Shown one piece after another: positions 1 to 64,000 of a DNA stretch of 64,000 bases (its first letter is position 1; each line of letters begins with the position of its first letter). Source of the DNA: an uncultured Bacteroidia bacterium (GTDB lineage Bacteria; Bacteroidota; Bacteroidia; Bacteroidales; UBA932); contig CADBAY010000013.1 of NCBI GenBank assembly GCA_902792815.1, forward strand, positions 1 to 64,000. Direction: 5' to 3'. The notes beneath the pieces were generated by a model. That model saw only the letters and a program-made list of their open reading frames with translations. It searched no databases and had not been told where the DNA came from. The translations under genes and the position numbers were made by a program.

Positions 1-1640
1 ACGGGGTCGGCGCCCTCCGGCCATTGGCGCAGGAACTGGCTGATACTTTCCCGGACATACTTCTCGGCCGAGCTGGAAATCTCCACTTTGCCGTTCTTCC
101 AGAGCGTCACCATCAGGGTGAAGAGGAAGTTCATGGCCTCGCTGTCCGCCTGGCTGAATCGCTTCACGTTTCGGAACGGATTGAACGATATCGGTTTTCC
201 CTTCTCGAAAGTGTAATACGTGCCATCCTTCCCGCCGGATTCCTCTTTGATAATATGGCAGAGAGCCCGGTAGGAATCTCCCACGTCAATCAGGAAACAG
301 TGTTGCCCGGCCACATAGCAGCTGCGCAGGTACTTATTCATAAAGAAGGACTTGCCGGAGCCGGAGGGGCCTAGCAGGAACACGTTGTAGTTCTCAATGA
401 GACCGGCGTCCAGGGCCTTTTCCTGTATGTCGAAACGCTGCGGGACAAGCCGGATGCGGTCGCTCATTTTGAGCACGCCGTCGGCAATGCCCGTGTCGAA
501 TCCGTCATAAATATTCAGACACAGGGCGCTGTTCAGCTCCATTGTCATATACTCGCTGAATGCAAGGCCGGATTCGTTGCCCGGGATGGAAGTCCAGAAC
601 TGCGCCGGCGCATTGGCGATGTCCCTGACAGGGGTGACACCCAGCTTGGATATGGCAGAAGTCACCCGGTCGGAATCCCCGGCGGAAAGCACGTTCAGAT
701 GGCATCTGACGGTGCTCATCTGCTGCACGGCCGCCGTCTCCAGATACTCGGTGATTTCCTCGGCATATTTGCGGTTCTCTGCGCTCCGGGCAGACATCGA
801 CAGCATCTGCCGGCGCTTGTTATCCAGACTGCCGTGAATATCCTTCAGCGGCTCCTTCACGCAGTACCAGTTCACCACGTGCTCGCAGTCCAGTGCCTGG
901 CCAATATCATTCAGGAAGGACAAGGAGACGATGGAATTTTCCGTCGACAGTTCCCGGTCGCGCCTGCAGGATGCAACCTCGCCGGGCAACTGGTCCAGAT
1001 CTGCAAACAGGTGGCAGACCACGGTCTTGTCACCCACGCGGATGGAATCCGAGGCGACTTGGATGTCAGAAAGGACATCCGTTCCACCATCGGTGAAGTT
1101 AAGGTAGTCTTGCAGGATGCCGGGGCGTTCGCCGCCGAAGATGTCCTCCTCGGAAAGCCTCCGCAGTGATAGCAGACTGTTGCCAGCAAGCATGGTCCCA
1201 AACTGGTCGGCCGAAGCCAGCAGTCGGGCGATCTCTGCTCCCTTGGGAAGTCCTGCACTGGGCAGGCCCAATAGACCACTGGAGCCACCACGGACGTTTT
1301 TCTTCGATGAAAAGGATAGCCACAACAGACACCTGTGGTCCATATACTCCCGGCCGTCAAAGTGCTCCTCATAAGCCTTCTCAAGAAAGCCGGAGACGCG
1401 TTCAGACGCGTAGTGCTTCCGCATGAAGATATCCTGCTTATGGATAATCGTATAGTCCGGCAGGAGCGCAATGGCGCCCGCCATCGAGGCAATCAAGGAG
1501 TCGTATTTCTCCTCATTGCAGCGGAAGGCAGGAGGCAGCTGTACCTCCCAGCCAACACAGATATCACCCCTTTTGGAGAGGATGATACCGTCCCCGCCAT
1601 TCATCACGGGGAAATTCTCTCTTATGTCTATCTGTTCCAT
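1..1640 (-). CDS. traG: Conjugation ATPase TraG, VirB4-like (3' end outside window)
   Basis: This is the N-terminal part (about 546 residues) of the VirB4-type ATPase that powers Bacteroidales conjugation channels at the inner membrane. The reading frame runs open from the ATG at 1640 to the left window edge. A Walker A motif, GPSGSGKS, sits at about residues 421-428, after a long N-terminal domain. Its start overlaps the end of traF by 13 bases, so it is the distal gene of the traA-to-traG operon. Walker B and the stop codon lie beyond the window. The order DUF4134, DUF4133, TraG is typical of CTnDOT-like elements, which makes the assignment firm. Confidence 0.93.
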   Translation of the reverse strand, partial: MEQIDIRENFPVMNGGDGIILSKRGDICVGWEVQLPPAFRCNEEKYDSLIASMAGAIALLPDYTIIHKQDIFMRKHYASERVSGFLEKAYEEHFDGREYMDHRCLLWLSFSSKKNVRGGSSGLLGLPSAGLPKGAEIARLLASADQFGTMLAGNSLLSLRRLSEEDIFGGERPGILQDYLNFTDGGTDVLSDIQVASDSIRVGDKTVVCHLFADLDQLPGEVASCRRDRELSTENSIVSLSFLNDIGQALDCEHVVNWYCVKEPLKDIHGSLDNKRRQMLSMSARSAENRKYAEEITEYLETAAVQQMSTVRCHLNVLSAGDSDRVTSAISKLGVTPVRDIANAPAQFWTSIPGNESGLAFSEYMTMELNSALCLNIYDGFDTGIADGVLKMSDRIRLVPQRFDIQEKALDAGLIENYNVFLLGPSGSGKSFFMNKYLRSCYVAGQHCFLIDVGDSYRALCHIIKEESGGKDGTYYTFEKGKPISFNPFRNVKRFSQADSEAMNFLFTLMVTLWKNGKVEISSSAEKYVRESISQFLRQWPEGADP

Positions 1641-1924
1641 ACCTTACTCCTCACAAGAATGAACTTCGGAAGGCGCCGTCCTGCCAGAAAGCGGGACAGG
1701 CCCTTCTCCCCAAACTTCTGCTGCAGTTCCAGCAGTCCCAGATAACCGCCGACGATGAGCACCACCGCCGATGCCAGACCGGCGAAGGTCCCCAGCGCGG
1801 CACCCAGCACCACGGCCATGACCACAATTCCAAGTAACCCTACCAGGGCCACCGGGATGTACCGGCCTTTGACGCCCAGGAAGGTGAAAGGCCTGTCCAG
1901 ATTGCGATATACCCTGCATCTCAT
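1628..1924 (-). CDS. traF: Conjugation protein TraF, DUF4133 family
   Basis: A 98-residue protein with a short basic N-terminus (MRCRVYRNLDRP), two adjacent hydrophobic segments at about residues 22-65, and a basic C-terminus that includes RFLAGRRLP. This is the pattern of the DUF4133/TraF inner-membrane proteins, which resemble VirB3. The ATG at 1924 overlaps the TGA of traE (ATGA), so this start is preferred over an in-frame ATG further upstream. Location between traE and traG supports the call. Expected role: small membrane subunit working with the TraG ATPase. Confidence 0.9.
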   Translation of the reverse strand: MRCRVYRNLDRPFTFLGVKGRYIPVALVGLLGIVVMAVVLGAALGTFAGLASAVVLIVGGYLGLLELQQKFGEKGLSRFLAGRRLPKFILVRSKVWNR

Positions 1925-2232
1925 AGCCCGATGAAGTTCTTCAGCACAAGGGCTGCGATGATACAGAACACCATGCCTCCGCACCATCCAAGGGCCTTCT
2001 GGGCGCTCTCCTGGTCACCGGAGTACATCTTGATGCCCACCGTAATCAGCGACACAATGGCCACGATGGCGAGCACTGCAATAACTACCTGGTAGATGAT
2101 GGAACCCGCCGAACGGATCTGCGAGTTCGCTTCATTCAAAAACGAAATGGCATCCTGTGCTGATGCCGAGACACTCACGGCAAGGCCCAGGATGCCACAC
2201 GCCGCATATCTCACTCCTCTTTCTTTCATCAC
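1921..2232 (-). CDS. traE: Conjugation protein TraE, DUF4134 family
   Basis: A 103-residue protein with a signal-like N-terminal hydrophobic stretch (cleavage likely after SASAQ) and two further hydrophobic segments, at about 43-66 and 80-100. This is the arrangement of DUF4134/TraE, a small pilin-like (VirB2-like) membrane protein of Bacteroidales conjugation systems. Its ATG overlaps the stop of the upstream 66-codon gene and its stop overlaps the traF start, so translation is probably coupled along the operon. Confidence 0.9.
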   Translation of the reverse strand: MMKERGVRYAACGILGLAVSVSASAQDAISFLNEANSQIRSAGSIIYQVVIAVLAIVAIVSLITVGIKMYSGDQESAQKALGWCGGMVFCIIAALVLKNFIGL

Positions 2233-2429
2233 TTATGCGTTTTAGTTATTTCATTCAACTTCTCTTTGGCCTTGTCCTGGCCAACGAGGAAGTTTTGCAG
2301 GATATTATCCAGTTTCGCGTCTTCTTCGTCATCCTTCTCCGCTTCTTTGCGGCTCAGACGCTCGGGGAGCACGATGGGCTCCAATATGACGAACGGTATT
2401 ATCTCAGCCAGTATCTCTTCTTCCCGCAT
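2229..2429 (-). CDS. Small acidic/charged protein in tra operon
   Basis: A 66-residue protein between traA and traE. Its first 20 residues are mildly hydrophobic (EIIPFVILEPIVLPE) and the rest is strongly charged and probably helical. It overlaps the end of traA by 26 bases and the start of traE by 4, so it is clearly part of the operon. I do not recognise a family. CTnDOT carries small genes at this position, but equivalence to one of them is only inference. Confidence 0.7.
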   Translation of the reverse strand: MREEEILAEIIPFVILEPIVLPERLSRKEAEKDDEEDAKLDNILQNFLVGQDKAKEKLNEITKTHK

Positions 2430-3129
2430 ACTCTAGCACCTCCTCGAATAATTCGATGATTTCAGGCACAGTGGCCTTAATTTCCTTCATCGGGAAACAG
2501 ACGCTGCTGCGCATGTAGGCGACCGTTCCATCTGCATCCCGGCGAAGCTTGACACTGTTCTTGATTCTATGGGCCGATACGCACATGCCTCCGTCGGCAA
2601 AGAACGCCTCGAACTGCGCGTAGAGATCTTTCTTTTCCTGCCAATAGACTTTGTTGAAAAAGAGAAGGAAGGGTTGCTCCAGACTCTTGCAGACCTCTCC
2701 TAGCGAATAGCTGGAAGCGATGCTCATACCGTCGATATCCATAGGGATGACAATCAAAGTGAACACGCCAGCCGCCAGCATCTGGAAAGAAGCGTCGGTT
2801 TGCACCAGCGAACCCGGGCAGTCGATGACCACGTAGTCGTAGTCCTCCTCCAGATTCTTTAAGTCAGCAATCTCCACCTTGATATGGGAGCGCGTCAGGT
2901 CCTCAATCTTCCGGATGGGATACAGGCCGTTCGCGTCAAAGGAGGGATTCTCCTGCAGCATACCGTCCGCCTCACGCTCACGAGTAGAAGAAAGGTTGTA
3001 ACCTGGAGCATCCAGATCGAGTACCATTACCCGCTTACCCAAAACGTATTTCAGGTAAGAAGCCAGTAGCATATTGAATGTCGACTTTCCGGTACCCCCT
3101 TTGGCCGAGAAGAATGATATGACTTGCAT
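2404..3129 (-). CDS. traA: ParA-like ATPase TraA of conjugation operon
   Basis: A 241-residue ParA/MinD-type ATPase. A deviant Walker A (KGGTGKST) lies at about residues 10-17, and later come a VLDLDAPG motif and YVVIDCPGS as Walker B. In Bacteroidales elements such a protein opens the tra operon and probably helps place or organise the transfer apparatus. The ATG at 3129 is preferred over upstream in-frame starts because it is preceded by an unusually good Shine-Dalgarno sequence (AAAGGAGG) and puts the P-loop at its usual distance from the N-terminus. A promoter -7 box lies 29 bases upstream. Confidence 0.88.
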   Translation of the reverse strand: MQVISFFSAKGGTGKSTFNMLLASYLKYVLGKRVMVLDLDAPGYNLSSTREREADGMLQENPSFDANGLYPIRKIEDLTRSHIKVEIADLKNLEEDYDYVVIDCPGSLVQTDASFQMLAAGVFTLIVIPMDIDGMSIASSYSLGEVCKSLEQPFLLFFNKVYWQEKKDLYAQFEAFFADGGMCVSAHRIKNSVKLRRDADGTVAYMRSSVCFPMKEIKATVPEIIELFEEVLEYAGRRDTG

Positions 3130-3157
3130 AGCGCCTCCTTTGTTTAGCAGTGCGACA

Positions 3158-3165
3158 CAAAGGTA
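3158..3165 (-). promoter_or_regulatory. Promoter -7 box of traA operon
   Basis: On the minus strand this reads TACCTTTG, a match to the Bacteroidetes -7 consensus TAnnTTTG, with a TTG about 14 bases further upstream as a poor -33 element. Transcription would begin near 3150, leaving a short leader with the Shine-Dalgarno sequence of traA. It suggests that tra can be transcribed separately from the upstream 3358-3789 genes. Confidence 0.55.
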
Positions 3166-3357
3166 TATTTGGTTTTCAATAATGCAAGCGAATCGGGTAT
3201 GCACGGGGCGTCGAGAGTGCATCTAGTATTAGGCGAAATGCCGGACAGAACGGTCTGTAGGCGCGATTTGCTTTGTCCGACATTATAAGAAAACTGCGGA
3301 GAGCAGCGCCCCTCGCAGTCATACTTGACAGGTACCCGATTGGATTGGTAACCGGTA

Positions 3358-3669
3358 TTATTTGGCCTCAATGGCGCTGTGCCACAAGAAGCGGAACAGT
3401 TCCTTCAGCTCCTCTTCGTCCGGGAGAGGATTCACCGCATCATCGGAGACATCCTCCCTATGCTCGATGACGTAGCTGGCCACGGCAAACTTTTCAGCGT
3501 TGCCAAGCCTGGCAAGAGTACCGCTGATAATGGCATCTTCCTTCGCAGGCCATTCAGCCTTAGGAGTTTTGTCATATTCGGCGCGAAGCGTCTCAAGGAG
3601 TGGATGGAAAATGTCGGTGACTGCCTCTTCGCAGAGGGTAAACAATTTGTGATTTACTTCTTCTAACAT
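3358..3669 (-). CDS. Hypothetical 103-aa acidic protein
   Basis: A 103-residue, acidic, probably all-helical protein with no signal peptide or membrane segment. I do not recognise the family. It starts 24 bases after the stop of the 31-codon gene at 3694-3789 on the same strand, so both probably share the promoter that lies between them and the WYL regulator. A 228-base gap separates it from the traA start. The context (between a WYL regulator and tra genes) hints at a small accessory factor of transfer or defence, but the sequence shows no function. Confidence 0.6.
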   Translation of the reverse strand: MLEEVNHKLFTLCEEAVTDIFHPLLETLRAEYDKTPKAEWPAKEDAIISGTLARLGNAEKFAVASYVIEHREDVSDDAVNPLPDEEELKELFRFLWHSAIEAK

Positions 3670-3693
3670 AGTTGGTATTAAGTGATTAGGATG

Positions 3694-3789
3694 TTAAGTC
3701 AATTGATCCTGCCAGCACAGAATCAGAAAAACAGGCAGCATAAAGAGTGCCAGAAGCACTTTTCCTAGGGTGGATCTTTGTGGTTTCAT
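3694..3789 (-). CDS. 31-aa hydrophobic micropeptide under WYL operator
   Basis: An ORF of 31 codons encoding a basic N-terminus (MKPQRSTLGK) followed by one hydrophobic stretch of about 16 residues (VLLALFMLPVFLILCW), consistent with a single membrane span. The ATG lies 5 bases from the proximal operator (3795-3809), and a minus-strand -7 box (TATATTTG, 3826-3833) sits about 35 bases upstream. The position right behind an operator-bearing promoter and upstream of a same-strand gene supports real expression. It could be a membrane micropeptide or a leader peptide. Confidence 0.55.
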   Translation of the reverse strand: MKPQRSTLGKVLLALFMLPVFLILCWQDQLT

Positions 3790-3794
3790 ATAGA

Positions 3795-3857
3795 TGTCAA
3801 TTAATGTCATTAAATACAACTTTTGCAAATATACAAAATAAATGTCAATGTGTGTCA
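3795..3857. promoter_or_regulatory. Two WYL-type operators in divergent promoter
   Basis: Two copies of TGTCA-N5-TGTCA occur, at 3795-3809 (TGTCAATTAATGTCA) and 3843-3857 (TGTCAATGTGTGTCA). In each, the TGTCA units are exactly 10 bases apart and the flanks give partial dyad symmetry. They bracket the minus-strand -7 box TATATTTG at 3826-3833 and lie upstream of the regulator gene at 3925, so they probably serve both autoregulation and the leftward genes. The same motif recurs at 4858 and 27435. Confidence 0.65.
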
Positions 3858-3924
3858 CCATTCAGGAAAATTGTCAGTCGAAAAACTTTTATTAAATTCG
3901 CATAGCTAAAACCTCTATACCACA

Positions 3925-4827
3925 ATGGATCAGCCAAAGATTGAAAGGATGCTTCGCCTGATGCAGCTCCTTTCCGGGAACAAGATTTATACGCTCGACG
4001 AGCTGAGCGATACCCTTGACCTTTCCCGTCGTTCCCTCTTCCGCTACTTCGATACGTTCAAGAATGCAGGCTTCGTGGTGCAGTGCATCGGCGATGGCCG
4101 CTACCGGATGACGACGCTCAACAAGGAGTACACAGACCTGTCCCAGTTGGTCTACTTCTCGGAAGAGGAAGCCATCGTTGTCAGCCACCTGATTGAGAAT
4201 CTGGACGGAACCAATGCGCTCAAGGCCGGACTGAAGCAAAAGCTGGCCGCCGTGTATGATTCCACTTCCATCAGCGATTATATCGAAAACAAGGGCAAGT
4301 CCGAGGTTGTGGAGACGCTGGCCAATGCCGTCAAATCCAAGCACCAGGTGGCCCTGAAGGACTATTCCTCTGCCCACTCTGGCAAGTCCAAGGACTATAT
4401 AGTAGAGCCGTATAAGTTCACCAAGGGATATGTGGATATCATTGCCTACGACACAGAGGCCGGACTTAATAAGGTGTTCAAGATATCCCGTATTACTTCG
4501 GTGAAGATGCTGGAACCCTGGAAGTTCGAAGACCGTCACGAGGAGCAGCCAATTGACTCTTTCCGAATGAGCGGGAGTCCCGTCGAGCACGTCAAACTGA
4601 AGTTGACGCTCCGGGCAAAGAATCTGCTTACAGAGGAGTTCCCCATTACCAGCATTGAGGTCACACAGGTCAAGCGCAGCTGGTTCTGGGAGGGTGATGT
4701 TAATGCCATGGAGGGTATCGGCCGCTTTGTCCTTGGCCTCCCGCACGAAGTTTCCGTGGAAGAAGGTCCGAAGCTGAAGGCCTGGCTTACTGAAAATGGG
4801 GCTTTTACCCAGAAAAAGTTCAAATAA
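3925..4827 (+). CDS. WYL-domain transcriptional regulator (BrxR/CapW/DeoR-like)
   Basis: A 300-residue regulator. An N-terminal winged helix (residues 1-65) contains LDELSDTLDLSRRSLFRYFDT as the recognition region. A WYL-type domain at about 130-210 has the variant GYVDIIAYDTEAG followed by FKISRI, and a C-terminal WCX-like domain ends near residue 290. Such proteins often guard phage-defence loci (BrxR for BREX, CapW for CBASS) and are thought to sense a nucleic acid or nucleotide signal through the WYL domain. It lies directly before a large defence island and after the leftward tra-side genes. Four copies of a conserved operator occur near it and at 27.4 kb, which supports local regulation including its own gene. 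Confidence 0.88.
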   Translation: MDQPKIERMLRLMQLLSGNKIYTLDELSDTLDLSRRSLFRYFDTFKNAGFVVQCIGDGRYRMTTLNKEYTDLSQLVYFSEEEAIVVSHLIENLDGTNALKAGLKQKLAAVYDSTSISDYIENKGKSEVVETLANAVKSKHQVALKDYSSAHSGKSKDYIVEPYKFTKGYVDIIAYDTEAGLNKVFKISRITSVKMLEPWKFEDRHEEQPIDSFRMSGSPVEHVKLKLTLRAKNLLTEEFPITSIEVTQVKRSWFWEGDVNAMEGIGRFVLGLPHEVSVEEGPKLKAWLTENGAFTQKKFK

Positions 4828-4857
4828 TTCACTTCCTGCCCGAGAAATTATTTTGAG

Positions 4858-4891
4858 TGTCAAAACCTGTCACTTGTATATTGTAGATTTG
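4858..4891 (+). promoter_or_regulatory. WYL-type operator and promoter of micro-ORF cluster
   Basis: TGTCAAAACCTGTCA at 4858-4872, within the imperfect dyad AGTGTCA-N5-TGTCACT, is followed by the -7 box TAGATTTG at 4884-4891. The distance from the second TGTCA to the -7 box is 16 bases, the same as at the 27435 copy, so the operator overlaps the -33 region. This promoter would drive the ORFs at 4918, 4990 and 5043 and perhaps read on into hsdM. Confidence 0.68.
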
Positions 4892-4917
4892 CGGCGTAAC
4901 TCCAAAAATCTGCAATT

Positions 4918-4986
4918 ATGTACGTTTTAATCTACCTGCTCTGCGGGCTGGCGTTTATTCCCGAATTGTTTAATGAAAAGCGCTGA
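4918..4986 (+). CDS. 22-aa hydrophobic micropeptide
   Basis: A 22-codon ORF whose product begins MYVLIYLLCGLAFIPELF and ends EKR: one short hydrophobic segment with a charged tail. It begins about 27 bases after the -7 box of the operator-bearing promoter, and only 3 bases separate its stop from the next 18-codon ORF. A leader-peptide or membrane micropeptide role is possible. Coding is inferred from context alone. Confidence 0.45.
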   Translation: MYVLIYLLCGLAFIPELFNEKR

Positions 4987-4989
4987 CCT

Positions 4990-5046
4990 ATGTTTTTCCT
5001 GATAATGTGCCTTGCATATCTGGATGATATGCTTGCAAGACGATGA
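4990..5046 (+). CDS. 18-aa hydrophobic micropeptide, coupled to next gene
   Basis: An 18-codon ORF (MFFLIMCLAYLDDMLARR). Its TGA overlaps the ATG of the following 68-codon gene (ATGA), the arrangement used for translational coupling elsewhere in this element. This suggests that ribosomes finishing this ORF feed the next start. It may be a true peptide or only a translational leader. Confidence 0.42.
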   Translation: MFFLIMCLAYLDDMLARR

Positions 5047-5249
5047 GGATTGAAGAAGCCATCGTCTGGTTGCTGTCCACCGAGGGCTGCGGGATGACCG
5101 CTGAGACCTTGGCGGAGCAGATAAACTTGCGCCGACTGCACCGTAGGAGGGATGGGCAGCCGGTTGGGACATCACAAATCTGGGCGATTGTATTCCGGAA
5201 TCCGGAGATGTTTGTTAGGGATGGGAAATTGATTCGATTGATGGTGTAA
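5043..5249 (+). CDS. Small winged-helix-like protein, 68 aa
   Basis: A 68-residue basic protein. The pattern MRIEEAIVWLL, MTAETLAEQINLRRL, then GTSQIWAIVFRNPEMFVRDGKLIRL resembles the small HARE/winged-helix domains of Bacteroidetes, which read DNA through a helix followed by a wing ending in a 'phe-x-arg-dgk' strand. It lies between the WYL regulator and hsdM, in line with the two micro-ORFs, so it may be a second regulator or an accessory of the island. The family call is by pattern only. Confidence 0.62.
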   Translation: MRIEEAIVWLLSTEGCGMTAETLAEQINLRRLHRRRDGQPVGTSQIWAIVFRNPEMFVRDGKLIRLMV

Positions 5250-5259
5250 AAGAGGCATG

Positions 5260-5326
5260 CTTAATCTCGAGAGATTAAGGTTATATGACTTTTTGGCGGA
5301 TTAGTTGGTAAAAAATGTTAAATTTG
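5260..5326 (+). promoter_or_regulatory. Inverted repeat and hsdM promoter
   Basis: CTTAATCTCGAGAGATTAAG at 5260-5279 forms a 9-base inverted repeat. A run of five T follows after 11 bases, so it may be a weak terminator for the upstream small genes or an operator. Further on, TAAATTTG at 5319-5326 matches the -7 consensus TAnnTTTG and would start transcription about 30 bases before hsdM. The island therefore has its own promoter. Confidence 0.55.
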
Positions 5327-5355
5327 TAAGTTATAGCACTAATAATACATATTAT

Positions 5356-6861
5356 ATGGCCAAGAAAAACACGGCCGACGTTGGATTTGAGAAACAAATC
5401 TGGAACGCGGCAGACGTTTTGAGGGGAAGTATGGATGCATCCGAGTACAAACATGTTGTCCTCGGTCTCATCTTCCTCAAGTACATTTCCGATCGTTTTG
5501 AGCAGCGCTATGGAGAATTAGTAGCAGAAGGCTACGGAATGCAGGAAGACAAAGACGAATATACCAGCGTCAACATCTTCTGGGTTCCTCAAGAAGCTCG
5601 CTGGGAAGTTATTGCCAGTAGTGCCCATACGCCGGAAGTTGGTGTCAAGATCGATAACGCAATGCGTCTGATCGAGAGCGAGAACCCCAAACTCAAAGGT
5701 ATCCTGCCTAAGAACTTTGCTCGCCCGGAGCTAAATAAACAACGCCTTGGAGATGTTGTAGATCTCTTTACCAACATCAACATGAAGGAGCACGGGGAGA
5801 GTAAAGACATTCTTGGTCGTACATATGAGTATTGCCTATCTCAGTTCGCTTCACAGGAAGGAAAGAACGCTGGTGAATTTTATACGCCATCTTGTATTGT
5901 CCGTACACTTGTGGAGGTATTGAAGCCTTACCACGGCCGTGTTTTCGACCCTGCTTGTGGATCGGGTGGTATGTTTGTCCAGTCCGCAAAGTTCATTGAA
6001 CGTCACCAAGGGAAAATAGCAGATATTTCCGTCTATGGACAGGAAAGCAACCCCACCACCTGGAAGATGGCTCAAATGAACCTGGCGATTCGTGGCATCG
6101 ATGCAGACCTTGGTGAAGCCAATGAGGACTCTTTCCTTCATGACATGCATCCGTCACTCAAGGCGGACTTTGTCATGGCAAATCCTCCCTTTAATATGAG
6201 TCCTTGGGGCGCTGATAAGCTTCAAGATGATGTTCGGTGGAAATACGGCATTCCTCCTGCAGGAAACGCCAACTTCGCCTGGCTGCAACATATGATTCAT
6301 CACCTTTCTCCAGTTGGAAAGATTGGTATGGTGCTGGCCAACGGCTCACTTTCTTCTCAGACTGGCGGAGAAGGCACCATTCGTGAGAATATTCTGAAAG
6401 CAGATCTTGTTGAGTGCATTATTGCTTTGCCTACGCAACTCTTCTATTCCACTCAGATTCCTGTATGTCTTTGGTTCCTCAACCGTAATAAAAAACAGCC
6501 TGGGAAAACGCTTTTCATTGATGCCCGTAACCTCGGCACAATGGTTACTCGCCGCCTTCGTGAATTGATGGAAGAGGATATCATGAAGATTGCCGGCACC
6601 TACGACAAATACGTCGCCGGTGAACTGGAGGATGAAAAGGGATTCTGTGCAGTGGCCACTCTTGATGATATCGCCAAACAAGACTACATCCTCACTCCTG
6701 GCCGCTATGTTGGGATTGCAGATACAGAGGATGACGGTGAGCCCTTTGAAGAGAAGATGACTCGACTGACTGGTGAGCTATCGGAGATGTTCAAGAAGTC
6801 TCACGAGTTGGAGGAGGAAATCCGCAAGCAGCTCGCCTCGATAGGTTTTGAACTGAAATAG
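5356..6861 (+). CDS. hsdM: Type I restriction-modification methyltransferase HsdM
   Basis: A 501-residue N6-adenine methyltransferase subunit of a type I system. After the N-terminal helical HsdM domain ([15 protein letters not shown]), motif I appears as [11 protein letters not shown] at about residue 197-207 and the catalytic NPPF at about 275-278. It would form the M2S1 methylase with HsdS and mark self DNA. The ATG at 5356 is chosen over an in-frame ATG at 5305 because the promoter -7 box at 5319-5326 lies between them and because [14 protein letters not shown] fits the usual family start. The gene opens the rightward defence operon and is followed 38 bases later by a recombinase gene rather than by hsdS. 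Confidence 0.95.
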
Positions 6862-6899
6862 TGTATCTTATCCTCTTTGTTTAATTTAACACAGAGGAT

Positions 6900-7892
6900 A
6901 TGAAAGAAACATTTATCACCCAGATTACGGAAGCGATGTCCGGTACATTGACAGTAGACCAGATGACCCAGCTGAGCAGCGTCCTTCTTCAAACGCTGTC
7001 TAGCTACACACTCATCGATGAAGGCGGCAAAGTCCAGGAGGACATTGTCACCAATACACGTCTACTGGAGATATTTCTGTCTGCAAAGTTGGTGGAGGGC
7101 TGCTCTGCCAAAACCATCAAATATTACGAGACCACCATCAAACAGTTGTTCAAGTATATGCCTAAGGCCGTCAAAGATTACACGACTGACGACCTTCGGG
7201 CTTATTTGGCCGTTTTCCAGAAGAAGCATAAATCCAGCAAGGTTACCATCGACAATATTCGCAGGATCTTCTCATCCTTCTTCTCCTGGCTGGAGGATGA
7301 GGATTTCATCCTAAAGAGTCCTGTCCGCCGAATCCATAAGGTTAAAACTGGCGAGCAGATCAAGGAGACCATCTCTGATGAGAATATGGAAATCCTGCGG
7401 GACAATTGCAAGAACATCCGGGACCTGGCAATCATTGACCTGCTTTCCTCAACCGGCATGCGTGTCGGAGAGTTGGTGAAGCTTAATCGTGCGGACGTCA
7501 ACTTCAACGAGCGTGAATGCATTGTCTTTGGCAAGGGCAACAAAGAGCGTGTGGTATATTTCAATGCCCGGGCAAAGATTCACCTGCAGCAGTATCTCAA
7601 ATCCCGCAAGGATAAGAATCCAGCGCTGTTTGTGACACTTGATAAACCTCATGAGCGTTTGCAGATCTCGGGCGTTGAGGTTCGCCTTCGCCAGCTGGGC
7701 CGCAGCCTCAAGGTTCCCCGCATTCATCCTCACAAGTTCCGCCGCACACTGGCCACGATGGCCATCGATAAAGGTATGCCCGTGGAGCAGGTGCAGAAAC
7801 TTTTGGGGCACGTTAAGATTGATACTACCATGCGTTATGCAATGGTAAACCAGACTAACGTAAAACTCTCTCACCGCAAATTTATCGCCTGA
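6900..7892 (+). CDS. Tyrosine recombinase within type I RM locus
   Basis: A 330-residue XerD-like recombinase with a SAM-like N-terminal core-binding domain (about 55-155). Its catalytic residues all appear present: Arg in TGMRVGEL (about 186-189), Lys in GKGNKER, HxxR in HPHKFRRT (about 276-280), His in LLGHVKID (about 303) and Tyr in TTMRYAM (about 312). In Bacteroidales type I loci such enzymes rearrange hsdS genes so that target specificity changes. Here the gene sits between hsdM and a split hsdS, and its TGA overlaps the ATG of the first hsdS piece. The likely substrates are the 13-base repeats at 7954 and 9179. Confidence 0.9.
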   Translation: MKETFITQITEAMSGTLTVDQMTQLSSVLLQTLSSYTLIDEGGKVQEDIVTNTRLLEIFLSAKLVEGCSAKTIKYYETTIKQLFKYMPKAVKDYTTDDLRAYLAVFQKKHKSSKVTIDNIRRIFSSFFSWLEDEDFILKSPVRRIHKVKTGEQIKETISDENMEILRDNCKNIRDLAIIDLLSSTGMRVGELVKLNRADVNFNERECIVFGKGNKERVVYFNARAKIHLQQYLKSRKDKNPALFVTLDKPHERLQISGVEVRLRQLGRSLKVPRIHPHKFRRTLATMAIDKGMPVEQVQKLLGHVKIDTTMRYAMVNQTNVKLSHRKFIA

Positions 7893-8653
7893 TGACTGCC
7901 ATACATTCATACAGCCGTCGCAGGCATAGTTTCTTGACCGCGAGGAGGCCAAGAAATCATAATTTAGAGGAGCAAGCGCAAGCCCTGTACAAGTCTTGGT
8001 TCGTTGATTTCGTTCCTTTTATGGATGAAAGGTTCGTAGATTCTGAATTAGGAAAGATTCCTGAGGGATGGCACGTCGGAACTCTTTCTGAATTGGGTGA
8101 TATTGTGGCTGGAGGGACTCCTTCTAAAGCAAAACCAGAGTATTACACGAATAATGGAATAGCTTGGTTAACCCCCAAGGATTTATCAGTAAAATGCATT
8201 AAGTATACTTCCAGAGGAGAGACTGATATCACAGAGGAGGGCTACAAGAACAGTAGCGCCAAGTTGATGCCGCGGGGTTCTATTCTGTTTAGTTCGCGTG
8301 CTCCGATTGGATATATCACCATTGCGAAGGGAGATATTTGCACCAACCAGGGCTTTAAATCAGTTGTTCCCAGGTATGCAGGGACTGGCTACCTTTATTA
8401 CTGGCTTAGGGAGCATACTGACGCTATTGAGTCTCAGGCATCAGGCTCTACTTTCAAGGAGGCGTCTGGTTCTTTGATGAAGTCTTTCCCTGCTATTATT
8501 CCTGACAAGAATGTACTGGATTCCTTTGAAAAAGAACTAGCTCCCATTCTAAACGAACAAGAGATTCTAGAGGAGCAAATTTACCACGCAGAGCAAATTC
8601 GCGACTCCTTACTGCCTCGTATGATGTCTGGAGAGCTTGTTATTACTTGCTAA
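7892..8653 (+). CDS. hsdS: HsdS C-terminal half (specificity subunit, split)
   Basis: A 253-residue product covering the second half of a type I specificity subunit. It begins with about 20 atypical residues and then joins the conserved central region (NHNLEEQAQALYKSWFVDF). It continues with one target-recognition domain (PEGWHVGTLSELGDIVAGG onward) and ends in the C-terminal conserved helix (EEQIYHAEQIRDSLLPRMM). The N-terminal recognition domain is missing. The start overlaps the recombinase stop. Two half subunits can in principle dimerise, so a working split HsdS with the next gene is possible; otherwise it is a storage form awaiting recombination. Confidence 0.85.
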   Translation: MTAIHSYSRRRHSFLTARRPRNHNLEEQAQALYKSWFVDFVPFMDERFVDSELGKIPEGWHVGTLSELGDIVAGGTPSKAKPEYYTNNGIAWLTPKDLSVKCIKYTSRGETDITEEGYKNSSAKLMPRGSILFSSRAPIGYITIAKGDICTNQGFKSVVPRYAGTGYLYYWLREHTDAIESQASGSTFKEASGSLMKSFPAIIPDKNVLDSFEKELAPILNEQEILEEQIYHAEQIRDSLLPRMMSGELVITC

Positions 8654-9191
8654 ATTCTCATTTATGGAAGAGTGGAAGAAATACAAAATGGGTGATTTCA
8701 TTGATTTCAATCCTACGATATCCTTAAAGAAGGGCACCGTGGCAAGAAAGATTACAATGGATAAACTCATCCCTCATTCCCGTGATATATATGACTGGGA
8801 ATACGAACAGTATTCCGGAGGAGCCAAGTTCCAGAATGGGGATACAATTATGGCTCGCATTACTCCTTGTCTTGAAAATGGGAAACATGCTTATATCTCT
8901 CTTCTTGATGATGGAGAGACGGCATATGGTTCTACCGAATATATCGTCATGAGAGGCATCCCCGGGGTAAGTGATAATCGCTTTGTTTACTATTTGTCGC
9001 ATTTCCCTGATTTCAAGAATGCGGCTGTTAAATCAATGGTTGGTTCATCTGGACGCCAGCGTGCTCAGGTGGATGTTCTTAAGAATTTAGAATTCTACCT
9101 TCCTGGACTTGAAGAGCAAAGAAAGATAGCTGACACACTTTCCTCTCTTGACGACAAAATCGCCCTCAACAATCGCATAAATCATAATTTA
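7954..9191. repeat. 13-bp direct repeats and outer inverted repeat around split hsdS
   Basis: AAATCATAATTTA occurs at 7954-7966 and 9179-9191 in the same orientation and in the same reading frame (encoding NHNL). Outside these lie arms in inverted orientation: TTGACCGCGAGG at 7934-7945 and, at 9204-9215, CCTCGTGGTCAA, whose complement TTGACCACGAGG differs at one base. The repeats mark the point where the two hsdS halves would join, and are the natural candidates for crossover sites of the neighbouring recombinase. Confidence 0.7.
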
Positions 9192-9266
9192 CCAGCGCAA
9201 AGACCTCGTGGTCAATTATGTAAGACACTATATATTAGTAATTTAAACTATCGCCTTACAGCATAA
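8664..9266 (+). CDS. hsdS: HsdS N-terminal half (specificity subunit, split)
   Basis: A 200-residue product starting MEEWKKYKMGDFIDFNP, a typical HsdS beginning, with one target-recognition domain and the helical spacer (EEQRKIADTLSSLDDKIALNNRINHNL). After the 13-base repeat the sequence changes to PAQRPRGQLCKTLY and stops, so the second half is lacking. It overlaps nothing but follows the C-terminal half by 10 bases. The piece order is therefore C-half then N-half, a circular permutation of an intact hsdS. Start chosen at 8664 because this is where HsdS similarity begins. Confidence 0.85.
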   Translation: MEEWKKYKMGDFIDFNPTISLKKGTVARKITMDKLIPHSRDIYDWEYEQYSGGAKFQNGDTIMARITPCLENGKHAYISLLDDGETAYGSTEYIVMRGIPGVSDNRFVYYLSHFPDFKNAAVKSMVGSSGRQRAQVDVLKNLEFYLPGLEEQRKIADTLSSLDDKIALNNRINHNLPAQRPRGQLCKTLYISNLNYRLTA

Positions 9267-9279
9267 TCATATAGACACT

Positions 9280-11355
9280 ATGGAACCAGGAAAAGGAAGC
9301 ATCTATGACTTGTTGAATGGGAACACTCAGTACATTGTTCCTGTATATCAGCGTAAGTACAGCTGGCTAAAGGAAAAGCAGTGTGAACGGCTGTGGAATG
9401 ATATCGTTTCTATGGAGAAAACCGGGAAACGTCAGCATTTCGTAGGCTCCATCGTAAACATCGCGGAGACTCATACACCGATGGGTATTCAGAAATACCT
9501 GGTCATCGATGGCCAGCAGCGCATGACAACTCTCACCATTTTGATGATTGCTCTACGCGACTACCTTAAGGCCCATCCGTCTGAAGAAGTTGACCCCGAT
9601 AATCTCACCTCTATGCTGTTGAAGAATGTCACACAGAAGGGCGAGAACCGGTATAAAATGATTCTTACCGACACCGATAAGGACATCCTGATTAAGTTGG
9701 TGGAAAGCGCTCCTATTCCTGAGGATGAGGATTCCAATATCTACATCAACTATCTGTACTTCCGCGATAAGATCGAAAACGCTCCCATTACACCTTACCA
9801 GATTTATGAATCTATAGCCAAGCTGCAGATTGTCAGCATTACCCTCAAGCGCGAGGATGGAGATGATCCCCAGCTAATATTCGAGAGCCTCAACTCTACT
9901 GGCATGGATCTGTCTCAGTCAGATCTTATCCGTAACTTCCTTCTGATGGGCCTCTCCAACGATGAGCAGGTAGATGTATATAACAATTACTGGAAGCCCG
10001 TAGAGGAATCCTTCCCGGCCGAAAAACGCAACGAAGCTATGGATACCTTCTTCCGTCATTATTTGATGATGAAGAGTATGCAATTCGTTAAGGAAGAGGA
10101 TGTTTACGAGGGTTACAAAAAGTATCAGAATAACGCCGAGTTCAGCAATGCCAAGGAGTTCGCAGAGGACATCTTTAACTTTGGCAAGTGCTACACGGAG
10201 ATGTTCTATGCATCATCGCCATATCCGGAATTGAATGTTGTCTTCTCAGACATCTCCAAGCTGAAGATGGATGTTCAGTTCCCGTTCCTGATGTATGTCT
10301 ACTATGACTTCAAGAACGATAAACTCTCTCAGGATGATTTCAAATGCATTTTGCGCATGACCGAGGCCTACATCGTCCGTCGTGCAATTTGCGAAATACC
10401 TACCAACTCTCTGAATAAGACCTTCATCACGATGAAGCGCTCCATCAACTATTCGGACTACCTGAATTCCATAAAGATGGCCTTCATCAAGCTGGATTCC
10501 TATAAAGAATTCCCGGCCGACGCCAAGTTTAAAGCTGACTTCCTGGAGAAGAACGTGTACAAGATGCGTATTGCCAACTATCTCCTGGTCAAGCTTGAGA
10601 ACCACGATAACAAGGAGCCAATTCCTTTCGAAGGGTTCACTATCGAGCACATCATGCCGCAGAACAAAGACCTCAATCCAGAATGGCGTGCTGCTTTGGG
10701 TGAAAACTGGGAGGAGATCCACAACAGCTATCTCCATAGGATTGGCAACTTGACGCTTACCAAGTACAATACTGAAATGAGCGATAAGCCCTTCTCAGAG
10801 AAACTGAGCGTATTCCAGGAAAGCGCTACTCACATCCTCAACAAGAGCGTAATCAATCAGACCACATGGAATCAACAGACAATGGACGACCGTGCGGAGA
10901 TCCTGATTGGGTATGCGCTGAAGGTTTGGCAGTATCCAGAAGTTTCAGATGAAGTACGCGCAAAATATACAGAGGAGCCGGCGGAAGAAGCCAAGTCTAA
11001 GTATTCATTGGAGTCCTACGAAGTTTACAACAACGATGCACTTACCCGGATGTTCTTCGATAAGCTCAATGAAGCCATCCTGGGACTTCATCCTGGTATC
11101 AAGAGAGAATTCAAGAAGCTGTATGTTGCCTACAAGCTGAAGACCAACGTGGTTGATGTGATTATGCAGCATGCACGTTTACGTTTGACAGTCAATTTGG
11201 AATTCGATGAAGTCAATGACCCGTCCGGCATCTGCCGAGACGTGACAAACCTTGGTCGTTGGGGCAATGGAGATGTAGAGATCGGCTTTGATTCCCTCGG
11301 GAAAATGGATGCCGCACTCGATATTATCAAGCAATCACTTGCAAAACAGCTATAA
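9280..11355 (+). CDS. DUF262-DUF1524 protein (RloF/GmrSD-like) in RM operon
   Basis: A 691-residue protein. An N-terminal DUF262 domain has the hallmark DGQQRMTTL at about residues 76-84, and DUF1524 has an HNH-like nuclease signature, FTIEHIMPQNKDLNP at about 452-466, followed by HRIGNLTLT. This architecture is that of GmrSD-type, NTP-driven nucleases, several of which restrict DNA with modified bases. Genes of this type (rloF) also occur inside type I loci. It lies 13 bases after the second hsdS piece and 2 bases before hsdR, so it is cotranscribed with the RM genes. It may be a second restriction activity that attacks phages protected against HsdR. Confidence 0.88.
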   Translation: MEPGKGSIYDLLNGNTQYIVPVYQRKYSWLKEKQCERLWNDIVSMEKTGKRQHFVGSIVNIAETHTPMGIQKYLVIDGQQRMTTLTILMIALRDYLKAHPSEEVDPDNLTSMLLKNVTQKGENRYKMILTDTDKDILIKLVESAPIPEDEDSNIYINYLYFRDKIENAPITPYQIYESIAKLQIVSITLKREDGDDPQLIFESLNSTGMDLSQSDLIRNFLLMGLSNDEQVDVYNNYWKPVEESFPAEKRNEAMDTFFRHYLMMKSMQFVKEEDVYEGYKKYQNNAEFSNAKEFAEDIFNFGKCYTEMFYASSPYPELNVVFSDISKLKMDVQFPFLMYVYYDFKNDKLSQDDFKCILRMTEAYIVRRAICEIPTNSLNKTFITMKRSINYSDYLNSIKMAFIKLDSYKEFPADAKFKADFLEKNVYKMRIANYLLVKLENHDNKEPIPFEGFTIEHIMPQNKDLNPEWRAALGENWEEIHNSYLHRIGNLTLTKYNTEMSDKPFSEKLSVFQESATHILNKSVINQTTWNQQTMDDRAEILIGYALKVWQYPEVSDEVRAKYTEEPAEEAKSKYSLESYEVYNNDALTRMFFDKLNEAILGLHPGIKREFKKLYVAYKLKTNVVDVIMQHARLRLTVNLEFDEVNDPSGICRDVTNLGRWGNGDVEIGFDSLGKMDAALDIIKQSLAKQL

Positions 11356-11357
11356 TT

Positions 11358-14300
11358 ATGTTTGCTGAATCTAACTACGAGAACGCGCTCATAGAGCTGC
11401 TTGACAATCTGGGCTATGACCATATTTACGGCCCGGAAATAGAACGGGATTACAGAGTCCCTTTCTATGAAGCGCAGCTCATCCACAGCCTAGCCTTGGT
11501 GAACCCCACCAAGCCTTCTGTGGCCATCAATGAGGCAATCCGTCGTATCAAAGATATTGATACTGGAACGCTGGTTCAGAAGAATGAAAAGTTCATGGAT
11601 TTCCTGCAGAACGGCGTTGAGGTATCCTATGATATCAAGGGCGAGACCGTCCATGACATCATCTACCTCATCGATTACATTCATCCGGACCGCAATACCT
11701 TCCAGGCTATCAATCAGTGGACTTTCATTGAAAAGTCCGAGAAGCGTGCGGATATCATGATTTTCGTGAACGGCTTACCGCTCGTTCTCGTAGAGCTCAA
11801 ATCGCCGGCAAGGGAAGAAACTGATGCTTCGGCGGCTTATCGTCAGATCAGGAATTATCTTCAGGAGATACCGTCCCTGTTCATCTACAATGTCTTCTGC
11901 GTGATGAGCGACATGACGCTCTCCAAGGCTGGTACCATCACCAGCAAAGAAGACCGTTTCATGGAGTGGAAAACAAAGGACGGAATGGAGGAAACGAAGG
12001 ATTTCGTGGACTACGACACGTTCTTTGTGGGAATGTTCAAAAGAGACCGGCTTTTGGATCTTATAAAGAACTTCACCTGCTTCAGCGTTGACGAATCCGG
12101 CTCCGCCAAGATTCTTGCTGGCTATCACCAGTATTTCGCCGTAAAGAAGGCCATTGACCGCACAGTTAGGGCAACGGGAAGTGATGGCAAGATTGGCGTT
12201 TTCTGGCACACTCAGGGCAGCGGAAAGTCCCTCTCCATGGTGTTCTATGCCCATCTGATTCAGACGGTTCTCAACAAACCTACTATTGTGGTTATTACGG
12301 ACCGCAATGACCTGGATGACCAACTCTATACCCAATTCTCCAAGTGTGAACGATTCCTGCGTCAGAAGCCTATTCAGGCATCCAGCCGTGAGAACCTTCG
12401 CGAACTATTAGTTGGTCGTGAAGCCAACGGAATCATCTTCACGACGATGCAAAAGTTCGAAGAATCCAACGAACCTCTCTCGGAAAGAAGGAATATTGTG
12501 GTGATGGCTGATGAAGCCCATCGTGGCCATTATGGCTTTGAAGAAAGAGTGGACGCCCAGGGGCGCATTAGTGTCGGTACTGCCCGCATTATTCACGACT
12601 CACTGCCAAATGCTTCTTTCATTGGATTCACGGGAACGCCAATCTCGCTGAAGGACCGCGATACTCAAGAGGTCTTTGGTGACTACATCGATATCTACGA
12701 CATGACGCAATCCGTTAAGGATGGCGCCACCTGCCCGGTCTTCTACGAGTCTCGCGTGGTCAATCTGAAGCTGGATGAAGAGACCATCCGGAAGATTGAC
12801 TCCGAGTATGAAAAACTCTCTGACGAAGGCGCTACACCTCAACAAATCGAGGAGAGTATGCATGAGATGTCTCATCTGGAAGAGATCCTCGGCGCACCGG
12901 AAACCATTGATTCCCTCGTCCGTGACATTCTCAAACACTACGAAGAGAACCGCCAGTACGAGCTTACCGGCAAAGCTATGATTGTGGCCTTCTCTCGTCC
13001 TATCGCAATCCGTATCTACAAGCGTATCCTTGAATTGCGCCCCAACTGGACGGAAAAAGTTAAGGTCGTAGTTACGGGCTCCAACAATGATCCTGAAGAG
13101 TGGCACGATATCATCGGAAACAAGCAGTATAAGAAAGAGCTGGCCAAGAAGTTCAAGGATGACAACGACCCGATGAAGATTGCCATTGTGGTGGATATGT
13201 GGCTTACTGGTTTTGATGTCCCTTCGTTGGCTACCATGTACGTGTATAAGCCTATGTCTGGCCACAATCTGATGCAGGCAATAGCGCGTGTGAATCGTGT
13301 GTTCTCAGGCAAGGCCGGCGGCTTGGTGGTGGACTATATCGGCATTGCCAAGGCCCTGAAAGAGGCCATGCGCGATTATACCAAGCAGGACCAGGAAAAC
13401 TATGGCAATACCGACATCAAAGATACGGCTCTCATTAAGTTCAAAGAGAAGCTGGAAATCTGCCGTGATTGCTTCCATGGCTTTGATTACTCGAACTTCA
13501 AGGACGGCAGCGATTCTGATCGTGCTGCCATCATCCAGGGTGGTGTAAACTTTATGTTGGCGCCGTGGATGGAGGAGACAATGAATCGCTTCTTGAAAGA
13601 GGCCTTATTGCTTAAGAATGCAGTTAGCCTCTGCCGGAGCCTTTTGGATGAGGACCAGCGCTTCGAGTCTGCTTTCTTTGAGATCGTTCGCACTTCTATC
13701 AACAGAATCAAGAATGTGAAGGCGAAGGTCTCCAAGAAGGAGATTAATGAACGCATCGGAGAACTTCTTAAACAGAGCATCAAGAGCGAGGGCGTTATCA
13801 ACCTCTTCTCGGATGTCAAGGCGGAATTCTCACTCTTTGATCCCGCGTTCCTGGAAGAGATCTCCAAGATGAAGGAGAAGCACATTGCCATTGAGTTGCT
13901 CAAGAAACTGCTTAAAGAGCGCGTTCACCTCTATGAGCGCACGAATTTGGTCCAGGCACAGAAGTTCTCAGACCTCATCAATATGGCGCTCTCCAACTAT
14001 CTGAAGGGCCTTCTCACCAACGAGGAAGTCATCAAGGAGTTGCTGGAGCTGGCACAGGAGATAGCTCAAAGCGAGCAAATGGCAGATAGTCTGGGCCTCA
14101 ATTCTGAGGAAAAGGCTTTCTACGATGCCCTCACAAAGCCGCAGGCGGTGAAAGACTTCTATTCCAACGAGGAGTTGGTGAACCTTACCAAAGAACTGAC
14201 AGAGGAGCTCAGAAAGAACCGTACCATCGACTGGCAGAAAAAAGAGTCTGCCCGTGCCGGCATGCGCTCAAAGGTAAAACGCCTCCTGAAGAAATACCAC

Positions 14301-14399
14301 TACCCGCCGGAGGAAGAGCAATCAGCCCTCGAGACGGTTATCCGCCAGTGTGAGCAGTGGGCAGACGTGGACACCACAGATTACGACCTTTACGAATAA
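11358..14399 (+). CDS. hsdR: Type I restriction endonuclease subunit HsdR
   Basis: A 1013-residue motor and nuclease subunit. The N-terminal PD-(D/E)xK nuclease shows RADIMIF with Asp at about 133 and VLVELKSP at about 144-151. The helicase has Walker A (HTQGSGKS, about 285-292) and Walker B DEAH at about 384-387, and motif VI region QAIARVNRVFSGKAGG. It translocates DNA and cuts it when HsdM-HsdS finds unmethylated sites. Length and motifs are complete, so restriction should be active if a working HsdS exists. Confidence 0.95.
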   Translation: MFAESNYENALIELLDNLGYDHIYGPEIERDYRVPFYEAQLIHSLALVNPTKPSVAINEAIRRIKDIDTGTLVQKNEKFMDFLQNGVEVSYDIKGETVHDIIYLIDYIHPDRNTFQAINQWTFIEKSEKRADIMIFVNGLPLVLVELKSPAREETDASAAYRQIRNYLQEIPSLFIYNVFCVMSDMTLSKAGTITSKEDRFMEWKTKDGMEETKDFVDYDTFFVGMFKRDRLLDLIKNFTCFSVDESGSAKILAGYHQYFAVKKAIDRTVRATGSDGKIGVFWHTQGSGKSLSMVFYAHLIQTVLNKPTIVVITDRNDLDDQLYTQFSKCERFLRQKPIQASSRENLRELLVGREANGIIFTTMQKFEESNEPLSERRNIVVMADEAHRGHYGFEERVDAQGRISVGTARIIHDSLPNASFIGFTGTPISLKDRDTQEVFGDYIDIYDMTQSVKDGATCPVFYESRVVNLKLDEETIRKIDSEYEKLSDEGATPQQIEESMHEMSHLEEILGAPETIDSLVRDILKHYEENRQYELTGKAMIVAFSRPIAIRIYKRILELRPNWTEKVKVVVTGSNNDPEEWHDIIGNKQYKKELAKKFKDDNDPMKIAIVVDMWLTGFDVPSLATMYVYKPMSGHNLMQAIARVNRVFSGKAGGLVVDYIGIAKALKEAMRDYTKQDQENYGNTDIKDTALIKFKEKLEICRDCFHGFDYSNFKDGSDSDRAAIIQGGVNFMLAPWMEETMNRFLKEALLLKNAVSLCRSLLDEDQRFESAFFEIVRTSINRIKNVKAKVSKKEINERIGELLKQSIKSEGVINLFSDVKAEFSLFDPAFLEEISKMKEKHIAIELLKKLLKERVHLYERTNLVQAQKFSDLINMALSNYLKGLLTNEEVIKELLELAQEIAQSEQMADSLGLNSEEKAFYDALTKPQAVKDFYSNEELVNLTKELTEELRKNRTIDWQKKESARAGMRSKVKRLLKKYHYPPEEEQSALETVIRQCEQWADVDTTDYDLYE

Positions 14400-14403
14400 T
14401 ACT

Positions 14404-17400
14404 ATGGCAAGATTCAACATAGGCGACAGCGTTCAGTCAGTTAGTACCAGAGAAAATGGTACAATTATCCAGGTCTATCCTAAACGACCTGGCAAGCAGC
14501 TCTATGAAGTCGTCTTTGAAAGCGGGCTCCGCAAGCCTGCGCTTGAATCTACTCTTATTCCGGTCACGGACTACAGTGATCCTTTCGACTGCTGCGCAAA
14601 GGGTATTTACGGCTCCAATTCGGACTTTACGTGCATCAATACTTCGTATAAGATCCGGAATACCAGTAACAATACCATCTCATCCCTGAAAGCCTCCAGA
14701 ACCATCTTCAAGGCCTATCAGTTCAAACCGCTGCTGAAGTTCCTCAACTCCCGGAACCACCGTGTTCTTATCGCTGATGAAGTCGGTCTCGGTAAGACCA
14801 TCGAGGCAGGCCACATCATGCTGGAACTGTCAGCTCGTCGAGAGCTTAACAACGCCCTTATCATCTGCCCGAAGTCCCTTATGGAGAAGTGGCAGAAGGA
14901 GTTGAAGAATAAGTTTGGATTCAACTTCGAGATCTACTCAAAGGACCGGCTCATCTACGACATCAACAACAAGGAGGGCTATGTGAGGGGTATCGTCAAC
15001 TACGAGCAGCTGCGTCCATCGGGAAAGAAGTCCCTTTTCGACACCCTGGATCAGTCTTACAAGAAGTTTGACTTCGTCCTTTGTGATGAGGCTCACCGCC
15101 TGCGTAATGACGATACGCTTACCCACATGGGCATTGCCAAGCTCCTGGAGAGTCCGGCTGCTGCAGTATTCCTGACGGCCACGCCAGTAATGACCAAACG
15201 GGAGAATCTCTTCAACCTGCTGAAACTCCTTGACCCGAAGCAGTATAGCGACTACTCCGTGTTCTTGAACACGCTGGCCATCAACAGACCTTTCATCAAG
15301 GCCATCTCAGCTATCAATGCCAACGAGGACTTCGATTCCATCCTGGAAGATCTGGCAAGTTCAGAGGTTACGACTTTCTATACCATCGGTGAGAACGAGT
15401 ATCAGCACGAATATGCCAAGGCTGCGACCATCGATGAACGCTTCAAGGACTCTCCGCTGTACCAGCGTATTGTGAAGAATCTCCAGAGCGGCAAGACGGA
15501 CAATGAAACCCGGGTGAACATCCAGTTTGACCTGTCGGCTATGAGCCCGATGAATAACCTCTTTTCCAGAACGCGAAAGAGGGAAATCACCACCGACTGG
15601 ACTCAGGCTGTCCGTGATACGCATACCAGGATTATTCACCTATACCCAGATGAGCTGGAAGCCTACACCGAAGTTATCGAAAACTACTCCGAAGGCGATC
15701 TGGGTCTGATTCAGCGCAAGCGCCAGGTGTCCAGTAGTGTGTACGGCTTCCTCAACGAAAGAGACCGTCTGATCCTTGGCTATGACGACTATGAGGACAT
15801 GCCAGATGCGAAGATTGATGAACTGGTGAAAATCATAGACGCCATCCAGCAGGGCGGCAAGAAACACCTCATTGTCTTCGCCATCTTCAAGGATACGCTC
15901 CGCTACCTGGGCATTCGCTTGAGCAAACTGGGGTACAACACCTTCCAGATCCACGGAGATGTCAAGGCTGAAGACCGCGAAAAAATTATCGAGGAGTTCC
16001 AGTATTCGCCCAACTTCTCCATCCTCCTTTCTTCAGAAGTGGGTAGTGAGGGTTTGGATATGCAGTTCTGCGACGCCATGGTCAACTACGACCTGCCCTG
16101 GAACCCGATGGTTGTCGAGCAACGAATCGGCCGTATTGACCGTTTCGGGCAGACATCTCCTAAGGTCCACATCTATAACCTTGTCGTCGAGAACTCCATT
16201 CATGTCAAGATCTACCAGCGCCTGCTGGATAGAATCGGCATCTTCAAGGATTGCATAGGCGACCTTGAGGCCATACTTGATAAAGTGCTGGAAAATACTG
16301 GCTACGATGATGTTCAGGAATGGTTCGAGTCTCTCGAGAAGGAGCTGTATAGCAATAAGTTGACGGAAGAAGAAAAGAATGAAAAGATAGACGCCATTGC
16401 CAAGGCCGTAGAGACGGAGAATCACAATCAGGAAGAGATTGCCACCGGCCTGACGAATACGCTGACCAACGACACCTATTTCCGTAAGGCTATTGGCGAT
16501 ATCGACAAATATGGCCAGTACGTGACTGCAGAGGAAGTCCTCAATTATGTGCGTCTCTTGATCGAGAAAAAGCTGCCTTCCTGCGTACTCGTTCGGGATG
16601 ATACCAGGCCAACAGTCTATCACTTCAATATCCCTCTGTCACAGCCACAGTTGCTCACAAGCTTCCTGGAGGAGAATCTCCCAGTGGGGAAAGGGTTTGA
16701 CTACGAGCAAATGAACCGCCAGTTCAAGTCGAAGGTCTTTGGAGAGACGTCTATCGCCATGACTTTTGATCAGGACACGGCATACCAATACAAAGATCTT
16801 GAGTTCATCAATGCTTATCATCCTCTGGTGGTGGCTGCGTATGTGTACTTCGAGAAGAATAAAGCCAGCCTGGACAAGACCTTCAGCCTGGAGATACGCC
16901 GTGGCACCCTGAAGGGCATCGAGTCACCCATCTCTGGAGAGTATTTCCTGGGGCTCTATGTTCTGCTATCTGAAAAGCACCTCTACGGCAGCTTAACCAC
17001 AATGGAACTGCTACGTCCGGTCCTGTTTGACATCAAGAGCCAGACTATCGTGGAGGATGAAGAACTGGTTAAGACCATCTATGCTCAGGCCCAGGATTCC
17101 TCAGCCTTGTCACGCCGGGCTCACGACCAGGAAGACAGTGAAATGATTCTCACGATGAAGATTGCCATGGAGGAGAAAGTCAACCAGATTCGTGCAGAAT
17201 ACATCGAGAATGAATCCGTTCTCATAGAGGCGAATAAATTCACGATGGTGAACCAGTACACGCAGTACTACGACTCCCGAATCGAACACTTACAGAACCT
17301 TTTGGCAAGATACGAGCGGGAAGGGCGTAAGAAAGTCATTCCGATGGCCAAGAAGAATGTCGAGAATATGATCATCGAGAAAGAGGAGAAGCTGGCCTCT

Positions 17401-17472
17401 ATTAAGGATGCCGGCATTGTGGAGAAGGAGCACAGACTCATATCTCTAAGTCGAATCTCTATCGTCGATTAA
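14404..17472 (+). CDS. SNF2/RapA-family helicase
   Basis: A 1022-residue ATPase. A short N-terminal KOW/SH3-like region (ARFNIGDSVQSVSTRENGTIIQ) precedes the SNF2 core: Walker A DEVGLGKT at about 125-132, DEAH at about 227-230, and the RapA-like motif VI QRIGRIDRFGQ at about 573-583. The rest is helical and poorly characterised. SNF2 proteins move along double-stranded DNA and remodel or eject bound complexes. The gene starts 4 bases after hsdR and ends 3 bases before an Hsp70-fold gene, so these two form a pair inside the RM operon. The start at 14404 is preferred to an upstream in-frame ATG that lies within hsdR. Confidence 0.92.
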   Translation: MARFNIGDSVQSVSTRENGTIIQVYPKRPGKQLYEVVFESGLRKPALESTLIPVTDYSDPFDCCAKGIYGSNSDFTCINTSYKIRNTSNNTISSLKASRTIFKAYQFKPLLKFLNSRNHRVLIADEVGLGKTIEAGHIMLELSARRELNNALIICPKSLMEKWQKELKNKFGFNFEIYSKDRLIYDINNKEGYVRGIVNYEQLRPSGKKSLFDTLDQSYKKFDFVLCDEAHRLRNDDTLTHMGIAKLLESPAAAVFLTATPVMTKRENLFNLLKLLDPKQYSDYSVFLNTLAINRPFIKAISAINANEDFDSILEDLASSEVTTFYTIGENEYQHEYAKAATIDERFKDSPLYQRIVKNLQSGKTDNETRVNIQFDLSAMSPMNNLFSRTRKREITTDWTQAVRDTHTRIIHLYPDELEAYTEVIENYSEGDLGLIQRKRQVSSSVYGFLNERDRLILGYDDYEDMPDAKIDELVKIIDAIQQGGKKHLIVFAIFKDTLRYLGIRLSKLGYNTFQIHGDVKAEDREKIIEEFQYSPNFSILLSSEVGSEGLDMQFCDAMVNYDLPWNPMVVEQRIGRIDRFGQTSPKVHIYNLVVENSIHVKIYQRLLDRIGIFKDCIGDLEAILDKVLENTGYDDVQEWFESLEKELYSNKLTEEEKNEKIDAIAKAVETENHNQEEIATGLTNTLTNDTYFRKAIGDIDKYGQYVTAEEVLNYVRLLIEKKLPSCVLVRDDTRPTVYHFNIPLSQPQLLTSFLEENLPVGKGFDYEQMNRQFKSKVFGETSIAMTFDQDTAYQYKDLEFINAYHPLVVAAYVYFEKNKASLDKTFSLEIRRGTLKGIESPISGEYFLGLYVLLSEKHLYGSLTTMELLRPVLFDIKSQTIVEDEELVKTIYAQAQDSSALSRRAHDQEDSEMILTMKIAMEEKVNQIRAEYIENESVLIEANKFTMVNQYTQYYDSRIEHLQNLLARYEREGRKKVIPMAKKNVENMIIEKEEKLASIKDAGIVEKEHRLISLSRISIVD

Positions 17473-17475
17473 GCT

Positions 17476-19143
17476 ATGGATATTACTCTCGGATTGGATT
17501 TTGGGACACATCAGTCCAAGCTCTGCATGAGTTACATGCCGAACAACGAGACTATCTACGAATTCGTCGAGTTCACCCTGGCGGATGGCTCCAAAAGTGT
17601 CCTGTTTCCGTCCCTAATCCAAATCAATAAAGACGACACAATCCGCATAGGCTCCATCGACTATGCCACTTGCGCATCACGTCCGATAGCGCCTCCAGAG
17701 AAACCGGAATTACCTCCACGTCCGGATATCGTCTTCCCTGAAGAGCCAGACCCGACATTACCTCCTGAACCCAAGAGAGAGGAACCCAAACCCCAGATAG
17801 AAGATGCCACAGACTGGAAGAATGCACTGAAGAGCATCAAGACTTCTATGCAGCAGCCGAAGAAGGATGACTTGAACTTCAAACAGGAGCATAAGATCTG
17901 GGCAAAGAAGTGCCAGCGCATCAGAGAAAGGCATATGGAGTGGGAGAAACAGTGCCGGTACCTCAACTATCAGCTGGCCCAGTGGCAAAAGAAAGTCGAT
18001 GCCATCAACGCTGAATATCAGGAAGAGTATGAGTACTGGCAGCAGCATTGCTCAGAACCACGGGTACTGCGCTACTTCAAGCAGGCAGCCTTCACCCATA
18101 CAATGCAGTGGGATAAGGATGAAATCCCGGCAGACACCCTGTCTATCTGGTATCTGGCCTACCTGATGCTTCTGGCAAAGCGCTACGTGAAAGACAGATT
18201 CAACGAGGTCTTCGAAGAAAGCGTTTCCGTCCAGATGGGCGTTCCTTCCGGCTTGGATGACAATGTCTCCCGCTGGATTAAATACCGTGGCCAGCGTATC
18301 CTGGTTGCCGCCCGCAATTTGATGGAGCTTTTCGGAGCTGCAGATGAAATGTGCACACTGCCTTACCAGGATCTCATCGAGATGACCAAGTATTCGGAAG
18401 GCAATGTTGTTGAGGAAGCCGAGATGTATGGCTTCGTGATGATTCCCGAAGCATACGCCGGCCTCCAGTCTTTGACTTATAGCCGGCGCCTGTCAAGAGG
18501 TAATATGCACCTGCTGGTGGACATCGGCGGCGGTACCACAGACATCGCCTTCTTTACTATCGATGAATCCCTGATGCCGTCCATCCATACGGTGCAGTCC
18601 TTCCACAAGGGTTTGAATTATGTTCTCGAACTATACCTGAGAGATCATCCTGGCATCAGTATGGGAGAAGCCCAGGAACTGCTCAGGACCGATATCGGCA
18701 AGTTCAACCATGCAATTGCAGAGTACACGAGCGAATTGCGAAAGGAACTCAACGGCATCATTGACCACGTGGTTCACGTATTCAATCAGGAAGTAGTCGG
18801 GACCGAGTTAAGTTCCTCACGCTTGATTGAAGCCATGATGGGCAGGCCCATCGTCTATTGCGGTGGTGGTTCCGTGTTCACCAATATGCGTATTGCCCAC
18901 AACTATTTCTCAGACAAACGACTCATCAATAAGGACATGCTGAACATCCCCAACTTGCTCAATCGGGGATTTGAGCCTGTCTACTATACGATTCTGGCAA
19001 CTGCCTATGGCCTTTCCATTCCTATGATTGACGAAATCAAACCGATGGACGCCCGGCAGCTGTGGAAGACAATTGCCAAGAACGCCGGTGTTCGTCCAGC
19101 TCTAACACGAGAGAAAAAAGACTACGGCCTAATGGATGATTAA
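17476..19143 (+). CDS. Hsp70/actin-fold ATPase partner of SNF2 helicase
   Basis: A 555-residue member of the Hsp70/actin superfamily. The phosphate-1 motif LDFGTHQSK lies near residues 7-15, phosphate-2 DIGGGTTDIAFF at about 350-361, and the adenosine motif YCGGGSVF at about 461-468. Between the first two motifs there is an unusual insertion: a proline/glutamate-rich stretch (about 70-110), then a strongly charged helical region with many Trp, Gln and Lys (about 125-195). No substrate-binding domain follows, unlike DnaK. Immediate coupling to the SNF2 gene suggests a two-component machine, perhaps with the ATPase acting as sensor or switch. Confidence 0.82.
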   Translation: MDITLGLDFGTHQSKLCMSYMPNNETIYEFVEFTLADGSKSVLFPSLIQINKDDTIRIGSIDYATCASRPIAPPEKPELPPRPDIVFPEEPDPTLPPEPKREEPKPQIEDATDWKNALKSIKTSMQQPKKDDLNFKQEHKIWAKKCQRIRERHMEWEKQCRYLNYQLAQWQKKVDAINAEYQEEYEYWQQHCSEPRVLRYFKQAAFTHTMQWDKDEIPADTLSIWYLAYLMLLAKRYVKDRFNEVFEESVSVQMGVPSGLDDNVSRWIKYRGQRILVAARNLMELFGAADEMCTLPYQDLIEMTKYSEGNVVEEAEMYGFVMIPEAYAGLQSLTYSRRLSRGNMHLLVDIGGGTTDIAFFTIDESLMPSIHTVQSFHKGLNYVLELYLRDHPGISMGEAQELLRTDIGKFNHAIAEYTSELRKELNGIIDHVVHVFNQEVVGTELSSSRLIEAMMGRPIVYCGGGSVFTNMRIAHNYFSDKRLINKDMLNIPNLLNRGFEPVYYTILATAYGLSIPMIDEIKPMDARQLWKTIAKNAGVRPALTREKKDYGLMDD

Positions 19144-19167
19144 AGACATTTTTATGTACTAGAATTT

Positions 19168-19383
19168 ATGGCAACCTTTAAGTATAAAATCGTCGAATTT
19201 GCGCCAGATCAAAAAATGGAAAAGGCTTTTAATGATCTTGGTAAAGATGGCTGGGACCTTGTTTCTGTTACCCCTATTGGCTTAAAGGTCGAAGGGGATT
19301 ATGATTCCACGCATGGGTATGGCGGAGGAGAGACCCTCGGAAGATTTGAGAAGATTGCCGCATACTTCAAAAAGGAGGTATAA
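19168..19383 (+). CDS. DUF4177 family small protein
   Basis: A 71-residue protein with the DUF4177 pattern: FKYKIVEFAPDQKMEKAFNDLG, then GWDLVSVTPIG, ending in a strand and helix (IAAYFKKEV). The function of the family is unknown to me. It lies 24 bases after the Hsp70-like gene and 2 bases before the GIY-YIG gene, so it is probably part of the same transcript. Confidence 0.75.
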   Translation: MATFKYKIVEFAPDQKMEKAFNDLGKDGWDLVSVTPIGLKVEGDYDSTHGYGGGETLGRFEKIAAYFKKEV

Positions 19384-19385
19384 TA

Positions 19386-19808
19386 ATGCTTGAACAACTG
19401 GGAAAATACCATCACAGCGGTCATTTCAAGTTTAGAGGGCAAGATGACCTTAAAGATGTTTGTAATGCTCCAGATAATCGGAGTGGTGTTTATGTGGTTT
19501 GGACAACTTTCAAAGAGCAGCGATTCATTCTGTATGTTGGGCGCTCAGGAAAGAAAGTCGATGGCGTAATTGTCCATAGAAAAGCTGGGCTTGGCGGCAT
19601 GAAAGACAGACTGGTAAATGGTCATCAGTTTGGCAAAGAGCCTCGCAGACGAAGTTGGCCGAGGGTTATGGAACAACAAGGTTTGCACGAACTTGATGTA
19701 TACTGGTATGATACAGGTGATGATGACCCCGTGGCTGTGGAACACGAAGTGCTTGCCGAGGTCAAGGAAGAATACGGGCAACTCCCTCCATGGAATTCTA
19801 TCCCGTAA
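19386..19808 (+). CDS. GIY-YIG-like nuclease domain protein
   Basis: A 140-residue protein with features of a GIY-YIG endonuclease: GVYVVW near residue 33 and ILYVGRSGKK about 20 residues later, then a helix with GLGGMKDRL that could carry the catalytic Arg, and Glu residues in VEHEVLAEVKEEYG. The exact catalytic set differs from classical members, so activity is uncertain. Such nucleases occur in homing, repair and anti-phage contexts. Here it belongs to the small-gene cluster behind the SNF2/Hsp70 pair. Confidence 0.68.
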   Translation: MLEQLGKYHHSGHFKFRGQDDLKDVCNAPDNRSGVYVVWTTFKEQRFILYVGRSGKKVDGVIVHRKAGLGGMKDRLVNGHQFGKEPRRRSWPRVMEQQGLHELDVYWYDTGDDDPVAVEHEVLAEVKEEYGQLPPWNSIP

Positions 19809-19838
19809 GTATTATTTAAGCCTAAAGAAAGAACAGCA

Positions 19839-20033
19839 ATGGCTCAACAATCTTATCCCTGCGAAACCTGCCCATTTCGAGCTAAACACGACAAGAAGCC
19901 TAAATCTCTGGTCGGCCGCTTCTGGCGCTGGCACATCAACTTCTGCCCTGGCTGGAAAGGTTACTTTACGCATCAGGATGAGGATACCAAAGCTGCTCTC
20001 CGCGAGAAATACAACTTCAAGAAGTACCAGTAG
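19839..20033 (+). CDS. Small cysteine-containing protein, 64 aa
   Basis: A 64-residue basic protein starting MAQQSYPCETCPFR, with CxxC near the N-terminus and a further Cys in NFCPGWKGYF plus two His, which might bind zinc. The C-terminus is charged. It lies 30 bases after the GIY-YIG gene and 2 bases before a membrane-protein gene. I do not recognise a named family. Confidence 0.6.
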   Translation: MAQQSYPCETCPFRAKHDKKPKSLVGRFWRWHINFCPGWKGYFTHQDEDTKAALREKYNFKKYQ

Positions 20034-20035
20034 AA

Positions 20036-20521
20036 ATGGTTTTCCTCTTTGAATCCCTAATCGCTTGCGCGCTGTTCACGCTTTTTGTGTTCTTGATGTC
20101 CAGGGACCCTATAAAGACAGTTTTCAACTATCCTCCTACCATCATCGAGCGCTGTGATAAGTTGGGGCTGGTGGATGCCAGCAACAAGCCTGGTGGAGTA
20201 GTCTTTTACATGAAGAAACTGACGGCCATGGCTATCTTTGGCGTTCTACTGGGCCTGCTGGTCAGGTACGTCAACGGCTGCACCACTTTCTGGTGCGGCT
20301 GCCTAACCGCTTACGCCCTCTGGGTGGTTGTGAACTGGTTCGACGCCATCGTGCTGGACTGTATCTGGTTCTGCCACGACAAACACTTCGTGATTCCAGG
20401 GACGGAGGATATGGTGAAAGACTACCATGACTACTGGTTCCACATCAAGGGTGCCCTTATTGGCATGCTTCTAGGTATTCCTGCAGCGTTAGTTGCTGGC
20501 TTGATTTCCATTGTTTGTTAA
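20036..20521 (+). CDS. Membrane protein with 4 probable spans
   Basis: A 161-residue protein with hydrophobic segments at about 3-20, 62-82, 88-112 and 138-160. Between the third and fourth lies a loop with DCIWFCHDKHFVIPGTEDMVKDYHDYWFH. The Cys/His/Asp content there could bind a metal, but this is speculation. I do not recognise the family. It sits between the small Cys protein and another membrane protein, in the same direction and closely spaced. Confidence 0.6.
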   Translation: MVFLFESLIACALFTLFVFLMSRDPIKTVFNYPPTIIERCDKLGLVDASNKPGGVVFYMKKLTAMAIFGVLLGLLVRYVNGCTTFWCGCLTAYALWVVVNWFDAIVLDCIWFCHDKHFVIPGTEDMVKDYHDYWFHIKGALIGMLLGIPAALVAGLISIVC

Positions 20522-20530
20522 GATTCTTTT

Positions 20531-21283
20531 ATGAACGGCAATAAACTCACCCGTCTGGCTAACATGGCCAAGGTTTTCCAACTGGTCACAACGGCCACAT
20601 CGGCCTTTGCTATTACTGGCTACTATGTCGGGAACCAGACTTTGTTCCTAGCCTGCTCGATTGTCAGCGCAGTCTTGTCTATAGGGCTAATAATTGGGCT
20701 TGCCGTGACGACGACCAGGCTTTCTTGGGTTGCCAGTTTTGCTATTTGCCTATTTGCCGTGTTAATTCTTATCATTGGGATGCTGATTGACCGAACTGTC
20801 ATGCCTGGATTCTTGCTGGGAGCTTCCATACTCGGTCTGTCTATGCTGGGGTTTGGGAGAATAGCGACTTATCTATTCAAAAGCAGGCTGCAATACATTC
20901 AAGATAAGCATGACCTGATGATGGAAGGAGATGAAGAAGAATCCGGAGACTTTCTTGATCCGGATGTCTATCCGAAGAATCTTGTGGAGCGCGTTGCCAG
21001 AATGGAGGAGGCCTCAAAGCGAGTGGAGAATATGCTGGTGCAGTTGAATCAGGGATTAGACAGCTATTCACAAGTCCAACACGAGATAGAGATCCTCGAA
21101 AAATATCTTGATTCAAAGCAGTGGCGCGCCGATTTCGAGGCTGATGAGGCAGGTAAGCTCCCGGCGGATATGCCCAGAGGGGTTCTTTCAGAAGATGGTC
21201 TTTACAATCTCCTGAACCGTGTCGAAGACGCCAAAGAGCGATTCGTGGACATTGTACGAGATATGACCTACGAAGAGGCATAA
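20531..21283 (+). CDS. Membrane protein with C-terminal DUF4298
   Basis: A 250-residue protein. The N-terminal 115 residues hold about four hydrophobic segments. A charged helical linker follows, and the C-terminus (about 150-250) matches the DUF4298 pattern: LDSYSQVQHEIEILEKYLDSKQW, then LPADMPRGVLSEDGLYNLL. DUF4298 is usually a free small cytoplasmic protein, so fusion to membrane spans is notable. Its TAA overlaps the ATG of dinB, so they are translated from one message. The function is unknown. Confidence 0.7.
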   Translation: MNGNKLTRLANMAKVFQLVTTATSAFAITGYYVGNQTLFLACSIVSAVLSIGLIIGLAVTTTRLSWVASFAICLFAVLILIIGMLIDRTVMPGFLLGASILGLSMLGFGRIATYLFKSRLQYIQDKHDLMMEGDEEESGDFLDPDVYPKNLVERVARMEEASKRVENMLVQLNQGLDSYSQVQHEIEILEKYLDSKQWRADFEADEAGKLPADMPRGVLSEDGLYNLLNRVEDAKERFVDIVRDMTYEEA

Positions 21284-22746
21284 TGCCCCGCATCATCTTT
21301 CATATCGATGTTAATTCTGCGTTCCTTTCCTGGAGCGCGGTGAAACTCGTGATGGAAGGGAAACCGGACATCCGACTGGTGCCGTCCGTGGTGTCCGGCG
21401 ACCCGAACGACCGGCGAAGCATCATCACCGCCGCATCCATCCCGGCGAAGAAACTGGGCATCAAGACGGCGCAGCCGGTGTCAATGGCCCTCCGGACCTG
21501 TCCTTCGCTGGTGCTGGTCCGGGGAGATTGGGAATGGTATAAGCGCTGCTCGGAGGGCTTTATCGCCATCTGCAGGACCTATTCTCCCGTGCTACAACAG
21601 TTTTCTATCGATGAGTGTTTCATCGATATGACGCTTCGCTGCGGCGGACGCGATCCGGTTGTCGTAGCGACGCAGCTGAAGGATGAAATCAAGTCAAAGC
21701 TGGGCTTTACCGTAAACGTGGGCATCGGCTCCAACAAACTGCTGGCCAAGATGGCTTCCGACTTTGAGAAACCGGACAAGGTGCATACTCTGTGGGAGAG
21801 CGAGGTTCAGGAGAAGATGTGGCCACTAGGCGTGCGGGACCTACTCTGGGTTGGAAAGAAAACGGAAGAGCGTCTGACCGCTTATGGCATTCACACCATC
21901 GGAGACCTTGCGAAGCTTGGGATGGGCTCTCTTACGCGCCTGGTGGGCCAGAAGTTTGCCATCCAGCTGCATGAGAACGCCAACGGCCGTGACGATGCGC
22001 CGGTAGAAACAGAAATGGCCGAGGCCAAGAGCTATAGCGCAGAGCGTACTTTCCCGCACGACTATACCGACCCCAAGGATATCGACAGGGCTCTGTTCAA
22101 TGTAGCCTGCATCGTAGCGCACCGTATTCGCCGGGATGATTTCCGGGCGTCAACAGTGTCGATGTTCATCAAGCATAAGGATTTCACCGTGATGCAAAAG
22201 CAGACATCGCTTTCCCAGCCCACGGACATCACGGCCGTTATCCTGAACGAGGCACGACGGATGCTCGGCGAAATCTGGGACGGCGTCACTCCCATACGCC
22301 AGGTGGGCCTGGGTGTGTCTAAACTGACGCATGAAAGCTACGAACAGATGTCCCTGTTCGAGGACCCGAAGATGGAGTACTATCGCGAATGGGACCGCCA
22401 GTACGATGAGCAGCGTACCCAGGCTGAGGATGCACGCATGCTTGCTTATGAAAGAAAAACAGCACCCGTAGAAGCACCTCCACCACCAACGATACCGCCA
22501 CAGGCATATACTCCGAAACGGAATTCCGGAGCAAGTTCGGTCAGGCAATCCACGCCGAAGGATGATGCCTTGGTCTTCACCTATGACTCTGGCGAAAAGG
22601 CTTTGGCCGCCGCCAAGAAAGCCATAAAGGGTCATCCGACATACCGTTTCCACCGGGCAACGCTACCCGACGGAACAGATTGCTTTGAGGTTGTCGAAGA
22701 TCAGAAAACCCTTGAACGTCACACTGTAACCAAAAAGAATCGTTAA
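21283..22746 (+). CDS. dinB: Y-family DNA polymerase IV (DinB-like)
   Basis: A 487-residue translesion polymerase. Motifs include IIFHIDVNSAFLSW (metal site Asp), YSPVLQQFSIDECFIDM (second catalytic Asp and Glu) and VGIGSNKLLAKMASDFEKPD in the palm and thumb, with helix-hairpin-helix region GIHTIGDLAKLG. The final 100 residues are variable, proline-rich, then a short domain. The enzyme copies damaged DNA with low fidelity and could raise mutation in hosts of the element. The start overlaps the stop of the DUF4298 gene. No umuD-like gene is next to it. Confidence 0.92.
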   Translation: MPRIIFHIDVNSAFLSWSAVKLVMEGKPDIRLVPSVVSGDPNDRRSIITAASIPAKKLGIKTAQPVSMALRTCPSLVLVRGDWEWYKRCSEGFIAICRTYSPVLQQFSIDECFIDMTLRCGGRDPVVVATQLKDEIKSKLGFTVNVGIGSNKLLAKMASDFEKPDKVHTLWESEVQEKMWPLGVRDLLWVGKKTEERLTAYGIHTIGDLAKLGMGSLTRLVGQKFAIQLHENANGRDDAPVETEMAEAKSYSAERTFPHDYTDPKDIDRALFNVACIVAHRIRRDDFRASTVSMFIKHKDFTVMQKQTSLSQPTDITAVILNEARRMLGEIWDGVTPIRQVGLGVSKLTHESYEQMSLFEDPKMEYYREWDRQYDEQRTQAEDARMLAYERKTAPVEAPPPPTIPPQAYTPKRNSGASSVRQSTPKDDALVFTYDSGEKALAAAKKAIKGHPTYRFHRATLPDGTDCFEVVEDQKTLERHTVTKKNR

Positions 22747-22799
22747 TTTTACACTTTCTGCCAGACTTTGGCGGTAAGTTTTACGTTATTTGCAGTATT

Positions 22800-24698
22800 A
22801 TGAGCAATAATATAAAGCCAATCTCAATAAAAGCCCTGCAAGGGATGCATTTCTATATCCCCGACTATCAACGTGGATATAGATGGAGTATAAAACAAGT
22901 CATTGATCTCCTTGAAGACATTAATGCATTTGAGCCTGGCGACAATGCTTCCATTTATTGTATTCAGCCGCTCGTTGTAAAGAATCGTAATACATCCAAC
23001 CCAGAATCTGAAGAAAATGCTATTTGGGAAGTTATCGATGGGCAGCAGAGACTGACAACCATCCATATTCTATTAAACTCTCTACAACTCCCCAGGTATT
23101 ATACCCTAGAATACCAAACCAGAACTGATAGTCAATCATTCTTGGTTTCAATAGATGCATCCAAGAAAGGAGAGAATATTGATTATTACCATATCGTTCA
23201 GGCCAAAGAAACAATTGATAATTGGCTGGCAAATAAAAAGGTCGACATACAGCATTTTAAGAAAAAGTTGCTTGACAACGTCAAGTTTATCTGGTATAAA
23301 ACTAATGAACCTAATCCGATAACCGTGTTTACCCGGTTGAACGTTGGAAAGATTGCTTTAACCAATGCGGAACTTATTAAAGCTCTTATTATGAATGTCC
23401 TGGACATTCCTAAAGAGCGGATAGCTTTACAGTGGGATAGCATAGAAAACTCTCTCGAGAATGATGAGTTCTGGTATTTCCTTAATGAGAAAGAGGATAC
23501 GCCTTTACAAACTCGCATCGATTTCATTTTCGATCTAATAAGAAAAAGCCGGAAGCTGTTCCCATTTCCTGAAGTAGACCATAAAAGCCCAGATTTGAAA
23601 TACGCAACGTTCCAGTATTTCTATGACTATTTGGAAGACGCAAAACAAAAGCACAAAGAAGTTGAGAGTATTGGCATCATCTGGGAACGTGTTTTAGACG
23701 TGTTCTATGCTTTTGATGAGTGGTACAATGACACAGAACTATTCCATTATATAGGGTTTATTATCCACACAGGAGTTAAATCTGTCTCGGAGCTGGTTGT
23801 TTCATGGCTTGATGCAAAGTATCAAAGGAAAGACCTTTTTATCAACCAGTTTATTAAGCCGATAATAGCCAAAAAGATATCTGAAATCCCCATTGATTAC
23901 GTCTACGAGAAGGATAAAGATAGCCGTCCAAAAACTGATTGCAGGCCCCTTGTCCTTCTTTATAACCTCCAGTTTATTATTAATGAGAATAAACAGTTTA
24001 AGGAGGATAGTAAGTTCAAAACCGGGATTCACCGACGTTTCCCTTTTCATATATACAAAGCGGAGAAATGGGATGTTGAACACATTGATTCATCTACCGA
24101 AAATGAGCTCAGTGTCGACAATGATTTCAAAGATGTCGTATCGTTCTTATGGACATCTCAGGTTTCTTTGTTGGACATGAATAAGCAGGAAAATAGTATC
24201 ATAATTGAAGACATTGACAAATTCTTAACAGAGACTATCCTATCTGAAGATGGGCGTTTCAAACAGAGTGAATTCGACAGGTTGGCAAAAGCCATTGATT
24301 CTGCGTTAGGCTCTGAGGAAAGGTTAAAAGGGGTTGATGAAAAGAATAGAGTTTGGAATTTTGTCCTTTTAGACAGCAATACCAATAGAAGTTATAAGAA
24401 TGCGATATTCCCCGCTAAGCGGAGAATCATCATATCAAAAAGTCAAGGACGTGTGACAGAGATTGTGCGTTGCTATAAAGAATCTGATGTCAAGCCTAAT
24501 TATTCCCAGATTGGGAAGTCTCCTTTTTATGTTGTGACCACAAAAGGGAAACAAGCCTTTGTGCCGCCATGCACAATGAACGCATTTTTAAAGTTTCATA
24601 CTTTATCATCCAGCAACTTGCTGGCGTGGACAAAACCTGATGCTGAAGCATATGAAAAAGCTATTGTAACCCTTCTTCATGACGCAGAATTAATGTAA
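22800..24698 (+). CDS. DUF262 protein with DUF1524-like HNH site
   Basis: A 632-residue protein with an N-terminal DUF262 domain (YIPDYQRGYRWSIKQV near 18-33, DGQQRLTTIHILL at about 80-92). In the second half it has AEKWDVEHIDSSTENELS (about 420-437), which resembles the DUF1524 HNH start but lacks the usual Pro. The last 130 residues form a separate region. It is expected to be an NTP-dependent restriction-type nuclease. It ends exactly where the next DUF262 gene begins (TAATG), so the two are a pair. AT content is higher than in the preceding genes, which suggests a separate acquisition. Confidence 0.8.
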   Translation: MSNNIKPISIKALQGMHFYIPDYQRGYRWSIKQVIDLLEDINAFEPGDNASIYCIQPLVVKNRNTSNPESEENAIWEVIDGQQRLTTIHILLNSLQLPRYYTLEYQTRTDSQSFLVSIDASKKGENIDYYHIVQAKETIDNWLANKKVDIQHFKKKLLDNVKFIWYKTNEPNPITVFTRLNVGKIALTNAELIKALIMNVLDIPKERIALQWDSIENSLENDEFWYFLNEKEDTPLQTRIDFIFDLIRKSRKLFPFPEVDHKSPDLKYATFQYFYDYLEDAKQKHKEVESIGIIWERVLDVFYAFDEWYNDTELFHYIGFIIHTGVKSVSELVVSWLDAKYQRKDLFINQFIKPIIAKKISEIPIDYVYEKDKDSRPKTDCRPLVLLYNLQFIINENKQFKEDSKFKTGIHRRFPFHIYKAEKWDVEHIDSSTENELSVDNDFKDVVSFLWTSQVSLLDMNKQENSIIIEDIDKFLTETILSEDGRFKQSEFDRLAKAIDSALGSEERLKGVDEKNRVWNFVLLDSNTNRSYKNAIFPAKRRIIISKSQGRVTEIVRCYKESDVKPNYSQIGKSPFYVVTTKGKQAFVPPCTMNAFLKFHTLSSSNLLAWTKPDAEAYEKAIVTLLHDAELM

Positions 24699-27019
24699 TG
24701 GCAGACAAGAACCTTATATCTTTTTGGGCGTACATACAAAAGTATGTAATCACTATTCCGATTATTCAAAGAGACTATGCTCAAGGTCGCAAGGGGAAAG
24801 AGTATTTGAGGCAGAACTTTCTCACCTCAATTAAACGGGCACTAGATAACGCCAATCCTCCTTTAGTTCTAGATTTTGTGTATGGGGGGCTAAAGGATGA
24901 TGATAAAACAGTATTACCCCTGGATGGTCAGCAGAGGTTAACAACGCTCTGGCTTCTCCATTGGTTTATCGCCTATAACGCGGGGTTTTTAGCAAGTGTA
25001 TCCGAAACGCTTAAACGTTTTCATTACGAAACTCGGATTTCTTCAGATGAATTTATTAAGCATCTCTGTATGCTTGATTACATTGAGGACAGCGGGAAGA
25101 ATAGCCTAAAAAAGCACATCAAGAGCCAGCGGTGGTATAGAACGATTTGGGACTCAGATCCAACCATCAAGGCCATGTTGACAATGATTCAAGGAACTGA
25201 TGTTAAAGACCGTAACGGTTCTGATATCATTGATGGTTTTGTAGAGTTGTTTGAGGGATGTACGAAAAATGATTTTGAAAAATACTGGAAAGTCCTGACA
25301 GAAACGAATCCGATTGTATTCTATGAGTACGCTTTAGGAAAGGAAGATTTGCCTGAGACTGATTCCCTGTATGTTAAGATGAACGCAAGAGGGAAACCGT
25401 TGTCTGATTTTGAGAACTTTAAAGCAGATCTATTTAACTATCTAAAGACAAAGTCTAGTTGTTCTGAAGAAGAACTGAGTGCAATAGGCGCCTGGTTTGA
25501 TAATGCTGGTGCAGATTTATTCTGGAAACATTCGAATAAACAGATTAATGGCTTTGTTATCGATGAAGTTTTTTTTGCATTCCTTCAGAGATATCTCTTA
25601 AAGAAGCTTATAGATGAGACCTCATCTGATGGCATTGAAACAGTCGTTAAGCGCAATGCATTCAAACTGCTGTTTGACAGAAGTAATGACAAACAGCAAG
25701 ATACTTCATACAAGGACTTTAGCGCATATGAGGATTTGGGAAACAAAATCCTATCAAAAGAGACTTTCGCTGTCCTACAAAAAGTGAGTGCATCCCTAAA
25801 AGGGATTGAAGGCATTAATGCTCTTTCTAAAAGTAACTGGAGTTCGGCAGATCCGAACATCATTCCTCAGTATATTGACAAATCAAAACCCTCTGTGGTT
25901 TCCGGAATTACTATAAAGGGGAGACTTATATTTTCAAGTGTAATTGATTATCTGGAGAATAACCCGGGCCAGTTCAGTGCGTCCAGTTTTAATGATTGGA
26001 TGCGTTTCGTATGGAATATTATTGAAGGAACGGATACCTCTGGTTCGGAGAATTTAATTCAAGTATCGAGATTCCTTCATGGCTTTGCTGAGCACTCTGC
26101 AGCTATAATCACGCACCTGGCTGATCTGGATATTAAAAGAGATGAGAGAGATACCGAATTGAATCGTCAATTTGCTGAGGAAATCATCAAAGCAAAACGA
26201 ATAGAGTTTCTTCGAGAGACTAATGATGCAGAATCTGAGAAAGCTCTCTATTCTGCAGAGAGTTCGAATTTCTATAAAGGAAGCATTAGGTTTCTTTACA
26301 CCTCAGAAGATGGCGGTGTAAATTGGAATGACTTCAGTACAAAATTCAAAAACTCATTAATTGTATTCGATCCTAAGGGCGTTGCTCCTAACTTTAGTAA
26401 AGATTCGTTATTACTATGCTTCTTTATTTCTGTTCAAACGAAATGGATGCAGATTAAAGATCTGGTGTTTAGCAATAATGCCGATGAATGGAGAACAATC
26501 CTCAGGCGAGAGCGTTATAGAAGTAGTATTCACAATATACTAATGTCCCCGGACATTGTTAAGCCAGTTGATTCTAGCTATGTTCCCAGACTGGAGCATG
26601 CATATCTAGAGCAAGGGTACGAAGAGCTTAATCGTCAAGTTCAAAAAGATCTTTGCAATTATCAGCTCATGAATAATATTGTAGGGGCAATGGACAATAG
26701 CGGTAGGCTTCATTGGCGATATGACCACTATTGCGTTTACCCGCCCAATGCTAAAGCAGATTGGAAGAAGTATATCATTGCGACACCTAGAAATAGTATT
26801 ATGTCCCAGCTTATTAGCTCCAATACGATCTTGTTAGAAACGAATAGGAGTATTGGTGATAGCGGTTATCTTTGGGGATGGGATATCACCTTTGACTATA
26901 AAGGAAAGACATATTGCTGGGATGCATGGGGAAACCTGAAGTATTATAGTGAAAAACGTCCACAAGTCAAGATAAGCGCTGTTGACGTAGAGTCTTTCTT
27001 GAAGCTTCTGAATTCCTAA
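24698..27019 (+). CDS. Second DUF262 protein of the pair
   Basis: A 773-residue protein with DUF262 hallmarks: PIIQRDYAQGRKGKEYLR at about 19-36 and LPLDGQQRLTTLWLLHW at about 72-88. I see no HNH motif; the C-terminal 150 residues (HWRYDHYCVYPPNAKADW to YCWDAWGNLKYYS) look like a distinct, aromatic-rich domain. Together with the preceding gene it may make a two-subunit GmrSD-like system in which only one partner has the nuclease site. Its stop codon lies in the A-run that forms the T-tract of the convergent small RNA. Confidence 0.78.
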   Translation: MADKNLISFWAYIQKYVITIPIIQRDYAQGRKGKEYLRQNFLTSIKRALDNANPPLVLDFVYGGLKDDDKTVLPLDGQQRLTTLWLLHWFIAYNAGFLASVSETLKRFHYETRISSDEFIKHLCMLDYIEDSGKNSLKKHIKSQRWYRTIWDSDPTIKAMLTMIQGTDVKDRNGSDIIDGFVELFEGCTKNDFEKYWKVLTETNPIVFYEYALGKEDLPETDSLYVKMNARGKPLSDFENFKADLFNYLKTKSSCSEEELSAIGAWFDNAGADLFWKHSNKQINGFVIDEVFFAFLQRYLLKKLIDETSSDGIETVVKRNAFKLLFDRSNDKQQDTSYKDFSAYEDLGNKILSKETFAVLQKVSASLKGIEGINALSKSNWSSADPNIIPQYIDKSKPSVVSGITIKGRLIFSSVIDYLENNPGQFSASSFNDWMRFVWNIIEGTDTSGSENLIQVSRFLHGFAEHSAAIITHLADLDIKRDERDTELNRQFAEEIIKAKRIEFLRETNDAESEKALYSAESSNFYKGSIRFLYTSEDGGVNWNDFSTKFKNSLIVFDPKGVAPNFSKDSLLLCFFISVQTKWMQIKDLVFSNNADEWRTILRRERYRSSIHNILMSPDIVKPVDSSYVPRLEHAYLEQGYEELNRQVQKDLCNYQLMNNIVGAMDNSGRLHWRYDHYCVYPPNAKADWKKYIIATPRNSIMSQLISSNTILLETNRSIGDSGYLWGWDITFDYKGKTYCWDAWGNLKYYSEKRPQVKISAVDVESFLKLLNS

Positions 27020-27023
27020 AAAA

Positions 27024-27334
27024 GGCAGACCTCTGCAGCGGCCTGCCCGTGACAGATTGTGATCCCTGGCAATGGAATGCAATCTGTTAGGTCTGCGTCG
27101 ACCTTAGGGCAGGGTATAAAACAAAGGATGCCGGCCTCACTACTTTCCCTTTCCTTCGAGAGGCTCTGGCAAGCCCAATCACCGGTCCGGTTCCATAGAT
27201 CGGCCTGCATCCAGGGGATGCAGGCGTCTAACGCCGGCTGTAGGTGATTTGTTGAAATTGCCAGATTTCTCTCTAACAGCCCTATCGCAAAACGCTTGTG
27301 TATGTCTACACTGTATGTGTGTCTTTGCTTATTG
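27024..27334 (-). ncRNA. Structured small RNA with antisense loop
   Basis: This stretch has no convincing ORF but shows a complete RNA unit on the minus strand. A -7 box TAAATTTG lies at 27341-27348. A 10-bp perfect hairpin (27203-27225, loop of 3) is in the middle. At the 3' end, stem GCAGACCT/AGGTCTGC (27089-27096 with 27025-27032) encloses a hairpin ACAGATTG/CAATCTGT (27080-27087 with 27052-27059). A T6 tract follows directly, as in an intrinsic terminator. The 20-base hairpin loop contains an 18-base sequence exactly complementary to codons 10-16 of the gene at 27709. The transcript start is estimated from the -7 box. Regulation of that gene is inferred. Confidence 0.6.
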
Positions 27335-27434
27335 ACAAGGCAAATTTAGCAAATTTCTTTGATTCCAACAATCGGCATTCATAAATCGCTGAATATACGC
27401 TACTTGAAAGAATTATGACAAGAAAAACGCCAGG

Positions 27435-27468
27435 TGTCAAAAAGTGTCACCTATGGCCAATAACTTTG
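27435..27468 (+). promoter_or_regulatory. WYL-type operator and promoter of 27709 gene
   Basis: TGTCAAAAAGTGTCA at 27435-27449, within the near-palindrome GGTGTCA-N5-TGTCACC, is followed 16 bases on (from the second TGTCA) by the -7 box TAACTTTG at 27461-27468. This is the same geometry as at 4858. Transcription would begin near 27475, leaving a leader of about 235 bases before the ATG at 27709. The leader includes a hairpin AGAGCCGG/CCGGCTCT (about 27528-27559) and two short ORFs joined by ATGA near 27607-27635. Confidence 0.62.
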
Positions 27469-27708
27469 CATCTTGAAACGCAAATCTGTTAAAGCGTCTG
27501 TTTATCATTTGCAGATCAGAGTTGTGAGAGCCGGTCTGCAGTGATGTATCCCGGCTCTTTGGATTATGCGTTGGAAGCACATAGTAACACTAAGATAGAA
27601 ACCTTATGATAGCACACTACTCCTTCTCAGGATGACCAATACAAGCCGCTTGTATTATTCCAACCGTCGACGGGATTCATTAACAACTCTTTAACTTCTT
27701 TTTTCATC

Positions 27709-27993
27709 ATGAAAAAGACCAATAACAGATTTGCAAAGATCCCTGGCAATGGAATCACCATCCTTCGACACCTCAATGAGGTTATGACACAAATCCAGAC
27801 GCTGGCATCAACCGATTGCCGCGACAGTGCAGCTACACTGAAGAAGTGCGAAGACGAGCTCCTTGGAATCTCCATCGACATCGCCTCCGTCTGCTGCCCC
27901 GGAGAGAACTGGGAATTCGTGTCCGCGCTGCTCAATAGCGCCGGAATCGTAATCCCGAAAGAACTGGATGAAGCCATTCGTGAGGCCGACTAG
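27709..27993 (+). CDS. Hypothetical 94-aa protein, target of antisense RNA
   Basis: A 94-residue, probably helical protein (NRFAKIPGNGITILRHLNEV at the start; several Cys, including CCPG). I do not recognise the family. The DNA for codons 10-16 (GATCCCTGGCAATGGAAT, 27738-27755) is repeated exactly at 27061-27078 inside the small RNA locus. The promoter carries a WYL-type operator. The gene stands alone between the defence island and the fimbrial operon, with which it converges. The tight double regulation suggests a dose-sensitive product. Confidence 0.6.
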   Translation: MKKTNNRFAKIPGNGITILRHLNEVMTQIQTLASTDCRDSAATLKKCEDELLGISIDIASVCCPGENWEFVSALLNSAGIVIPKELDEAIREAD

Positions 27994-28064
27994 CCTGATG
28001 ATGACAGCCGCATCTAAAGGTTGACCAAACAACGCCCGGGCCCGGGTTTACAACTGAACTATCC

Positions 28065-28096
28065 GAAAAAAGCGGAGACCTTCACAGGTGTCCGCT
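28065..28096 (-). terminator. Intrinsic terminator of fimbrial operon
   Basis: On the minus strand the hairpin AGCGGACACCT-GTGA-AGGTCTCCGCT (11 pairs with one mismatch) is followed by T6. It lies about 70 bases beyond the stop of the last fimbrial gene. A CCCGGGCCCGGG palindrome at 28035-28046 lies just beyond it and may help end the convergent 27709 transcript. Confidence 0.8.
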
Positions 28097-28164
28097 TCGG
28101 GTAGTTTAATGTTTAACTTTTAAAACCTTATGAAAAAATCTTTAGAGGTTTAGGTTTTAGTCGT

Positions 28165-28884
28165 TTATATCGTAATCTCAAATGTTACAGGGCCTTCCCA
28201 TTCCATGATGGTGATGGTAAAGGTATGTGCAGGCAGGTCGGCCAGGATGCTCACATCGCCAAGGCTCTGCTTAGTCCAGTCGAACCCGGCTTTACGGATT
28301 AGTTCACCAACGGGGATGGCCTCTACATCCTTTCCGTTATAGGAGAGCACGGCGCTTAGAGAATCGTCTTTCTGGCGCGGTACACGGAACATATAGCCCC
28401 TTTCCGGAGCATCTTCCGGTATGCAGCTGAAACTGCCCTCTACGGGCGCAAGCGTGCGGGCATCGGCCCCGACATAATTGCCATAAATCTGGATGTCATA
28501 GCCGGTACGGCCGTCATCTTCATCCTTGAAGTCCAGATACACCGCGGCGAACTGTTTTTGCAGCTCGATTCCGGTAAGGGCGGTTTCACCGTTGGTGTTC
28601 AGGTGCTGAAGTTGTGCGAAGAGTTCTCCCATCTGTTCTCCTTCAGGAACGGTAAAAACGCCCTTGCTTGCCACCAGGTCGACGATTCCTCTTGGAACAG
28701 TATGGTCCTCCAGACCGCCGCGATGGTTGTCAAGAATCTTTTGATTACCGAACCAGGCGCTTAGGGAAGTGGATTCATTGGCTATAACCGTAATCCAGCA
28801 CGGGCAGTCGCTACGGTCTTCTTTGACTGAGCAGGAAACCAGGACCACCAGCCCCAGTATTCCCATAAAAAAACTCCTTCTCAT
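28165..28884 (-). CDS. FimB/Mfa2-family fimbrial anchor lipoprotein
   Basis: A 239-residue lipoprotein precursor: MRRSFFMGILGLVVLVSCS gives a signal peptide with lipobox Cys at about 18. The body is β-rich with the pattern of FimB/Mfa2 anchors (DCPCWITVIANES near the start, YGNYVGADARTLAPV in the middle, FTITIMEWEGPVTFEITI at the end). These cap the pilus base at the outer membrane. The ATG at 28884 overlaps the TGA of the upstream subunit gene and is preferred to an upstream in-frame ATG that lacks a signal peptide. It is the last gene of the operon. Confidence 0.78.
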   Translation of the reverse strand: MRRSFFMGILGLVVLVSCSVKEDRSDCPCWITVIANESTSLSAWFGNQKILDNHRGGLEDHTVPRGIVDLVASKGVFTVPEGEQMGELFAQLQHLNTNGETALTGIELQKQFAAVYLDFKDEDDGRTGYDIQIYGNYVGADARTLAPVEGSFSCIPEDAPERGYMFRVPRQKDDSLSAVLSYNGKDVEAIPVGELIRKAGFDWTKQSLGDVSILADLPAHTFTITIMEWEGPVTFEITI

Positions 28885-30239
28885 AGCACCAGATTGTCTA
28901 TTTCGGCTACGTTTCCGTGGACGCGCCATTGTTCTTCATTCGATGCCGCCTTGGTAACCTGTCCGCCTCTTATCCACGTGTTCGGATACTCGGACGGCTC
29001 CCCGGCAAGGGTGATGTTATTAATCTTATAACACATATTTGGGTTCAGGCCGGTAATCATCTTAGAATAGAAGTATAGCGTACCGTTGATCTTCACGGCC
29101 AGTACCAGGCGCAACTCGCTGTTCTGGGATTCGTCGCCATAGGTGGGTTCCGAGAACCAGGCATTGAACTTGGTCGGCAGAGTGTAAAAGGCTCGGTTCA
29201 CGCTGAACGGCCCCAACGAGCCATCGTATTCATCGCATAGTTTGCCGCTGTTCTGTGGCAAGTATGCATTGGTGTCCCAGCTCTGCTGCGAGAGCGCCAC
29301 GAGGGATGCCGGCGCGGTCAGGTTAATGGTGTGCTTAGGTTGCATCCAATTGTCATTGTACAGGTAGTTGTAGTCCTGCTTGAGCTTTCCTTTGCCGCCC
29401 CAGGTGCCTTGGTTGTAGGTCCCGTGCATGTCAGCGTAGGTCTTATCATAAGTGCTCCACTCGTCCTGATCCAGGAAATAGTTCGCCATGTAGTAGTGTG
29501 TCGTAGCGCCTCCGAATGCATAGCTGGACCAGCCCCTGGGGCCGAAGATGTCGCTGGGGTCGCCCGTGAAATTCTGAGGTTTGGCTTGGCAGATGCGGAC
29601 GATATCCCAGCCATTGGCAAATACTATATTCTGCAGATAGACGTTCCTGTACTGGTCGGGCGTGCCCCAGAACTGTGCAGTCACGGTCCCTATCTGGAAC
29701 TTGGACATATATCGCATCAGGCTCACGCTGACACTGGTCGTTGTACCGAAGGTAACTCTTGCTGTGGCGCCCATCAGTGGGTAATTCACCCGGCAGTTGC
29801 CGGCGCTCCAGGGGATGTATGTTTCCGGATAGCGGTTCATGTCCACCTTGTCCAGATAGCCCACATACTGGGCGCTGTCGGGATCCAGATTGGCCATTAT
29901 CAGGTAGGTGCGGACAACGCCGTTTCCGTCGGAATCCTGAAAACTGATTTCACTCAGGTCCAGAGGGTCTCCACCGTACTCGCCAATGACCTTATGACCG
30001 TAAATCCAGCCATTGCTGTCGTACATATAGATGTCAATCCGGTCTACAAGACCGTCTTCCACATCGGATGCGTATGCCTTGGTAGTTGGACTGTCGTAGC
30101 CCATCACCCCGAAGTCGATGTTCACGACTTCCTGGCCGGTGCTCTCCACCTCAAAGGTGGTCAGTAATGGTTCCGGCTCACATCCTGCCAGTGCAACCAG
30201 CACCGGCAGGATCAGGTATCTGATTGTTTCTCGTAACAT
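28881..30239 (-). CDS. Fimbrial minor subunit lipoprotein (Mfa-like)
   Basis: A 452-residue precursor with signal peptide and lipobox (LPVLVALAGC). Like its two neighbours it has a DVEDGLVDRIDIYMYDSNG strand early on, SLMRYMSKFQIGTVTA in the middle, and a LYNDNWMQPKHTINLTAPAS segment, so the three are paralogous fimbrillin-fold subunits. The C-terminus (VHGNVAEIDNLVL) could act as donor strand. It probably forms a tip or accessory pilin. Export as a lipoprotein and processing by an Arg-gingipain-like protease is the family rule; no such protease is seen in the window. Confidence 0.75.
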   Translation of the reverse strand: MLRETIRYLILPVLVALAGCEPEPLLTTFEVESTGQEVVNIDFGVMGYDSPTTKAYASDVEDGLVDRIDIYMYDSNGWIYGHKVIGEYGGDPLDLSEISFQDSDGNGVVRTYLIMANLDPDSAQYVGYLDKVDMNRYPETYIPWSAGNCRVNYPLMGATARVTFGTTTSVSVSLMRYMSKFQIGTVTAQFWGTPDQYRNVYLQNIVFANGWDIVRICQAKPQNFTGDPSDIFGPRGWSSYAFGGATTHYYMANYFLDQDEWSTYDKTYADMHGTYNQGTWGGKGKLKQDYNYLYNDNWMQPKHTINLTAPASLVALSQQSWDTNAYLPQNSGKLCDEYDGSLGPFSVNRAFYTLPTKFNAWFSEPTYGDESQNSELRLVLAVKINGTLYFYSKMITGLNPNMCYKINNITLAGEPSEYPNTWIRGGQVTKAASNEEQWRVHGNVAEIDNLVL

Positions 30240-30243
30240 AGGC

Positions 30244-31620
30244 CTAATAGATTTCAGTTCCGCCGTAGTCCTTGTACCCCATATCGATATTATCTACCTC
30301 CAGCTCGTTCCAGCCGTTGATTTCGATGGCACTGAGGGATGCGCCGTATTTCTTCAGATAGAAGTTGGAATACTCGCTGCCAATGCCCTTCAAGGTGATA
30401 TTGTGGACTTTGTAGATGGAATTTGGCTGCACGTACATTACCCGATATGGGTAGTAGTATGTCTCACCATTGATTTCAACCACGATAACCATCTTGATCG
30501 TGTCATCCTGTCCATTGAACTCCGTACACATGTAGGAGCCGTAGCTGTTGCGGCCGATGGGATAAATATAGAACACCTTGTTCGCATTGAACACATGCGC
30601 CTGGGAAGAGTTCGTGGAAGAGCATACGCGGCCTTCTTCCCCAGTGAAGAAGTGGCTGGTCGCCGTGGCCATATAGCCCGGTGCGTCCACGTTGATGACG
30701 CCCTTGGCGAGCTGATAATTATTGTTGTAGATATAGGGGAAATCGGCCGCTAGAGTGCCCGTAGCACCCCATCCGGACAGGTTGTAATTCTCCTGCAGGC
30801 TTACCCAGCCGTGGTGATTCTCGTTGGCCTGGTAATAGTGATAGCCGTCAGCATATTCCAGATTGCCAAATTCTGTATTGGAGTAGTAAGTCGATCTGCT
30901 ACCCCAGACAGGGCCGGGACTTTCCGCATAGTTCGAGCCGGGGAAGTACATCAGCGGCCGCAGGGCATTCGCCACATTGGTCCACACGATGCCCTTGACA
31001 ATGACATCGGAATTCATCAGTTCCGAACTGGAAAAGTCGGCGGTAATCTTCTCAATCTCGAAACGCGCCAGATATCTGTAGAGCACCAGCGTGAGCTCAC
31101 GGTTTCCGGTATCGCTGTAATTGTAGGAACTCTTTCCGAGAGAGCCGGTGACGGCCCCGCCCATAATGGGCTTATGCGCCCTGAAGTTGCCTGCTTCCAA
31201 GGGAATCAGGCCTCCGTAATAGGTGCAGATGCGCGTGCGGCTCAGCCCGGCCAGGTAGTTGGCCGTTGCTTCATCCAAATTGGCTAAGGCAAAGAAGTAC
31301 AGCGTAGTTCCGGAGACATCATAGTATTTGACATCGATGCTGGAAAGGTCCACGCCGGAAGCGTCGGTAAAGACATGATGGTTTACCAGCACGGTGTCCT
31401 TGTTGTCATAGACGTACACGTCCAGCCGGTCGATGGTGTCGTCCTCTTCGTTCGCGTCGATGGAATCCGCCTTGGTGCGGAGCGTATGCATCGGGGCCTT
31501 GGAGAAGCGGACGGTTATTTCATCCGTCTGGTCAGGTCCGGATTCGGGAGTCCAGTCCTTGTTGCAGGCCGTCAGCAATCCGACAGCCAGCACTGCTGCT
31601 ATATATAGTGTTCTTTTCAT
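30244..31620 (-). CDS. Fimbrial minor subunit lipoprotein (Mfa-like)
   Basis: A 458-residue precursor: signal peptide and lipobox LAVGLLTAC, then IDRLDVYVYDNKDTVLVNH, YRYLARFEIEKITADF and YIYNNNYQLAKGVINVDAPG. It is the clear paralogue of the genes on either side. The C-terminal part reads NGWNELEVDNIDMG, closely matching WDELEVNNIDVG of the next gene and suggesting a common donor-strand region. It starts 12 bases after the upstream gene's stop and ends 4 bases before the next start. Confidence 0.78.
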   Translation of the reverse strand: MKRTLYIAAVLAVGLLTACNKDWTPESGPDQTDEITVRFSKAPMHTLRTKADSIDANEEDDTIDRLDVYVYDNKDTVLVNHHVFTDASGVDLSSIDVKYYDVSGTTLYFFALANLDEATANYLAGLSRTRICTYYGGLIPLEAGNFRAHKPIMGGAVTGSLGKSSYNYSDTGNRELTLVLYRYLARFEIEKITADFSSSELMNSDVIVKGIVWTNVANALRPLMYFPGSNYAESPGPVWGSRSTYYSNTEFGNLEYADGYHYYQANENHHGWVSLQENYNLSGWGATGTLAADFPYIYNNNYQLAKGVINVDAPGYMATATSHFFTGEEGRVCSSTNSSQAHVFNANKVFYIYPIGRNSYGSYMCTEFNGQDDTIKMVIVVEINGETYYYPYRVMYVQPNSIYKVHNITLKGIGSEYSNFYLKKYGASLSAIEINGWNELEVDNIDMGYKDYGGTEIY

Positions 31621-31632
31621 ATTCAGTCGTTT

Positions 31633-32967
31633 TTAGCTTTGTTGACCACCTACGGGCTGACCGGTAACAGGATCAACACCCACGTCGATGTTGTTTACTT
31701 CCAGCTCATCCCAATCCTTAACGGAGATAGAGTAAGTGGCATAAAACTTCTGCTCGATGAAGTTGGAATAATCTGAACCATCACCCTTGATGGTGATTTT
31801 CTCAACCTGATAAACGGTATTGGGCTGCGGATAGGTGATGCACACAGGATAGAATTTGGAGACTCCGTTTATGACCAGCTCGATAACCAGCTTGGGATAC
31901 TGTACCTGGTCATTATAGGTGCTCACGGCACTATAGACGCTGAAGCAGCCGCGTCCCATGAAACCATACAGGCTCTTTCCAACGGTCAGCGATTGGGCAT
32001 TGGTTACTCCGGCCGTGGCCAGGTGTCCTTCTCCGTTCGCAATGTCGTAAGTGTGGCAGGTGGCGGTAAGGTACTTCCCGGTGGCGTCGATATTCAGGAC
32101 TCCCTTTGCGACTTTCCAGTTGTTGTTGACGGTTCTGGGATAATCTTGATTGAGGATACCCGGGCCTCCGGGATTCCAAGTGCCAGCCTGGGACCAGTTT
32201 TTCGGGGCATTGGTATAGAAACGGAAACCATCATCAATGCCGCCGAAAGCTCCGGTGGAGCTGCCGGTGTATTCGCCGTTTCCGAAGAAAAGATACCAGG
32301 TATAGAAATGCCCGATGGAGTTGGACTTGGTGGGGTTGAAGTGGTTGCCGATATTGGTAATGGCAATATTCTTCACGTATACCTCTTTCCCTTTCAAGTT
32401 CTCATCCTCCGGGTCATAGACAATGCTGCCAATATCGATTCGCCACATCAGGCGGCGGAGCTCAATTTCCACCGTGCTGTCGCCAGTGAAGTATGCGTCA
32501 CGGGCGCCAACCATCGGAATGCGGTCGAAATCAAAGTTATTTGCTGTCCAGACGATAGGACATGGCATATTGTAGTCATCATCAAAGTCATCCAGTGAAT
32601 GACCTTCCAGTAAGGCAGCAGTATCCGCGTCCAGATTCGCAAAAGCTATGATGCCCACGCGTTCACCTCTCTTCTCCTTAATCTTGAACTCGGTGGTTCC
32701 GCTCTCATCGGGGGCAATGGTGACATGCCTGTCATCATCGGTTGCCGTCTGATGGAAGATATACAAATCCAGACGCTGCACGCCGTCAGTCAGAGTCAAG
32801 TCGGAGGTATTATAAGCCTTCGTTTTGGGGCTGGACGTGCGAATCAGAACGGTAAGCGTATGCTCTTCGTCTCCTGGGTTCTCGGTTTGCTGCGGGCTTA
32901 TATCCTTGCTGCAGGAGACAGGCAGCATCAGGGCCAAGGGCAGCAGAAATGTCAGTATTCTTCGCAT
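31633..32967 (-). CDS. Fimbrial minor subunit lipoprotein (Mfa-like)
   Basis: A 444-residue precursor with lipobox LALMLPVSC, early strand VQRLDLYIFHQTATDDD, LRRLMWRIDIGSIVYD and NNNWKVAKGVLNIDATG, then C-terminal KDWDELEVNNIDVG. It is the first of three tandem paralogues behind the probable major subunit and follows an intercistronic terminator-like hairpin (32984-33022), which should lower its expression relative to the major subunit. Confidence 0.78.
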   Translation of the reverse strand: MRRILTFLLPLALMLPVSCSKDISPQQTENPGDEEHTLTVLIRTSSPKTKAYNTSDLTLTDGVQRLDLYIFHQTATDDDRHVTIAPDESGTTEFKIKEKRGERVGIIAFANLDADTAALLEGHSLDDFDDDYNMPCPIVWTANNFDFDRIPMVGARDAYFTGDSTVEIELRRLMWRIDIGSIVYDPEDENLKGKEVYVKNIAITNIGNHFNPTKSNSIGHFYTWYLFFGNGEYTGSSTGAFGGIDDGFRFYTNAPKNWSQAGTWNPGGPGILNQDYPRTVNNNWKVAKGVLNIDATGKYLTATCHTYDIANGEGHLATAGVTNAQSLTVGKSLYGFMGRGCFSVYSAVSTYNDQVQYPKLVIELVINGVSKFYPVCITYPQPNTVYQVEKITIKGDGSDYSNFIEQKFYATYSISVKDWDELEVNNIDVGVDPVTGQPVGGQQS

Positions 32968-32983
32968 AGTAAAAATGGATTTG

Positions 32984-33022
32984 AAAAAGGGGCCGGATTC
33001 TCACGGATGGTCCACCGGCCCC
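32984..33022 (-). terminator. Intercistronic partial terminator after major fimbrillin
   Basis: On the minus strand GGGGCCGG and CCGGCCCC (33015-33022 with 32989-32996) pair perfectly around an 18-base loop and are followed by T5. It lies between the major-fimbrillin stop (33064) and the next gene (start 32967). A leaky terminator here would give more major than minor subunit message. Confidence 0.65.
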
Positions 33023-33063
33023 ACCAACATTATGAAAAGTATCAAATCACGACCTCGCGTCGC

Positions 33064-34065
33064 TTAGATGGTGATTCCTTCGGTAACGGGAACGACAGTC
33101 CAGTTCTTTACGCTGATTTCAAAGGTTGCGTCAGACAGGGAAATGGGCTGGTCGGGGTTGTTGGAGCCCTTTCTGGTGATGGTCAGGTTCTCAATCTCAT
33201 AGGACTTGCCGGGTTCGAGAACCGGCATCGTGATGGGATAGTAGAAGGTCTCGCTGCCAAGGAGCACCTCGATGACCATTCTGGTATGACGGGCGCTCCA
33301 AGTAGTGGCCTGGGAGTCAGCGACAGTCGGGTTGGGATAGCAGTAGTGGCGGCATTCTGTCTCGAAGGCGGAGGTGTTCAACTCGTGGTTGGCACCGCTG
33401 GTGGAGAGATGATCGGTCAGGCCGGTGACGGCTTCGTATGCACGCTGGGCATACCAGGTGGTAGGAGCATTGGTCAGTTCCAGATTGATGTCGCCGGGGG
33501 CGTTGATGAGGAACATCTTCACCAGCTTGCAGCTCATGGATGCATAGGCAGGGTTGGAGAAGGCAGCGGTGACTTTCTTGACCACCACGCGAGAAGCGAT
33601 GCGCTTGACCTCAATCTCGATGGGGTCTTCGCTGGGGACAGTGCCGGTGTTGGAGCCCACCATCACGAAGTTGCTGGCATTGTTAAGCAGGGTGCTGCTG
33701 ACAGCCTTGAGCTGGGTGAGAGTGGTGACATTGCTGATGTCTGGTGCGTTTACGACGGCCCAGACAGTCTTGTCGCCGGCCTTGACGGTCATCGTTGTGG
33801 AAGTGGCGCTGCCAATCTTCTTGTAGGCATCCAGCACCTCGCCGTCAAAGACGAAGAATTGGACGTTCGAGACTTCGCTGTGGTCATCATCGAAATCGGC
33901 GTCGGCAGACTTGGTTGCCGGAGCGTTACCAACGATGGAGAGAGTCAGGTCGGCCAGCTGGACCGCCTCGGAGGGAGTATCCACTTTAGCAGTGGTGAGT
34001 TCTTTGTTGCACGCGACGGTGCAGAGGGTGGCGGCAACGGCCGCGAGAAATGCAATTTTACGCAT
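33064..34065 (-). CDS. Probable major fimbrillin (FimA/Mfa1-like)
   Basis: A 333-residue lipoprotein precursor: MRKIAFLAAVAATLCTVAC gives signal and lipobox. It has the fimbrillin pattern: LTLSIVGNAPATKSADADF, then SNVQFFVFDGEVLDAYKKIG and a central IEIEVKRIASRVVVKKVTAAF. The latter usually precedes the protease-cleaved A1 strand region. The C-terminus (FEISVKNWTVVPVTEGITI) is a candidate donor strand. It is shorter than the three downstream paralogues and is the first pilin gene, with a partial terminator behind it, so it is probably the shaft subunit. Confidence 0.8.
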   Translation of the reverse strand: MRKIAFLAAVAATLCTVACNKELTTAKVDTPSEAVQLADLTLSIVGNAPATKSADADFDDDHSEVSNVQFFVFDGEVLDAYKKIGSATSTTMTVKAGDKTVWAVVNAPDISNVTTLTQLKAVSSTLLNNASNFVMVGSNTGTVPSEDPIEIEVKRIASRVVVKKVTAAFSNPAYASMSCKLVKMFLINAPGDINLELTNAPTTWYAQRAYEAVTGLTDHLSTSGANHELNTSAFETECRHYCYPNPTVADSQATTWSARHTRMVIEVLLGSETFYYPITMPVLEPGKSYEIENLTITRKGSNNPDQPISLSDATFEISVKNWTVVPVTEGITI

Positions 34066-34095
34066 AACTTTGTTTTTGGTTTAAAGGGTTTGTAA

Positions 34096-36216
34096 TTAAT
34101 TGTTTGTAAGGTTGTACCTTTTGATCAATTCAGAGATTTCAGGGTCCAGGTTGCCCCTATGCCAATAGGCAGGAGTCTGCCTGCAGGCTTTCAGATAGTG
34201 TTCAACGGCATCTTTGTCGCGTCCCTGGCGGCTATAGATGACAGCCAGCAGATAGTTGACCTGGTCCGTCTCCGGCAGCGCTTCCAGAATCTGGAGTGCC
34301 GATGCGTTATAGTCCATTGCCGTAAAAGCTACGGCGGCGTTGTAGTCCTGATAGGGACGGAGCAGCGGGATGGCTGTCTCATAGTCCCGGTCGCGAATTG
34401 CCTGCACGCCAGCCATGTACTCTTCATCGAGGACGGTGGTCTGGATGGTGTCTTTCACCATTCCTTTCCGGTGCAGATGGAAATCGAACTTGACAGTGCG
34501 AAGCCTCGGGTAGAGAACCTCCCGCAGGTGCGGATAGAAATCCTGCCAGGAGAGCGATTCTTCCCGCAAGTCGGGATTCTCAATCTCGCGTATGTCTTTG
34601 TAAATCAGTTTCTCGTTATCCGTTAGGACCTCGCTCTGCTCAACCAGCACGTCCAGCATCCTCCAGTTCTCCGGATTATTCCGGGAGATGAACTTGATGT
34701 CGGCTGTCTGGTATCCGGGGATATCTTCCTCGCGGACACCGTCGAAGTAAATATGCTCCATGTTTTCCTCCCGGAGCGAATCGCAGTAGGACTTGATATA
34801 TTCGCTAAAATACTGGCTAACTGACTCTGAACGCCTCTGGGAGAGTTTGGTATTGAAGGCTACGCTCCCTTCCGGGGAGCAGCTGGCCGTTACCACGATG
34901 CTGTCCAAATCGAACTCAAGGTTCTCAATCAGGTTGCCCAGATTGCCCTTGATACGGCCCATTTCTTCTCGATTATGACTCAGATCTTCGATAATCTCGG
35001 CCGAACCTTGCTCAAAGTCGATATAGCAGGCGGTATTTGCCTGGACCCTGCGGCTGATAATCTTCTTCTTATAGCGCGGGGTGCTGTCCACAAAGGCAGA
35101 GAGGCTACTGATGTAGTAAGTAAGCGGTTCCGTTTCAGGGATTTCATACAGACGCTTGTCCTGCTCGAAGATGTCGCCGGTCAGCACCACATCCACCTTG
35201 CGGAGCTTCGGCCGGGTGTGGATGGTCTGGATGTAATTGTAGATGAAATCGCCGTTGGCTGCCACAATCACGGTATCCAGCCTCACGCCCTCGTTAACGA
35301 TGGGCACGCGAACGTACCTATTGTACATTTCGTCTCTTCGTGCCGCCCGACGGGCATTGAGGCGTTTGGATATCGTGTTGGTGTAGTGTTCGATGGCATC
35401 ACGGCCGGTCACGCCGAATTGGGACGCATAGCTGGAAGCAATCTGCATGTCCAGAATCCGGTTGAATGCTTCATCGGCAACCTCCGTGGAATCGGCCTTG
35501 AACGCATACAGTTCAGGGATATTTCGCTGAATAAACAGCTCCAGCATGTGCAGATTGATAAAGCGGGTGGAGTCCGTAATGATAGAGGCCAGGAACTTCT
35601 CGTACTGCTGATAGCCGCGCAGCTGCGCCTTTCGGTACTTGGCCCCGGTAATTACAATCTGGTCCAGTTTTAAAGTATCTTCCAGGATGTGCATCCGGGG
35701 GTAGAACCTGAGCTGCCAGGCATCGTCCTGCATTTCCTTGGGAACTCGAATCTGGAACTCGATGTCCACCTTTCCGTGACGCTCGGCCACATTGCGGAAG
35801 CGGGCTTCCACGACGGCAGCCTTGATGACATCCGTTGCCACCATTGCGCCGTTTTCGTCCTTGACGGCCTTCATCAGAATCATCTCCCGGCCATCATCGT
35901 CATGGACGACAATCGTATCCGGCCGAGCCAGTTCGTAAACTTCTGTAGTCGGAAGTCGCTTATCCTGAACCAGGCCGATTTCAGCGGCCAGATGCTGACG
36001 CTGAACGGTCTCCAATTTGGATGGCGTCGAGCAGCTTTGGGCGCAGAGCAGCAAAATGACAAGGACGAGAAGGATGGGGCACATCACCATCGAAAAGGCG
36101 GCCCACGCGCTTATGGTGAACACTTTCCGGTCGTGGGCGCTCATGTTTTCCCAATCATCGGGGCGCTGGCAATTCTTCTTGTACCAGGCCTTTATCTTCT
36201 TGAATAGTTGTTTCAT
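34096..36216 (-). CDS. Large OmpA-like/TPR envelope protein of fimbrial locus
   Basis: A 706-residue protein. A cytoplasmic, basic N-terminus is followed by one membrane segment (about residues 35-60, VMCPILLVLVILLLCAQ) and a long periplasmic part. An OmpA-C-like region at about 415-520 contains ACYIDFEQGSAEI, VVTASCSPEGSVAFNTKLSQRRSESV and similar features; the C-terminal 110 residues look TPR-like (YETAIPLLRPYQDYNAAVAFTAMDYNASALQIL). It may tie pilus assembly to peptidoglycan. Its start overlaps the previous stop (ATGA). Confidence 0.72.
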   Translation of the reverse strand: MKQLFKKIKAWYKKNCQRPDDWENMSAHDRKVFTISAWAAFSMVMCPILLVLVILLLCAQSCSTPSKLETVQRQHLAAEIGLVQDKRLPTTEVYELARPDTIVVHDDDGREMILMKAVKDENGAMVATDVIKAAVVEARFRNVAERHGKVDIEFQIRVPKEMQDDAWQLRFYPRMHILEDTLKLDQIVITGAKYRKAQLRGYQQYEKFLASIITDSTRFINLHMLELFIQRNIPELYAFKADSTEVADEAFNRILDMQIASSYASQFGVTGRDAIEHYTNTISKRLNARRAARRDEMYNRYVRVPIVNEGVRLDTVIVAANGDFIYNYIQTIHTRPKLRKVDVVLTGDIFEQDKRLYEIPETEPLTYYISSLSAFVDSTPRYKKKIISRRVQANTACYIDFEQGSAEIIEDLSHNREEMGRIKGNLGNLIENLEFDLDSIVVTASCSPEGSVAFNTKLSQRRSESVSQYFSEYIKSYCDSLREENMEHIYFDGVREEDIPGYQTADIKFISRNNPENWRMLDVLVEQSEVLTDNEKLIYKDIREIENPDLREESLSWQDFYPHLREVLYPRLRTVKFDFHLHRKGMVKDTIQTTVLDEEYMAGVQAIRDRDYETAIPLLRPYQDYNAAVAFTAMDYNASALQILEALPETDQVNYLLAVIYSRQGRDKDAVEHYLKACRQTPAYWHRGNLDPEISELIKRYNLTNN

Positions 36217-36653
36217 CTTCGTATTCCCAGATTAACTTTCTTGTCAAGGTCCCAGAGCATGGAATCCTCCCTTCGGGGATTGTTTTTGTCCTGTGCGGCT
36301 TTCACGATCTTTTCGAATTCGGCGGCAATCTTGTCTACGGAATCCAGCCCCATCAGCCTCGGGTCTTTGAAGAGTTTCCGGTGGCCACGGCTGTCGAAGA
36401 TGCCGTACTCGGGATGGTTCCGGCTGCCATATTCGCAGGCTTTATAGGCGAAGTGATGAAAGCCTTTGTAGGTGCCCAGGAACTTGAGCTCCTGGACTAC
36501 ATCGAACCGGTGCAGTGGGGTCTGGATGGTTTTTTCGTAATCGTCTTTGACAGTCACCGAGCCATCGTCATATCTGATGAACCAGATGCCTTTGCAGGGG
36601 TGTTCCACCTTCCACACATCGGGGTCCTTGAGGTATTTCTCCGGATCCATCAT
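36213..36653 (-). CDS. Hypothetical 146-aa protein in fimbrial operon
   Basis: A 146-residue soluble protein without signal peptide. It contains KGIWFIRYDDGSVTVKDDYEK and HHFAYKACEYGSRNHPEYG, and ends in basic helices. I do not recognise it. It overlaps both neighbours by 4 bases, so it is made together with the envelope protein and the Ig-like lipoprotein. Confidence 0.6.
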   Translation of the reverse strand: MMDPEKYLKDPDVWKVEHPCKGIWFIRYDDGSVTVKDDYEKTIQTPLHRFDVVQELKFLGTYKGFHHFAYKACEYGSRNHPEYGIFDSRGHRKLFKDPRLMGLDSVDKIAAEFEKIVKAAQDKNNPRREDSMLWDLDKKVNLGIRR

Positions 36654-37837
36654 AGGGGTATCACCACTTCAGTTGCGTTGCCCCATCCATCTACGGTGAC
36701 GTTGTCAAGGTCAATTTCTACGGCCTCGTCATCTTCCACCTCCTCGTTCTCTTCCAGACCATTCTGGACGAAGCTTGCACGGATGGTGAAATCCCGGTCT
36801 TCCGGTTGTTTCGCTACGACATCCTCCACGATGATATAGGGATTGTCAAACTCGAAAGTGAACTTGACGGCCAGCGAGTGAGCTTCATAGTATTTCCCGT
36901 TATAGGGCGGGTAATCAACGAATTCTTCAATGACGTACTGCTCATCCACGAGCTCCGGATAGTCGGCCCCTTCATAGACTTCGATATAGTCCTTCAGGCA
37001 GTTCATCATCAGGCTCTTGCGCATATTCGGATAGCTCTCCGGCCATCCGTAGAAATACCCGTCCACATCAAGCATACAGCCAGAGCGGGTGTTGCAGCAG
37101 TCAGTCACCTTCAGCCCGAGCATCAGGGTCGAGAAGTCCAGCTGCGTTTCGAAGGCGGCATAGCCATAGACATATACCTCGTAGGTCTTCTCACGTTTGT
37201 CGCCGAACTGGTCGGTCATCGTCACAGTGACTTTGGTGTTGCCCGGCGCCAGCGCTTTGAGGGTCCAGACGGATGGAGATAACTCCTCGATGGAAACGGT
37301 CTCCGGATCGGTGTGGGTAATCCTGAACTTCACATTGGCGTTGTCGCTCAGCGTGGCAATCTGGAACTCCTGTCCGGCGTCACAGACCATTACCTTGGGA
37401 AACGCTTTGCCATTGGTGGGGTCATTGCTGCGCCGTAGCCTGATGGCCATCTTCGGCTGATAGTTGCCGGTAATGTTGAAGGTCAGTTCATCGGTGGCCG
37501 TGATGCCGTTCTGGTCGGTGACTGTCGCCGTCAGTTTCACGCGTCCGGCTTTTCGTGCCATGACTCGGAATAGATCGGGCCGCTCACCTTGCTCAATCTC
37601 TACCATGCCTTCGATGTTCTGTTCCAGACGGATATCGGTAATGAGGGCGTTGTCGGGCGAGAATTCCACGGTGAAGAAGCGGCTCTCTCCGGCATTCCAT
37701 GTGGAGTTGTCATTATTGACTTTAAGGGTGGCGCTTTTGAGCTCCCGGGTGTCCTGTACGACCAGCGGTTTGGGGTCGCAAGAAGCCAGGGCTAGCGCCG
37801 CCACGGCTGCCGCCGTAGCTATAATCAACTGTCTCAT
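36650..37837 (-). CDS. Bacterial Ig-like surface lipoprotein
   Basis: A 395-residue lipoprotein precursor (lipobox LALASC). At least two BIG-type immunoglobulin-like domains follow, at about 28-125 (ends VTDQNGITATDELTFNITG) and 130-225 (ends VTMTDQFGDKREKTYEVYVYG). The C-terminal region is acidic (ENEEVEDDEAVEIDLDN). It lies 13 bases after the DUF3575 gene. Position suggests an exported assembly or adhesive factor of the pilus system. Confidence 0.7.
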   Translation of the reverse strand: MRQLIIATAAAVAALALASCDPKPLVVQDTRELKSATLKVNNDNSTWNAGESRFFTVEFSPDNALITDIRLEQNIEGMVEIEQGERPDLFRVMARKAGRVKLTATVTDQNGITATDELTFNITGNYQPKMAIRLRRSNDPTNGKAFPKVMVCDAGQEFQIATLSDNANVKFRITHTDPETVSIEELSPSVWTLKALAPGNTKVTVTMTDQFGDKREKTYEVYVYGYAAFETQLDFSTLMLGLKVTDCCNTRSGCMLDVDGYFYGWPESYPNMRKSLMMNCLKDYIEVYEGADYPELVDEQYVIEEFVDYPPYNGKYYEAHSLAVKFTFEFDNPYIIVEDVVAKQPEDRDFTIRASFVQNGLEENEEVEDDEAVEIDLDNVTVDGWGNATEVVIPL

Positions 37838-37850
37838 ATGTATTTACGTT

Positions 37851-38450
37851 TTAGAAGATGTAAACGAGTGAAATGATTACTTCATTGGGCAGGAAGAACC
37901 ATTTATTCCCTTCAGCAATGAGTTTTCCGTTCTCCGGATACTCGAATTGCCGGAACTTGGTCCAGCCGCCCCAGACACCCAGACCGAAGTCCAGGTTGAA
38001 ATGCTCTTTCAGCATCAGGGAATAGCCGCCAGAAAGGGCAGCTCCAAAGGCGTCGCCTTCCTCTGTCTTGAGTCTCGAGGCGATGGGGAATCCAAATCCG
38101 CCCCGGTTGTACTCCTGGTACTGGGCCTTGCATCCGACCCACCATCCGGAATACACATTCCACGGCCACCAGCGTGCGCCGATGGCATAGGACTGTTTCC
38201 GGTCTTGCTTCTGGTCAGGATCGGGTTCACTGAACAGGCCGTTCCAGGTGTCGTGCTTTGCGAAAGTCCAGGGGTTCACTTTCGCCCCTGCGTGTATGCT
38301 CCAGTGCTGGGCGACGGCGACGGAACCTTCGATGCCGATGGTCCCAAGTTCGATGGCGTCGCCGAGGTTCAGGGCCACCGTCCAGGTCTGGGCTTTGGCT
38401 GCTGTAGCGCTGAACAGCATGATGGATAATAGAATGACTAACTTTTTCAT
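37851..38450 (-). CDS. DUF3575-type outer-membrane protein
   Basis: A 199-residue precursor: MKKLVILLSIMLFSATAAKAQ is a signal peptide, followed by alternating amphipathic strands (TWTVALNLGDAIELGTIGIEG, HWSIHAGAKVNPW, IGARWWPWNVYSGWWVG) typical of an 8-strand barrel of DUF3575, often found beside Mfa-type pilin genes. The ATG at 38450 is chosen because it gives a clean signal peptide. It is the first gene behind the folded region 38472-38560. Confidence 0.78.
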   Translation of the reverse strand: MKKLVILLSIMLFSATAAKAQTWTVALNLGDAIELGTIGIEGSVAVAQHWSIHAGAKVNPWTFAKHDTWNGLFSEPDPDQKQDRKQSYAIGARWWPWNVYSGWWVGCKAQYQEYNRGGFGFPIASRLKTEEGDAFGAALSGGYSLMLKEHFNLDFGLGVWGGWTKFRQFEYPENGKLIAEGNKWFFLPNEVIISLVYIF

Positions 38451-38471
38451 TTTTAGCAGATTAATCGTTAT

Positions 38472-38560
38472 CAAAAAGGAGAGCCCGCCCTGGCAAGGCT
38501 GTCATCTGTCAGCCTCGTCCCTTCGCACAGACAGCCTGTGTTTCGGGCGGGCTTGCTCCT
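38472..38560 (-). promoter_or_regulatory. Three-way-junction terminator/attenuator before fimbrial genes
   Basis: The outer stem pairs AGGAGNNCCCGCCC with GGGCGGG...CTCCT (38477-38490 with 38545-38560). Inside are two hairpins: AGGCTG/CAGCCT (38496-38515) and CACAG/CTGTG (38526-38540). On the minus strand T5 follows at once. It overlaps the last codons of the Dam-like gene and ends about 22 bases before the DUF3575 start. No TAnnTTTG box is seen between them, so readthrough may control the fimbrial operon. Confidence 0.6.
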
Positions 38561-39632
38561 AGAGTTTTTCTGTATCGTAATTGGTAATCACGGCAAGTTC
38601 CTGATGGGGACCGACGAAGGTCACAAAGTAGTTTCCGGAGAATTCGGCGACAGGTCTGACGATATCCGCTTGCTTGACTAGCAGCATCCATTTAGCCTTG
38701 CTGCGTTTGAGCTGAAGGAGAAGGTCTATAAGGTCCTGTTCGGAGAATATCTTGTTGCCAACCTTCTTGCACATCGCACCAAGCGGTGGGTCAACCATTA
38801 TGAAGTCTCCTGCCTGCGGATGGCGTCTTCTGAAGAAGTCGCGGAAGTCCAGGCAGTGCAGTTCCGATTTCTCCATCCTTTCACAGAAGGCGGTCGAGTT
38901 GAACTGGGTTATTTTGGAGTCAAGGGATTTCATGTTGTGACCGACTCCGGCATAAACAGGTCTGAATTCTCCCTGCCGGTCATATACGAACTGACCGTTT
39001 GTGGAGAAGTACAATAGGAACAGGAGAATAGCCCTCTTGAGGCTCGGGTGCATGTCCTTCTTGCAGTTGTACAACTCAGTGTAATACGAATAAAGGGACA
39101 TCTTTAATGATGTGAGAATGTACTCTTCGAGCTGTTCCTCAGTTTTGAAGATTCGGTCTTTGGACTGGGACTTCATCTGCGTAAAGTGGAAACGTTTCTC
39201 CATCTCAAAGGCATCGGGCCCGGTATAGTGCTGTGGGAATACTTCCTGATATGAGATGGTCCGTAATACGGGATTCACCGCTTCGATATAATCCAGATAA
39301 TAGAAGTCTTTGCCTTCCGGGAACTGTTTGTAGATAGCCATTAGGGGCTCCTTCTTCTCGCGGAACACCGATGCGAGGTTCCTCCATGATGTACTGATGT
39401 CGCGCACATGCGAGAGAAAGAACCGTGTAGGGCGCGCGGCCTCACGGTACAGTTCCATTAGCTCTGAGCAGTCATCGTTGACAATGAACTTATCGCAGTC
39501 GTGCGCGCTCAGAAAGAGGCTGCCGCCGCCGACAAAGGGTTCATAATAGCGGGCGAAATCGCCGGGGATCAGCGGAAGTATCCCGTCGAGGAACTTCACC
39601 TTGCTTCCAATCCATTTGGTTAATGCTTCCAT
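38559..39632 (-). CDS. Dam-like (D12 class) adenine methyltransferase, altered motif
   Basis: A 357-residue methyltransferase of the D12/Dam class. It starts MEALTKWIGSKVKFLD with motif X, has the SAM-binding motif YYEPFVGGGSLFL at about 30-42 and FIVNDDCSELMELYR, and the catalytic motif IV reads MVDPPLGAM at about 285-293. The normal motif is DPPY; the aromatic residue that stacks with the flipped base is replaced by Leu, so activity may be lost or changed. No matching restriction gene is adjacent. Start at 39632 (12 bases after traO) rather than an upstream ATG, because the motif-X region begins there. Confidence 0.82.
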   Translation of the reverse strand: MEALTKWIGSKVKFLDGILPLIPGDFARYYEPFVGGGSLFLSAHDCDKFIVNDDCSELMELYREAARPTRFFLSHVRDISTSWRNLASVFREKKEPLMAIYKQFPEGKDFYYLDYIEAVNPVLRTISYQEVFPQHYTGPDAFEMEKRFHFTQMKSQSKDRIFKTEEQLEEYILTSLKMSLYSYYTELYNCKKDMHPSLKRAILLFLLYFSTNGQFVYDRQGEFRPVYAGVGHNMKSLDSKITQFNSTAFCERMEKSELHCLDFRDFFRRRHPQAGDFIMVDPPLGAMCKKVGNKIFSEQDLIDLLLQLKRSKAKWMLLVKQADIVRPVAEFSGNYFVTFVGPHQELAVITNYDTEKL

Positions 39633-39643
39633 GATATCGTTAG

Positions 39644-40201
39644 TTATAGATTTAGTTTCAAGCCGATGCCCACATTTCCGCTTATTGTGCGGATTCCGGA
39701 GCCGAAGGTTATGGGAGATGACGCCTGCAGAAGAATGGCGAATTTCCTGGCTACGAACCATTCAAGCACTCCCTGCGCGTACACGCCATATATGAAAGCG
39801 GTTGGCTTCTGGGAGAGGGCGATGTGTTCGGGGAGTGTGGAGAATGGATCCAACAGCTCCACTCCCGCTAATGCGCCTCCTCCGACATAAAGACTGAGAC
39901 TACGGCTACGCGTACCGGCGAGGCGGAAAAGGTATCCACCCTCGGCCAGAACATGCAGGTAGTCCAGCGTGTCGCCAGAGGAGAGGTTTGCTTTATAGAG
40001 ATTCCCGGTCGCGCCGGTTTGCCAGTATCCGGACAGGGTGTATTGTTCATAGAAAGCTTCAGCGCCCACGGACAGGCCGTTATAGAGCGAAGATACTCGG
40101 AGCGAAGGTTGGCCAGACTGCGTCCGCTGCGCTGAAGCCGTTGATAAGAAAAGCAGCGAAGTAAGGATTGTCAATCCGATATGTGCGATTTTTACTTTCA
40201 T
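39644..40201 (-). CDS. traO: Conjugation protein TraO-like outer-membrane barrel
   Basis: A 185-residue precursor with signal peptide (ending TASAQ) and repeated amphipathic strands; the last, GNVGIGLKLNL, resembles the TraO terminus of CTnDOT-like elements, as does VLEWFVARKFAILLQ. TraO is an outer-membrane transfer component. It is separated from traA-G by 37 kb, unlike CTnDOT, so the transfer genes are broken up by cargo here. The start at 40201 gives the signal peptide; longer in-frame forms do not. Confidence 0.68.
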   Translation of the reverse strand: MKVKIAHIGLTILTSLLFLSTASAQRTQSGQPSLRVSSLYNGLSVGAEAFYEQYTLSGYWQTGATGNLYKANLSSGDTLDYLHVLAEGGYLFRLAGTRSRSLSLYVGGGALAGVELLDPFSTLPEHIALSQKPTAFIYGVYAQGVLEWFVARKFAILLQASSPITFGSGIRTISGNVGIGLKLNL

Positions 40202-40252
40202 TTCGTATTGTTGTGCGTTCCTTTGTGTTGTAGAACTTGCCGCAAAGTAAGG

Positions 40253-41365
40253 ATGAATTTTTTGGAAATGCAAATCTTTTCATACATTTGTGGCGAGCAA
40301 CACGATACGAAAGTGCAAAATTGCGACACGAAAAATACACCTAAAGGAGCGCTATCAAGGCCTGGTCAGACAGATGAACTGTACCAGACCAACAGTGTTG
40401 CATATATAGAAGCTGATTTGAAAATCAATCATTTACGCATTCTGATGGCTATTATAAAGCATCTTCAGACAGCCATTCGTTTCAAGGTGGGGCGCACTGT
40501 GGGAAAAGGTCGCATACCCGATTCACTTCTTCCACCGGTTTCGACTAATACCCGATTCTACGATACCAGAATTTTGGAGATACCCGTTCCTGATTTCCAT
40601 ATGGGTCTAAACAATGGTGGCAGGCTCCGGTCCTGCCTGGATGAGCTGTGTACGACACGCATTGTTTTCCCGCGCATATCCCATTATTATCTGGACACTT
40701 TTCCGGGATTGATTGCCGGCTACGAGTTCCCTGCATACGCGAAGAGTGTGCGTATCTTCCTGATGAATCCAATGATAGGAAGACTGCTCCTAACAGAGGA
40801 GGGCTACAGCCATTACTCTCACGCAAAGGCGCTGACAATCAGCAATAAATATACGGTTCGCCTATACTGGCTCATCTGCTCATGGCGCAATCGAGGCGGC
40901 TTTGTCATCTCTCTGGACAATCTCAGAAAGATTCTCCAATTGGGTCCCAGTTATGATCGTTATTGCAATATCACCGGACGCGTTCTCAACCCGTCGATGA
41001 CAGAACTTCGCGTACACTTTCCCATCTGGTTCTTATATCGTCTCTATAAACGAAAAGAGGGACTAGTCCTGGCCTTCAAGATTAAGGTCAAACTGGCCGC
41101 CGAAGAGGAGAATCGCATCCGAAAGGATGCTTATGAATTCTGTTTCAGGCTATTAACCAAATCGGGTATCGGATTTCACGCCTTCACGGCCATCTTCGAC
41201 AGCGTAGAAACTGAGGATATCAAGCCCTTTGTAAATAAGCTGACCGATCTGGTCTCCTATATGGCTGAGCACGGGGAGATCCGGAACCGGGACCAATACC
41301 TGCGCTCAGCCCTCGACGCCTGGCTCTCCGACTGGTCTATCCGCTATCAGGACATCGGCGAATAG
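40253..41365 (+). CDS. rep: Replication initiator protein, Rep_3/RepB-like
   Basis: A protein of about 370 residues with the double winged-helix pattern of Rep_3 plasmid initiators: KINHLRILMAIIKHLQTAIR near the start, the SKYTVRLYWLI-like segment NKYTVRLYWLICSWRN, and YCNITGRVLNPSMTELR in the second domain. Such proteins bind iterons and open the origin. Five iterons follow 131 bases behind the stop. Several in-frame ATGs exist (40181, 40253, 40268); 40253 is an estimate. It suggests that the excised element can replicate like a plasmid. Confidence 0.8.
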   Translation: MNFLEMQIFSYICGEQHDTKVQNCDTKNTPKGALSRPGQTDELYQTNSVAYIEADLKINHLRILMAIIKHLQTAIRFKVGRTVGKGRIPDSLLPPVSTNTRFYDTRILEIPVPDFHMGLNNGGRLRSCLDELCTTRIVFPRISHYYLDTFPGLIAGYEFPAYAKSVRIFLMNPMIGRLLLTEEGYSHYSHAKALTISNKYTVRLYWLICSWRNRGGFVISLDNLRKILQLGPSYDRYCNITGRVLNPSMTELRVHFPIWFLYRLYKRKEGLVLAFKIKVKLAAEEENRIRKDAYEFCFRLLTKSGIGFHAFTAIFDSVETEDIKPFVNKLTDLVSYMAEHGEIRNRDQYLRSALDAWLSDWSIRYQDIGE

Positions 41366-41495
41366 TCCCTTTTCTTTTTCAGCCCGGGCACTTGTAGAAA
41401 CTTTGTATTCAATTATAGATTCTATTTGTAGGCCCGCCAATGAGTTCCGCAACGATTTGTCGGACAAACCCTTACGTGTCTTCTCCTGCCGCTCC

Positions 41496-41620
41496 CAACT
41501 ACAAAATGACTAACTCTTCACCCCATCCGCCTACAGATTGACTAACCCCCAACTACATTTTGACTAACTCCCGACTACAAATTGACTGGGTTTCCGGATG
41601 CCAACTACAAAATGACTAAC
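41496..41620 (+). other. oriV: Iteron array, putative replication origin
   Basis: Five direct repeats with consensus CAACTACAAAATGACTAAC: 41496-41514 (exact), 41531-41546 (CTACAGATTGACTAAC), 41550-41568 (CAACTACATTTTGACTAAC), 41574-41590 (ACTACAAATTGACTGGG) and 41602-41620 (exact). Distances between equivalent bases are 32, 22, 22 and 30, close to whole helical turns. An AT-rich stretch follows. The array follows the rep gene, as in iteron plasmids. Confidence 0.82.
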
Positions 41621-41754
41621 CGAATAATAATCACGTTTTGTATTCTCAGCAACAATTGCTAAATTTGCAGAGCCTTGTCAATGAGGGTTATATCATTCAT
41701 CCTATGGGGTAGCAATACCCCTCGAATCGACATCAACCCCTAAATAAATATATT

Positions 41755-41850
41755 ATGATTGACAAGGCAAAAAAAATCGTTGAGCTCGTTATTCTTGTTG
41801 GAACGGCCATTAAGACTGTTATCGATGCAATCGATGAAAGCAAGAAGTAG
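41755..41850 (+). CDS. 31-aa amphipathic micropeptide
   Basis: A 31-codon ORF (MIDKAKKIVELVILVGTAIK, ending DAIDESKK): charged ends around a hydrophobic core. A -7 box TAAATTTG at 41660-41667 precedes it and an intrinsic terminator (41861-41891) follows 10 bases after its stop, so it is a complete small transcription unit of about 215 bases. It faces the HEPN gene tail to tail. The peptide resembles toxin-like or membrane-active micropeptides only in general composition. Confidence 0.62.
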   Translation: MIDKAKKIVELVILVGTAIKTVIDAIDESKK

Positions 41851-41853
41851 TTC

Positions 41854-42564
41854 TCATTTTCCAGGGGCTTTAGCTCCTGGTTTTTCTTTTTCTATCAGAT
41901 CAATCTCCTCAATGCCTAGGGCTGAAAGAACTATTTCGTCCATGACCGAGACAAAACCGTTATTCAAAAACCTGCCCTCTACAATTGTGATATACTCACC
42001 GATTATGTCAATAACACATGATGCCTTTGAGACATCTACCTCCTTATTAATCTTCATGGAAGCTAACACACCTCCATTGTGAGAAAGGTAGTTACGAAGC
42101 TCAATGATCTCATCGATTCTATCTGAAATACCCTCCACAATAATGCTGGTTTTGAATATCTTTTCGAAGAATCTATCATTCAGCTTATTAGTCTGATGAT
42201 AATTGATAGTCTTTAAACTTTCGCCAATGGCCTTTCTCTGCTCCTCGGTCAAGGTTTCACCTCTTGAGACTTTGGTAAGCTTATCCTCGGGTTTTGGATG
42301 TAGGTAATTATAGGTGCGAATATACTCATAAATGTAATGGTCAACCTCACGCGAGGCTGAAGAGAAGACAGTCCTTCCTAATCTATCTCTTAAAAAAGAT
42401 TCTAGACCGGCAACCGCAGAAAGAATAATAAGAGCACTGAAATCTCGACTTCCCATGAAACGGAAAAGGTCATCAGATGTTGTCCTCAGCATTTCAAGAC
42501 AGCCACTACAGTGCCCCAAATAAACGCTTCTGAGAGCTTCGGAATACTTTATTACCTTCATCAT
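41854..42564 (-). CDS. HEPN-domain protein (putative RNase)
   Basis: A 236-residue helical protein. The segment ELRNYLSHNGG at about residues 148-158 has the RX4H motif (R-NYLS-H) of HEPN ribonucleases, many of which act in toxin-antitoxin or abortive-infection systems. The N-terminal half contains SALIILSAVAGLESFLRDRLG, typical of a RiboL-PSP/MAE_28990-like HEPN fold. The gene is flanked by two tiny hydrophobic-peptide genes, each with its own -7 box and terminator, and lies behind the replication origin. No conventional antitoxin gene is next to it. Confidence 0.72.
   Translation of the reverse strand: MMKVIKYSEALRSVYLGHCSGCLEMLRTTSDDLFRFMGSRDFSALIILSAVAGLESFLRDRLGRTVFSSASREVDHYIYEYIRTYNYLHPKPEDKLTKVSRGETLTEEQRKAIGESLKTINYHQTNKLNDRFFEKIFKTSIIVEGISDRIDEIIELRNYLSHNGGVLASMKINKEVDVSKASCVIDIIGEYITIVEGRFLNNGFVSVMDEIVLSALGIEEIDLIEKEKPGAKAPGK
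41861..41891 (+). terminator. Intrinsic terminator behind 31-aa gene
   Basis: CCAGGGGCT-TT-AGCTCCTGG (one G·U pair) followed by TTTTTCTTTTT on the plus strand. It overlaps the last codons of the convergent HEPN gene. Confidence 0.85.
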
Positions 42565-42588
42565 AACAAATAGTATTATTAGTCATAT

Positions 42589-42615
42589 AAAAAGGATAGC
42601 GGCAAGCCGCTATCC
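42589..42615 (-). terminator. Intrinsic terminator behind 29-aa gene
   Basis: GGATAGCGGCAAGCCGCTATCC (42594-42615) is a perfect hairpin. On the minus strand it has a CTTG loop and is followed by T5. It separates the 29-codon gene from the HEPN gene, whose start is 25 bases further. Confidence 0.85.
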
Positions 42616-42628
42616 AACATAGCTTGAA

Positions 42629-42718
42629 CTAGAAGAAAATCTTCGCGTCCTTCAAAATACGAGGCAGGACCCAAACGGGAGCCGTAACAACGATGATGAT
42701 GATCTTTAAGGCGTTCAT
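42629..42718 (-). CDS. 29-aa hydrophobic micropeptide
   Basis: A 29-codon ORF (MNALKIIIIVVTAPVWVLPR, ending DAKIFF) with a strongly hydrophobic stretch that could insert in the membrane. A -7 box TATATTTG (42811-42818) lies about 93 bases upstream and a strong terminator follows 13 bases after the stop. Expression as a separate small unit is thus likely; the role is unknown. Confidence 0.6.
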   Translation of the reverse strand: MNALKIIIIVVTAPVWVLPRILKDAKIFF

Positions 42719-42810
42719 AATATAAAGGTTTTAAAAGATGAATAATCTTTCCACGGCGATAACAAGTATCGCAGGATGTGGATCCGTTATGAAGCCCGTT
42801 CAAGCATATG

Positions 42811-42818
42811 CAAATATA
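42811..42818 (-). promoter_or_regulatory. Promoter -7 box of 29-aa gene
   Basis: On the minus strand TATATTTG fits TAnnTTTG. The resulting transcript would be roughly 210 bases long, from about 42804 to the terminator at 42589. Confidence 0.55.
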
Positions 42819-42843
42819 GCAAAATTGTATGGTTACTCAATAA

Positions 42844-43215
42844 TTACCTCGCGGCCCTGGTATTCACCTTCTTCCCATCCTTATCCCAGGTATAAATCCA
42901 GCTTCCATTCCTGGAAGTAAATGTCTCACCGGAGACACCAGTCACTTCACCGACAGATGAAACGCTGAGCGTCTTATAGCGCTGGCCTTCGCTGTCGTAC
43001 AGATAGATCCAGCTTCCGTTCTGTGAAACAAAAAACTCGGAGCTGTAGCCCTTGACTACGCCAACACTGCTTACGCTCAAAGTCTTGTATCGGTGACCGT
43101 TATCATCATAGAGGTACACCCAGCTACCGCTGGTTTCCACGCTGGAAATCTTATGCACCCCGGCTATCAATGCCAAAGCAACGACTAAAATGTTCAGAAT
43201 CTTTCCCATAGACAT
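42844..43215 (-). CDS. Secreted protein with three internal repeats
   Basis: A 123-residue protein with an N-terminal hydrophobic segment (ILNILVVALALIAGVHK). Three copies of a unit of about 33 residues follow: GSWVYLYDDNGHRYKTLSVS, then GSWIYLYDSEGQRYKTLSVS, then a shorter GSWIYTWDKDGKKV. The repeats probably form β-hairpins in an exported or membrane-tethered protein. It starts 6 bases after the stop of the next membrane-protein gene. Family not recognised. Confidence 0.65.
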   Translation of the reverse strand: MSMGKILNILVVALALIAGVHKISSVETSGSWVYLYDDNGHRYKTLSVSSVGVVKGYSSEFFVSQNGSWIYLYDSEGQRYKTLSVSSVGEVTGVSGETFTSRNGSWIYTWDKDGKKVNTRAAR

Positions 43216-43221
43216 ACAAAT

Positions 43222-43671
43222 TTAACTTTTTTCCACGAATAAACTCACATAAAGCAACAGCGTCGCAGCGGATCCAACCAACACTTCTCCGATGCATGGT
43301 GAAGGTACATGCCTTGATAATCCGCTCAAGAATAAAACCAGAAATGCTATTCCAAATGCAAAATAGTCCCAACGGGGTCTTTTCAAAGGCGTTACGCCAA
43401 AGAGCCAGAATACAAAAATGGAGAGGATGTACGCTGCCCAAACGCATGAGATCCATAATCCAATCCAGCCTAGAGCCCCATGACAGGAATAGTCAATTCC
43501 GGAGAAGAATGCCCCACGCTCTTTGAGGCAAATCACAAATAGCACAACAGTCAAAACAAGACTCAACATGTGCAGAAGCATCGCTGATCTGGATAAGCGC
43601 ATAGGCTTAGCCTGCCCAGCAGTCTCCTCAAAGACTTCAAAAATAGCAGACTTAATCTTACTCAATTCCAT
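43222..43671 (-). CDS. Membrane protein, about four spans
   Basis: A 149-residue protein with hydrophobic segments at about 33-48, 66-92, 102-118 and 126-145 after a polar N-terminus. No motif is recognised. It overlaps the upstream zinc-ribbon gene by 14 bases and lies 6 bases before the repeat protein, so the three form an operon. Confidence 0.6.
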   Translation of the reverse strand: MELSKIKSAIFEVFEETAGQAKPMRLSRSAMLLHMLSLVLTVVLFVICLKERGAFFSGIDYSCHGALGWIGLWISCVWAAYILSIFVFWLFGVTPLKRPRWDYFAFGIAFLVLFLSGLSRHVPSPCIGEVLVGSAATLLLYVSLFVEKS

Positions 43672-44296
43672 ACTCTTTGACTTTGATGGTTTCCGCTATC
43701 CCATATGGATAATTCAAGAAAGGATCTGCGACATATGGGAGATTCATAAACCAGTACTGAGGCTTTCGCCATTTCCAGTCTTTGCACAGGTCCAACACCC
43801 AGAACCGCTTTTTGAAGAAGTAATAATCCTCCGCTACAGCCTTGATGCCGATATCGGTAATCTTAGTTGGTTTCGAATACCCTTTCAGAAGTCTAGAGAT
43901 GATTTCAGGTGTTAGGCATGTCATCCGCGTTACGGCGGCAACGTTCCCTTTTGAGGCATCAACAAGTTCCTGAAGCAGCACCACGCAATCCTGAGCCTGT
44001 ACTTCTGCCCGGGCAGTCTTCATCCGAGATTCGTTACAAGACCAATCCTGATAATGCTTACAAGATGACAGAGAAACCATTGCAAGCGCCATAAAGAGCA
44101 CTGCAACTGATTTACGTGCCAACCCGAGCAAACGCGCCAGGAATCCTAGAATACCTGACGTCTCGACGACATTCCCACATCTAGGGCAATGCACAGGCAT
44201 CTCGGCCACCGTAGCATTGTCTTCAATGTCTGCCGCCATAAAGATGTGTCCACAATGAGGACACCGCACTTTTTTAAAACCTCTTAACATAGGCAT
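43658..44296 (-). CDS. Zinc-ribbon membrane protein
   Basis: A 212-residue protein. The N-terminus has two CxxC knuckles (CPHCGH and CPRCGN, about 12-48) forming a zinc ribbon, then a membrane segment with lipobox-like LSSCKHYQDW at about 78-85, and a C-terminal domain of about 120 residues of unknown kind. The -7 box TATCTTTG at 44312-44319 means an ATG at 44314 would lie upstream of the transcript start, so the start at 44296 (or 44290) is preferred. First gene of a three-gene operon. Confidence 0.62.
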   Translation of the reverse strand: MPMLRGFKKVRCPHCGHIFMAADIEDNATVAEMPVHCPRCGNVVETSGILGFLARLLGLARKSVAVLFMALAMVSLSSCKHYQDWSCNESRMKTARAEVQAQDCVVLLQELVDASKGNVAAVTRMTCLTPEIISRLLKGYSKPTKITDIGIKAVAEDYYFFKKRFWVLDLCKDWKWRKPQYWFMNLPYVADPFLNYPYGIAETIKVKEYGIE

Positions 44297-44423
44297 TGTG
44301 ATTAATGGCTGCAAAGATATACAACGCTATTGCCAAATGCTGGCAGCCGTCGAGAGCAGAGAAAAAAGTGCCGATTATTCGAGCTGCCCAATTCTGGCAT
44401 TCTGATATACGACCTTTGCAGAC

Positions 44424-45407
44424 ATGGACACTAAGGAAATCGACTACAGAAAGCTGACAACGATTCAGCTGAAGTATGAGCTCAAACAACTTGAGCGCCG
44501 CATTCTTGAAATCACAGGAGACCCGCTTGAAACAGGTATCAGAAAGTTTATTACGTGGGCAAACGACAAAAGCGCCGTAGAGCAGGTGGACGAAATGATG
44601 TCTACCAGGTCCTATCTCCTTAACCTGCTCTTTGAAAAACACTGTACGCCGGAAGAAGTGTCCCGGCTCGAGAAGGTGAACACGCTTCTTAAGGAGCTAT
44701 CTGACCGCACCCACAAACGCACAGGCAACCTTGCCAGAAAGGTGCTGTCCACGCCCCATGAAGAGTTGGACGATGATTTCACAATCGAGAGTAAACTGGT
44801 GCCTGAATTCGACATCCCGTACTCAGTCCTACGGCTTGCAGACGACGCCTTTTACTGCTCAGATTTCATTAGGATGGCTGCCATCCTGCAGGAAACGGAG
44901 GAGTTTAAACCAGGTATGGCCGACATCTGCTGGTTTCCCGATAAGGTCCAGTCATATACTCCAGCCATCACCGACAAAGAACTGGGATGTGCGGACGAAA
45001 TGGACGATGGAACCTCTTGGGCTGAAGCCTGGCTGGCTATACCACCGCTGCAGCACATCAACGTATGCTACGCTCTCCACGCATTGGCCACCCACCAGAA
45101 CTGGAGCATCCCCGATATATTGAGAATCAATGATTTCAAGATTGAGGTTCAACTGACCATCCAACAGTTCTCGGATCAGGAGCGTAACCGTTTACAATGG
45201 TGGAGCAAATATGACGTTTTTCACTTCAAAGACGTACTCCTCCATGAGGCCAAAAGCCGTCCGGAAGACCTTCCATTAGAGACCTTCCTGCTTCAGCGCT
45301 GTCGCGACTACTTCGAAGAACGCGCCGATGAGGTCCTTGCAGAAGTTGGAATTACCGACATTGACCGCTACATGGAAACGCTGAAGAACAAAATAGACAA
45401 CCCTTAG
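44424..45407 (+). CDS. Hypothetical 327-aa protein
   Basis: A 327-residue soluble protein, mainly helical. It has an N-terminal coiled-coil-like region (RKLTTIQLKYELKQLERRIL) and a middle part with AWLAIPPLQHINVCYALHAL. No signal, membrane segment or catalytic motif is recognised. It is followed 2 bases later by another unrecognised gene, so the two are likely partners. They are the only rightward genes between 41.9 and 53.2 kb. Confidence 0.6.
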   Translation: MDTKEIDYRKLTTIQLKYELKQLERRILEITGDPLETGIRKFITWANDKSAVEQVDEMMSTRSYLLNLLFEKHCTPEEVSRLEKVNTLLKELSDRTHKRTGNLARKVLSTPHEELDDDFTIESKLVPEFDIPYSVLRLADDAFYCSDFIRMAAILQETEEFKPGMADICWFPDKVQSYTPAITDKELGCADEMDDGTSWAEAWLAIPPLQHINVCYALHALATHQNWSIPDILRINDFKIEVQLTIQQFSDQERNRLQWWSKYDVFHFKDVLLHEAKSRPEDLPLETFLLQRCRDYFEERADEVLAEVGITDIDRYMETLKNKIDNP

Positions 45408-45409
45408 CC

Positions 45410-46420
45410 ATGACACTACAAGAACTCTTTCGTAAACACGAATTCGAATCCGTCGTTCCACTCCTTGTCGCTATCGACGAGAAGAATGTCCCGGATAATC
45501 TCTACGCTTTCAAAGAGGCTTTCGATGACCTAAGGCGAATGACACCGGGAGATTCTGGTGGGGAGCAGATCGTTGTCAGTACTGAGGTCGAGACTGACGA
45601 GGACGGGAATGAGATTGAGCGTTACCTATACTCTTCCAACTGTGAAGCTCAACCCTGGGATGAGTGCCTTGCCAAGGAGGTAATCTTCGGCTCCGTTATC
45701 GGAGAGGAGAAGGCTCTAGCTCAGATTCTCTGGCACATGACCTTCTATGGCTTCTCACCGGAACAAGAATTGTTTCCGGACCGATCCATCCAAAACAAGT
45801 ATGAACAAAGGGCCAAAGATCTCGAGCGTCGCCAGTTCCTCAACTATGCCAAAGGAATAGCCCATCCTTTCGAGATCGAGCACCTATGCCTTTCGATGGA
45901 GGGCTGGGAGAAGTATCACCAGCGCGAGGCCCATCGCAACAGGGCAAAGCGGATGCGTGACGCACGCCAGGAACGGTCAATTGCCCGACTTGAAAGGATG
46001 GGAAAAGTACAGCGTCTCATCGACAAATTATTGCCAACTACTCCAGTGCTTGCCGCCAGCGAATATGCCTATCTCTTTGACACTTCAAAGATCTGGGAGC
46101 TAGAATTTAACTCGCGAACGCCGGACGCTACGTCAAGAGCAGAATACATCGCTGACAACATCCGAAAGCACTTCCATTTTAAACTTACGGAGTACACGCG
46201 GATGGAGATGGTCGTTTGCTGTTCCAGCGAATACCCGGCCACGGCCGAGGAATTACGAATCCTCTGCAAAGCCATATTCCCGCTGATGGGCTTTGTTCTC
46301 GACGAAGAGGGGCATACCGTTTCCCACACCACGCCCCGTATTCCTGCAATCAGGATTCACCACGCTGAGATCCAAAACCTCGGCCACGATTTCCACATTC
46401 TTCTTGCGGTCAGCAGATAG
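45410..46420 (+). CDS. Hypothetical 336-aa protein
   Basis: A 336-residue soluble protein. A helical N-terminal half with many charged residues includes REAHRNRAKRMRDARQERSIARLERMG, and the C-terminal half has mixed strands and helices ending RIHHAEIQNLGHDFHILLAVS. Not recognised. Its closeness to the preceding gene (2 bases) indicates coexpression. Confidence 0.58.
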   Translation: MTLQELFRKHEFESVVPLLVAIDEKNVPDNLYAFKEAFDDLRRMTPGDSGGEQIVVSTEVETDEDGNEIERYLYSSNCEAQPWDECLAKEVIFGSVIGEEKALAQILWHMTFYGFSPEQELFPDRSIQNKYEQRAKDLERRQFLNYAKGIAHPFEIEHLCLSMEGWEKYHQREAHRNRAKRMRDARQERSIARLERMGKVQRLIDKLLPTTPVLAASEYAYLFDTSKIWELEFNSRTPDATSRAEYIADNIRKHFHFKLTEYTRMEMVVCCSSEYPATAEELRILCKAIFPLMGFVLDEEGHTVSHTTPRIPAIRIHHAEIQNLGHDFHILLAVSR

Positions 46421-46428
46421 AACGCGCC

Positions 46429-46641
46429 TCATTTAGACTTCAAAGGCAGGTCATCGCTCGTGATGCCTGCCTTTTTCAGACGCTTGCGGTCATAGACCTT
46501 CTTCGATTTGTGGAGCGCCGACCTCATTGAAACCGGCCTCCCGTGCTCGGCAATCTCTTCGAGTCTTGCCGCCCTGCGGTTGGCGAGCATAAAGTCCGCC
46601 TCCGTAATTCGCAGCTTCTTCTGTTTCTTCTTCGGTTTCAT
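46429..46641 (-). CDS. Small basic protein, 70 aa
   Basis: A 70-residue, very basic protein (MKPKKKQKKLRITEADFMLA at the start; ANRRAARLEEIAEHGRPVS in the middle). It could bind nucleic acid. It is convergent with the 45410 gene at a distance of 8 bases and lies behind the first copy of the folded repeat. Not recognised. Confidence 0.6.
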   Translation of the reverse strand: MKPKKKQKKLRITEADFMLANRRAARLEEIAEHGRPVSMRSALHKSKKVYDRKRLKKAGITSDDLPLKSK

Positions 46642-46698
46642 GATTGTATGGTATTACGCATCCATAGATGCAAAAACCGTCCCATTTGTTGCCTGCAG

Positions 46699-46884
46699 GT
46701 CGCTCCAGTCGTGTTGCCGGCGGTGCCGCCAACACCACTTCCGCTCCATGGCGCTTGAGACATCGACGTCGGTAAACCGCCGCCGAAGTCTCACCCGGGA
46801 ACAGACTGGCGCCGGCAAAGCCGTCACCAGACTGTCCCTTCGGGCCGCCTCTCACCGCCCGGCAGGCGAACAAGTTCGCCTGCC
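46699..46884 (-). repeat. Folded GC-rich repeat, copy A, with terminator hairpin
   Basis: This is copy A of an element also present at 48002 and 49800. Positions 46730-46848 match 48034-48152 at 118 of 119 bases. A hairpin GTTG-c-CGGC/GCCG-c-CAAC, the stem region GAGAC...GTCTC and the hairpin CTGG...CGGCaaaGCCG...CCAG can form. At the end next to the upstream gene, GGCAGGCGAA-CAAG-TTCGCCTGCC (46861-46884) is a perfect 10-bp hairpin 3 bases after the stop of the 46888 gene. Apparent reading frames across the element are rejected. Confidence 0.75.
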
Positions 46885-46887
46885 CGG

Positions 46888-47289
46888 CTATCTCTTCCTT
46901 ATGCAATATACGGCAGCTGCGAGTTCCAGTAATCCAAAGACAAAATAGATATTGCTGATGGGGTTAAAGCCCCATACCCACCATTCCAAGACAATCCAAA
47001 GCATCAGGATGAGGCCACAGGCGAGCACTGCCCAGTATGCAAGCCGATGCTTCTTAATCAGCATCAGCGCTGCCAAAAACTGCGTAAGCCCGTTAACAGC
47101 CAGCAGTACAAAACCCGACGGAATGAAATCCTTGAAGAAGATATCAGGCCAGGGCATCTTTGCCCTCAGCAAATCAAGCATCGGCGCTCCGCCCCAACCA
47201 TTCCCGCTGGGATCCACCCACATCATTATGGCTCCGCCCACCGCGCCGATGGCGATGAATAGAGTCAGTACAATCAGGATTTTTCTCAT
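46888..47289 (-). CDS. Small membrane protein, four spans
   Basis: A 133-residue protein with hydrophobic segments at about 4-25, 55-75, 82-100 and 108-128 and a loop with WVDPSGNGWGGAP. It may be a DoxX/DUF4345-like small membrane protein, but this is weak. The ATG at 47289 overlaps the TGA of the nitroreductase gene; an ATG two codons upstream (47295) is equally possible. Confidence 0.62.
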   Translation of the reverse strand: MRKILIVLTLFIAIGAVGGAIMMWVDPSGNGWGGAPMLDLLRAKMPWPDIFFKDFIPSGFVLLAVNGLTQFLAALMLIKKHRLAYWAVLACGLILMLWIVLEWWVWGFNPISNIYFVFGLLELAAAVYCIRKR

Positions 47290-47960
47290 AGCCATGTGAA
47301 ACAATCTTTCCCAGCACCGACCTCGAAATGGTATTTGACAATGCCAAGGTCGATATTGGTGTACCCTGCCATTGAGAATGAAGTCTTGGCCTCCACCTTG
47401 TTGCCCTCGTGAAGGATGAACTTGAACTTCTGCTGATTGACAGCGGTGGGTGCCAGCATGGCGGCCTCCATTCCATCCTGGAACCACTTGGGAGGAAGGC
47501 CTTCGGATTCATAGAATTGCTCTACAGGTTTCAGCGGATGCTGAACACCGGGGATGGTGCCATAGCCCAATGAAATCACACAATGTACGGTATCGCCATC
47601 CCGAAGGGTATAGGTGCCGGGAATCTTTTTGTAAGTCAGTCCCACCCAGCAGGTATTCAGGCCCAGTGTCTGTGCGAGGAGAACCAGTGTTTCTCCGTAG
47701 TAGCCAATCTTTTCCTCGGCCTCTTTCCCCTTGGGACCGGCCATCACGAAGTAATTCTTGACGCCAGAGAATTGCCCATATTTCCACATTCCGGTAGAGA
47801 AACACTTTGGCTCATCCAGAACCAGCTGTATGTTCAGACCGCTTTCCGCATTCAACCTCTCAATCTCAGAACGAAGGGTTGTTACTTTTGCCGTCTCGAT
47901 AGGCTTATCGGCATACTTTCTAACTGAATGCCTGGTTTTGATTGCATCTAGTATTGTCAT
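47286..47960 (-). CDS. Nitroreductase-family flavoprotein
   Basis: A 224-residue protein with the nitroreductase start (DAIKTRHSVRKYADKPI) and FMN-site features (GYYGETLVLLAQTLGLNTCWVG, EAAMLAPTAVNQQ). It probably reduces nitro- or quinone compounds with NAD(P)H; the substrate is unknown. The -7 box TAAATTTG lies only a few bases before the ATG, so the message is nearly leaderless. First gene of a two-gene unit ended by repeat copy A. Confidence 0.85.
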   Translation of the reverse strand: MTILDAIKTRHSVRKYADKPIETAKVTTLRSEIERLNAESGLNIQLVLDEPKCFSTGMWKYGQFSGVKNYFVMAGPKGKEAEEKIGYYGETLVLLAQTLGLNTCWVGLTYKKIPGTYTLRDGDTVHCVISLGYGTIPGVQHPLKPVEQFYESEGLPPKWFQDGMEAAMLAPTAVNQQKFKFILHEGNKVEAKTSFSMAGYTNIDLGIVKYHFEVGAGKDCFTWL

Positions 47961-48001
47961 AGGGCAAATTTACTCATTTTAAGCGATATCCTCAAACTGA
48001 A

Positions 48002-48152
48002 GTCGCGCCAGTCGTGTTGCCGTGCGAACACGTCAACACCACTTCCGCTCCACGGCGCTTGAGACATCGACGTCGGTAAACCGCCGCCGAAGTCTCACCC
48101 GGGAACAGACTGGCGCCGGCAAAGCCGTCACCAGACTGTCCCTTCGGGCCGC
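48002..48152 (-). repeat. Folded GC-rich repeat, copy B
   Basis: Copy B lies behind the four-gene unit 48173-49743 and before the nitroreductase promoter. Its first hairpin has CGTG/CACG where copy A has CGGC/GCCG, two compensated base pairs, which suggests that the fold is selected. It lacks the CAAG-loop hairpin of copies A and C but has a small ATACC/GGTAT stem at 48152-48168. Confidence 0.75.
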
Positions 48153-48172
48153 ATACCATGATTGGTATTACT

Positions 48173-48346
48173 TTATTCAGCAGGCGCCCACTTGCAGCGG
48201 ACAGGAGAAACAATAGCGCCTTCCTTCTTGAGTTCAGCGAACGCTTTGTCCACTTCCTTGCGGTCTGCGTTCAAGATCTTGGTAATGTCACCAGCCGAAA
48301 CGGGCTTCCCGGCCTCTTTCATGGCTTTTAGTACTTGCTCTTTCAT
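48173..48346 (-). CDS. Small winged-helix protein, 57 aa
   Basis: A 57-codon ORF (MKEQVLKAMKEAGKPVSAGD, then ITKILNADRKEVDKAFAELK and IVSPVRCKWAPAE). The pattern of two helices, recognition helix and β-wing is that of the small winged-helix proteins common in Bacteroidales. Its ATG overlaps the stop of the DUF4234 gene (4 bases). It is the last gene of its unit and probably a DNA-binding protein. Confidence 0.75.
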   Translation of the reverse strand: MKEQVLKAMKEAGKPVSAGDITKILNADRKEVDKAFAELKKEGAIVSPVRCKWAPAE

Positions 48347-48750
48347 GTTTCTTGTATTTTGGTGTTATTGTGATTAAGTCTCTCTTCAATCTGATTGAGC
48401 GTCTTGAAGAACCGTCCAGTCGCAACGGCTGGTCCCATAAACAGCACGCCGAAAGTGTTCCATCCAAACATATGCCACCACGAGGTATGGGGCCCTTCTA
48501 AGCCCATCTCAATCGCCTTCACCTTCAACTCCTCGGCAATATTCGCCATCCATACGAGCGTGTAGATGAACAGAGTCGGAATACCCAATAAATAGGCGAC
48601 CCAGTACCGCTGCGTGCGGCGTCCAAGGATTTCATCCAGTTCGTCCTGTAACCCGCTGAGCGGCATATAGAACAGAAAGAACAGCCCGGCCGTACAAAAG
48701 TCGATCAAGCCGAACAGGAATCCCGGTCTATTGGTGCGCTGAAACCTCAT
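48343..48750 (-). CDS. DUF4234-like membrane protein
   Basis: A 135-residue protein with hydrophobic segments at about 9-30, 48-72 and 92-112. The order resembles DUF4234: LFFLFYMPLSGLQDELDEIL, then RYWVAYLLGIPTLFIYTLVW. Its start overlaps the acetyltransferase stop by 4 bases, so it is translated from the same message. Function unknown. Confidence 0.62.
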   Translation of the reverse strand: MRFQRTNRPGFLFGLIDFCTAGLFFLFYMPLSGLQDELDEILGRRTQRYWVAYLLGIPTLFIYTLVWMANIAEELKVKAIEMGLEGPHTSWWHMFGWNTFGVLFMGPAVATGRFFKTLNQIEERLNHNNTKIQET

Positions 48751-49289
48751 AGTTCCTTCCTGAACACAAACATCTCATCATCCTCGCTCCAGTTCTCTTC
48801 CATCTCCTCCGGAACGGCGGGGCCATGCTGGTACTTGTTCCAAAACTCGACGATATGGAAGCCGCAGCGGTTCACGTAGAAGTGGATGTTGCGCTTTTCG
48901 AAGTAAGGGGTGATGGTTTCCCAGACGCGGATTTCCGGGTGCATCGCTTCCACGGCCTTCCATGCCGCCTGGCCGATGCCTTGGCTGTGGCACTCCGGAA
49001 GGACGAACAACAGTTCAAGCTCGCCTTTCGCCGCTTCCTTGTCAATCTGAAGCACGACGCCGCCGACCTTCTGCCCGTCCAGGACAATCCGGTAGGTCTC
49101 GGCATTCTCGCCGTCGATGGAGCGCTCGATGGTCTTGCGGGATATCACTTCCTCGCCCTCTTCGCAACGATCGTCCCGCATCCCGAACTCCTGCTGGGCG
49201 CCATACTTGAACGCCCACTGGTTGTCCAGGATGAACTGCTCCCGGTCATCTTTCCGTAATGGTTCCAGCGTAATCATTTCACTTTTCAA
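48747..49289 (-). CDS. GNAT-family N-acetyltransferase
   Basis: A 180-residue acetyltransferase. Motif A (LELLFVLPECHSQGIGQAAW, about 92-111) binds acetyl-CoA, and NIHFYVNRCGFHIVEFW near the end is motif B. The N-terminus is typical (MITLEPLRKDDREQFILDNQ). The substrate cannot be deduced. It overlaps the AlaX gene by 11 bases. Confidence 0.85.
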   Translation of the reverse strand: MKSEMITLEPLRKDDREQFILDNQWAFKYGAQQEFGMRDDRCEEGEEVISRKTIERSIDGENAETYRIVLDGQKVGGVVLQIDKEAAKGELELLFVLPECHSQGIGQAAWKAVEAMHPEIRVWETITPYFEKRNIHFYVNRCGFHIVEFWNKYQHGPAVPEEMEENWSEDDEMFVFRKEL

Positions 49290-49743
49290 TTACTTTCCAC
49301 CTGACCCGCCAACGACCGTCCTCATAATCGTGGCTCAGGATCTTGAACGTGCCGATTTCAGAAGTGTTCTTCACGTGCGCACCGATGCAAGCGCAGGCAT
49401 CATAGTCGCCCACACGCACGATCCGCAGCGTCTCGGAGACATCCTCCGGGAGTTTGCCCAGGTCGACAATATCCACCGCCTGTTTCCGCGTCATGAAATC
49501 GATGGTAACATCCAGATTTCTGGTAATCACCTCGTTTACAGTACGCTCGATTTCTGTCACCTGCTCATCGGTAGGACATGCCGCCAGCAGATAATCGCAT
49601 TTCGATTTCTTGCGCTCGATGTGTGCGTTTCTTGACCTTGGACATCCAAACAAGCGAACCATTGTCCCATTCAGGATATGTTCCGCAGTATGCATCGGTG
49701 GGTACTCTTCTTTATTGTGGCTATTGAGAATTGGCTCTTCCAT
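49279..49743 (-). CDS. AlaX-like tRNA-editing/thiolase-free hydrolase domain
   Basis: A 154-residue protein with the zinc motifs of the alanyl-tRNA synthetase editing domain: HTAEH at about 18-22 and CACIGAH at about 114-120. Free-standing AlaX proteins remove Ser or Gly wrongly attached to tRNA-Ala. The -7 box TACATTTG at 49764-49771 supports the start at 49743. First gene of a four-gene unit. Confidence 0.82.
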   Translation of the reverse strand: MEEPILNSHNKEEYPPMHTAEHILNGTMVRLFGCPRSRNAHIERKKSKCDYLLAACPTDEQVTEIERTVNEVITRNLDVTIDFMTRKQAVDIVDLGKLPEDVSETLRIVRVGDYDACACIGAHVKNTSEIGTFKILSHDYEDGRWRVRWKVIEK

Positions 49744-49799
49744 AAAAGGGTTCTACATCTATGCAAATGTACTCATTTTGCGCGAGATAATAAAATCAG

Positions 49800-50035
49800 G
49801 GTCGCTCCAGTCGTGTTGCCGTGCAAGCACGTCAACACCACTTCCGCCCCACGGCGCTTGAGACCTCGACGCCGGGAACCCGCCGCCGAAGTCTCACGGC
49901 TCCACAGACTCTGCCACTTGGTGCAGCCGGCTTACGCCTGGCCGCCCAAAGCGTCAGAGACTGTTCCACCGCCGCGCCTCACACCGCCCTCCGACCCGGA
50001 CAAGCCGGGCCGGAAGGCTCATATGAATAATGGAT
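49800..50035 (-). repeat. Folded GC-rich repeat, copy C (divergent)
   Basis: Copy C shares the first 80 bases with A and B (first hairpin CGTG/CACG, then CTTGAGACnTCGACG and CCGCCGCCGAAGTCTCAC). It then differs in sequence but keeps a long inverted repeat, ACTCTG/CAGAGA, around a different loop. It ends in CCCGGA-CAAG-CCGGG, similar to the CAAG hairpin of copy A. It lies 21 bases behind the stop of the 50056 gene. No gene is seen in 49744-50055. Confidence 0.7.
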
Positions 50036-50055
50036 TCTGTCTGAGGAGTTACTAA

Positions 50056-50760
50056 TCACCGAAAGAAGGCCCATAGACGTTCGTCTTGCTCGAATTTCTC
50101 CTTCTTCACGTGGTACTTATATCCTTTCTTATGAATCTTCTCATCGAATTTACCAACGTTGTGCCTGGGCTTGCACTGCGGTATTTCACATTGTTTTACG
50201 CCGTTATCGTGCCAATGCACCGATAGTTTTCTATCCAGAACGTTGACGCCCATGAACAAAGCGTTGTAGAAAGAGGTGGAACGCTCATCGACATCCATGG
50301 AGAAAGACAGCCCTTCAGTCTCTTTTACCACCTCAACCCGGAAAGCGCGAACCAGCACAGATGCTCTATACTTGGGTTTATCAGGATGCCGATTGTCTTC
50401 GAATGTTATATCGATCCCTGAGACATGTGTATGAAGGCTTCCGATAGGAAAAGGTGGCAGCGGATTGGGCGTTTTTGCGGGATTCTCCGGATTACGGTGA
50501 TAAACGATGTAATCTTTTACCAACCCATCTCCCTCTTCGTGATAATAAAACTCAACGTTGTGAAGATAAACATTTCGAACCACATCGCCATTCTCATCTG
50601 TGACAATAAAATGGCCCCCATAAAGAAGTTTCCCAGCAATCTGTTCAAAAGCAGGTTTCAATGAGTCAGTACGCTCTTTCTCCGTCTTGCCATGAGCACC
50701 ACTAAACTCAGAAAGCAGAGTGCTCAAATTCTTTGATATGCCTAATACTCTGTCGGCCAT
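50056..50760 (-). CDS. Hypothetical 234-aa protein
   Basis: A 234-residue soluble protein. It contains LLYGGHFIVTDENGDVVRNV, LHNVEFYYHEEGDGL, then SLHTHVSGIDITFEDN and YRASVLVRAFRVEV. The conserved His, Asp and Glu residues in a β-rich setting suggest an enzyme, perhaps one binding a metal, but I do not recognise the family. It overlaps the agmatine-deiminase-like gene by 19 bases. Confidence 0.6.
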   Translation of the reverse strand: MADRVLGISKNLSTLLSEFSGAHGKTEKERTDSLKPAFEQIAGKLLYGGHFIVTDENGDVVRNVYLHNVEFYYHEEGDGLVKDYIVYHRNPENPAKTPNPLPPFPIGSLHTHVSGIDITFEDNRHPDKPKYRASVLVRAFRVEVVKETEGLSFSMDVDERSTSFYNALFMGVNVLDRKLSVHWHDNGVKQCEIPQCKPRHNVGKFDEKIHKKGYKYHVKKEKFEQDERLWAFFR

Positions 50761-51626
50761 GAGGTGTCAATGTTTACTTCTTCTTGTGGCTGTGATACCG
50801 GATCGGCGAGGATGTTCCAGCTGACGCAGTGCAGGGCACCGCCCATATGGATAATGTCTTCAAAAGGTCCTACATGAATGACATGTTTATCGGGGAACAG
50901 TTCATTCATTCTTGAGAAGGCCGCGTGAGCCTCACTTATCGGCATCCAAGGTACAAATATACAATCTTTTACCTGAAGATAGTTCAAGAAGGCCCACGAG
51001 AACTTGCTGGGCCGGGGACAACGGTAAACCAATTCCTCTACCCGGAAGTGAGGAGAAAGGGCATCCATCAGCTTTTTGCGAAATGCGGGATCGAAGTCGC
51101 TATAATTGTTCATTAAGACTCTGTCTCCGTCTATCCAACGCACCATTCCGTCGGCATGGCCGTACATTTCATAGCGGTCCCAGGGAATGATGACCAGTTC
51201 GGCAAAGAAGAGATTCTCCAGTTCATCGACTAATGCCTCCCGACTGTATTGCGGATTCTCCTTGAAGATTTTATCCGTCATTATGACCTTGTTGCCACAC
51301 GGGATGACATTCCCTCCGTCCATTACGATGTCGGTGGTGATGCAATTCAGCCCTAGGTCTTTGCCGATCTCTTTGTATGGAGGAATCCACCCCCGGTATC
51401 GCTTCAAGTAATCTGGATTGTATTGGTACTGCAGGAATAGATTCTTCTCCAGTTGAATCGGCATATAGTCCCGTGCCCAGATGTAATTGTCATTCTCCGT
51501 CCTGGGAAGCCAAGCGAAGTCTATCCCTTGACATTTCAGATTCTCGACAATAAGCAGCGAAAGGGGCATGTAATAGCTCAGGCCTTTCGCCAGGTAAACT
51601 TTGTTGGTTTGGTTATCTTGGATCAT
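50742..51626 (-). CDS. Agmatine deiminase / peptidyl-arginine-deiminase-like
   Basis: A 294-residue protein of the guanidino-group-modifying family. Motifs: IWARDYMPIQ, IVMDGGNVI, GHADGMVRWID and the C-terminal GGALHCVSWN with the catalytic Cys. It probably hydrolyses agmatine or another guanidino compound. The gene is somewhat shorter than typical agmatine deiminases (about 340-370), mainly at the N-terminus. Start at 51626, since upstream in-frame sequence lies within the Sel1 gene. Confidence 0.82.
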   Translation of the reverse strand: MIQDNQTNKVYLAKGLSYYMPLSLLIVENLKCQGIDFAWLPRTENDNYIWARDYMPIQLEKNLFLQYQYNPDYLKRYRGWIPPYKEIGKDLGLNCITTDIVMDGGNVIPCGNKVIMTDKIFKENPQYSREALVDELENLFFAELVIIPWDRYEMYGHADGMVRWIDGDRVLMNNYSDFDPAFRKKLMDALSPHFRVEELVYRCPRPSKFSWAFLNYLQVKDCIFVPWMPISEAHAAFSRMNELFPDKHVIHVGPFEDIIHMGGALHCVSWNILADPVSQPQEEVNIDTSWPTEY

Positions 51627-52395
51627 AGTTCTTCGTTTTAGGGTCAATCTTATAACCATGTTCAGCAGCAATCCGGTCCCATTCATCGGCCTTGGCCTTA
51701 TCGACCTCTGTACCGATGCCTTTCCGGTAGAACCGGGCCAAATTGTGCTCGGCAGGTGCGCCTGCACCATTCTCCACAGCCTTGTTCATCCACTCGAAAG
51801 CCCTTCTATTGCTTAAGGGCACTCCGTATCCGTTTTCGTAGCAAAGTCCCAGAGCGTTCATGGCTGTTTCGCTACCCAAGTCTGCACCCTTAAATGCCAT
51901 AAGAACACCTCTGTCTTCATTTTTGTACTTTCCTTCTTGAAACAGGTAGACGTGCGCGAGATTGCTCATCGCTTCAATGCTACCCCTTTCTGCCGCTTTC
52001 TCGTACCAATATACAGCCCAACGGATACTCTTCTTCAAACCAAGTCCGTGTTGATAAGCATATCCCAGATTACTCATTGCATCTCGAGAGCCCTGCTCAA
52101 CCAAATTCCTTAAGATGACAAGATGTGCTTGGTAATCCCGCTGGCCAAACCAACCGGCTGATAATCCATATGCGAGCGTGTTGCCAGCACGCCAACTGCC
52201 CAACCGATAGGCGGATTCCAGGTCTTTCTTTCCTTGCTCTGTCCTGCCTTCTGCAATAAAGTCCATGGCCATTGCATAAATAACATCTGCCCCATCTTTG
52301 GGATCGTAATCTTCGACTTCATGTGGCGGAGTAAGCACGGAATGATTGAATACCGTAAATTCAATTTCTGAATCTATTATTGCTGGTTTTTTCAT
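51613..52395 (-). CDS. Sel1-repeat (TPR-like) protein
   Basis: A 260-residue protein with a short variable start and at least four Sel1-type repeats of about 36 residues. Examples are DAMSNLGYAYQHGLGLKKSI, EAMSNLAHVYLFQEGKYKNE, TAMNALGLCYENGYGVPLSN and PAEHNLARFYRKGIGTEVDK. Such solenoids mediate protein contacts. No signal peptide is seen. First gene of the unit with the deiminase and the 50056 gene. Confidence 0.88.
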   Translation of the reverse strand: MKKPAIIDSEIEFTVFNHSVLTPPHEVEDYDPKDGADVIYAMAMDFIAEGRTEQGKKDLESAYRLGSWRAGNTLAYGLSAGWFGQRDYQAHLVILRNLVEQGSRDAMSNLGYAYQHGLGLKKSIRWAVYWYEKAAERGSIEAMSNLAHVYLFQEGKYKNEDRGVLMAFKGADLGSETAMNALGLCYENGYGVPLSNRRAFEWMNKAVENGAGAPAEHNLARFYRKGIGTEVDKAKADEWDRIAAEHGYKIDPKTKNYDPR

Positions 52396-52519
52396 ATAAA
52401 TTATATTTAATTATTTAATAATCAAACACTTGCAAGTATCACCAGCAAAGGTAAGTGGTTCTTTCCAGACCGCCAAGCAAAAGATGTTAAAGGTTTGTTA
52501 AAGGTTTTGAAAGAGTTAT

Positions 52520-52849
52520 TTATACATATTCGACATATCTCTTCGACTTGGGGTATTTCTCATAGAAGGTATCCAGCATTACTCGTAGAAGTGCTTCCGA
52601 CGAGGCCGTATCCGTGAGTTTCTGCCGCTGCGCCCAGAAGGAGAGGACGTGTATTTCTTCACGGGTCTGCATACTGACTGCCAGAGTTGTTCGCTGGCGT
52701 TGTGCTTTCGTTGGTTTCTTTCGTTGACGCGGAGAATCCACTGTCTGCTCCTGAACCTTTTCTTCTTTCATCTCGACAACTGTCGCTGGTGATCCGTTTG
52801 GCTGGTCAGTAATTCCCAGCACTTTTTTGAAGCTGTCTATCTGTCCCAT
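52520..52849 (-). CDS. Small basic DNA-binding-type protein
   Basis: A 109-residue protein. The first half is disordered and basic (RQRKKPTKAQRQRTTLAVSM), and the second resembles the helices of DUF3408/ParG-like or ribbon-helix-helix proteins found in Bacteroidales elements (LSFWAQRQKLTDTASSEALL). Upstream lies a cluster of GTATAC-type repeats, which might be its own operator or a partition site. It is divergent from the mobilisation genes. Confidence 0.58.
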   Translation of the reverse strand: MGQIDSFKKVLGITDQPNGSPATVVEMKEEKVQEQTVDSPRQRKKPTKAQRQRTTLAVSMQTREEIHVLSFWAQRQKLTDTASSEALLRVMLDTFYEKYPKSKRYVEYV

Positions 52850-52865
52850 ATCTATATGTAATTAT

Positions 52866-53004
52866 ACCTTGTATAGCGTTATGCATCGCATATCTGTATC
52901 CCTTCCATAACAGTATACCAATCATAGTTGTATGCCGGGTATACATGTATACTTTGCATATCTGTCATAAGCGTATAGCAGTATACCCCGTATATCTGTA
53001 TGCC
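52866..53004. promoter_or_regulatory. GTATAC/ATATCTGTAT repeat cluster
   Basis: This 140-base AT-rich intergenic stretch holds recurring motifs: GCATATCTGTATC (52888-52900), GCATATCTGTC (52956-52966) and CGTATATCTGTATGCC (52989-53004). It also has CAGTATACC at 52911-52919 and 52979-52987, and the 14-base palindrome GTATACATGTATAC at 52939-52952. It may be an operator or centromere-like site for the 52520 protein. Confidence 0.55.
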
Positions 53005-53107
53005 GCAAAGATAGCCTATTTTGGTAATTCTCGCAACACATAGGTTTGTGTAATTTGCGTTTATCGGATTTATTGCTACCTTTGCAGAAGCGACTGAAAG
53101 GGAGTCC

Positions 53108-53245
53108 TGCGTTTGAGCCGTTAGGCCAAACTGCAAGATGGGTGTTTGTCCGACAGGTCGGCCAAGCACGGACCCCGTACCGGGGCCATCTTGTACGCTT
53201 CGCGGACGGGAAGGCTCCGGAGTCGCCTTCCTTCGGGATGTAATA
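53108..53245 (+). other. oriT: Folded GC-rich region, putative oriT
   Basis: Four or more hairpins in 140 bases directly upstream of the mobilisation genes. They are GTTTGaGCC/GGCCAAAC (53111-53131), outer stem CAAGATGG/CCATCTTG (53134-53141 with 53186-53193) enclosing CCGA/TCGG and CCCCG/CGGGG, and GGAAGGC/GCCTTCC (53209-53231). The sequence has no ORF. Location and folding fit a transfer origin; the nick site cannot be named. Confidence 0.5.
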
Positions 53246-53267
53246 TTGTTTTAGAGGAGAGAGAATT

Positions 53268-53678
53268 GTGAAAGAGAACAAAACAGTAAAGATTACCTTC
53301 CGTATGTCGGAAGAAGAAGCGGCCAAACTGGATGCCGCAATGGCCTTGGAGGGGTTCCGCTCCAGGTCCAGATACATTCGACATGTGCTGATGCGCGGGC
53401 GTCTGCGAAGGCGCTATTTGAGTCGTAATGCCGCCAACCTTTCCAAGCAGATTGAGATTCTTCGGGCGGAAATCAAGCGCATCGGTGTCAACTACAACCA
53501 GGTCGTCAGGGCCGTGAATTCAATGGCAAAGCTCCGCGACAGGCAGGGCAATGCCGTCATCACTTCGCATACCATCGAGGGAAAACTGACCGACCTTCGT
53601 CAGATGATGATTTCCGTGCTGGATAAGGTTGAAGCCATCAGCGCGGAAGTATCAGATAACCCAAATTCAACTCATTAA
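53268..53678 (+). CDS. Mobilisation accessory protein (MobB/MobC-like)
   Basis: A 136-residue protein of the relaxosome. An N-terminal ribbon-helix-helix region (VKITFRMSEEEAAKLDAAMA) is followed by basic helices and the MobC-family signature IKRIGVNYNQVVRAVNS. It should bind oriT and recruit the relaxase. The gene uses a GTG start with a Shine-Dalgarno-like AGAGGAGAG upstream. It opens the operon with ssb, relaxase and coupling-protein genes. Confidence 0.85.
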   Translation: MKENKTVKITFRMSEEEAAKLDAAMALEGFRSRSRYIRHVLMRGRLRRRYLSRNAANLSKQIEILRAEIKRIGVNYNQVVRAVNSMAKLRDRQGNAVITSHTIEGKLTDLRQMMISVLDKVEAISAEVSDNPNSTH

Positions 53679-53690
53679 TCATTACGCGTT

Positions 53691-53999
53691 ATGCAAACAC
53701 TGTTTTTATCAGGCAACCTCGCTGCAGACTGCGAGATTGTGTCCGGAAAGGACGAGAAAGAATTCATCCGTTTCACTGTAGCAGCTAAGGATCCTGCCGC
53801 CGACAAGGATGAGAAGCCCACGTACTACACCTGCCGGATGAAGAAGACCGGTGTGGCCGACAGGCTCAAGAGGGGCCGCTATGTCGCTCTGGTCGGAGCA
53901 TTGAAGGTCTCGCTCAATGTCAAGGACGAGAAGACCTACACCAACCTGGATGTATGGGTCCAGAGCCTCGACGCTCCACAGCTCGCATCCGGAGAGTGA
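53691..53999 (+). CDS. ssb: Single-stranded DNA-binding protein
   Basis: A 102-residue OB-fold protein: MQTLFLSGNLAADCEIVSG, FIRFTVAAKD, YYTCRMKKTGVADRLKRGRY, VGALKVSLNVKD. It lacks the acidic C-terminal tail of chromosomal SSB, as is common in element-borne copies. It is placed between the accessory and relaxase genes and probably coats the transferred strand. Confidence 0.82.
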   Translation: MQTLFLSGNLAADCEIVSGKDEKEFIRFTVAAKDPAADKDEKPTYYTCRMKKTGVADRLKRGRYVALVGALKVSLNVKDEKTYTNLDVWVQSLDAPQLASGE

Positions 54000-54031
54000 A
54001 TCGTCCATAAGTTCGCCATCGACTTGTCGCA

Positions 54032-55222
54032 ATGGTAGTCAAGATCTACGCACCGGCGCCGAGTACATCATCGGCGGTCCAGTACAATGAGAGGAAGGTT
54101 GCCGAGGGGAAAGCCTCGGTAATCTTCTCCTCTAATATTGACGACCCGCGCAATCCGATGAAGATTTTTGAGCAATACGAAAACGGAAGTATCCGCACGG
54201 AAAAGATGTCTTTCCATGCCTCCATTAACCCAAGCGTCACGGACAATATGACCGATGAGCAGGTACAGGAGTTTGCCCGGAAGTATATGGAGAAGATGGG
54301 ATATGGCAATCAGCCATTCATCTTGTACAAGCATACCGATACTGGCCGCATCCATTATCATCTCGTGTCCGTGCGCGTGGATGAGAATGGCAGAAAGATT
54401 CCAGACTTCCGGGAAAGGAAACACTCACAGGAAATCATGAAGGAACTGGCCCAGGAGTTCGGTTTTGCCGTCGGCAAGAAGAAAGAAATGGACCAGATTC
54501 CAGATAATCCGGAGGAAGAGCCTAAAGAGGCAAAGGATTTCAATCCCTACAATGGTTTCGGCCCGGAGAAGGGTGATTATGGAGAGCAACTGAACGCCAT
54601 TATTGAACTGGCCAAGACGTATTACTTTACCCAGCCGGACCACTTCGACCTGACTATGGAGAGTCTGGGGATTCGGGTGCTCCGTACTGATTTCGAAGGC
54701 CATGAGAACATGGAGTTCCAGGGACTCGATCCCAAGACAAAAGAGCCTTGCACCCCGCTTCTGTCGCTACCTGAAGAGCACTGGGACCTGCCTGAATGGA
54801 CTGCCATCCATGCCCGTCAATGTAAAGGGCAGATCAAGACACGGGAGAAAGAAAGAGTGTCCAACCTTGCGAAGACTGCTCTTAAGAAATGCAATACAGA
54901 ACTGCATACACGGCGATATCTGGCCAAGTGTGGCATCTATCTCAAGCTCTCCACGAACGTGGACGGACGAATCTTCGGTGTTACGTTCGTTGACCATCAT
55001 AACAAGTGCGTATTTAAAGCCAGCGACCTGCCGGATATCACCGCCTCCATGTTTGAAGATGCCCGGGTGAACAAGTGGGAGCACCAAATGGATTGGAAAA
55101 AAAAAAAAAAAGTGACGGCGGATGATGCCGCCGTCATCGCACTGGCAGCCCTCGGTGCTGAGAGGAGCCGCCGGAACGAGGATGAACAAATTATGAAGAG
55201 AGGGAGAAGGGGGCCCAACTAA
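54032..55222 (+). CDS. mobA: Relaxase (MobA/VirD2-type nickase)
   Basis: A 396-residue relaxase. It has an N-terminal candidate catalytic Tyr (SSAVQYNERKV, about residue 18), helix with FHASINPSVTDNMTDEQ and metal-binding HxH in RIHYHLVSVRV at about 107-117. It cuts oriT and stays bound to the 5' end. Near the C-terminus the codons for KKKKK contain an uninterrupted run of 15 A (55097-55111). Slippage there in either direction would quickly reach a stop, removing about 38 residues. The coupling protein gene follows after 2 bases. Confidence 0.9.
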   Translation: MVVKIYAPAPSTSSAVQYNERKVAEGKASVIFSSNIDDPRNPMKIFEQYENGSIRTEKMSFHASINPSVTDNMTDEQVQEFARKYMEKMGYGNQPFILYKHTDTGRIHYHLVSVRVDENGRKIPDFRERKHSQEIMKELAQEFGFAVGKKKEMDQIPDNPEEEPKEAKDFNPYNGFGPEKGDYGEQLNAIIELAKTYYFTQPDHFDLTMESLGIRVLRTDFEGHENMEFQGLDPKTKEPCTPLLSLPEEHWDLPEWTAIHARQCKGQIKTREKERVSNLAKTALKKCNTELHTRRYLAKCGIYLKLSTNVDGRIFGVTFVDHHNKCVFKASDLPDITASMFEDARVNKWEHQMDWKKKKKVTADDAAVIALAALGAERSRRNEDEQIMKRGRRGPN

Positions 55223-55224
55223 CG

Positions 55225-57117
55225 ATGAACTCCAGAACGAAACCGATGTACTCAATGTTCCTGCTGCTGGCGGGAGCAATCCTGCTGGTGATGGTATACT
55301 ATTATGCTTATCCAATGTGGGCGGCGCTGGGCCTACGCTCTTCGCTGACCGATTCGCTGATGCTGGAAATCTATCAGGCCGGGACACTGCGTTCGCCTTG
55401 GTCGGTCCGATTCGTGTGTATCTTCTTTACGACAGTTTCAGTCATTGTGCGTAGTGGCAGCTCGAAAGCCTCGACGTGGCTGGAGGTGCTACTTCCACTG
55501 ATTTCCGGGCTGGTACTTTTCCTCGGCTCAGCATTTCTGGGAAGTGGTTTTTGGTTCGTCATTACCTGCGTTACCGGATATATCCTATTCCTGATTGGAG
55601 CTATCCTGCTGGGGCGCCTGGTACGCAGTTTTGATGCTCATTTGCCGGATTACTGGGACACATTCGAACAGTGCGAAGAACTCATCGAGAACGAGGACAG
55701 CGTGAACATCCCTATGACATACCAGTATGAGGGGAAACTACGTAACGGCTACATCAATGTGGTGTCTCCGCAGCGGGGATGTATGGTCATCGGCATTCCC
55801 GGCTCAGGTAAAACCTACAGCATCTACGGGCCGTTCTTCAGGCAGATGATGCAGAAGGGATATGCTATGTTTGTCTATGACTACAAGTATCCGGACCTGA
55901 CGCACAGGGTGATGAATGAACTGCTGGATAACTACGGCTGCTATCCTGTCAAGCCCAAGCTCTACATCGTCAATTTCGATGACCCGTTGCATTCGCACCG
56001 CTTCAACCCTATCCATCCACGATATCTGACTGACCCCATTGATGCTACTGAAATTGCAGAGGTCATCATGAAAAACGCCAACAGGGAGAACGCTAAAGGT
56101 GATGACTTCTTCTCACTGTCGGCACGATGCTATATCGACCTGCTCATCTGGTTCCTCAAGATATACGAGGGCGGTAAGTACTGCACCTTCCCGCATCTGA
56201 TTGAGCTTATGGGGCAGGATTACCGGGCAGTCTTCGAGATTCTGAAGAAGTTCGATGAGCTGGAGGTTAAGCGCAATACCTTTGCGGATGCCATTCAGGA
56301 CCAGGCCTATGAGCAACTGCAGGGGCAGATTGCTTCTGCCCGCGTTCCGTTGAATAGATTCGCGTCCAAAACCCTGTACTGGACGCTATCAGGGGACGAT
56401 TTCTCCCTGGAGATAAACAATCCGGAAGAGCCCAAGATAATATGCGTAGGCAACAATCCACGCCGTCAGTCGGTCTATGGAACCACACTGGCGATGCTGA
56501 TGTCCCAGCTCTTCAAAATCATCAACAATCCCGGGAAGATGCACAGCGCCGTGCTCATCGATGAGCTGCCCACCATATACCTGAAGGGACTCGACAATCT
56601 TATAAACACGGCCAGAAGCAACAGGGTGGCCGTTGTCATCGGCGCCCAGGATAAGAGCCAGCTGGTCAAAGATTATGACCAGAAAGAATCTGACGTCATC
56701 TTCAATACCGTCGGTAATGTCTTTGCCGGCGCCGTCAAGGGCGATACGGCCGAGAGTTTGAGCAAGTCTTTCGGCAAGGTTGAGAGGGAGATGCGCTCAT
56801 TCCAGGAGAGCGACACATCCGAGCATATCACGTATTCATTCCAGCAGCGCGAAGTTCTTCCGCCCAACAAGATCGAGGCGCTCTCACAAGGTACATTCTG
56901 CGGCTATGTGGCCGATAGCTGGAAACAGAAAGTCCATCCCAAAACCTTCTGCGGGGAGGTGAAGGCCGGAGATCCCCCCAAGCACAATCTACCGCTGCCA
57001 CGCATTGTGGTGAACATGAGTGACGAGGAGATAAAAGAAGAAGTCGAGAAGAATTACCAGAAAATTCATCTCGACATCATCAACTTATTGTTCAAGGAAC
57101 TGAACGATCCGGCTTAA
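55225..57117 (+). CDS. mobC: Type IV coupling protein (TraG/VirD4, Bacteroidales MobC)
   Basis: A 630-residue inner-membrane ATPase. Membrane segments lie at about 8-30, 60-72 and 84-130; Walker A GIPGSGKT is at about 190-197; VLIDELPTIYLKGLD (about 443-457) is the Walker B region; and ARSNRVAVVIGAQDKSQL follows. It brings relaxase-DNA to the channel. It is complete. The end overlaps the convergent HTH gene by 4 bases. Confidence 0.92.
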   Translation: MNSRTKPMYSMFLLLAGAILLVMVYYYAYPMWAALGLRSSLTDSLMLEIYQAGTLRSPWSVRFVCIFFTTVSVIVRSGSSKASTWLEVLLPLISGLVLFLGSAFLGSGFWFVITCVTGYILFLIGAILLGRLVRSFDAHLPDYWDTFEQCEELIENEDSVNIPMTYQYEGKLRNGYINVVSPQRGCMVIGIPGSGKTYSIYGPFFRQMMQKGYAMFVYDYKYPDLTHRVMNELLDNYGCYPVKPKLYIVNFDDPLHSHRFNPIHPRYLTDPIDATEIAEVIMKNANRENAKGDDFFSLSARCYIDLLIWFLKIYEGGKYCTFPHLIELMGQDYRAVFEILKKFDELEVKRNTFADAIQDQAYEQLQGQIASARVPLNRFASKTLYWTLSGDDFSLEINNPEEPKIICVGNNPRRQSVYGTTLAMLMSQLFKIINNPGKMHSAVLIDELPTIYLKGLDNLINTARSNRVAVVIGAQDKSQLVKDYDQKESDVIFNTVGNVFAGAVKGDTAESLSKSFGKVEREMRSFQESDTSEHITYSFQQREVLPPNKIEALSQGTFCGYVADSWKQKVHPKTFCGEVKAGDPPKHNLPLPRIVVNMSDEEIKEEVEKNYQKIHLDIINLLFKELNDPA

Positions 57118-57602
57118 GCCTCCGCTTGTGTCTCCTCTTTGGGAAGAGGCTCCCATTCCCAAACGAACTTATAACCGGCAGCTTCCGCCATTGCCTCCAT
57201 ATCTGACATCATACAGACGCCCTCGCGGAGGCGGTAAACCATGCCTGCACGGCTCATATTTACGCGTTTAGCCAAATCGGGTATGCTCAGATTCTTGTCG
57301 AAAAGGTATCCGAGTATTGGTTTCAGACGATCACTGTGGAACGCTGTCATTGGCCTGAGGGCGCGACCGGAAGGCTCAACTTCGCGGACGTTTTCCCAAC
57401 TCCAGACAAACTTGTATCCGGCAGCCTGGGCCATGTCTTCCATATCCGAAATCAGGCAATCACCCACGCGTACACGGTATGCGACACCGTGACGGGACAG
57501 TTTCTTCTCGCAGCGGCGGCTCAATTCCGCCATACTGATTCCTTGCTCAAACAAATACCGCTTGATGGGGTCAAGACGGCCACCTTTCTTCTCCGTTTCC
57601 AT
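57114..57602 (-). CDS. Regulator with duplicated HTH domain
   Basis: A 162-residue protein made of two similar halves. The first (about 11-67) reads DPIKRYLFEQGISMAELSRR and then MEDMAQAAGYKFVWSWE; the second (about 89-148) reads LKPILGYLFDKNLSIPDLAK and MEAMAEAAGYKFVWEWE. Each is an HTH of Cro/XRE kind with an added β-strand. An operator-like dyad lies in its upstream region (57661-57693), between it and the primase gene, so it may repress both itself and the replication genes. Confidence 0.75.
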   Translation of the reverse strand: METEKKGGRLDPIKRYLFEQGISMAELSRRCEKKLSRHGVAYRVRVGDCLISDMEDMAQAAGYKFVWSWENVREVEPSGRALRPMTAFHSDRLKPILGYLFDKNLSIPDLAKRVNMSRAGMVYRLREGVCMMSDMEAMAEAAGYKFVWEWEPLPKEETQAEA

Positions 57603-57660
57603 GTACTTCGCTCCTTATGGTTTTTGTTTTTTCAAAAATTAATATAGTCCTTTGTGGTAA

Positions 57661-57693
57661 GTATTGTGATACATATAATGATTATCGCAATAC
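57661..57693. promoter_or_regulatory. Operator-like dyad between HTH and primase genes
   Basis: GTATTGTGATA (57661-57671) and TATCGCAATAC (57683-57693) are inverted copies (10 of 11 bases) with centres 22 bases apart, two helical turns. A further half site, CAATACTT, lies at about 57703. Likely bound by the double-HTH protein, whose two domains could contact both halves. Confidence 0.58.
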
Positions 57694-57814
57694 AAAACAG
57701 GACAATACTTCGCTCCTGTGTCAAGATACCAAGAGTGCAATCACTGCGCTTTGGAACTTAACACGATACAAAGGTATGAAGAATTATTGAAAAAGTGTAG
57801 AAAAAATATAGAAA

Positions 57815-58741
57815 ATGTTTAGACAGGCTGAACTGAATATTCCGATAGAGCGTGTGGCCGAAGCCCTGGGTCTCAGGCCCGGGTTGGTGAAGGACATGTT
57901 CTACTCGCCGGAAAGGGATGAGTCCGAAGCATCCCTCCATATTGACCGTTCGAAGAATGTCTGGTACGACCACGGCTCGGGGAAGGGAGGAACGAATGCC
58001 GACCTTGTAATGCTCGTGAAACATTGCTCCAGACATGAGGCATATGAATTCCTCCGCTCACTGGAGCCTGCCATTACCCGGGACCATGGAGTGAACCATG
58101 TCACGACTCCCGGACTGATAAAGACACCGGAGCCAGACAAATCGATTGAGATCAGGAAAGTCAGACCCATACAGTGCTACTACCTGACCAAATACATCGC
58201 CAGCAGAAAGATTCCTTTGGATTTAGCCAAGGCGTACTGCAAGGAGGTTATCACTCATTCCACGACAAAAGGGATGAACTTCACGCACATCGGATTCCCC
58301 AATAATTCTGGTGGATACTCGCTGTCAACACCTACGGGATTCAAGGCAACGACCAAAGCTGACATCAGTACCTTCAACACGGAAGGCAAACTCTCAAAAG
58401 AACCAAGTTCAAAGAACGTCGCCGTTTTCGAAGGATTCTTTGACTTCCTGTCCTGGCAAGTGATGCAAGGCAGCAAGATACCCACTTGCGACATCGTTGT
58501 CCTTAATTCCGTGAATAATCTACACAGAGCCCTTAATTATATACGCGCGCATGAGAAAGCCACTTGCTTTCTGGACAATGATGCCGCCGGAGAGAAGTGT
58601 TATCAAGGTGTCCGGGATATGATGAAGGGGAAAGAGACTGTTGATATGTCCGACCTGTATGGGGAGCATAAGGATTTAAATGAGTTCCTGCAGGCCTCTC
58701 CGGGATATACACCTGATATGAAACTAACACCGCACCTATAA
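57815..58741 (+). CDS. TOPRIM-type DNA primase of mobile element
   Basis: A 308-residue primase. The N-terminal region is a degenerate zinc-binding domain (DMFYSPERDESEASLHIDRS, then WYDHGSGKGGTNADLVML). The TOPRIM core is present: VAVFEGFFDFLSWQVM (Glu) and ATCFLDNDAAGEKCYQGV (DxD). It would prime the complementary strand after transfer or in plasmid-like replication. Its TAA overlaps the excisionase ATG. Confidence 0.82.
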   Translation: MFRQAELNIPIERVAEALGLRPGLVKDMFYSPERDESEASLHIDRSKNVWYDHGSGKGGTNADLVMLVKHCSRHEAYEFLRSLEPAITRDHGVNHVTTPGLIKTPEPDKSIEIRKVRPIQCYYLTKYIASRKIPLDLAKAYCKEVITHSTTKGMNFTHIGFPNNSGGYSLSTPTGFKATTKADISTFNTEGKLSKEPSSKNVAVFEGFFDFLSWQVMQGSKIPTCDIVVLNSVNNLHRALNYIRAHEKATCFLDNDAAGEKCYQGVRDMMKGKETVDMSDLYGEHKDLNEFLQASPGYTPDMKLTPHL

Positions 58742-59013
58742 TGAAAGAAGAATTGCTGATCTCTTTGCTCCAGCGCCTGAATAATGAGATTTCAGATTTG
58801 AAGCAGGCCCTGGCCGCATCTAAGCCGGTTTATACCAACGAAGAGCTTCGCGCCCTGCTCGGTGTTTCCGACAAAACCGTCAAGAAATGGAGGAATAGCG
58901 GGATGCTGGGCTATTCCCTGATTGGAGACATCTACCTGTATAGCAAAGAGGATGTCGAGAGATTCCTCAACGACATCCACCATAGCCCACAGGTATTCAC
59001 TATCAGACGCTAA
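58741..59013 (+). CDS. xis: Excisionase-like MerR-type HTH protein
   Basis: A 90-residue protein. An N-terminal coiled coil (LLQRLNNEISDLKQALAAS) precedes a MerR-like wing-HTH (YTNEELRALLGVSDKTVKKW, then GDIYLYSKEDVERFL). Such small proteins next to integrase genes usually serve as directionality factors. It is coupled to the primase (TAATG) and converges with the integrase with 4 bases overlap. Confidence 0.75.
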   Translation: MKEELLISLLQRLNNEISDLKQALAASKPVYTNEELRALLGVSDKTVKKWRNSGMLGYSLIGDIYLYSKEDVERFLNDIHHSPQVFTIRR

Positions 59014-60353
59014 AGGTCCCGGATGAATCTGGTTTCCGACTCAACAGTCTCTTTCAAGAATTCGGCGTAGGTTCTCTGCGTCGATGCGATAGTCGCATGC
59101 CCCAGGATCTTCGACAGAAGAAAGAGCGACATTCCCTTGTTAATGGCCATCACCGCAAAACTGTGTCGTGCCACGTGCATCGTCAGGGGGAATTCAAAGC
59201 GCAGCGTCATCCTGGCCACATTCAGGGAGGTGTTAAAGGTCTTATCCTTGGAATTCCTGTCCATGAAAAGGCGTTTCTGATCTGTCAAGTCATAATCTTC
59301 CGGCAGCAGGTCAAAGACAAACTTCTCATTACGCCCATATCCTTTCCACCTTTCCAGAATCTCCATTGCTGAGTTGCCCAGAACTGGCAACACATCTGGG
59401 AGACGCTTGGTCTTGAACTGAACCTTTTTGATGACCTTGGCTTCCCAGTCAATATGTTTCCATTCGAGCGTCATGATGTCTGAAAGCCGCAGCCCACAGG
59501 CGTAGAAAGCAAAGAACCACATATCCAGAATCTCTTTCGAACGAGGATTCTTACATTTGGACTGGTAGTCTTTCAGCTGCTCAATCTGTTCCGGCTTCAG
59601 ATACCGGACATGCTCCACTACTTCCTCTTCCATATCCGGTTTATACTCCGTTTCGTGTGTTTCCAGATAATTATCTACGATGGGGGCCGCCAGTTTGGTA
59701 TCGATAATGCCATAAAGAACAGCCTGCTTGATGGCGACGTAAAGGGGCACAAGCGTCTTGTTGACGGCCTCCTTGCTCGTATTTTTCAGCACGGTGAACC
59801 GGTATTGGACATACTCATCAAAGACATCTGCCCTTAAATCCTTCAAGGCAAACTTGGGAGTCTTCCTCCAGTGGATTAGGAAGGTCTCGAACTGCTCGAT
59901 AATCTTCTGCTTGTTGTACCACATGGAGTAGCCGTACTCCTTTTTCCCGTATTTTAGGTCATTGACCTTCTTGCAATAGTCCACAAAGCTGGTGTTCTTA
60001 TTCACCACCTGTGTTGGAGACTCGTCCGGCAGGTCCCCTTTATGCGTAGGGTCGCCACCGTTCAGGATGAAATTGAGAACAGTGAGATTCAGCTCACCTT
60101 CATAATCCATCAGACGGTTGTCGATGTCGCACTTGAAGTTCTGGAGAGCAAGATTGATTCTTGACGCATTGGGATGTGAAGCTTTCACACAGTTGTTCTC
60201 CTCATCCCAGGCAGTCGGAGGGATGTTGATCCCGGTAGAGCGCTTAGCGTAGCGCTGCAGGAAGTAGCGAATGTAAATGGTCGCCTCTCCTTTGGCGTTG
60301 GTTCTGTCCTCGATAAAGAATTTGCCGCGAGGAATCTTAGTTTGTGCTGGCAT
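59010..60353 (-). CDS. int: Integrase, tyrosine recombinase
   Basis: A 447-residue site-specific recombinase with an arm-binding N-terminus, SAM-like domain (about 110-210) and catalytic part: Arg in ACGLRLSDIMTLEW (about 287), HxxR in HVARHSFAV (about 395), His in LGHATIAS (about 418) and Tyr in QRTYAEF (about 427). It is of the type that opens Bacteroidales mobilisable elements. As the last element gene before chromosomal genes it marks the element end; its upstream region carries two sets of 12-base repeats. Confidence 0.92.
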   Translation of the reverse strand: MPAQTKIPRGKFFIEDRTNAKGEATIYIRYFLQRYAKRSTGINIPPTAWDEENNCVKASHPNASRINLALQNFKCDIDNRLMDYEGELNLTVLNFILNGGDPTHKGDLPDESPTQVVNKNTSFVDYCKKVNDLKYGKKEYGYSMWYNKQKIIEQFETFLIHWRKTPKFALKDLRADVFDEYVQYRFTVLKNTSKEAVNKTLVPLYVAIKQAVLYGIIDTKLAAPIVDNYLETHETEYKPDMEEEVVEHVRYLKPEQIEQLKDYQSKCKNPRSKEILDMWFFAFYACGLRLSDIMTLEWKHIDWEAKVIKKVQFKTKRLPDVLPVLGNSAMEILERWKGYGRNEKFVFDLLPEDYDLTDQKRLFMDRNSKDKTFNTSLNVARMTLRFEFPLTMHVARHSFAVMAINKGMSLFLLSKILGHATIASTQRTYAEFLKETVESETRFIRDL

Positions 60354-60390
60354 AATGTCTACAGTTTACGTTATACATAGGTTACCAAAA

Positions 60391-60557
60391 TTTTGCCCTC
60401 TTTTTTGCCCTCTTTTTACCCTCTTTTCTGAGGTTGGGGAGCAAGGTTTCAAGCGTCTGCTTCCACATGGCGAAATCGCCACTGCAGTGCGCTGGGAGCA
60501 ACTATTACCGTTACAAAAATGCGGTAACTTTTGCGGTAAGTTTTGCGGTAACTTTTG
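60391..60557. repeat. Two triplets of 12-bp repeats near element end
   Basis: TTTTGCCCTCTT-like units occur at 60391, 60403 and 60413 (the third has TTTTACCCTC). GCGGTAACTTTT, GCGGTAAGTTTT and GCGGTAACTTTT start at 60521, 60533 and 60545, exactly 12 bases apart. They lie between int and the first chromosomal gene and may be arm-type integrase sites; the element junction is probably at or just beyond 60560. The core att site cannot be named without the other end. Confidence 0.5.
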
Positions 60558-60591
60558 ATTCCGTAAATGGCCGTAGAATGCCTTAAAAGGA

Positions 60592-60624
60592 CATCGGGCA
60601 CGGTCGTAAAAACCGTACCCGATG
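60592..60624 (-). terminator. Terminator behind DUF2795 gene
   Basis: CATCGGGCACGGT and ACCGTACCCGATG pair with one mismatch around a 7-base loop. On the minus strand the sequence continues TCCTTTTAA. It lies 35 bases after the stop of the DUF2795 gene. Confidence 0.65.
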
Positions 60625-60658
60625 CACTTAATTTGCTTATTATCAGGTAGTTAAGCCC

Positions 60659-60892
60659 CTAATACTCTTCCTCGTTAAAAAAGAAGTCTTCTTTGGTAGG
60701 ATAATCGGGCCAGATGTCCTCGATGGTCTCGTATATTTCACCTTCCTCCTCGAGTTCCTGGAGGTTCTCGATGACCTCTTCAGGAGCGCCGGAACGGTTG
60801 GCGTAGTCGATAAGTTCGTCTTTTGTTGCCGGCCATGGAGCATCGTCCAGGCTGCTGGCTAATTCAAGTGTCCAATACATAGTGTCAAACAA
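60659..60892 (-). CDS. DUF2795-like small acidic protein
   Basis: A 77-residue acidic protein: WTLELASSLDDAPWPATKDE, ELIDYANRSGAPEEVIENLQ and IEDIWPDYPTKEDFFFNEEE. This is the pattern of DUF2795, found widely in Bacteroidales chromosomes; its function is unknown. It is divergent from folE and is the first gene judged chromosomal. Confidence 0.82.
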   Translation of the reverse strand: MFDTMYWTLELASSLDDAPWPATKDELIDYANRSGAPEEVIENLQELEEEGEIYETIEDIWPDYPTKEDFFFNEEEY

Positions 60893-60959
60893 TTAGCAAT
60901 TAGGCCGCAAAGATATAAAATAATTCTTAAGTGCAAATATTTTTGAGTATTTTTGCAGT

Positions 60960-61547
60960 ATGAGTTATACGAAAGAAGAGATTTATTCTCCGCAGACCAC
61001 CGAACAGATTGCCGCCCACGTCAAGGAAATACTTCGTCTTTTGGGCGAAGACACCTCCAGGGAGGGCCTGCTCAAAACCCCCGAGAGAGTTGCTAAAGCA
61101 TTGCAGTTCACCACCAAAGGATATAGCGAGGACGGTATAGAGATCATTCGCCAGGCCATCTTTGACGAGAAGTATCAACAGATGGTACTTGTCCGCGACA
61201 TCGAACTCTACAGTACCTGCGAGCACCATATGATGCCGTTCATCGGCAAATGCCACGTGGCCTACATTCCCAACGGCAAGATTACCGGACTGAGCAAAAT
61301 CGCCCGCGTAGTGGAAACTTTTGCCCGCCGTCTGCAGGTTCAGGAAAGACTCACCGTCCAGATCAGAGATTGCATACAGGAAGCCCTGCATCCGCTGGGC
61401 GTAGCCGTAGTAATAGAAGCTAACCACACCTGCATGCAGGTGCGTGGCGTGCAGAAATCCAACGCCATCACCACCACTTCGGCCTTCAGCGGCATCTTTT
61501 TGAGCTCGTCCCGTACCAGGAACGAATTCCTCAACTTAATCAGATAG
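60960..61547 (+). CDS. folE: GTP cyclohydrolase I
   Basis: A 195-residue enzyme that makes dihydroneopterin triphosphate from GTP in folate synthesis. Motifs include [20 protein letters not shown], the zinc and active-site segment [20 protein letters not shown], and [20 protein letters not shown]. Complete length. The -7 box TATTTTTG at 60948-60955 lies just before the ATG, so the message is nearly leaderless. Ends overlapping the convergent HAD gene by 12 bases. Confidence 0.97.
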
Positions 61548-62378
61548 GCGCGAGAGGCGGACAAGCTCGCAGTCGGCCTTGATCTTGTCGATTATGGCGC
61601 ACACTACTTTATATGTGCGCGAAGAAGGAGTATAGACTGCCGGCGTAGCGAACGCCACTCTCCCCTGCCGCTTGAGTTTGAGAGCCGATGCTCTCTTCTT
61701 TTCGGAGGAGGGGTTGTACACGGCGATCGAATTGCCCCCGAACATGCCTACTATTTTCATACAAGGCACGTCCGTTTCGCCGTCGCCGAAATAAATCATA
61801 TGCGAGAACGGGATGCGCTTCTTGTCGTCGGCTATGGAAGCGTTGACCCTTTTATTATCCCTGGAGCTGAAGATACCCTTGGAGATTTTGAAGAGGAACT
61901 GGGTCTTGGCGGTATAGTCAACCGCTATGCCGGGCCACTCGGCCTCGCCGTTGGCATCGTAAATAAACGATCCGGCAAAGATGTGCTTGAATTCCGATGC
62001 GATAGGGCTGCCCTCGATAATCTCCTTGAGCCCGCTGGAGTTGATGTAGTGTTCTACCTTCACTCCATGCTCGCGGCCGTACTTGTTGACCAGCTCAAAC
62101 CAGCCCCTCACACCCTCAAAAAGCTCGATTCCGGCTCCGAAGCGGCGCAGGTCGTCACGTTTGAGGGAGATGCCCTTGCTGTGAGCCTCGTCAAACATCA
62201 ACTTCATGTATGACAGCACGTTAGAAGCATCCTGACCGATGGCGATATTGTCACTCATCTTCCAAAATTCTTCCGGCGTGGACCCCACGGCCTGAATAAA
62301 CCCGAATTCCTGCATATTGCCCGGCGAGAGGGTGCCGTCGAAGTCGTAGATAAGTGCAACTATTGGTTTTTTCTTCAT
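61536..62378 (-). CDS. HAD-superfamily hydrolase
   Basis: A 280-residue phosphatase-like protein. Motif I is [10 protein letters not shown] at about 10-19; motif II may be HYINSSG (about 115-121); motif III/IV is [17 protein letters not shown] with the metal-binding DGxxD near 215. The substrate is unknown. The ATG at 62378 is preferred because the HAD core begins right after it; an upstream in-frame ATG at 62432 would add an atypical extension. Confidence 0.82.
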
Positions 62379-62447
62379 AATATTCGCCCCATATATTAGT
62401 ATTTCGCCACAAATATCGTAATTATTCGCCACATACGCGCAAAGTGG

Positions 62448-62479
62448 TTTGTAAAAAACTCTCGCACTCCTTACTTTTG
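62448..62479 (+). promoter_or_regulatory. Promoter of acyl-CoA ligase gene
   Basis: TTTG at 62448-62451 and TACTTTTG at 62472-62479, 20 bases apart, give an excellent match to the Bacteroidetes promoter (TTTG, 19-21 bases, TAnnTTTG). The ATG follows 26 bases later. Confidence 0.75.
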
Positions 62480-62504
62480 GAAGCTAAACCAAAATCAACG
62501 AAGA

Positions 62505-64000
62505 ATGGCAAATTATCCTCATTATTTGGAGCGTCTCCAGAACGCCACCCGCAAGTACTGGGACAAAGCTGCACTTAACAGCATAGGCGGAGACTCCTTC
62601 ACTTATGGCCAGATGGCCACCCAAATCGAAAAGTTCCACCTCGTATTTGACAAGCTCGGCTTCAAGAAAGGCGACAAGATCGCTCTCTACGCCCGCAACG
62701 GCGCACGCTGGGGTATGTCGTACATGGCAGTCAATACCTACGAAACCGTCATAGTCCCCCTTCTGGCCGACTTCACCCCCGACAATGCTTCTTTCCTTGT
62801 CAACCACTCCGAGAGCATAGCATTGTTCACCAATGCCGACAAGTGGGTTAAGATGGATCTGGCCAAGATGCCTAACCTCCAGATTGCAATCGATATTGAC
62901 AACTGGAGCTGCCTGTGGGCTAAAGACGAGCAGACCAAAGCCACATACGAGACCATGGACGAGATCTTCGACGAGAAGTGGCAGGACGGCTACGGCCCCG
63001 ACAACGTGGTGTTCCCCACCGACAACTGGGAAGACCTGTCGACCATTAGCTACACTTCCGGATCGACCGGCGACCCCAAGGGTGTAATGCTCACCTACCG
63101 CAACTTCAGCGCAAATGTCGACTACAGCCAGCGCAATGTTCCTGCAGGCGACAGGATGGTATCGATGCTTCCTATGGCCCATATGTACGGCCTGGTGATT
63201 GAATTCATCTACCCTCTCTGCAACGGTACCGCAATCTACTGGCTTGGAAAAGCTCCCACCCCGGCAACCCTGCTGAAAGCCTTTGCCGACGTGAAGCCTT
63301 ACCTGCTCATCACCGTTCCTCTGGTGATGGAGAAGATTTATAAATCAAAGGTCAAGCCCACACTCGACAAGCCCCTTGTGAAGGTGCTTCTCAAGATTCC
63401 CGGAATCAACAACATCATCTACAAGAAAGTCAAGGACGGTCTCGTACAGGCATTCGGCGGCGAGGTGCAGGAGTTCATCATGGGCGGCGCCGCTCTCAAT
63501 CCCGAGGTGGAGAAACTCTTCAAGCGCATCAAGTTCCCTTATCTGGTAGGTTACGGCATGACCGAAGCTTGCCCGCTGCTGGCTTATGAGCATTGGACCA
63601 AATATGTGGCCGGTTCCTGCGGCAAGGCAGTTGACGTGGCTACAGTACGTATAGATTCCGACGATCCCGAGCATATCGCCGGTGAGATCCAGGCCAAAGG
63701 TGAGAATATCACCATCGGTTACTTCAAGAATCCCGAGGCATCGGCCAACGCATTCACCGAAGACGGTTACCTGCGCACCGGAGACCTCGGAATCATGGAC
63801 AAAGAGGGCAATATCTTCATCAAGGGCCGCTCCAAGAGCATGATTCTTTCCGCCAACGGACAGAACATATATCCCGAGGAGCTCGAAGCAATCATCAACA
63901 ACCAGCCTTACGTGGCCGAGTCGGTGGTGGTTGACAGGGCCGGCAAGATCGTTGCCCTCGTGTATCTCGACAACGACGCCATCAAGCGCGACAACCTCGA
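62505..64000 (+). CDS. Long-chain fatty-acid-CoA ligase-like protein (3' end outside)
   Basis: The first 498 residues of an AMP-forming ligase. The ATP-binding P-loop ISYTSGSTGDPKGVML lies at about 184-199; GYGMTEACPLL (about 349-359) and GYLRTGDLGIMDKEGNIFIK are the adenylate motifs. It activates fatty acids to acyl-CoA through acyl-AMP. The right window edge cuts off the last part of the C-terminal domain. It is chromosomal. Confidence 0.9.
   Translation, partial: MANYPHYLERLQNATRKYWDKAALNSIGGDSFTYGQMATQIEKFHLVFDKLGFKKGDKIALYARNGARWGMSYMAVNTYETVIVPLLADFTPDNASFLVNHSESIALFTNADKWVKMDLAKMPNLQIAIDIDNWSCLWAKDEQTKATYETMDEIFDEKWQDGYGPDNVVFPTDNWEDLSTISYTSGSTGDPKGVMLTYRNFSANVDYSQRNVPAGDRMVSMLPMAHMYGLVIEFIYPLCNGTAIYWLGKAPTPATLLKAFADVKPYLLITVPLVMEKIYKSKVKPTLDKPLVKVLLKIPGINNIIYKKVKDGLVQAFGGEVQEFIMGGAALNPEVEKLFKRIKFPYLVGYGMTEACPLLAYEHWTKYVAGSCGKAVDVATVRIDSDDPEHIAGEIQAKGENITIGYFKNPEASANAFTEDGYLRTGDLGIMDKEGNIFIKGRSKSMILSANGQNIYPEELEAIINNQPYVAESVVVDRAGKIVALVYLDNDAIKRDNL

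What the first reader, a model, noticed from the sequence alone, without database searches (positions are those of the whole stretch)
27024..27755. Structured RNA presents an 18-base antisense loop to a nearby mRNA
The minus-strand RNA (about 27334 to 27024) has a promoter box, several perfect stems and a T6 terminator. A hairpin ACAGATTG/CAATCTGT in it carries a 20-base loop containing the exact complement of GATCCCTGGCAATGGAAT, which is codons 10-16 of the gene at 27709. Even the bases before it (ACAGATT) are shared by both loci on the plus strand. An 18-base perfect match shown in a loop is far beyond chance and looks like a dedicated antisense or guide element. The target gene also has a WYL operator, so it would be controlled twice.
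Basis: partly seen in the sequence, partly recalled or inferred. Interest (0 to 1): 0.8.

Follow-up and report, generated by a model that had tools for sequence, protein, structure and literature searches.

The report
Co-evolving antisense RNA with switch-like leader
A bacterial RNA shows a loop that matches the start of a neighbouring gene, relatives have changed loop and gene together, and the front of that RNA belongs to a common, apparently unlisted family of gene-leader RNAs.

Summary
The 18-mer at 27061-27078 sits in the 20-nt loop of a perfect 8-bp hairpin on the minus-strand RNA and recurs exactly at 27738-27755, codons 10-16 of the divergent gene 27709. Three distinct loop/target pairs occur in four loci: 18, 15, 15 and 15 nt exact, against 6-9 nt for pairings between different versions. 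Exceptions: one intact RNA and one hairpin relic have no target gene beside them, one relic is fused to a gene piece, one relative has RNA and gene but no match, one RNA is cut by a contig end. Here an antisense hairpin and terminator stand instead. Best explanation: a divergently encoded antisense RNA controlling a 94-aa helical protein, gated by a switch-like leader. No expression data exist.

The parts
27018..27348 (-). whole antisense RNA unit with promoter -7 box and terminator; transcript about 27334 to 27018 (ends inferred)
   Evidence: full-length model R2, of which the window is a training row, matches here and in relatives; fold z -4.71
27341..27348 (-). -7 promoter box TAAATTTG (Bacteroidetes type TAnnTTTG, recalled)
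   Evidence: sequence; TAAATTTG or a close form starts the same unit in G104, G382, G396, G307, RGIG4402 and G037
27113..27306 (-). 5' module: member of the ~175-nt leader RNA family
   Evidence: R3 match 87.5 bits, E 3e-17; the window was one of the 15 training rows; covariation
27207..27212 (-). 3' arm of apical hairpin (GGAUGC), also 5' strand of long-range helix P2
   Evidence: sequence; family helix P2; the window pairs in a shifted register against the family alignment (by eye)
27126..27131 (-). tail segment (GCAUCC), 3' strand of P2, just before the U-rich run
   Evidence: sequence; family helix P2
27290..27296 (-). AGCGUUU, 5' strand of long-range helix P1
27223..27229 (-). AGACGCC, 3' strand of P1
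27052..27087 (-). antisense hairpin (8-bp perfect stem, 20-nt loop)
   Evidence: stem kept in 5 intact loci with three loop versions
27061..27078 (-). antisense sequence, exact complement of the target
27018..27048 (-). terminator hairpin and T6
   Evidence: conserved in the 5 intact loci
27709..27993 (+). target gene, 94-aa all-helical protein of unknown family
   Evidence: no match for the window protein in Pfam, PADLOC, PHROGs or NCBIfam; AlphaFold pLDDT 81, four helices
27738..27755 (+). target site in codons 10-16
27435..27449 (+). TGTCA-N5-TGTCA, candidate WYL operator of the target promoter
   Evidence: a palindrome TGTCA-N5-TGACA lies in the same region in 3 of 6 relatives scanned (G104, G382, G396; not RGIG4402, G037, G307)
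27461..27468 (+). -7 box TAACTTTG of the target gene
   Evidence: sequence
3925..4827 (+). WYL-domain regulator that may act on the target promoter
   Evidence: PADLOC WYL E 9e-20; the same repeat at 3795, 3843, 4858

Best explanation
This is a divergently encoded antisense RNA and its target gene. The RNA has two modules. The 5' module is a member of a widespread Bacteroidales leader RNA with two competing sets of helices, so it probably acts as a switch that sets how much of the downstream RNA is made or survives. The 3' module is a hairpin whose loop pairs with codons 10-16 of the divergently transcribed small-protein mRNA, followed by an intrinsic terminator. Pairing most likely starts at the short apical loop and extends over 15-18 bp, blocking translation or opening the mRNA to cleavage. 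Shown by computation: the match, its co-change with the target in three lineages, the family membership of the 5' module and its covarying helices. Inferred: transcription, repression as the direction, the switch function, the WYL control.
For: Exact match and position. Three distinct loop/target pairs: window GATCCCTGGCAATGGAAT; G104 and G382 CCAGATCCCCTGCAA; RGIG4402 CCAAATCCCGAGCAA. Hairpin-versus-CDS matrix (5 hairpins, 6 genes): cognate 18, 15, 15, 15; between different versions 6-9; 300 codon shuffles for each of four loci reach at most 12; the rest of each of the four RNAs matches its gene for at most 8. Two adjacent variable columns take three different states (TG, CT, GA) and are mirrored in the loops each time. 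The 5' module: 33 pairs in 6 helices, 90.0% of cells paired against 73.6% shuffled and 33-49% when slid, 270 both-side-changed cells against 96. The competing apical hairpin is 98% paired. Leader position: an ORF of 80 aa or more starts within 300 nt downstream in 54 of 61 members, in 30 of them 44-53 nt away; on the divergent side as control 28 of 61 and 0. Yardstick: OrzO has 18 nt complementary to zorO, and 15 continuous nt suffice (PMC3919570, passages incl. part of the abstract).
Against: No transcript data. G396 has the RNA but no gene found; G032 carries only the hairpin and terminator, with a window-like loop and no second match in the 12 kb fetched; G439 is a fused relic; G037 has gene and RNA but only 8 nt in common with the gene and 9 nt with the stretch before it. 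G104 and G382 are close relatives, so there are three lineages, not four. The co-change is not complete: the loops of G104, G382 and RGIG4402 lack one A that their genes have. Predicted duplex energies alone separate cognate from non-cognate poorly (G396 hairpin with the window gene -39.6 against -39.8 for the true window pair). The pairing site lies in the coding region, from position 30, not on the start codon. Model E-values rest on a short calibration.
Confidence: 0.72

Rival explanations
1. Loop and gene are homologous direct repeats kept alike by recombination or gene conversion, not by selection for RNA pairing.
For: The copies are in direct orientation 677 bp apart; G439 has the hairpin arm running straight into a gene piece, as expected from deletion between the repeats (L033, compared by eye with the RGIG4402 gene).
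Against: The likeness is short (15-18 nt exact, in three loci a few more after a one-base gap) and the rest of the RNA shares at most 8 nt with the gene; conversion tracts are usually longer (recalled). In G104, G382 and RGIG4402 the loop lacks one A that the gene has, so the copies are not being made identical. In the RNA it is the flanking stem, not the gene's flanking sequence, that is conserved.
Confidence: 0.15
2. The RNA is the antitoxin of a type I toxin-antitoxin module in the strict sense, the 94-aa protein being toxic.
For: Divergent layout and short perfect complementarity as in zorO-orzO, tisB-istR, shoB-ohsC (PMC3919570 passages); the window locus lies in a defence island.
Against: The protein is all-helical and charged without an obvious transmembrane stretch (by eye), unlike small hydrophobic type I toxins; the pairing element is an internal hairpin near the 3' end, not the RNA's 5' end.
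Confidence: 0.15
3. The shared 18-mer is a binding site for the encoded protein or another DNA-binding protein at both places.
For: The sequence is in the same orientation on the DNA at both places.
Against: On the RNA strand the two are complements, not copies; in the 5 intact loci one copy sits in the loop of a conserved hairpin; the word changes between relatives, and in the 4 loci with a gene it matches that gene.
Confidence: 0.04
4. The whole thing is chance or a decayed ORF fragment.
For: A window-wide look at all hairpins is a large implicit search space; G396, G032, G439 and G037 show that the pairing can be lost or absent.
Against: 0.06 matches expected against one extra exact match; three lineages with different exact pairs.
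Confidence: 0.02

Closest known systems
OrzO/zorO, IstR-1/tisB, OhsC/shoB (divergent type I antitoxin RNAs of E. coli)
   Same: RNA gene divergent from and next to its target; 18-21 nt limited pairing; 15 continuous nt suffice for OrzO (PMC3919570, passages).
   Different: There the 5' end of the RNA pairs and the target encodes a small hydrophobic toxin; here an internal hairpin loop near the 3' end pairs with codons 10-16 of a 94-aa helical protein, and the RNA carries a ~175-nt leader-family module.
DonS-type cis-antisense RNAs and RteR of Bacteroides
   Same: Regulatory RNAs of Bacteroides; DonS RNAs are divergently encoded to susC genes (PMC7366714, passages).
   Different: DonS RNAs are 78-128 nt cis-antisense (same passages); the RNA here does not overlap its target, is about 310 nt, and presents the pairing stretch in a hairpin loop.
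c4 antisense RNA (RF01695, Proteobacteria and phages)
   Same: Structured antisense RNA that presents loops to an mRNA (recalled; only name and taxa were seen, in Table 1 of PMC2864571).
   Different: No Rfam match here; different host group; c4 lies upstream in the same transcript as its target (recalled).
Orphan riboswitch or attenuator leaders
   Same: The 5' module has a conserved position before ORFs, covarying helices and mutually exclusive pairings.
   Different: No ligand known, absent from Rfam 15, and in this lineage it leads into an antisense hairpin instead of an ORF.

Membership tests
divergent type I toxin-antitoxin RNA (OrzO/IstR/OhsC type) | antisense RNA gene divergent from and adjacent to target | tested here: met
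   the same layout in G104, G382 and RGIG4402
divergent type I toxin-antitoxin RNA (OrzO/IstR/OhsC type) | limited complementarity of about 18-21 nt | tested here: met
   18 nt in the window; 15 nt exact plus a one-base gap and a few more pairs in relatives, slightly under the classical length
divergent type I toxin-antitoxin RNA (OrzO/IstR/OhsC type) | pairing through the RNA's 5' end | tested here: not met
   pairing stretch is in a hairpin near the 3' end
divergent type I toxin-antitoxin RNA (OrzO/IstR/OhsC type) | target encodes a small hydrophobic toxin | tested here: not met
   94 aa, charged by eye, all-helical model; no dedicated transmembrane predictor was run
divergent type I toxin-antitoxin RNA (OrzO/IstR/OhsC type) | protein is toxic and RNA neutralises it | not testable with these tools
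   needs expression experiments
any Rfam 15 family, c4 antisense RNA included | covariance-model match | tested here: not met
   gathering scan of the window 0 matches; E<=1 scan of 26950-28100 0 matches; E<=0.5 scan of 8 relatives' loci gave 2 matches far below their cut-offs (23.2 of 100 and 18.9 of 376 bits)
leader RNA family defined here (model R3) | model match with covarying helices P1, P2, S2, S3 | tested here: met
   window 87.5 bits, but it was 1 of the 15 training rows; 29 of the 45 rows of A10 are matches of 76-101 bits not used for training, fetched as the best hits; pair counts
leader RNA family defined here (model R3) | ORF starts shortly downstream on the same strand | tested here: not met
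   54 of 61 other members have an ORF of 80 aa or more starting within 300 nt (control 28 of 61 on the divergent side); the window lineage has an antisense hairpin and terminator instead
metabolite riboswitch | specific ligand | not testable with these tools
   downstream genes given to Pfam are unrelated (7 of 8 matched, 6 kinds)
WYL-regulated defence gene | operator shared with the WYL gene | tested here: inconclusive
   TGTCA-N5-TGTCA at 3795, 3843, 4858 and 27435, 0.15 expected; binding not tested

The most novel reading that the evidence does not exclude
A widespread Bacteroidales leader RNA is an undescribed two-state switch, and one lineage has rewired it to gate an antisense RNA instead of a protein gene, giving an RNA-only relay from signal to loop-loop silencing. 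The silenced gene may encode a Rop-like helical-hairpin RNA-binding protein that acts on that same loop-loop complex.
Probability: 0.2. Interest if true: 0.88.

Novelty: new variant of a known kind. Interest (0 to 1): 0.75.

Why it matters
It is a computational case of natural loop/target co-change for a bacterial antisense RNA, in the order of Bacteroides, for which a 2020 paper notes the absence of an obvious Hfq or ProQ homologue (PMC7366714, passages). It also leads to a covarying RNA family present in about a third of the sampled genomes of its order, found before genes of secreted proteins and EcoRI-like methylases and absent from Rfam 15. The competing helices make a switch hypothesis directly testable.

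Tried and rejected
Blast of the whole RNA in 200 relatives found, outside the window's genome, only pieces of 31-41 nt in 4 genomes; three led to the 5' motif (L005, L006, L007) and one was a false match inside a coding sequence (L008). Protein search in 200 relatives found one weak relative (L010). The third genomic copy of the 18-mer (L003, 2 mismatches) lies in what looks like an unrelated coding sequence (by eye) and was dropped. The genome contigs pattern scan gave 6 stretches: 4 already known, 1 new (L029), and L027, upstream of genes resembling ribosomal proteins, which I judged a chance match. The viral scan gave 0.

A 21-nt match in G037 between its RNA's hairpin complement and the region after another gene (L022:4950) was looked at as a possible second target. 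It resembles a terminator and was not pursued. The idea that the U-run of the 5' module is a plain terminator was weakened, because the 3' sequence after it can pair with the 5' GACAUA in several members (by eye; only weak covariation). A contact between the CTGCAG loop of the terminator and the leader of the target mRNA does not change together between relatives (by eye) and was dropped. The PDB fold search gave no match with E<=0.001; among the 50 rows shown, Tsi2 and Rop variants appear at E 1.6-6.1, which any helical hairpin may give. Of the 6 target-family proteins, chance-level profile matches only: Pfam best E 0.061, NCBIfam one urease_alph at 0.0065, PHROGs none; PADLOC was given 2 of them, none matched.

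Literature: six searches of the paper library ran. Searches returned nothing; the others listed no paper that I could identify with this leader from titles and abstract starts. I read passages of PMC2864571, PMC7366714, PMC10994844 and PMC3919570. PMC8040213 (thousands of candidate structured RNAs from human microbiomes) was seen in the listing only; its candidate list was not checked and could contain this leader.

Full report
Observation. The 18-base word GATCCCTGGCAATGGAAT lies at 27061-27078 and 27738-27755 on the plus strand. The first copy is the complement of a 20-nt loop between perfect 8-base arms on the minus-strand RNA; the second spans codons 10-16 of ORF 27709-27993. Two exact copies exist in the genome, plus one place with 2 mismatches. 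With up to 3 mismatches 0.06 matches are expected in the window and 2 are found, the loop copy itself being one. The minus-strand RNA folds 4.7 sd better than shuffles, the plus strand 3.1 sd.

Relatives. A blast of 200 related genomes led to G104, where the same promoter box, 5' motif, hairpin stem and terminator occur with a different loop. That loop is the complement of CCAGATCCCCTGCAA, found in the homologous divergent gene there. A model of the 5' motif found 8 of 400 genomes of the genus, the window's genome included. A pattern scan of the genome-contig collection gave 6 stretches, among them one new relative, RGIG4402, with a third loop and target, CCAAATCCCGAGCAA.

Loop and target change together. 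Loci with an intact antisense hairpin: window, G104, G382, G396, RGIG4402 (5). Four of these have the gene, and all four match: 18, 15, 15, 15 nt exact at position 30 or 33 of the coding sequence. Pairings between different versions reach 6-9 nt; codon-shuffled genes reach at most 12 in 300 shuffles for each of the four loci; the rest of each of the four RNAs matches its gene for at most 8 nt. In the core, two neighbouring positions read TG, CT and GA in the three versions and are mirrored each time. G104 and G382 share one version, so there are three independent lineages. In G104, G382 and RGIG4402 the loop lacks one A of the gene, so pairing there is 15 bp, a one-base bulge and a few more pairs.

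Cases against. G396 has the RNA, and its loop fits the G382 gene over 16 nt, but no such gene was found in its 78%-complete genome with the G382 protein as query and no match of 12 nt or more in the 9.2 kb fetched. G032 has only the hairpin and terminator, with a window-like loop and no second match in the 12 kb fetched. G439 has the hairpin arm fused directly to a gene piece, which looks like a deletion between the two repeats (by eye). G037 has a related RNA with another 3' hairpin and a gene homologue; the longest common words are 8 nt in the gene and 9 nt before it. G307 is cut by a contig end. G073 and G062 carry a shortened RNA beside a gene pair that resembles hipAB and have no target gene in the loci held.

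Layout. In the window and G104, which are held over several kb, the order is umuC - variable defence genes - RNA (leftward) - target gene (rightward); the variable part is a pair of GmrSD-type genes in the window and genes that resemble AbiE in G104. RGIG4402 has the umuC-like gene directly before the RNA. Fimbrillin-like genes follow the target gene in the window, G382, RGIG4402, G307 and G037. The umuC and GmrSD names in the window come from Pfam; umuC in the relatives, AbiE, hipAB and fimbrillin are recalled from sequence, not from a profile match. A repeat TGTCA-N5-TGTCA occurs four times in the window, three around the WYL gene and one before the target gene's promoter, against 0.15 expected; the palindromic form TGTCA-N5-TGACA occurs 0 times in the window and lies in the corresponding region of 3 of 6 relatives.

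The 5' module. A full-length model R2 run over 398 genomes of the family gave 14 hits, the window's included, several with the same 5' part but an ORF behind it. An alignment of 15 members, 13 of them 171-178 nt long, gave two long-range helices, 11 of 14 pairs with compensatory changes. Model R3 from it matched 97 of 295 sampled genomes of the order at E<=0.001 (69 of 183 genera), many with several copies, and 132 of 400 sampled genomes of the genus at E<=1e-5. These E-values come from a shortened calibration.

Covariation. On the 45-row alignment A10 (15 rows were training rows, 29 were fetched as best hits, one is a weak second match) six helices give 90.0% paired cells against 73.6% in shuffles and 33-49% when slid by 1-3 columns, and 270 both-side-changed cells against 96. 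P1 and P2 were part of the model, so their counts lean towards it; S2, S3 and the two small hairpins were not, and S2 and S3 carry the strongest signal (44 rows, the weak row dropped). The loops of the two small hairpins form S3, so they can kiss. The local apical hairpin, 98% paired, uses the same columns 123-129 as P2, so the two cannot form together. This is the basis for calling it switch-like; the switching itself is inference.

Gene context of the family. Of 61 members examined (9, 29, 23; the window lineage, G037 and duplicates left out; some of the 23 are close kin), 54 have an ORF of 80 aa or more starting within 300 nt on the same strand, 30 of them 44-53 nt away, and 24 with a signal-like start by a crude rule. 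As control, the divergent side has such an ORF in 28 of 61, none at 44-53 nt. Of 8 downstream proteins given to Pfam, 7 matched: two EcoRI-type methylases, a BspA-type repeat protein, LytTR, Big_2/BACON, peptidase C10 and a PEGA domain. No Rfam family reached its cut-off.

Mechanism. Most likely the antisense hairpin contacts the mRNA through its short apical loop and extends to 15-18 bp. The window mRNA can form a small hairpin that shows the complementary bases (not seen in the other three); the target sites are about half unpaired in prediction, 0.48-0.55 against 0.40-0.43 over the whole stretch. OrzO needs 15 continuous pairs, so the observed lengths are enough in a comparable system. Direction and step of control are inferred. 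The target protein is predicted as a four-helix protein with a long helical hairpin (pLDDT 81) and the window protein matches no family in four libraries; Rop-like matches in PDB are not significant.

Verdict. The antisense part is a new variant of a known kind, divergent antisense RNAs with short perfect pairing. The leader module is a separate and larger finding, absent from Rfam 15 and not identified in the searches listed, though one large published candidate list was not checked.

Noticed in passing
27113-27306 and loci L036-L044, L059-L117: Widespread covarying ~175-nt leader RNA family with competing helices, 97 of 295 sampled genomes of the order; often about 50 nt before ORFs, among them secreted proteins and EcoRI-type methylases.
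   Followed up: partly
L033 1501-1738 (G439): Antisense hairpin arm fused straight to a piece of the target gene, as if the loop and target copies had recombined and deleted the rest.
   Followed up: partly
L022 4950-4970 and 7507-7527 (G037): A 21-nt word of the RNA's 3' hairpin complement recurs after another gene 2.5 kb away, in the orientation of an antisense target or a copied terminator.
   Followed up: partly
3795, 3843, 4858, 27435: TGTCA-N5-TGTCA occurs four times in 64 kb, three around the WYL regulator gene and one before the target gene promoter.
   Followed up: partly
27527-27560 and L007, L014, L018, L029: The 5' UTR of the target mRNA holds a hairpin of a shared type (GCTGGc-TGCAGGGATG-GCCAGC), kept even in G396 where the gene was not found (by eye).
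   Followed up: no
6900-8653: A gene resembling an XerC-type recombinase stands between hsdM and pieces resembling hsdS of the type I restriction system, possibly an hsdS inversion system (names by eye except hsdM).
   Followed up: no
L005, L006 (G073, G062): A shortened copy of the 5' module sits next to a gene pair resembling hipAB, without antisense hairpin or target gene in the loci held.
   Followed up: no
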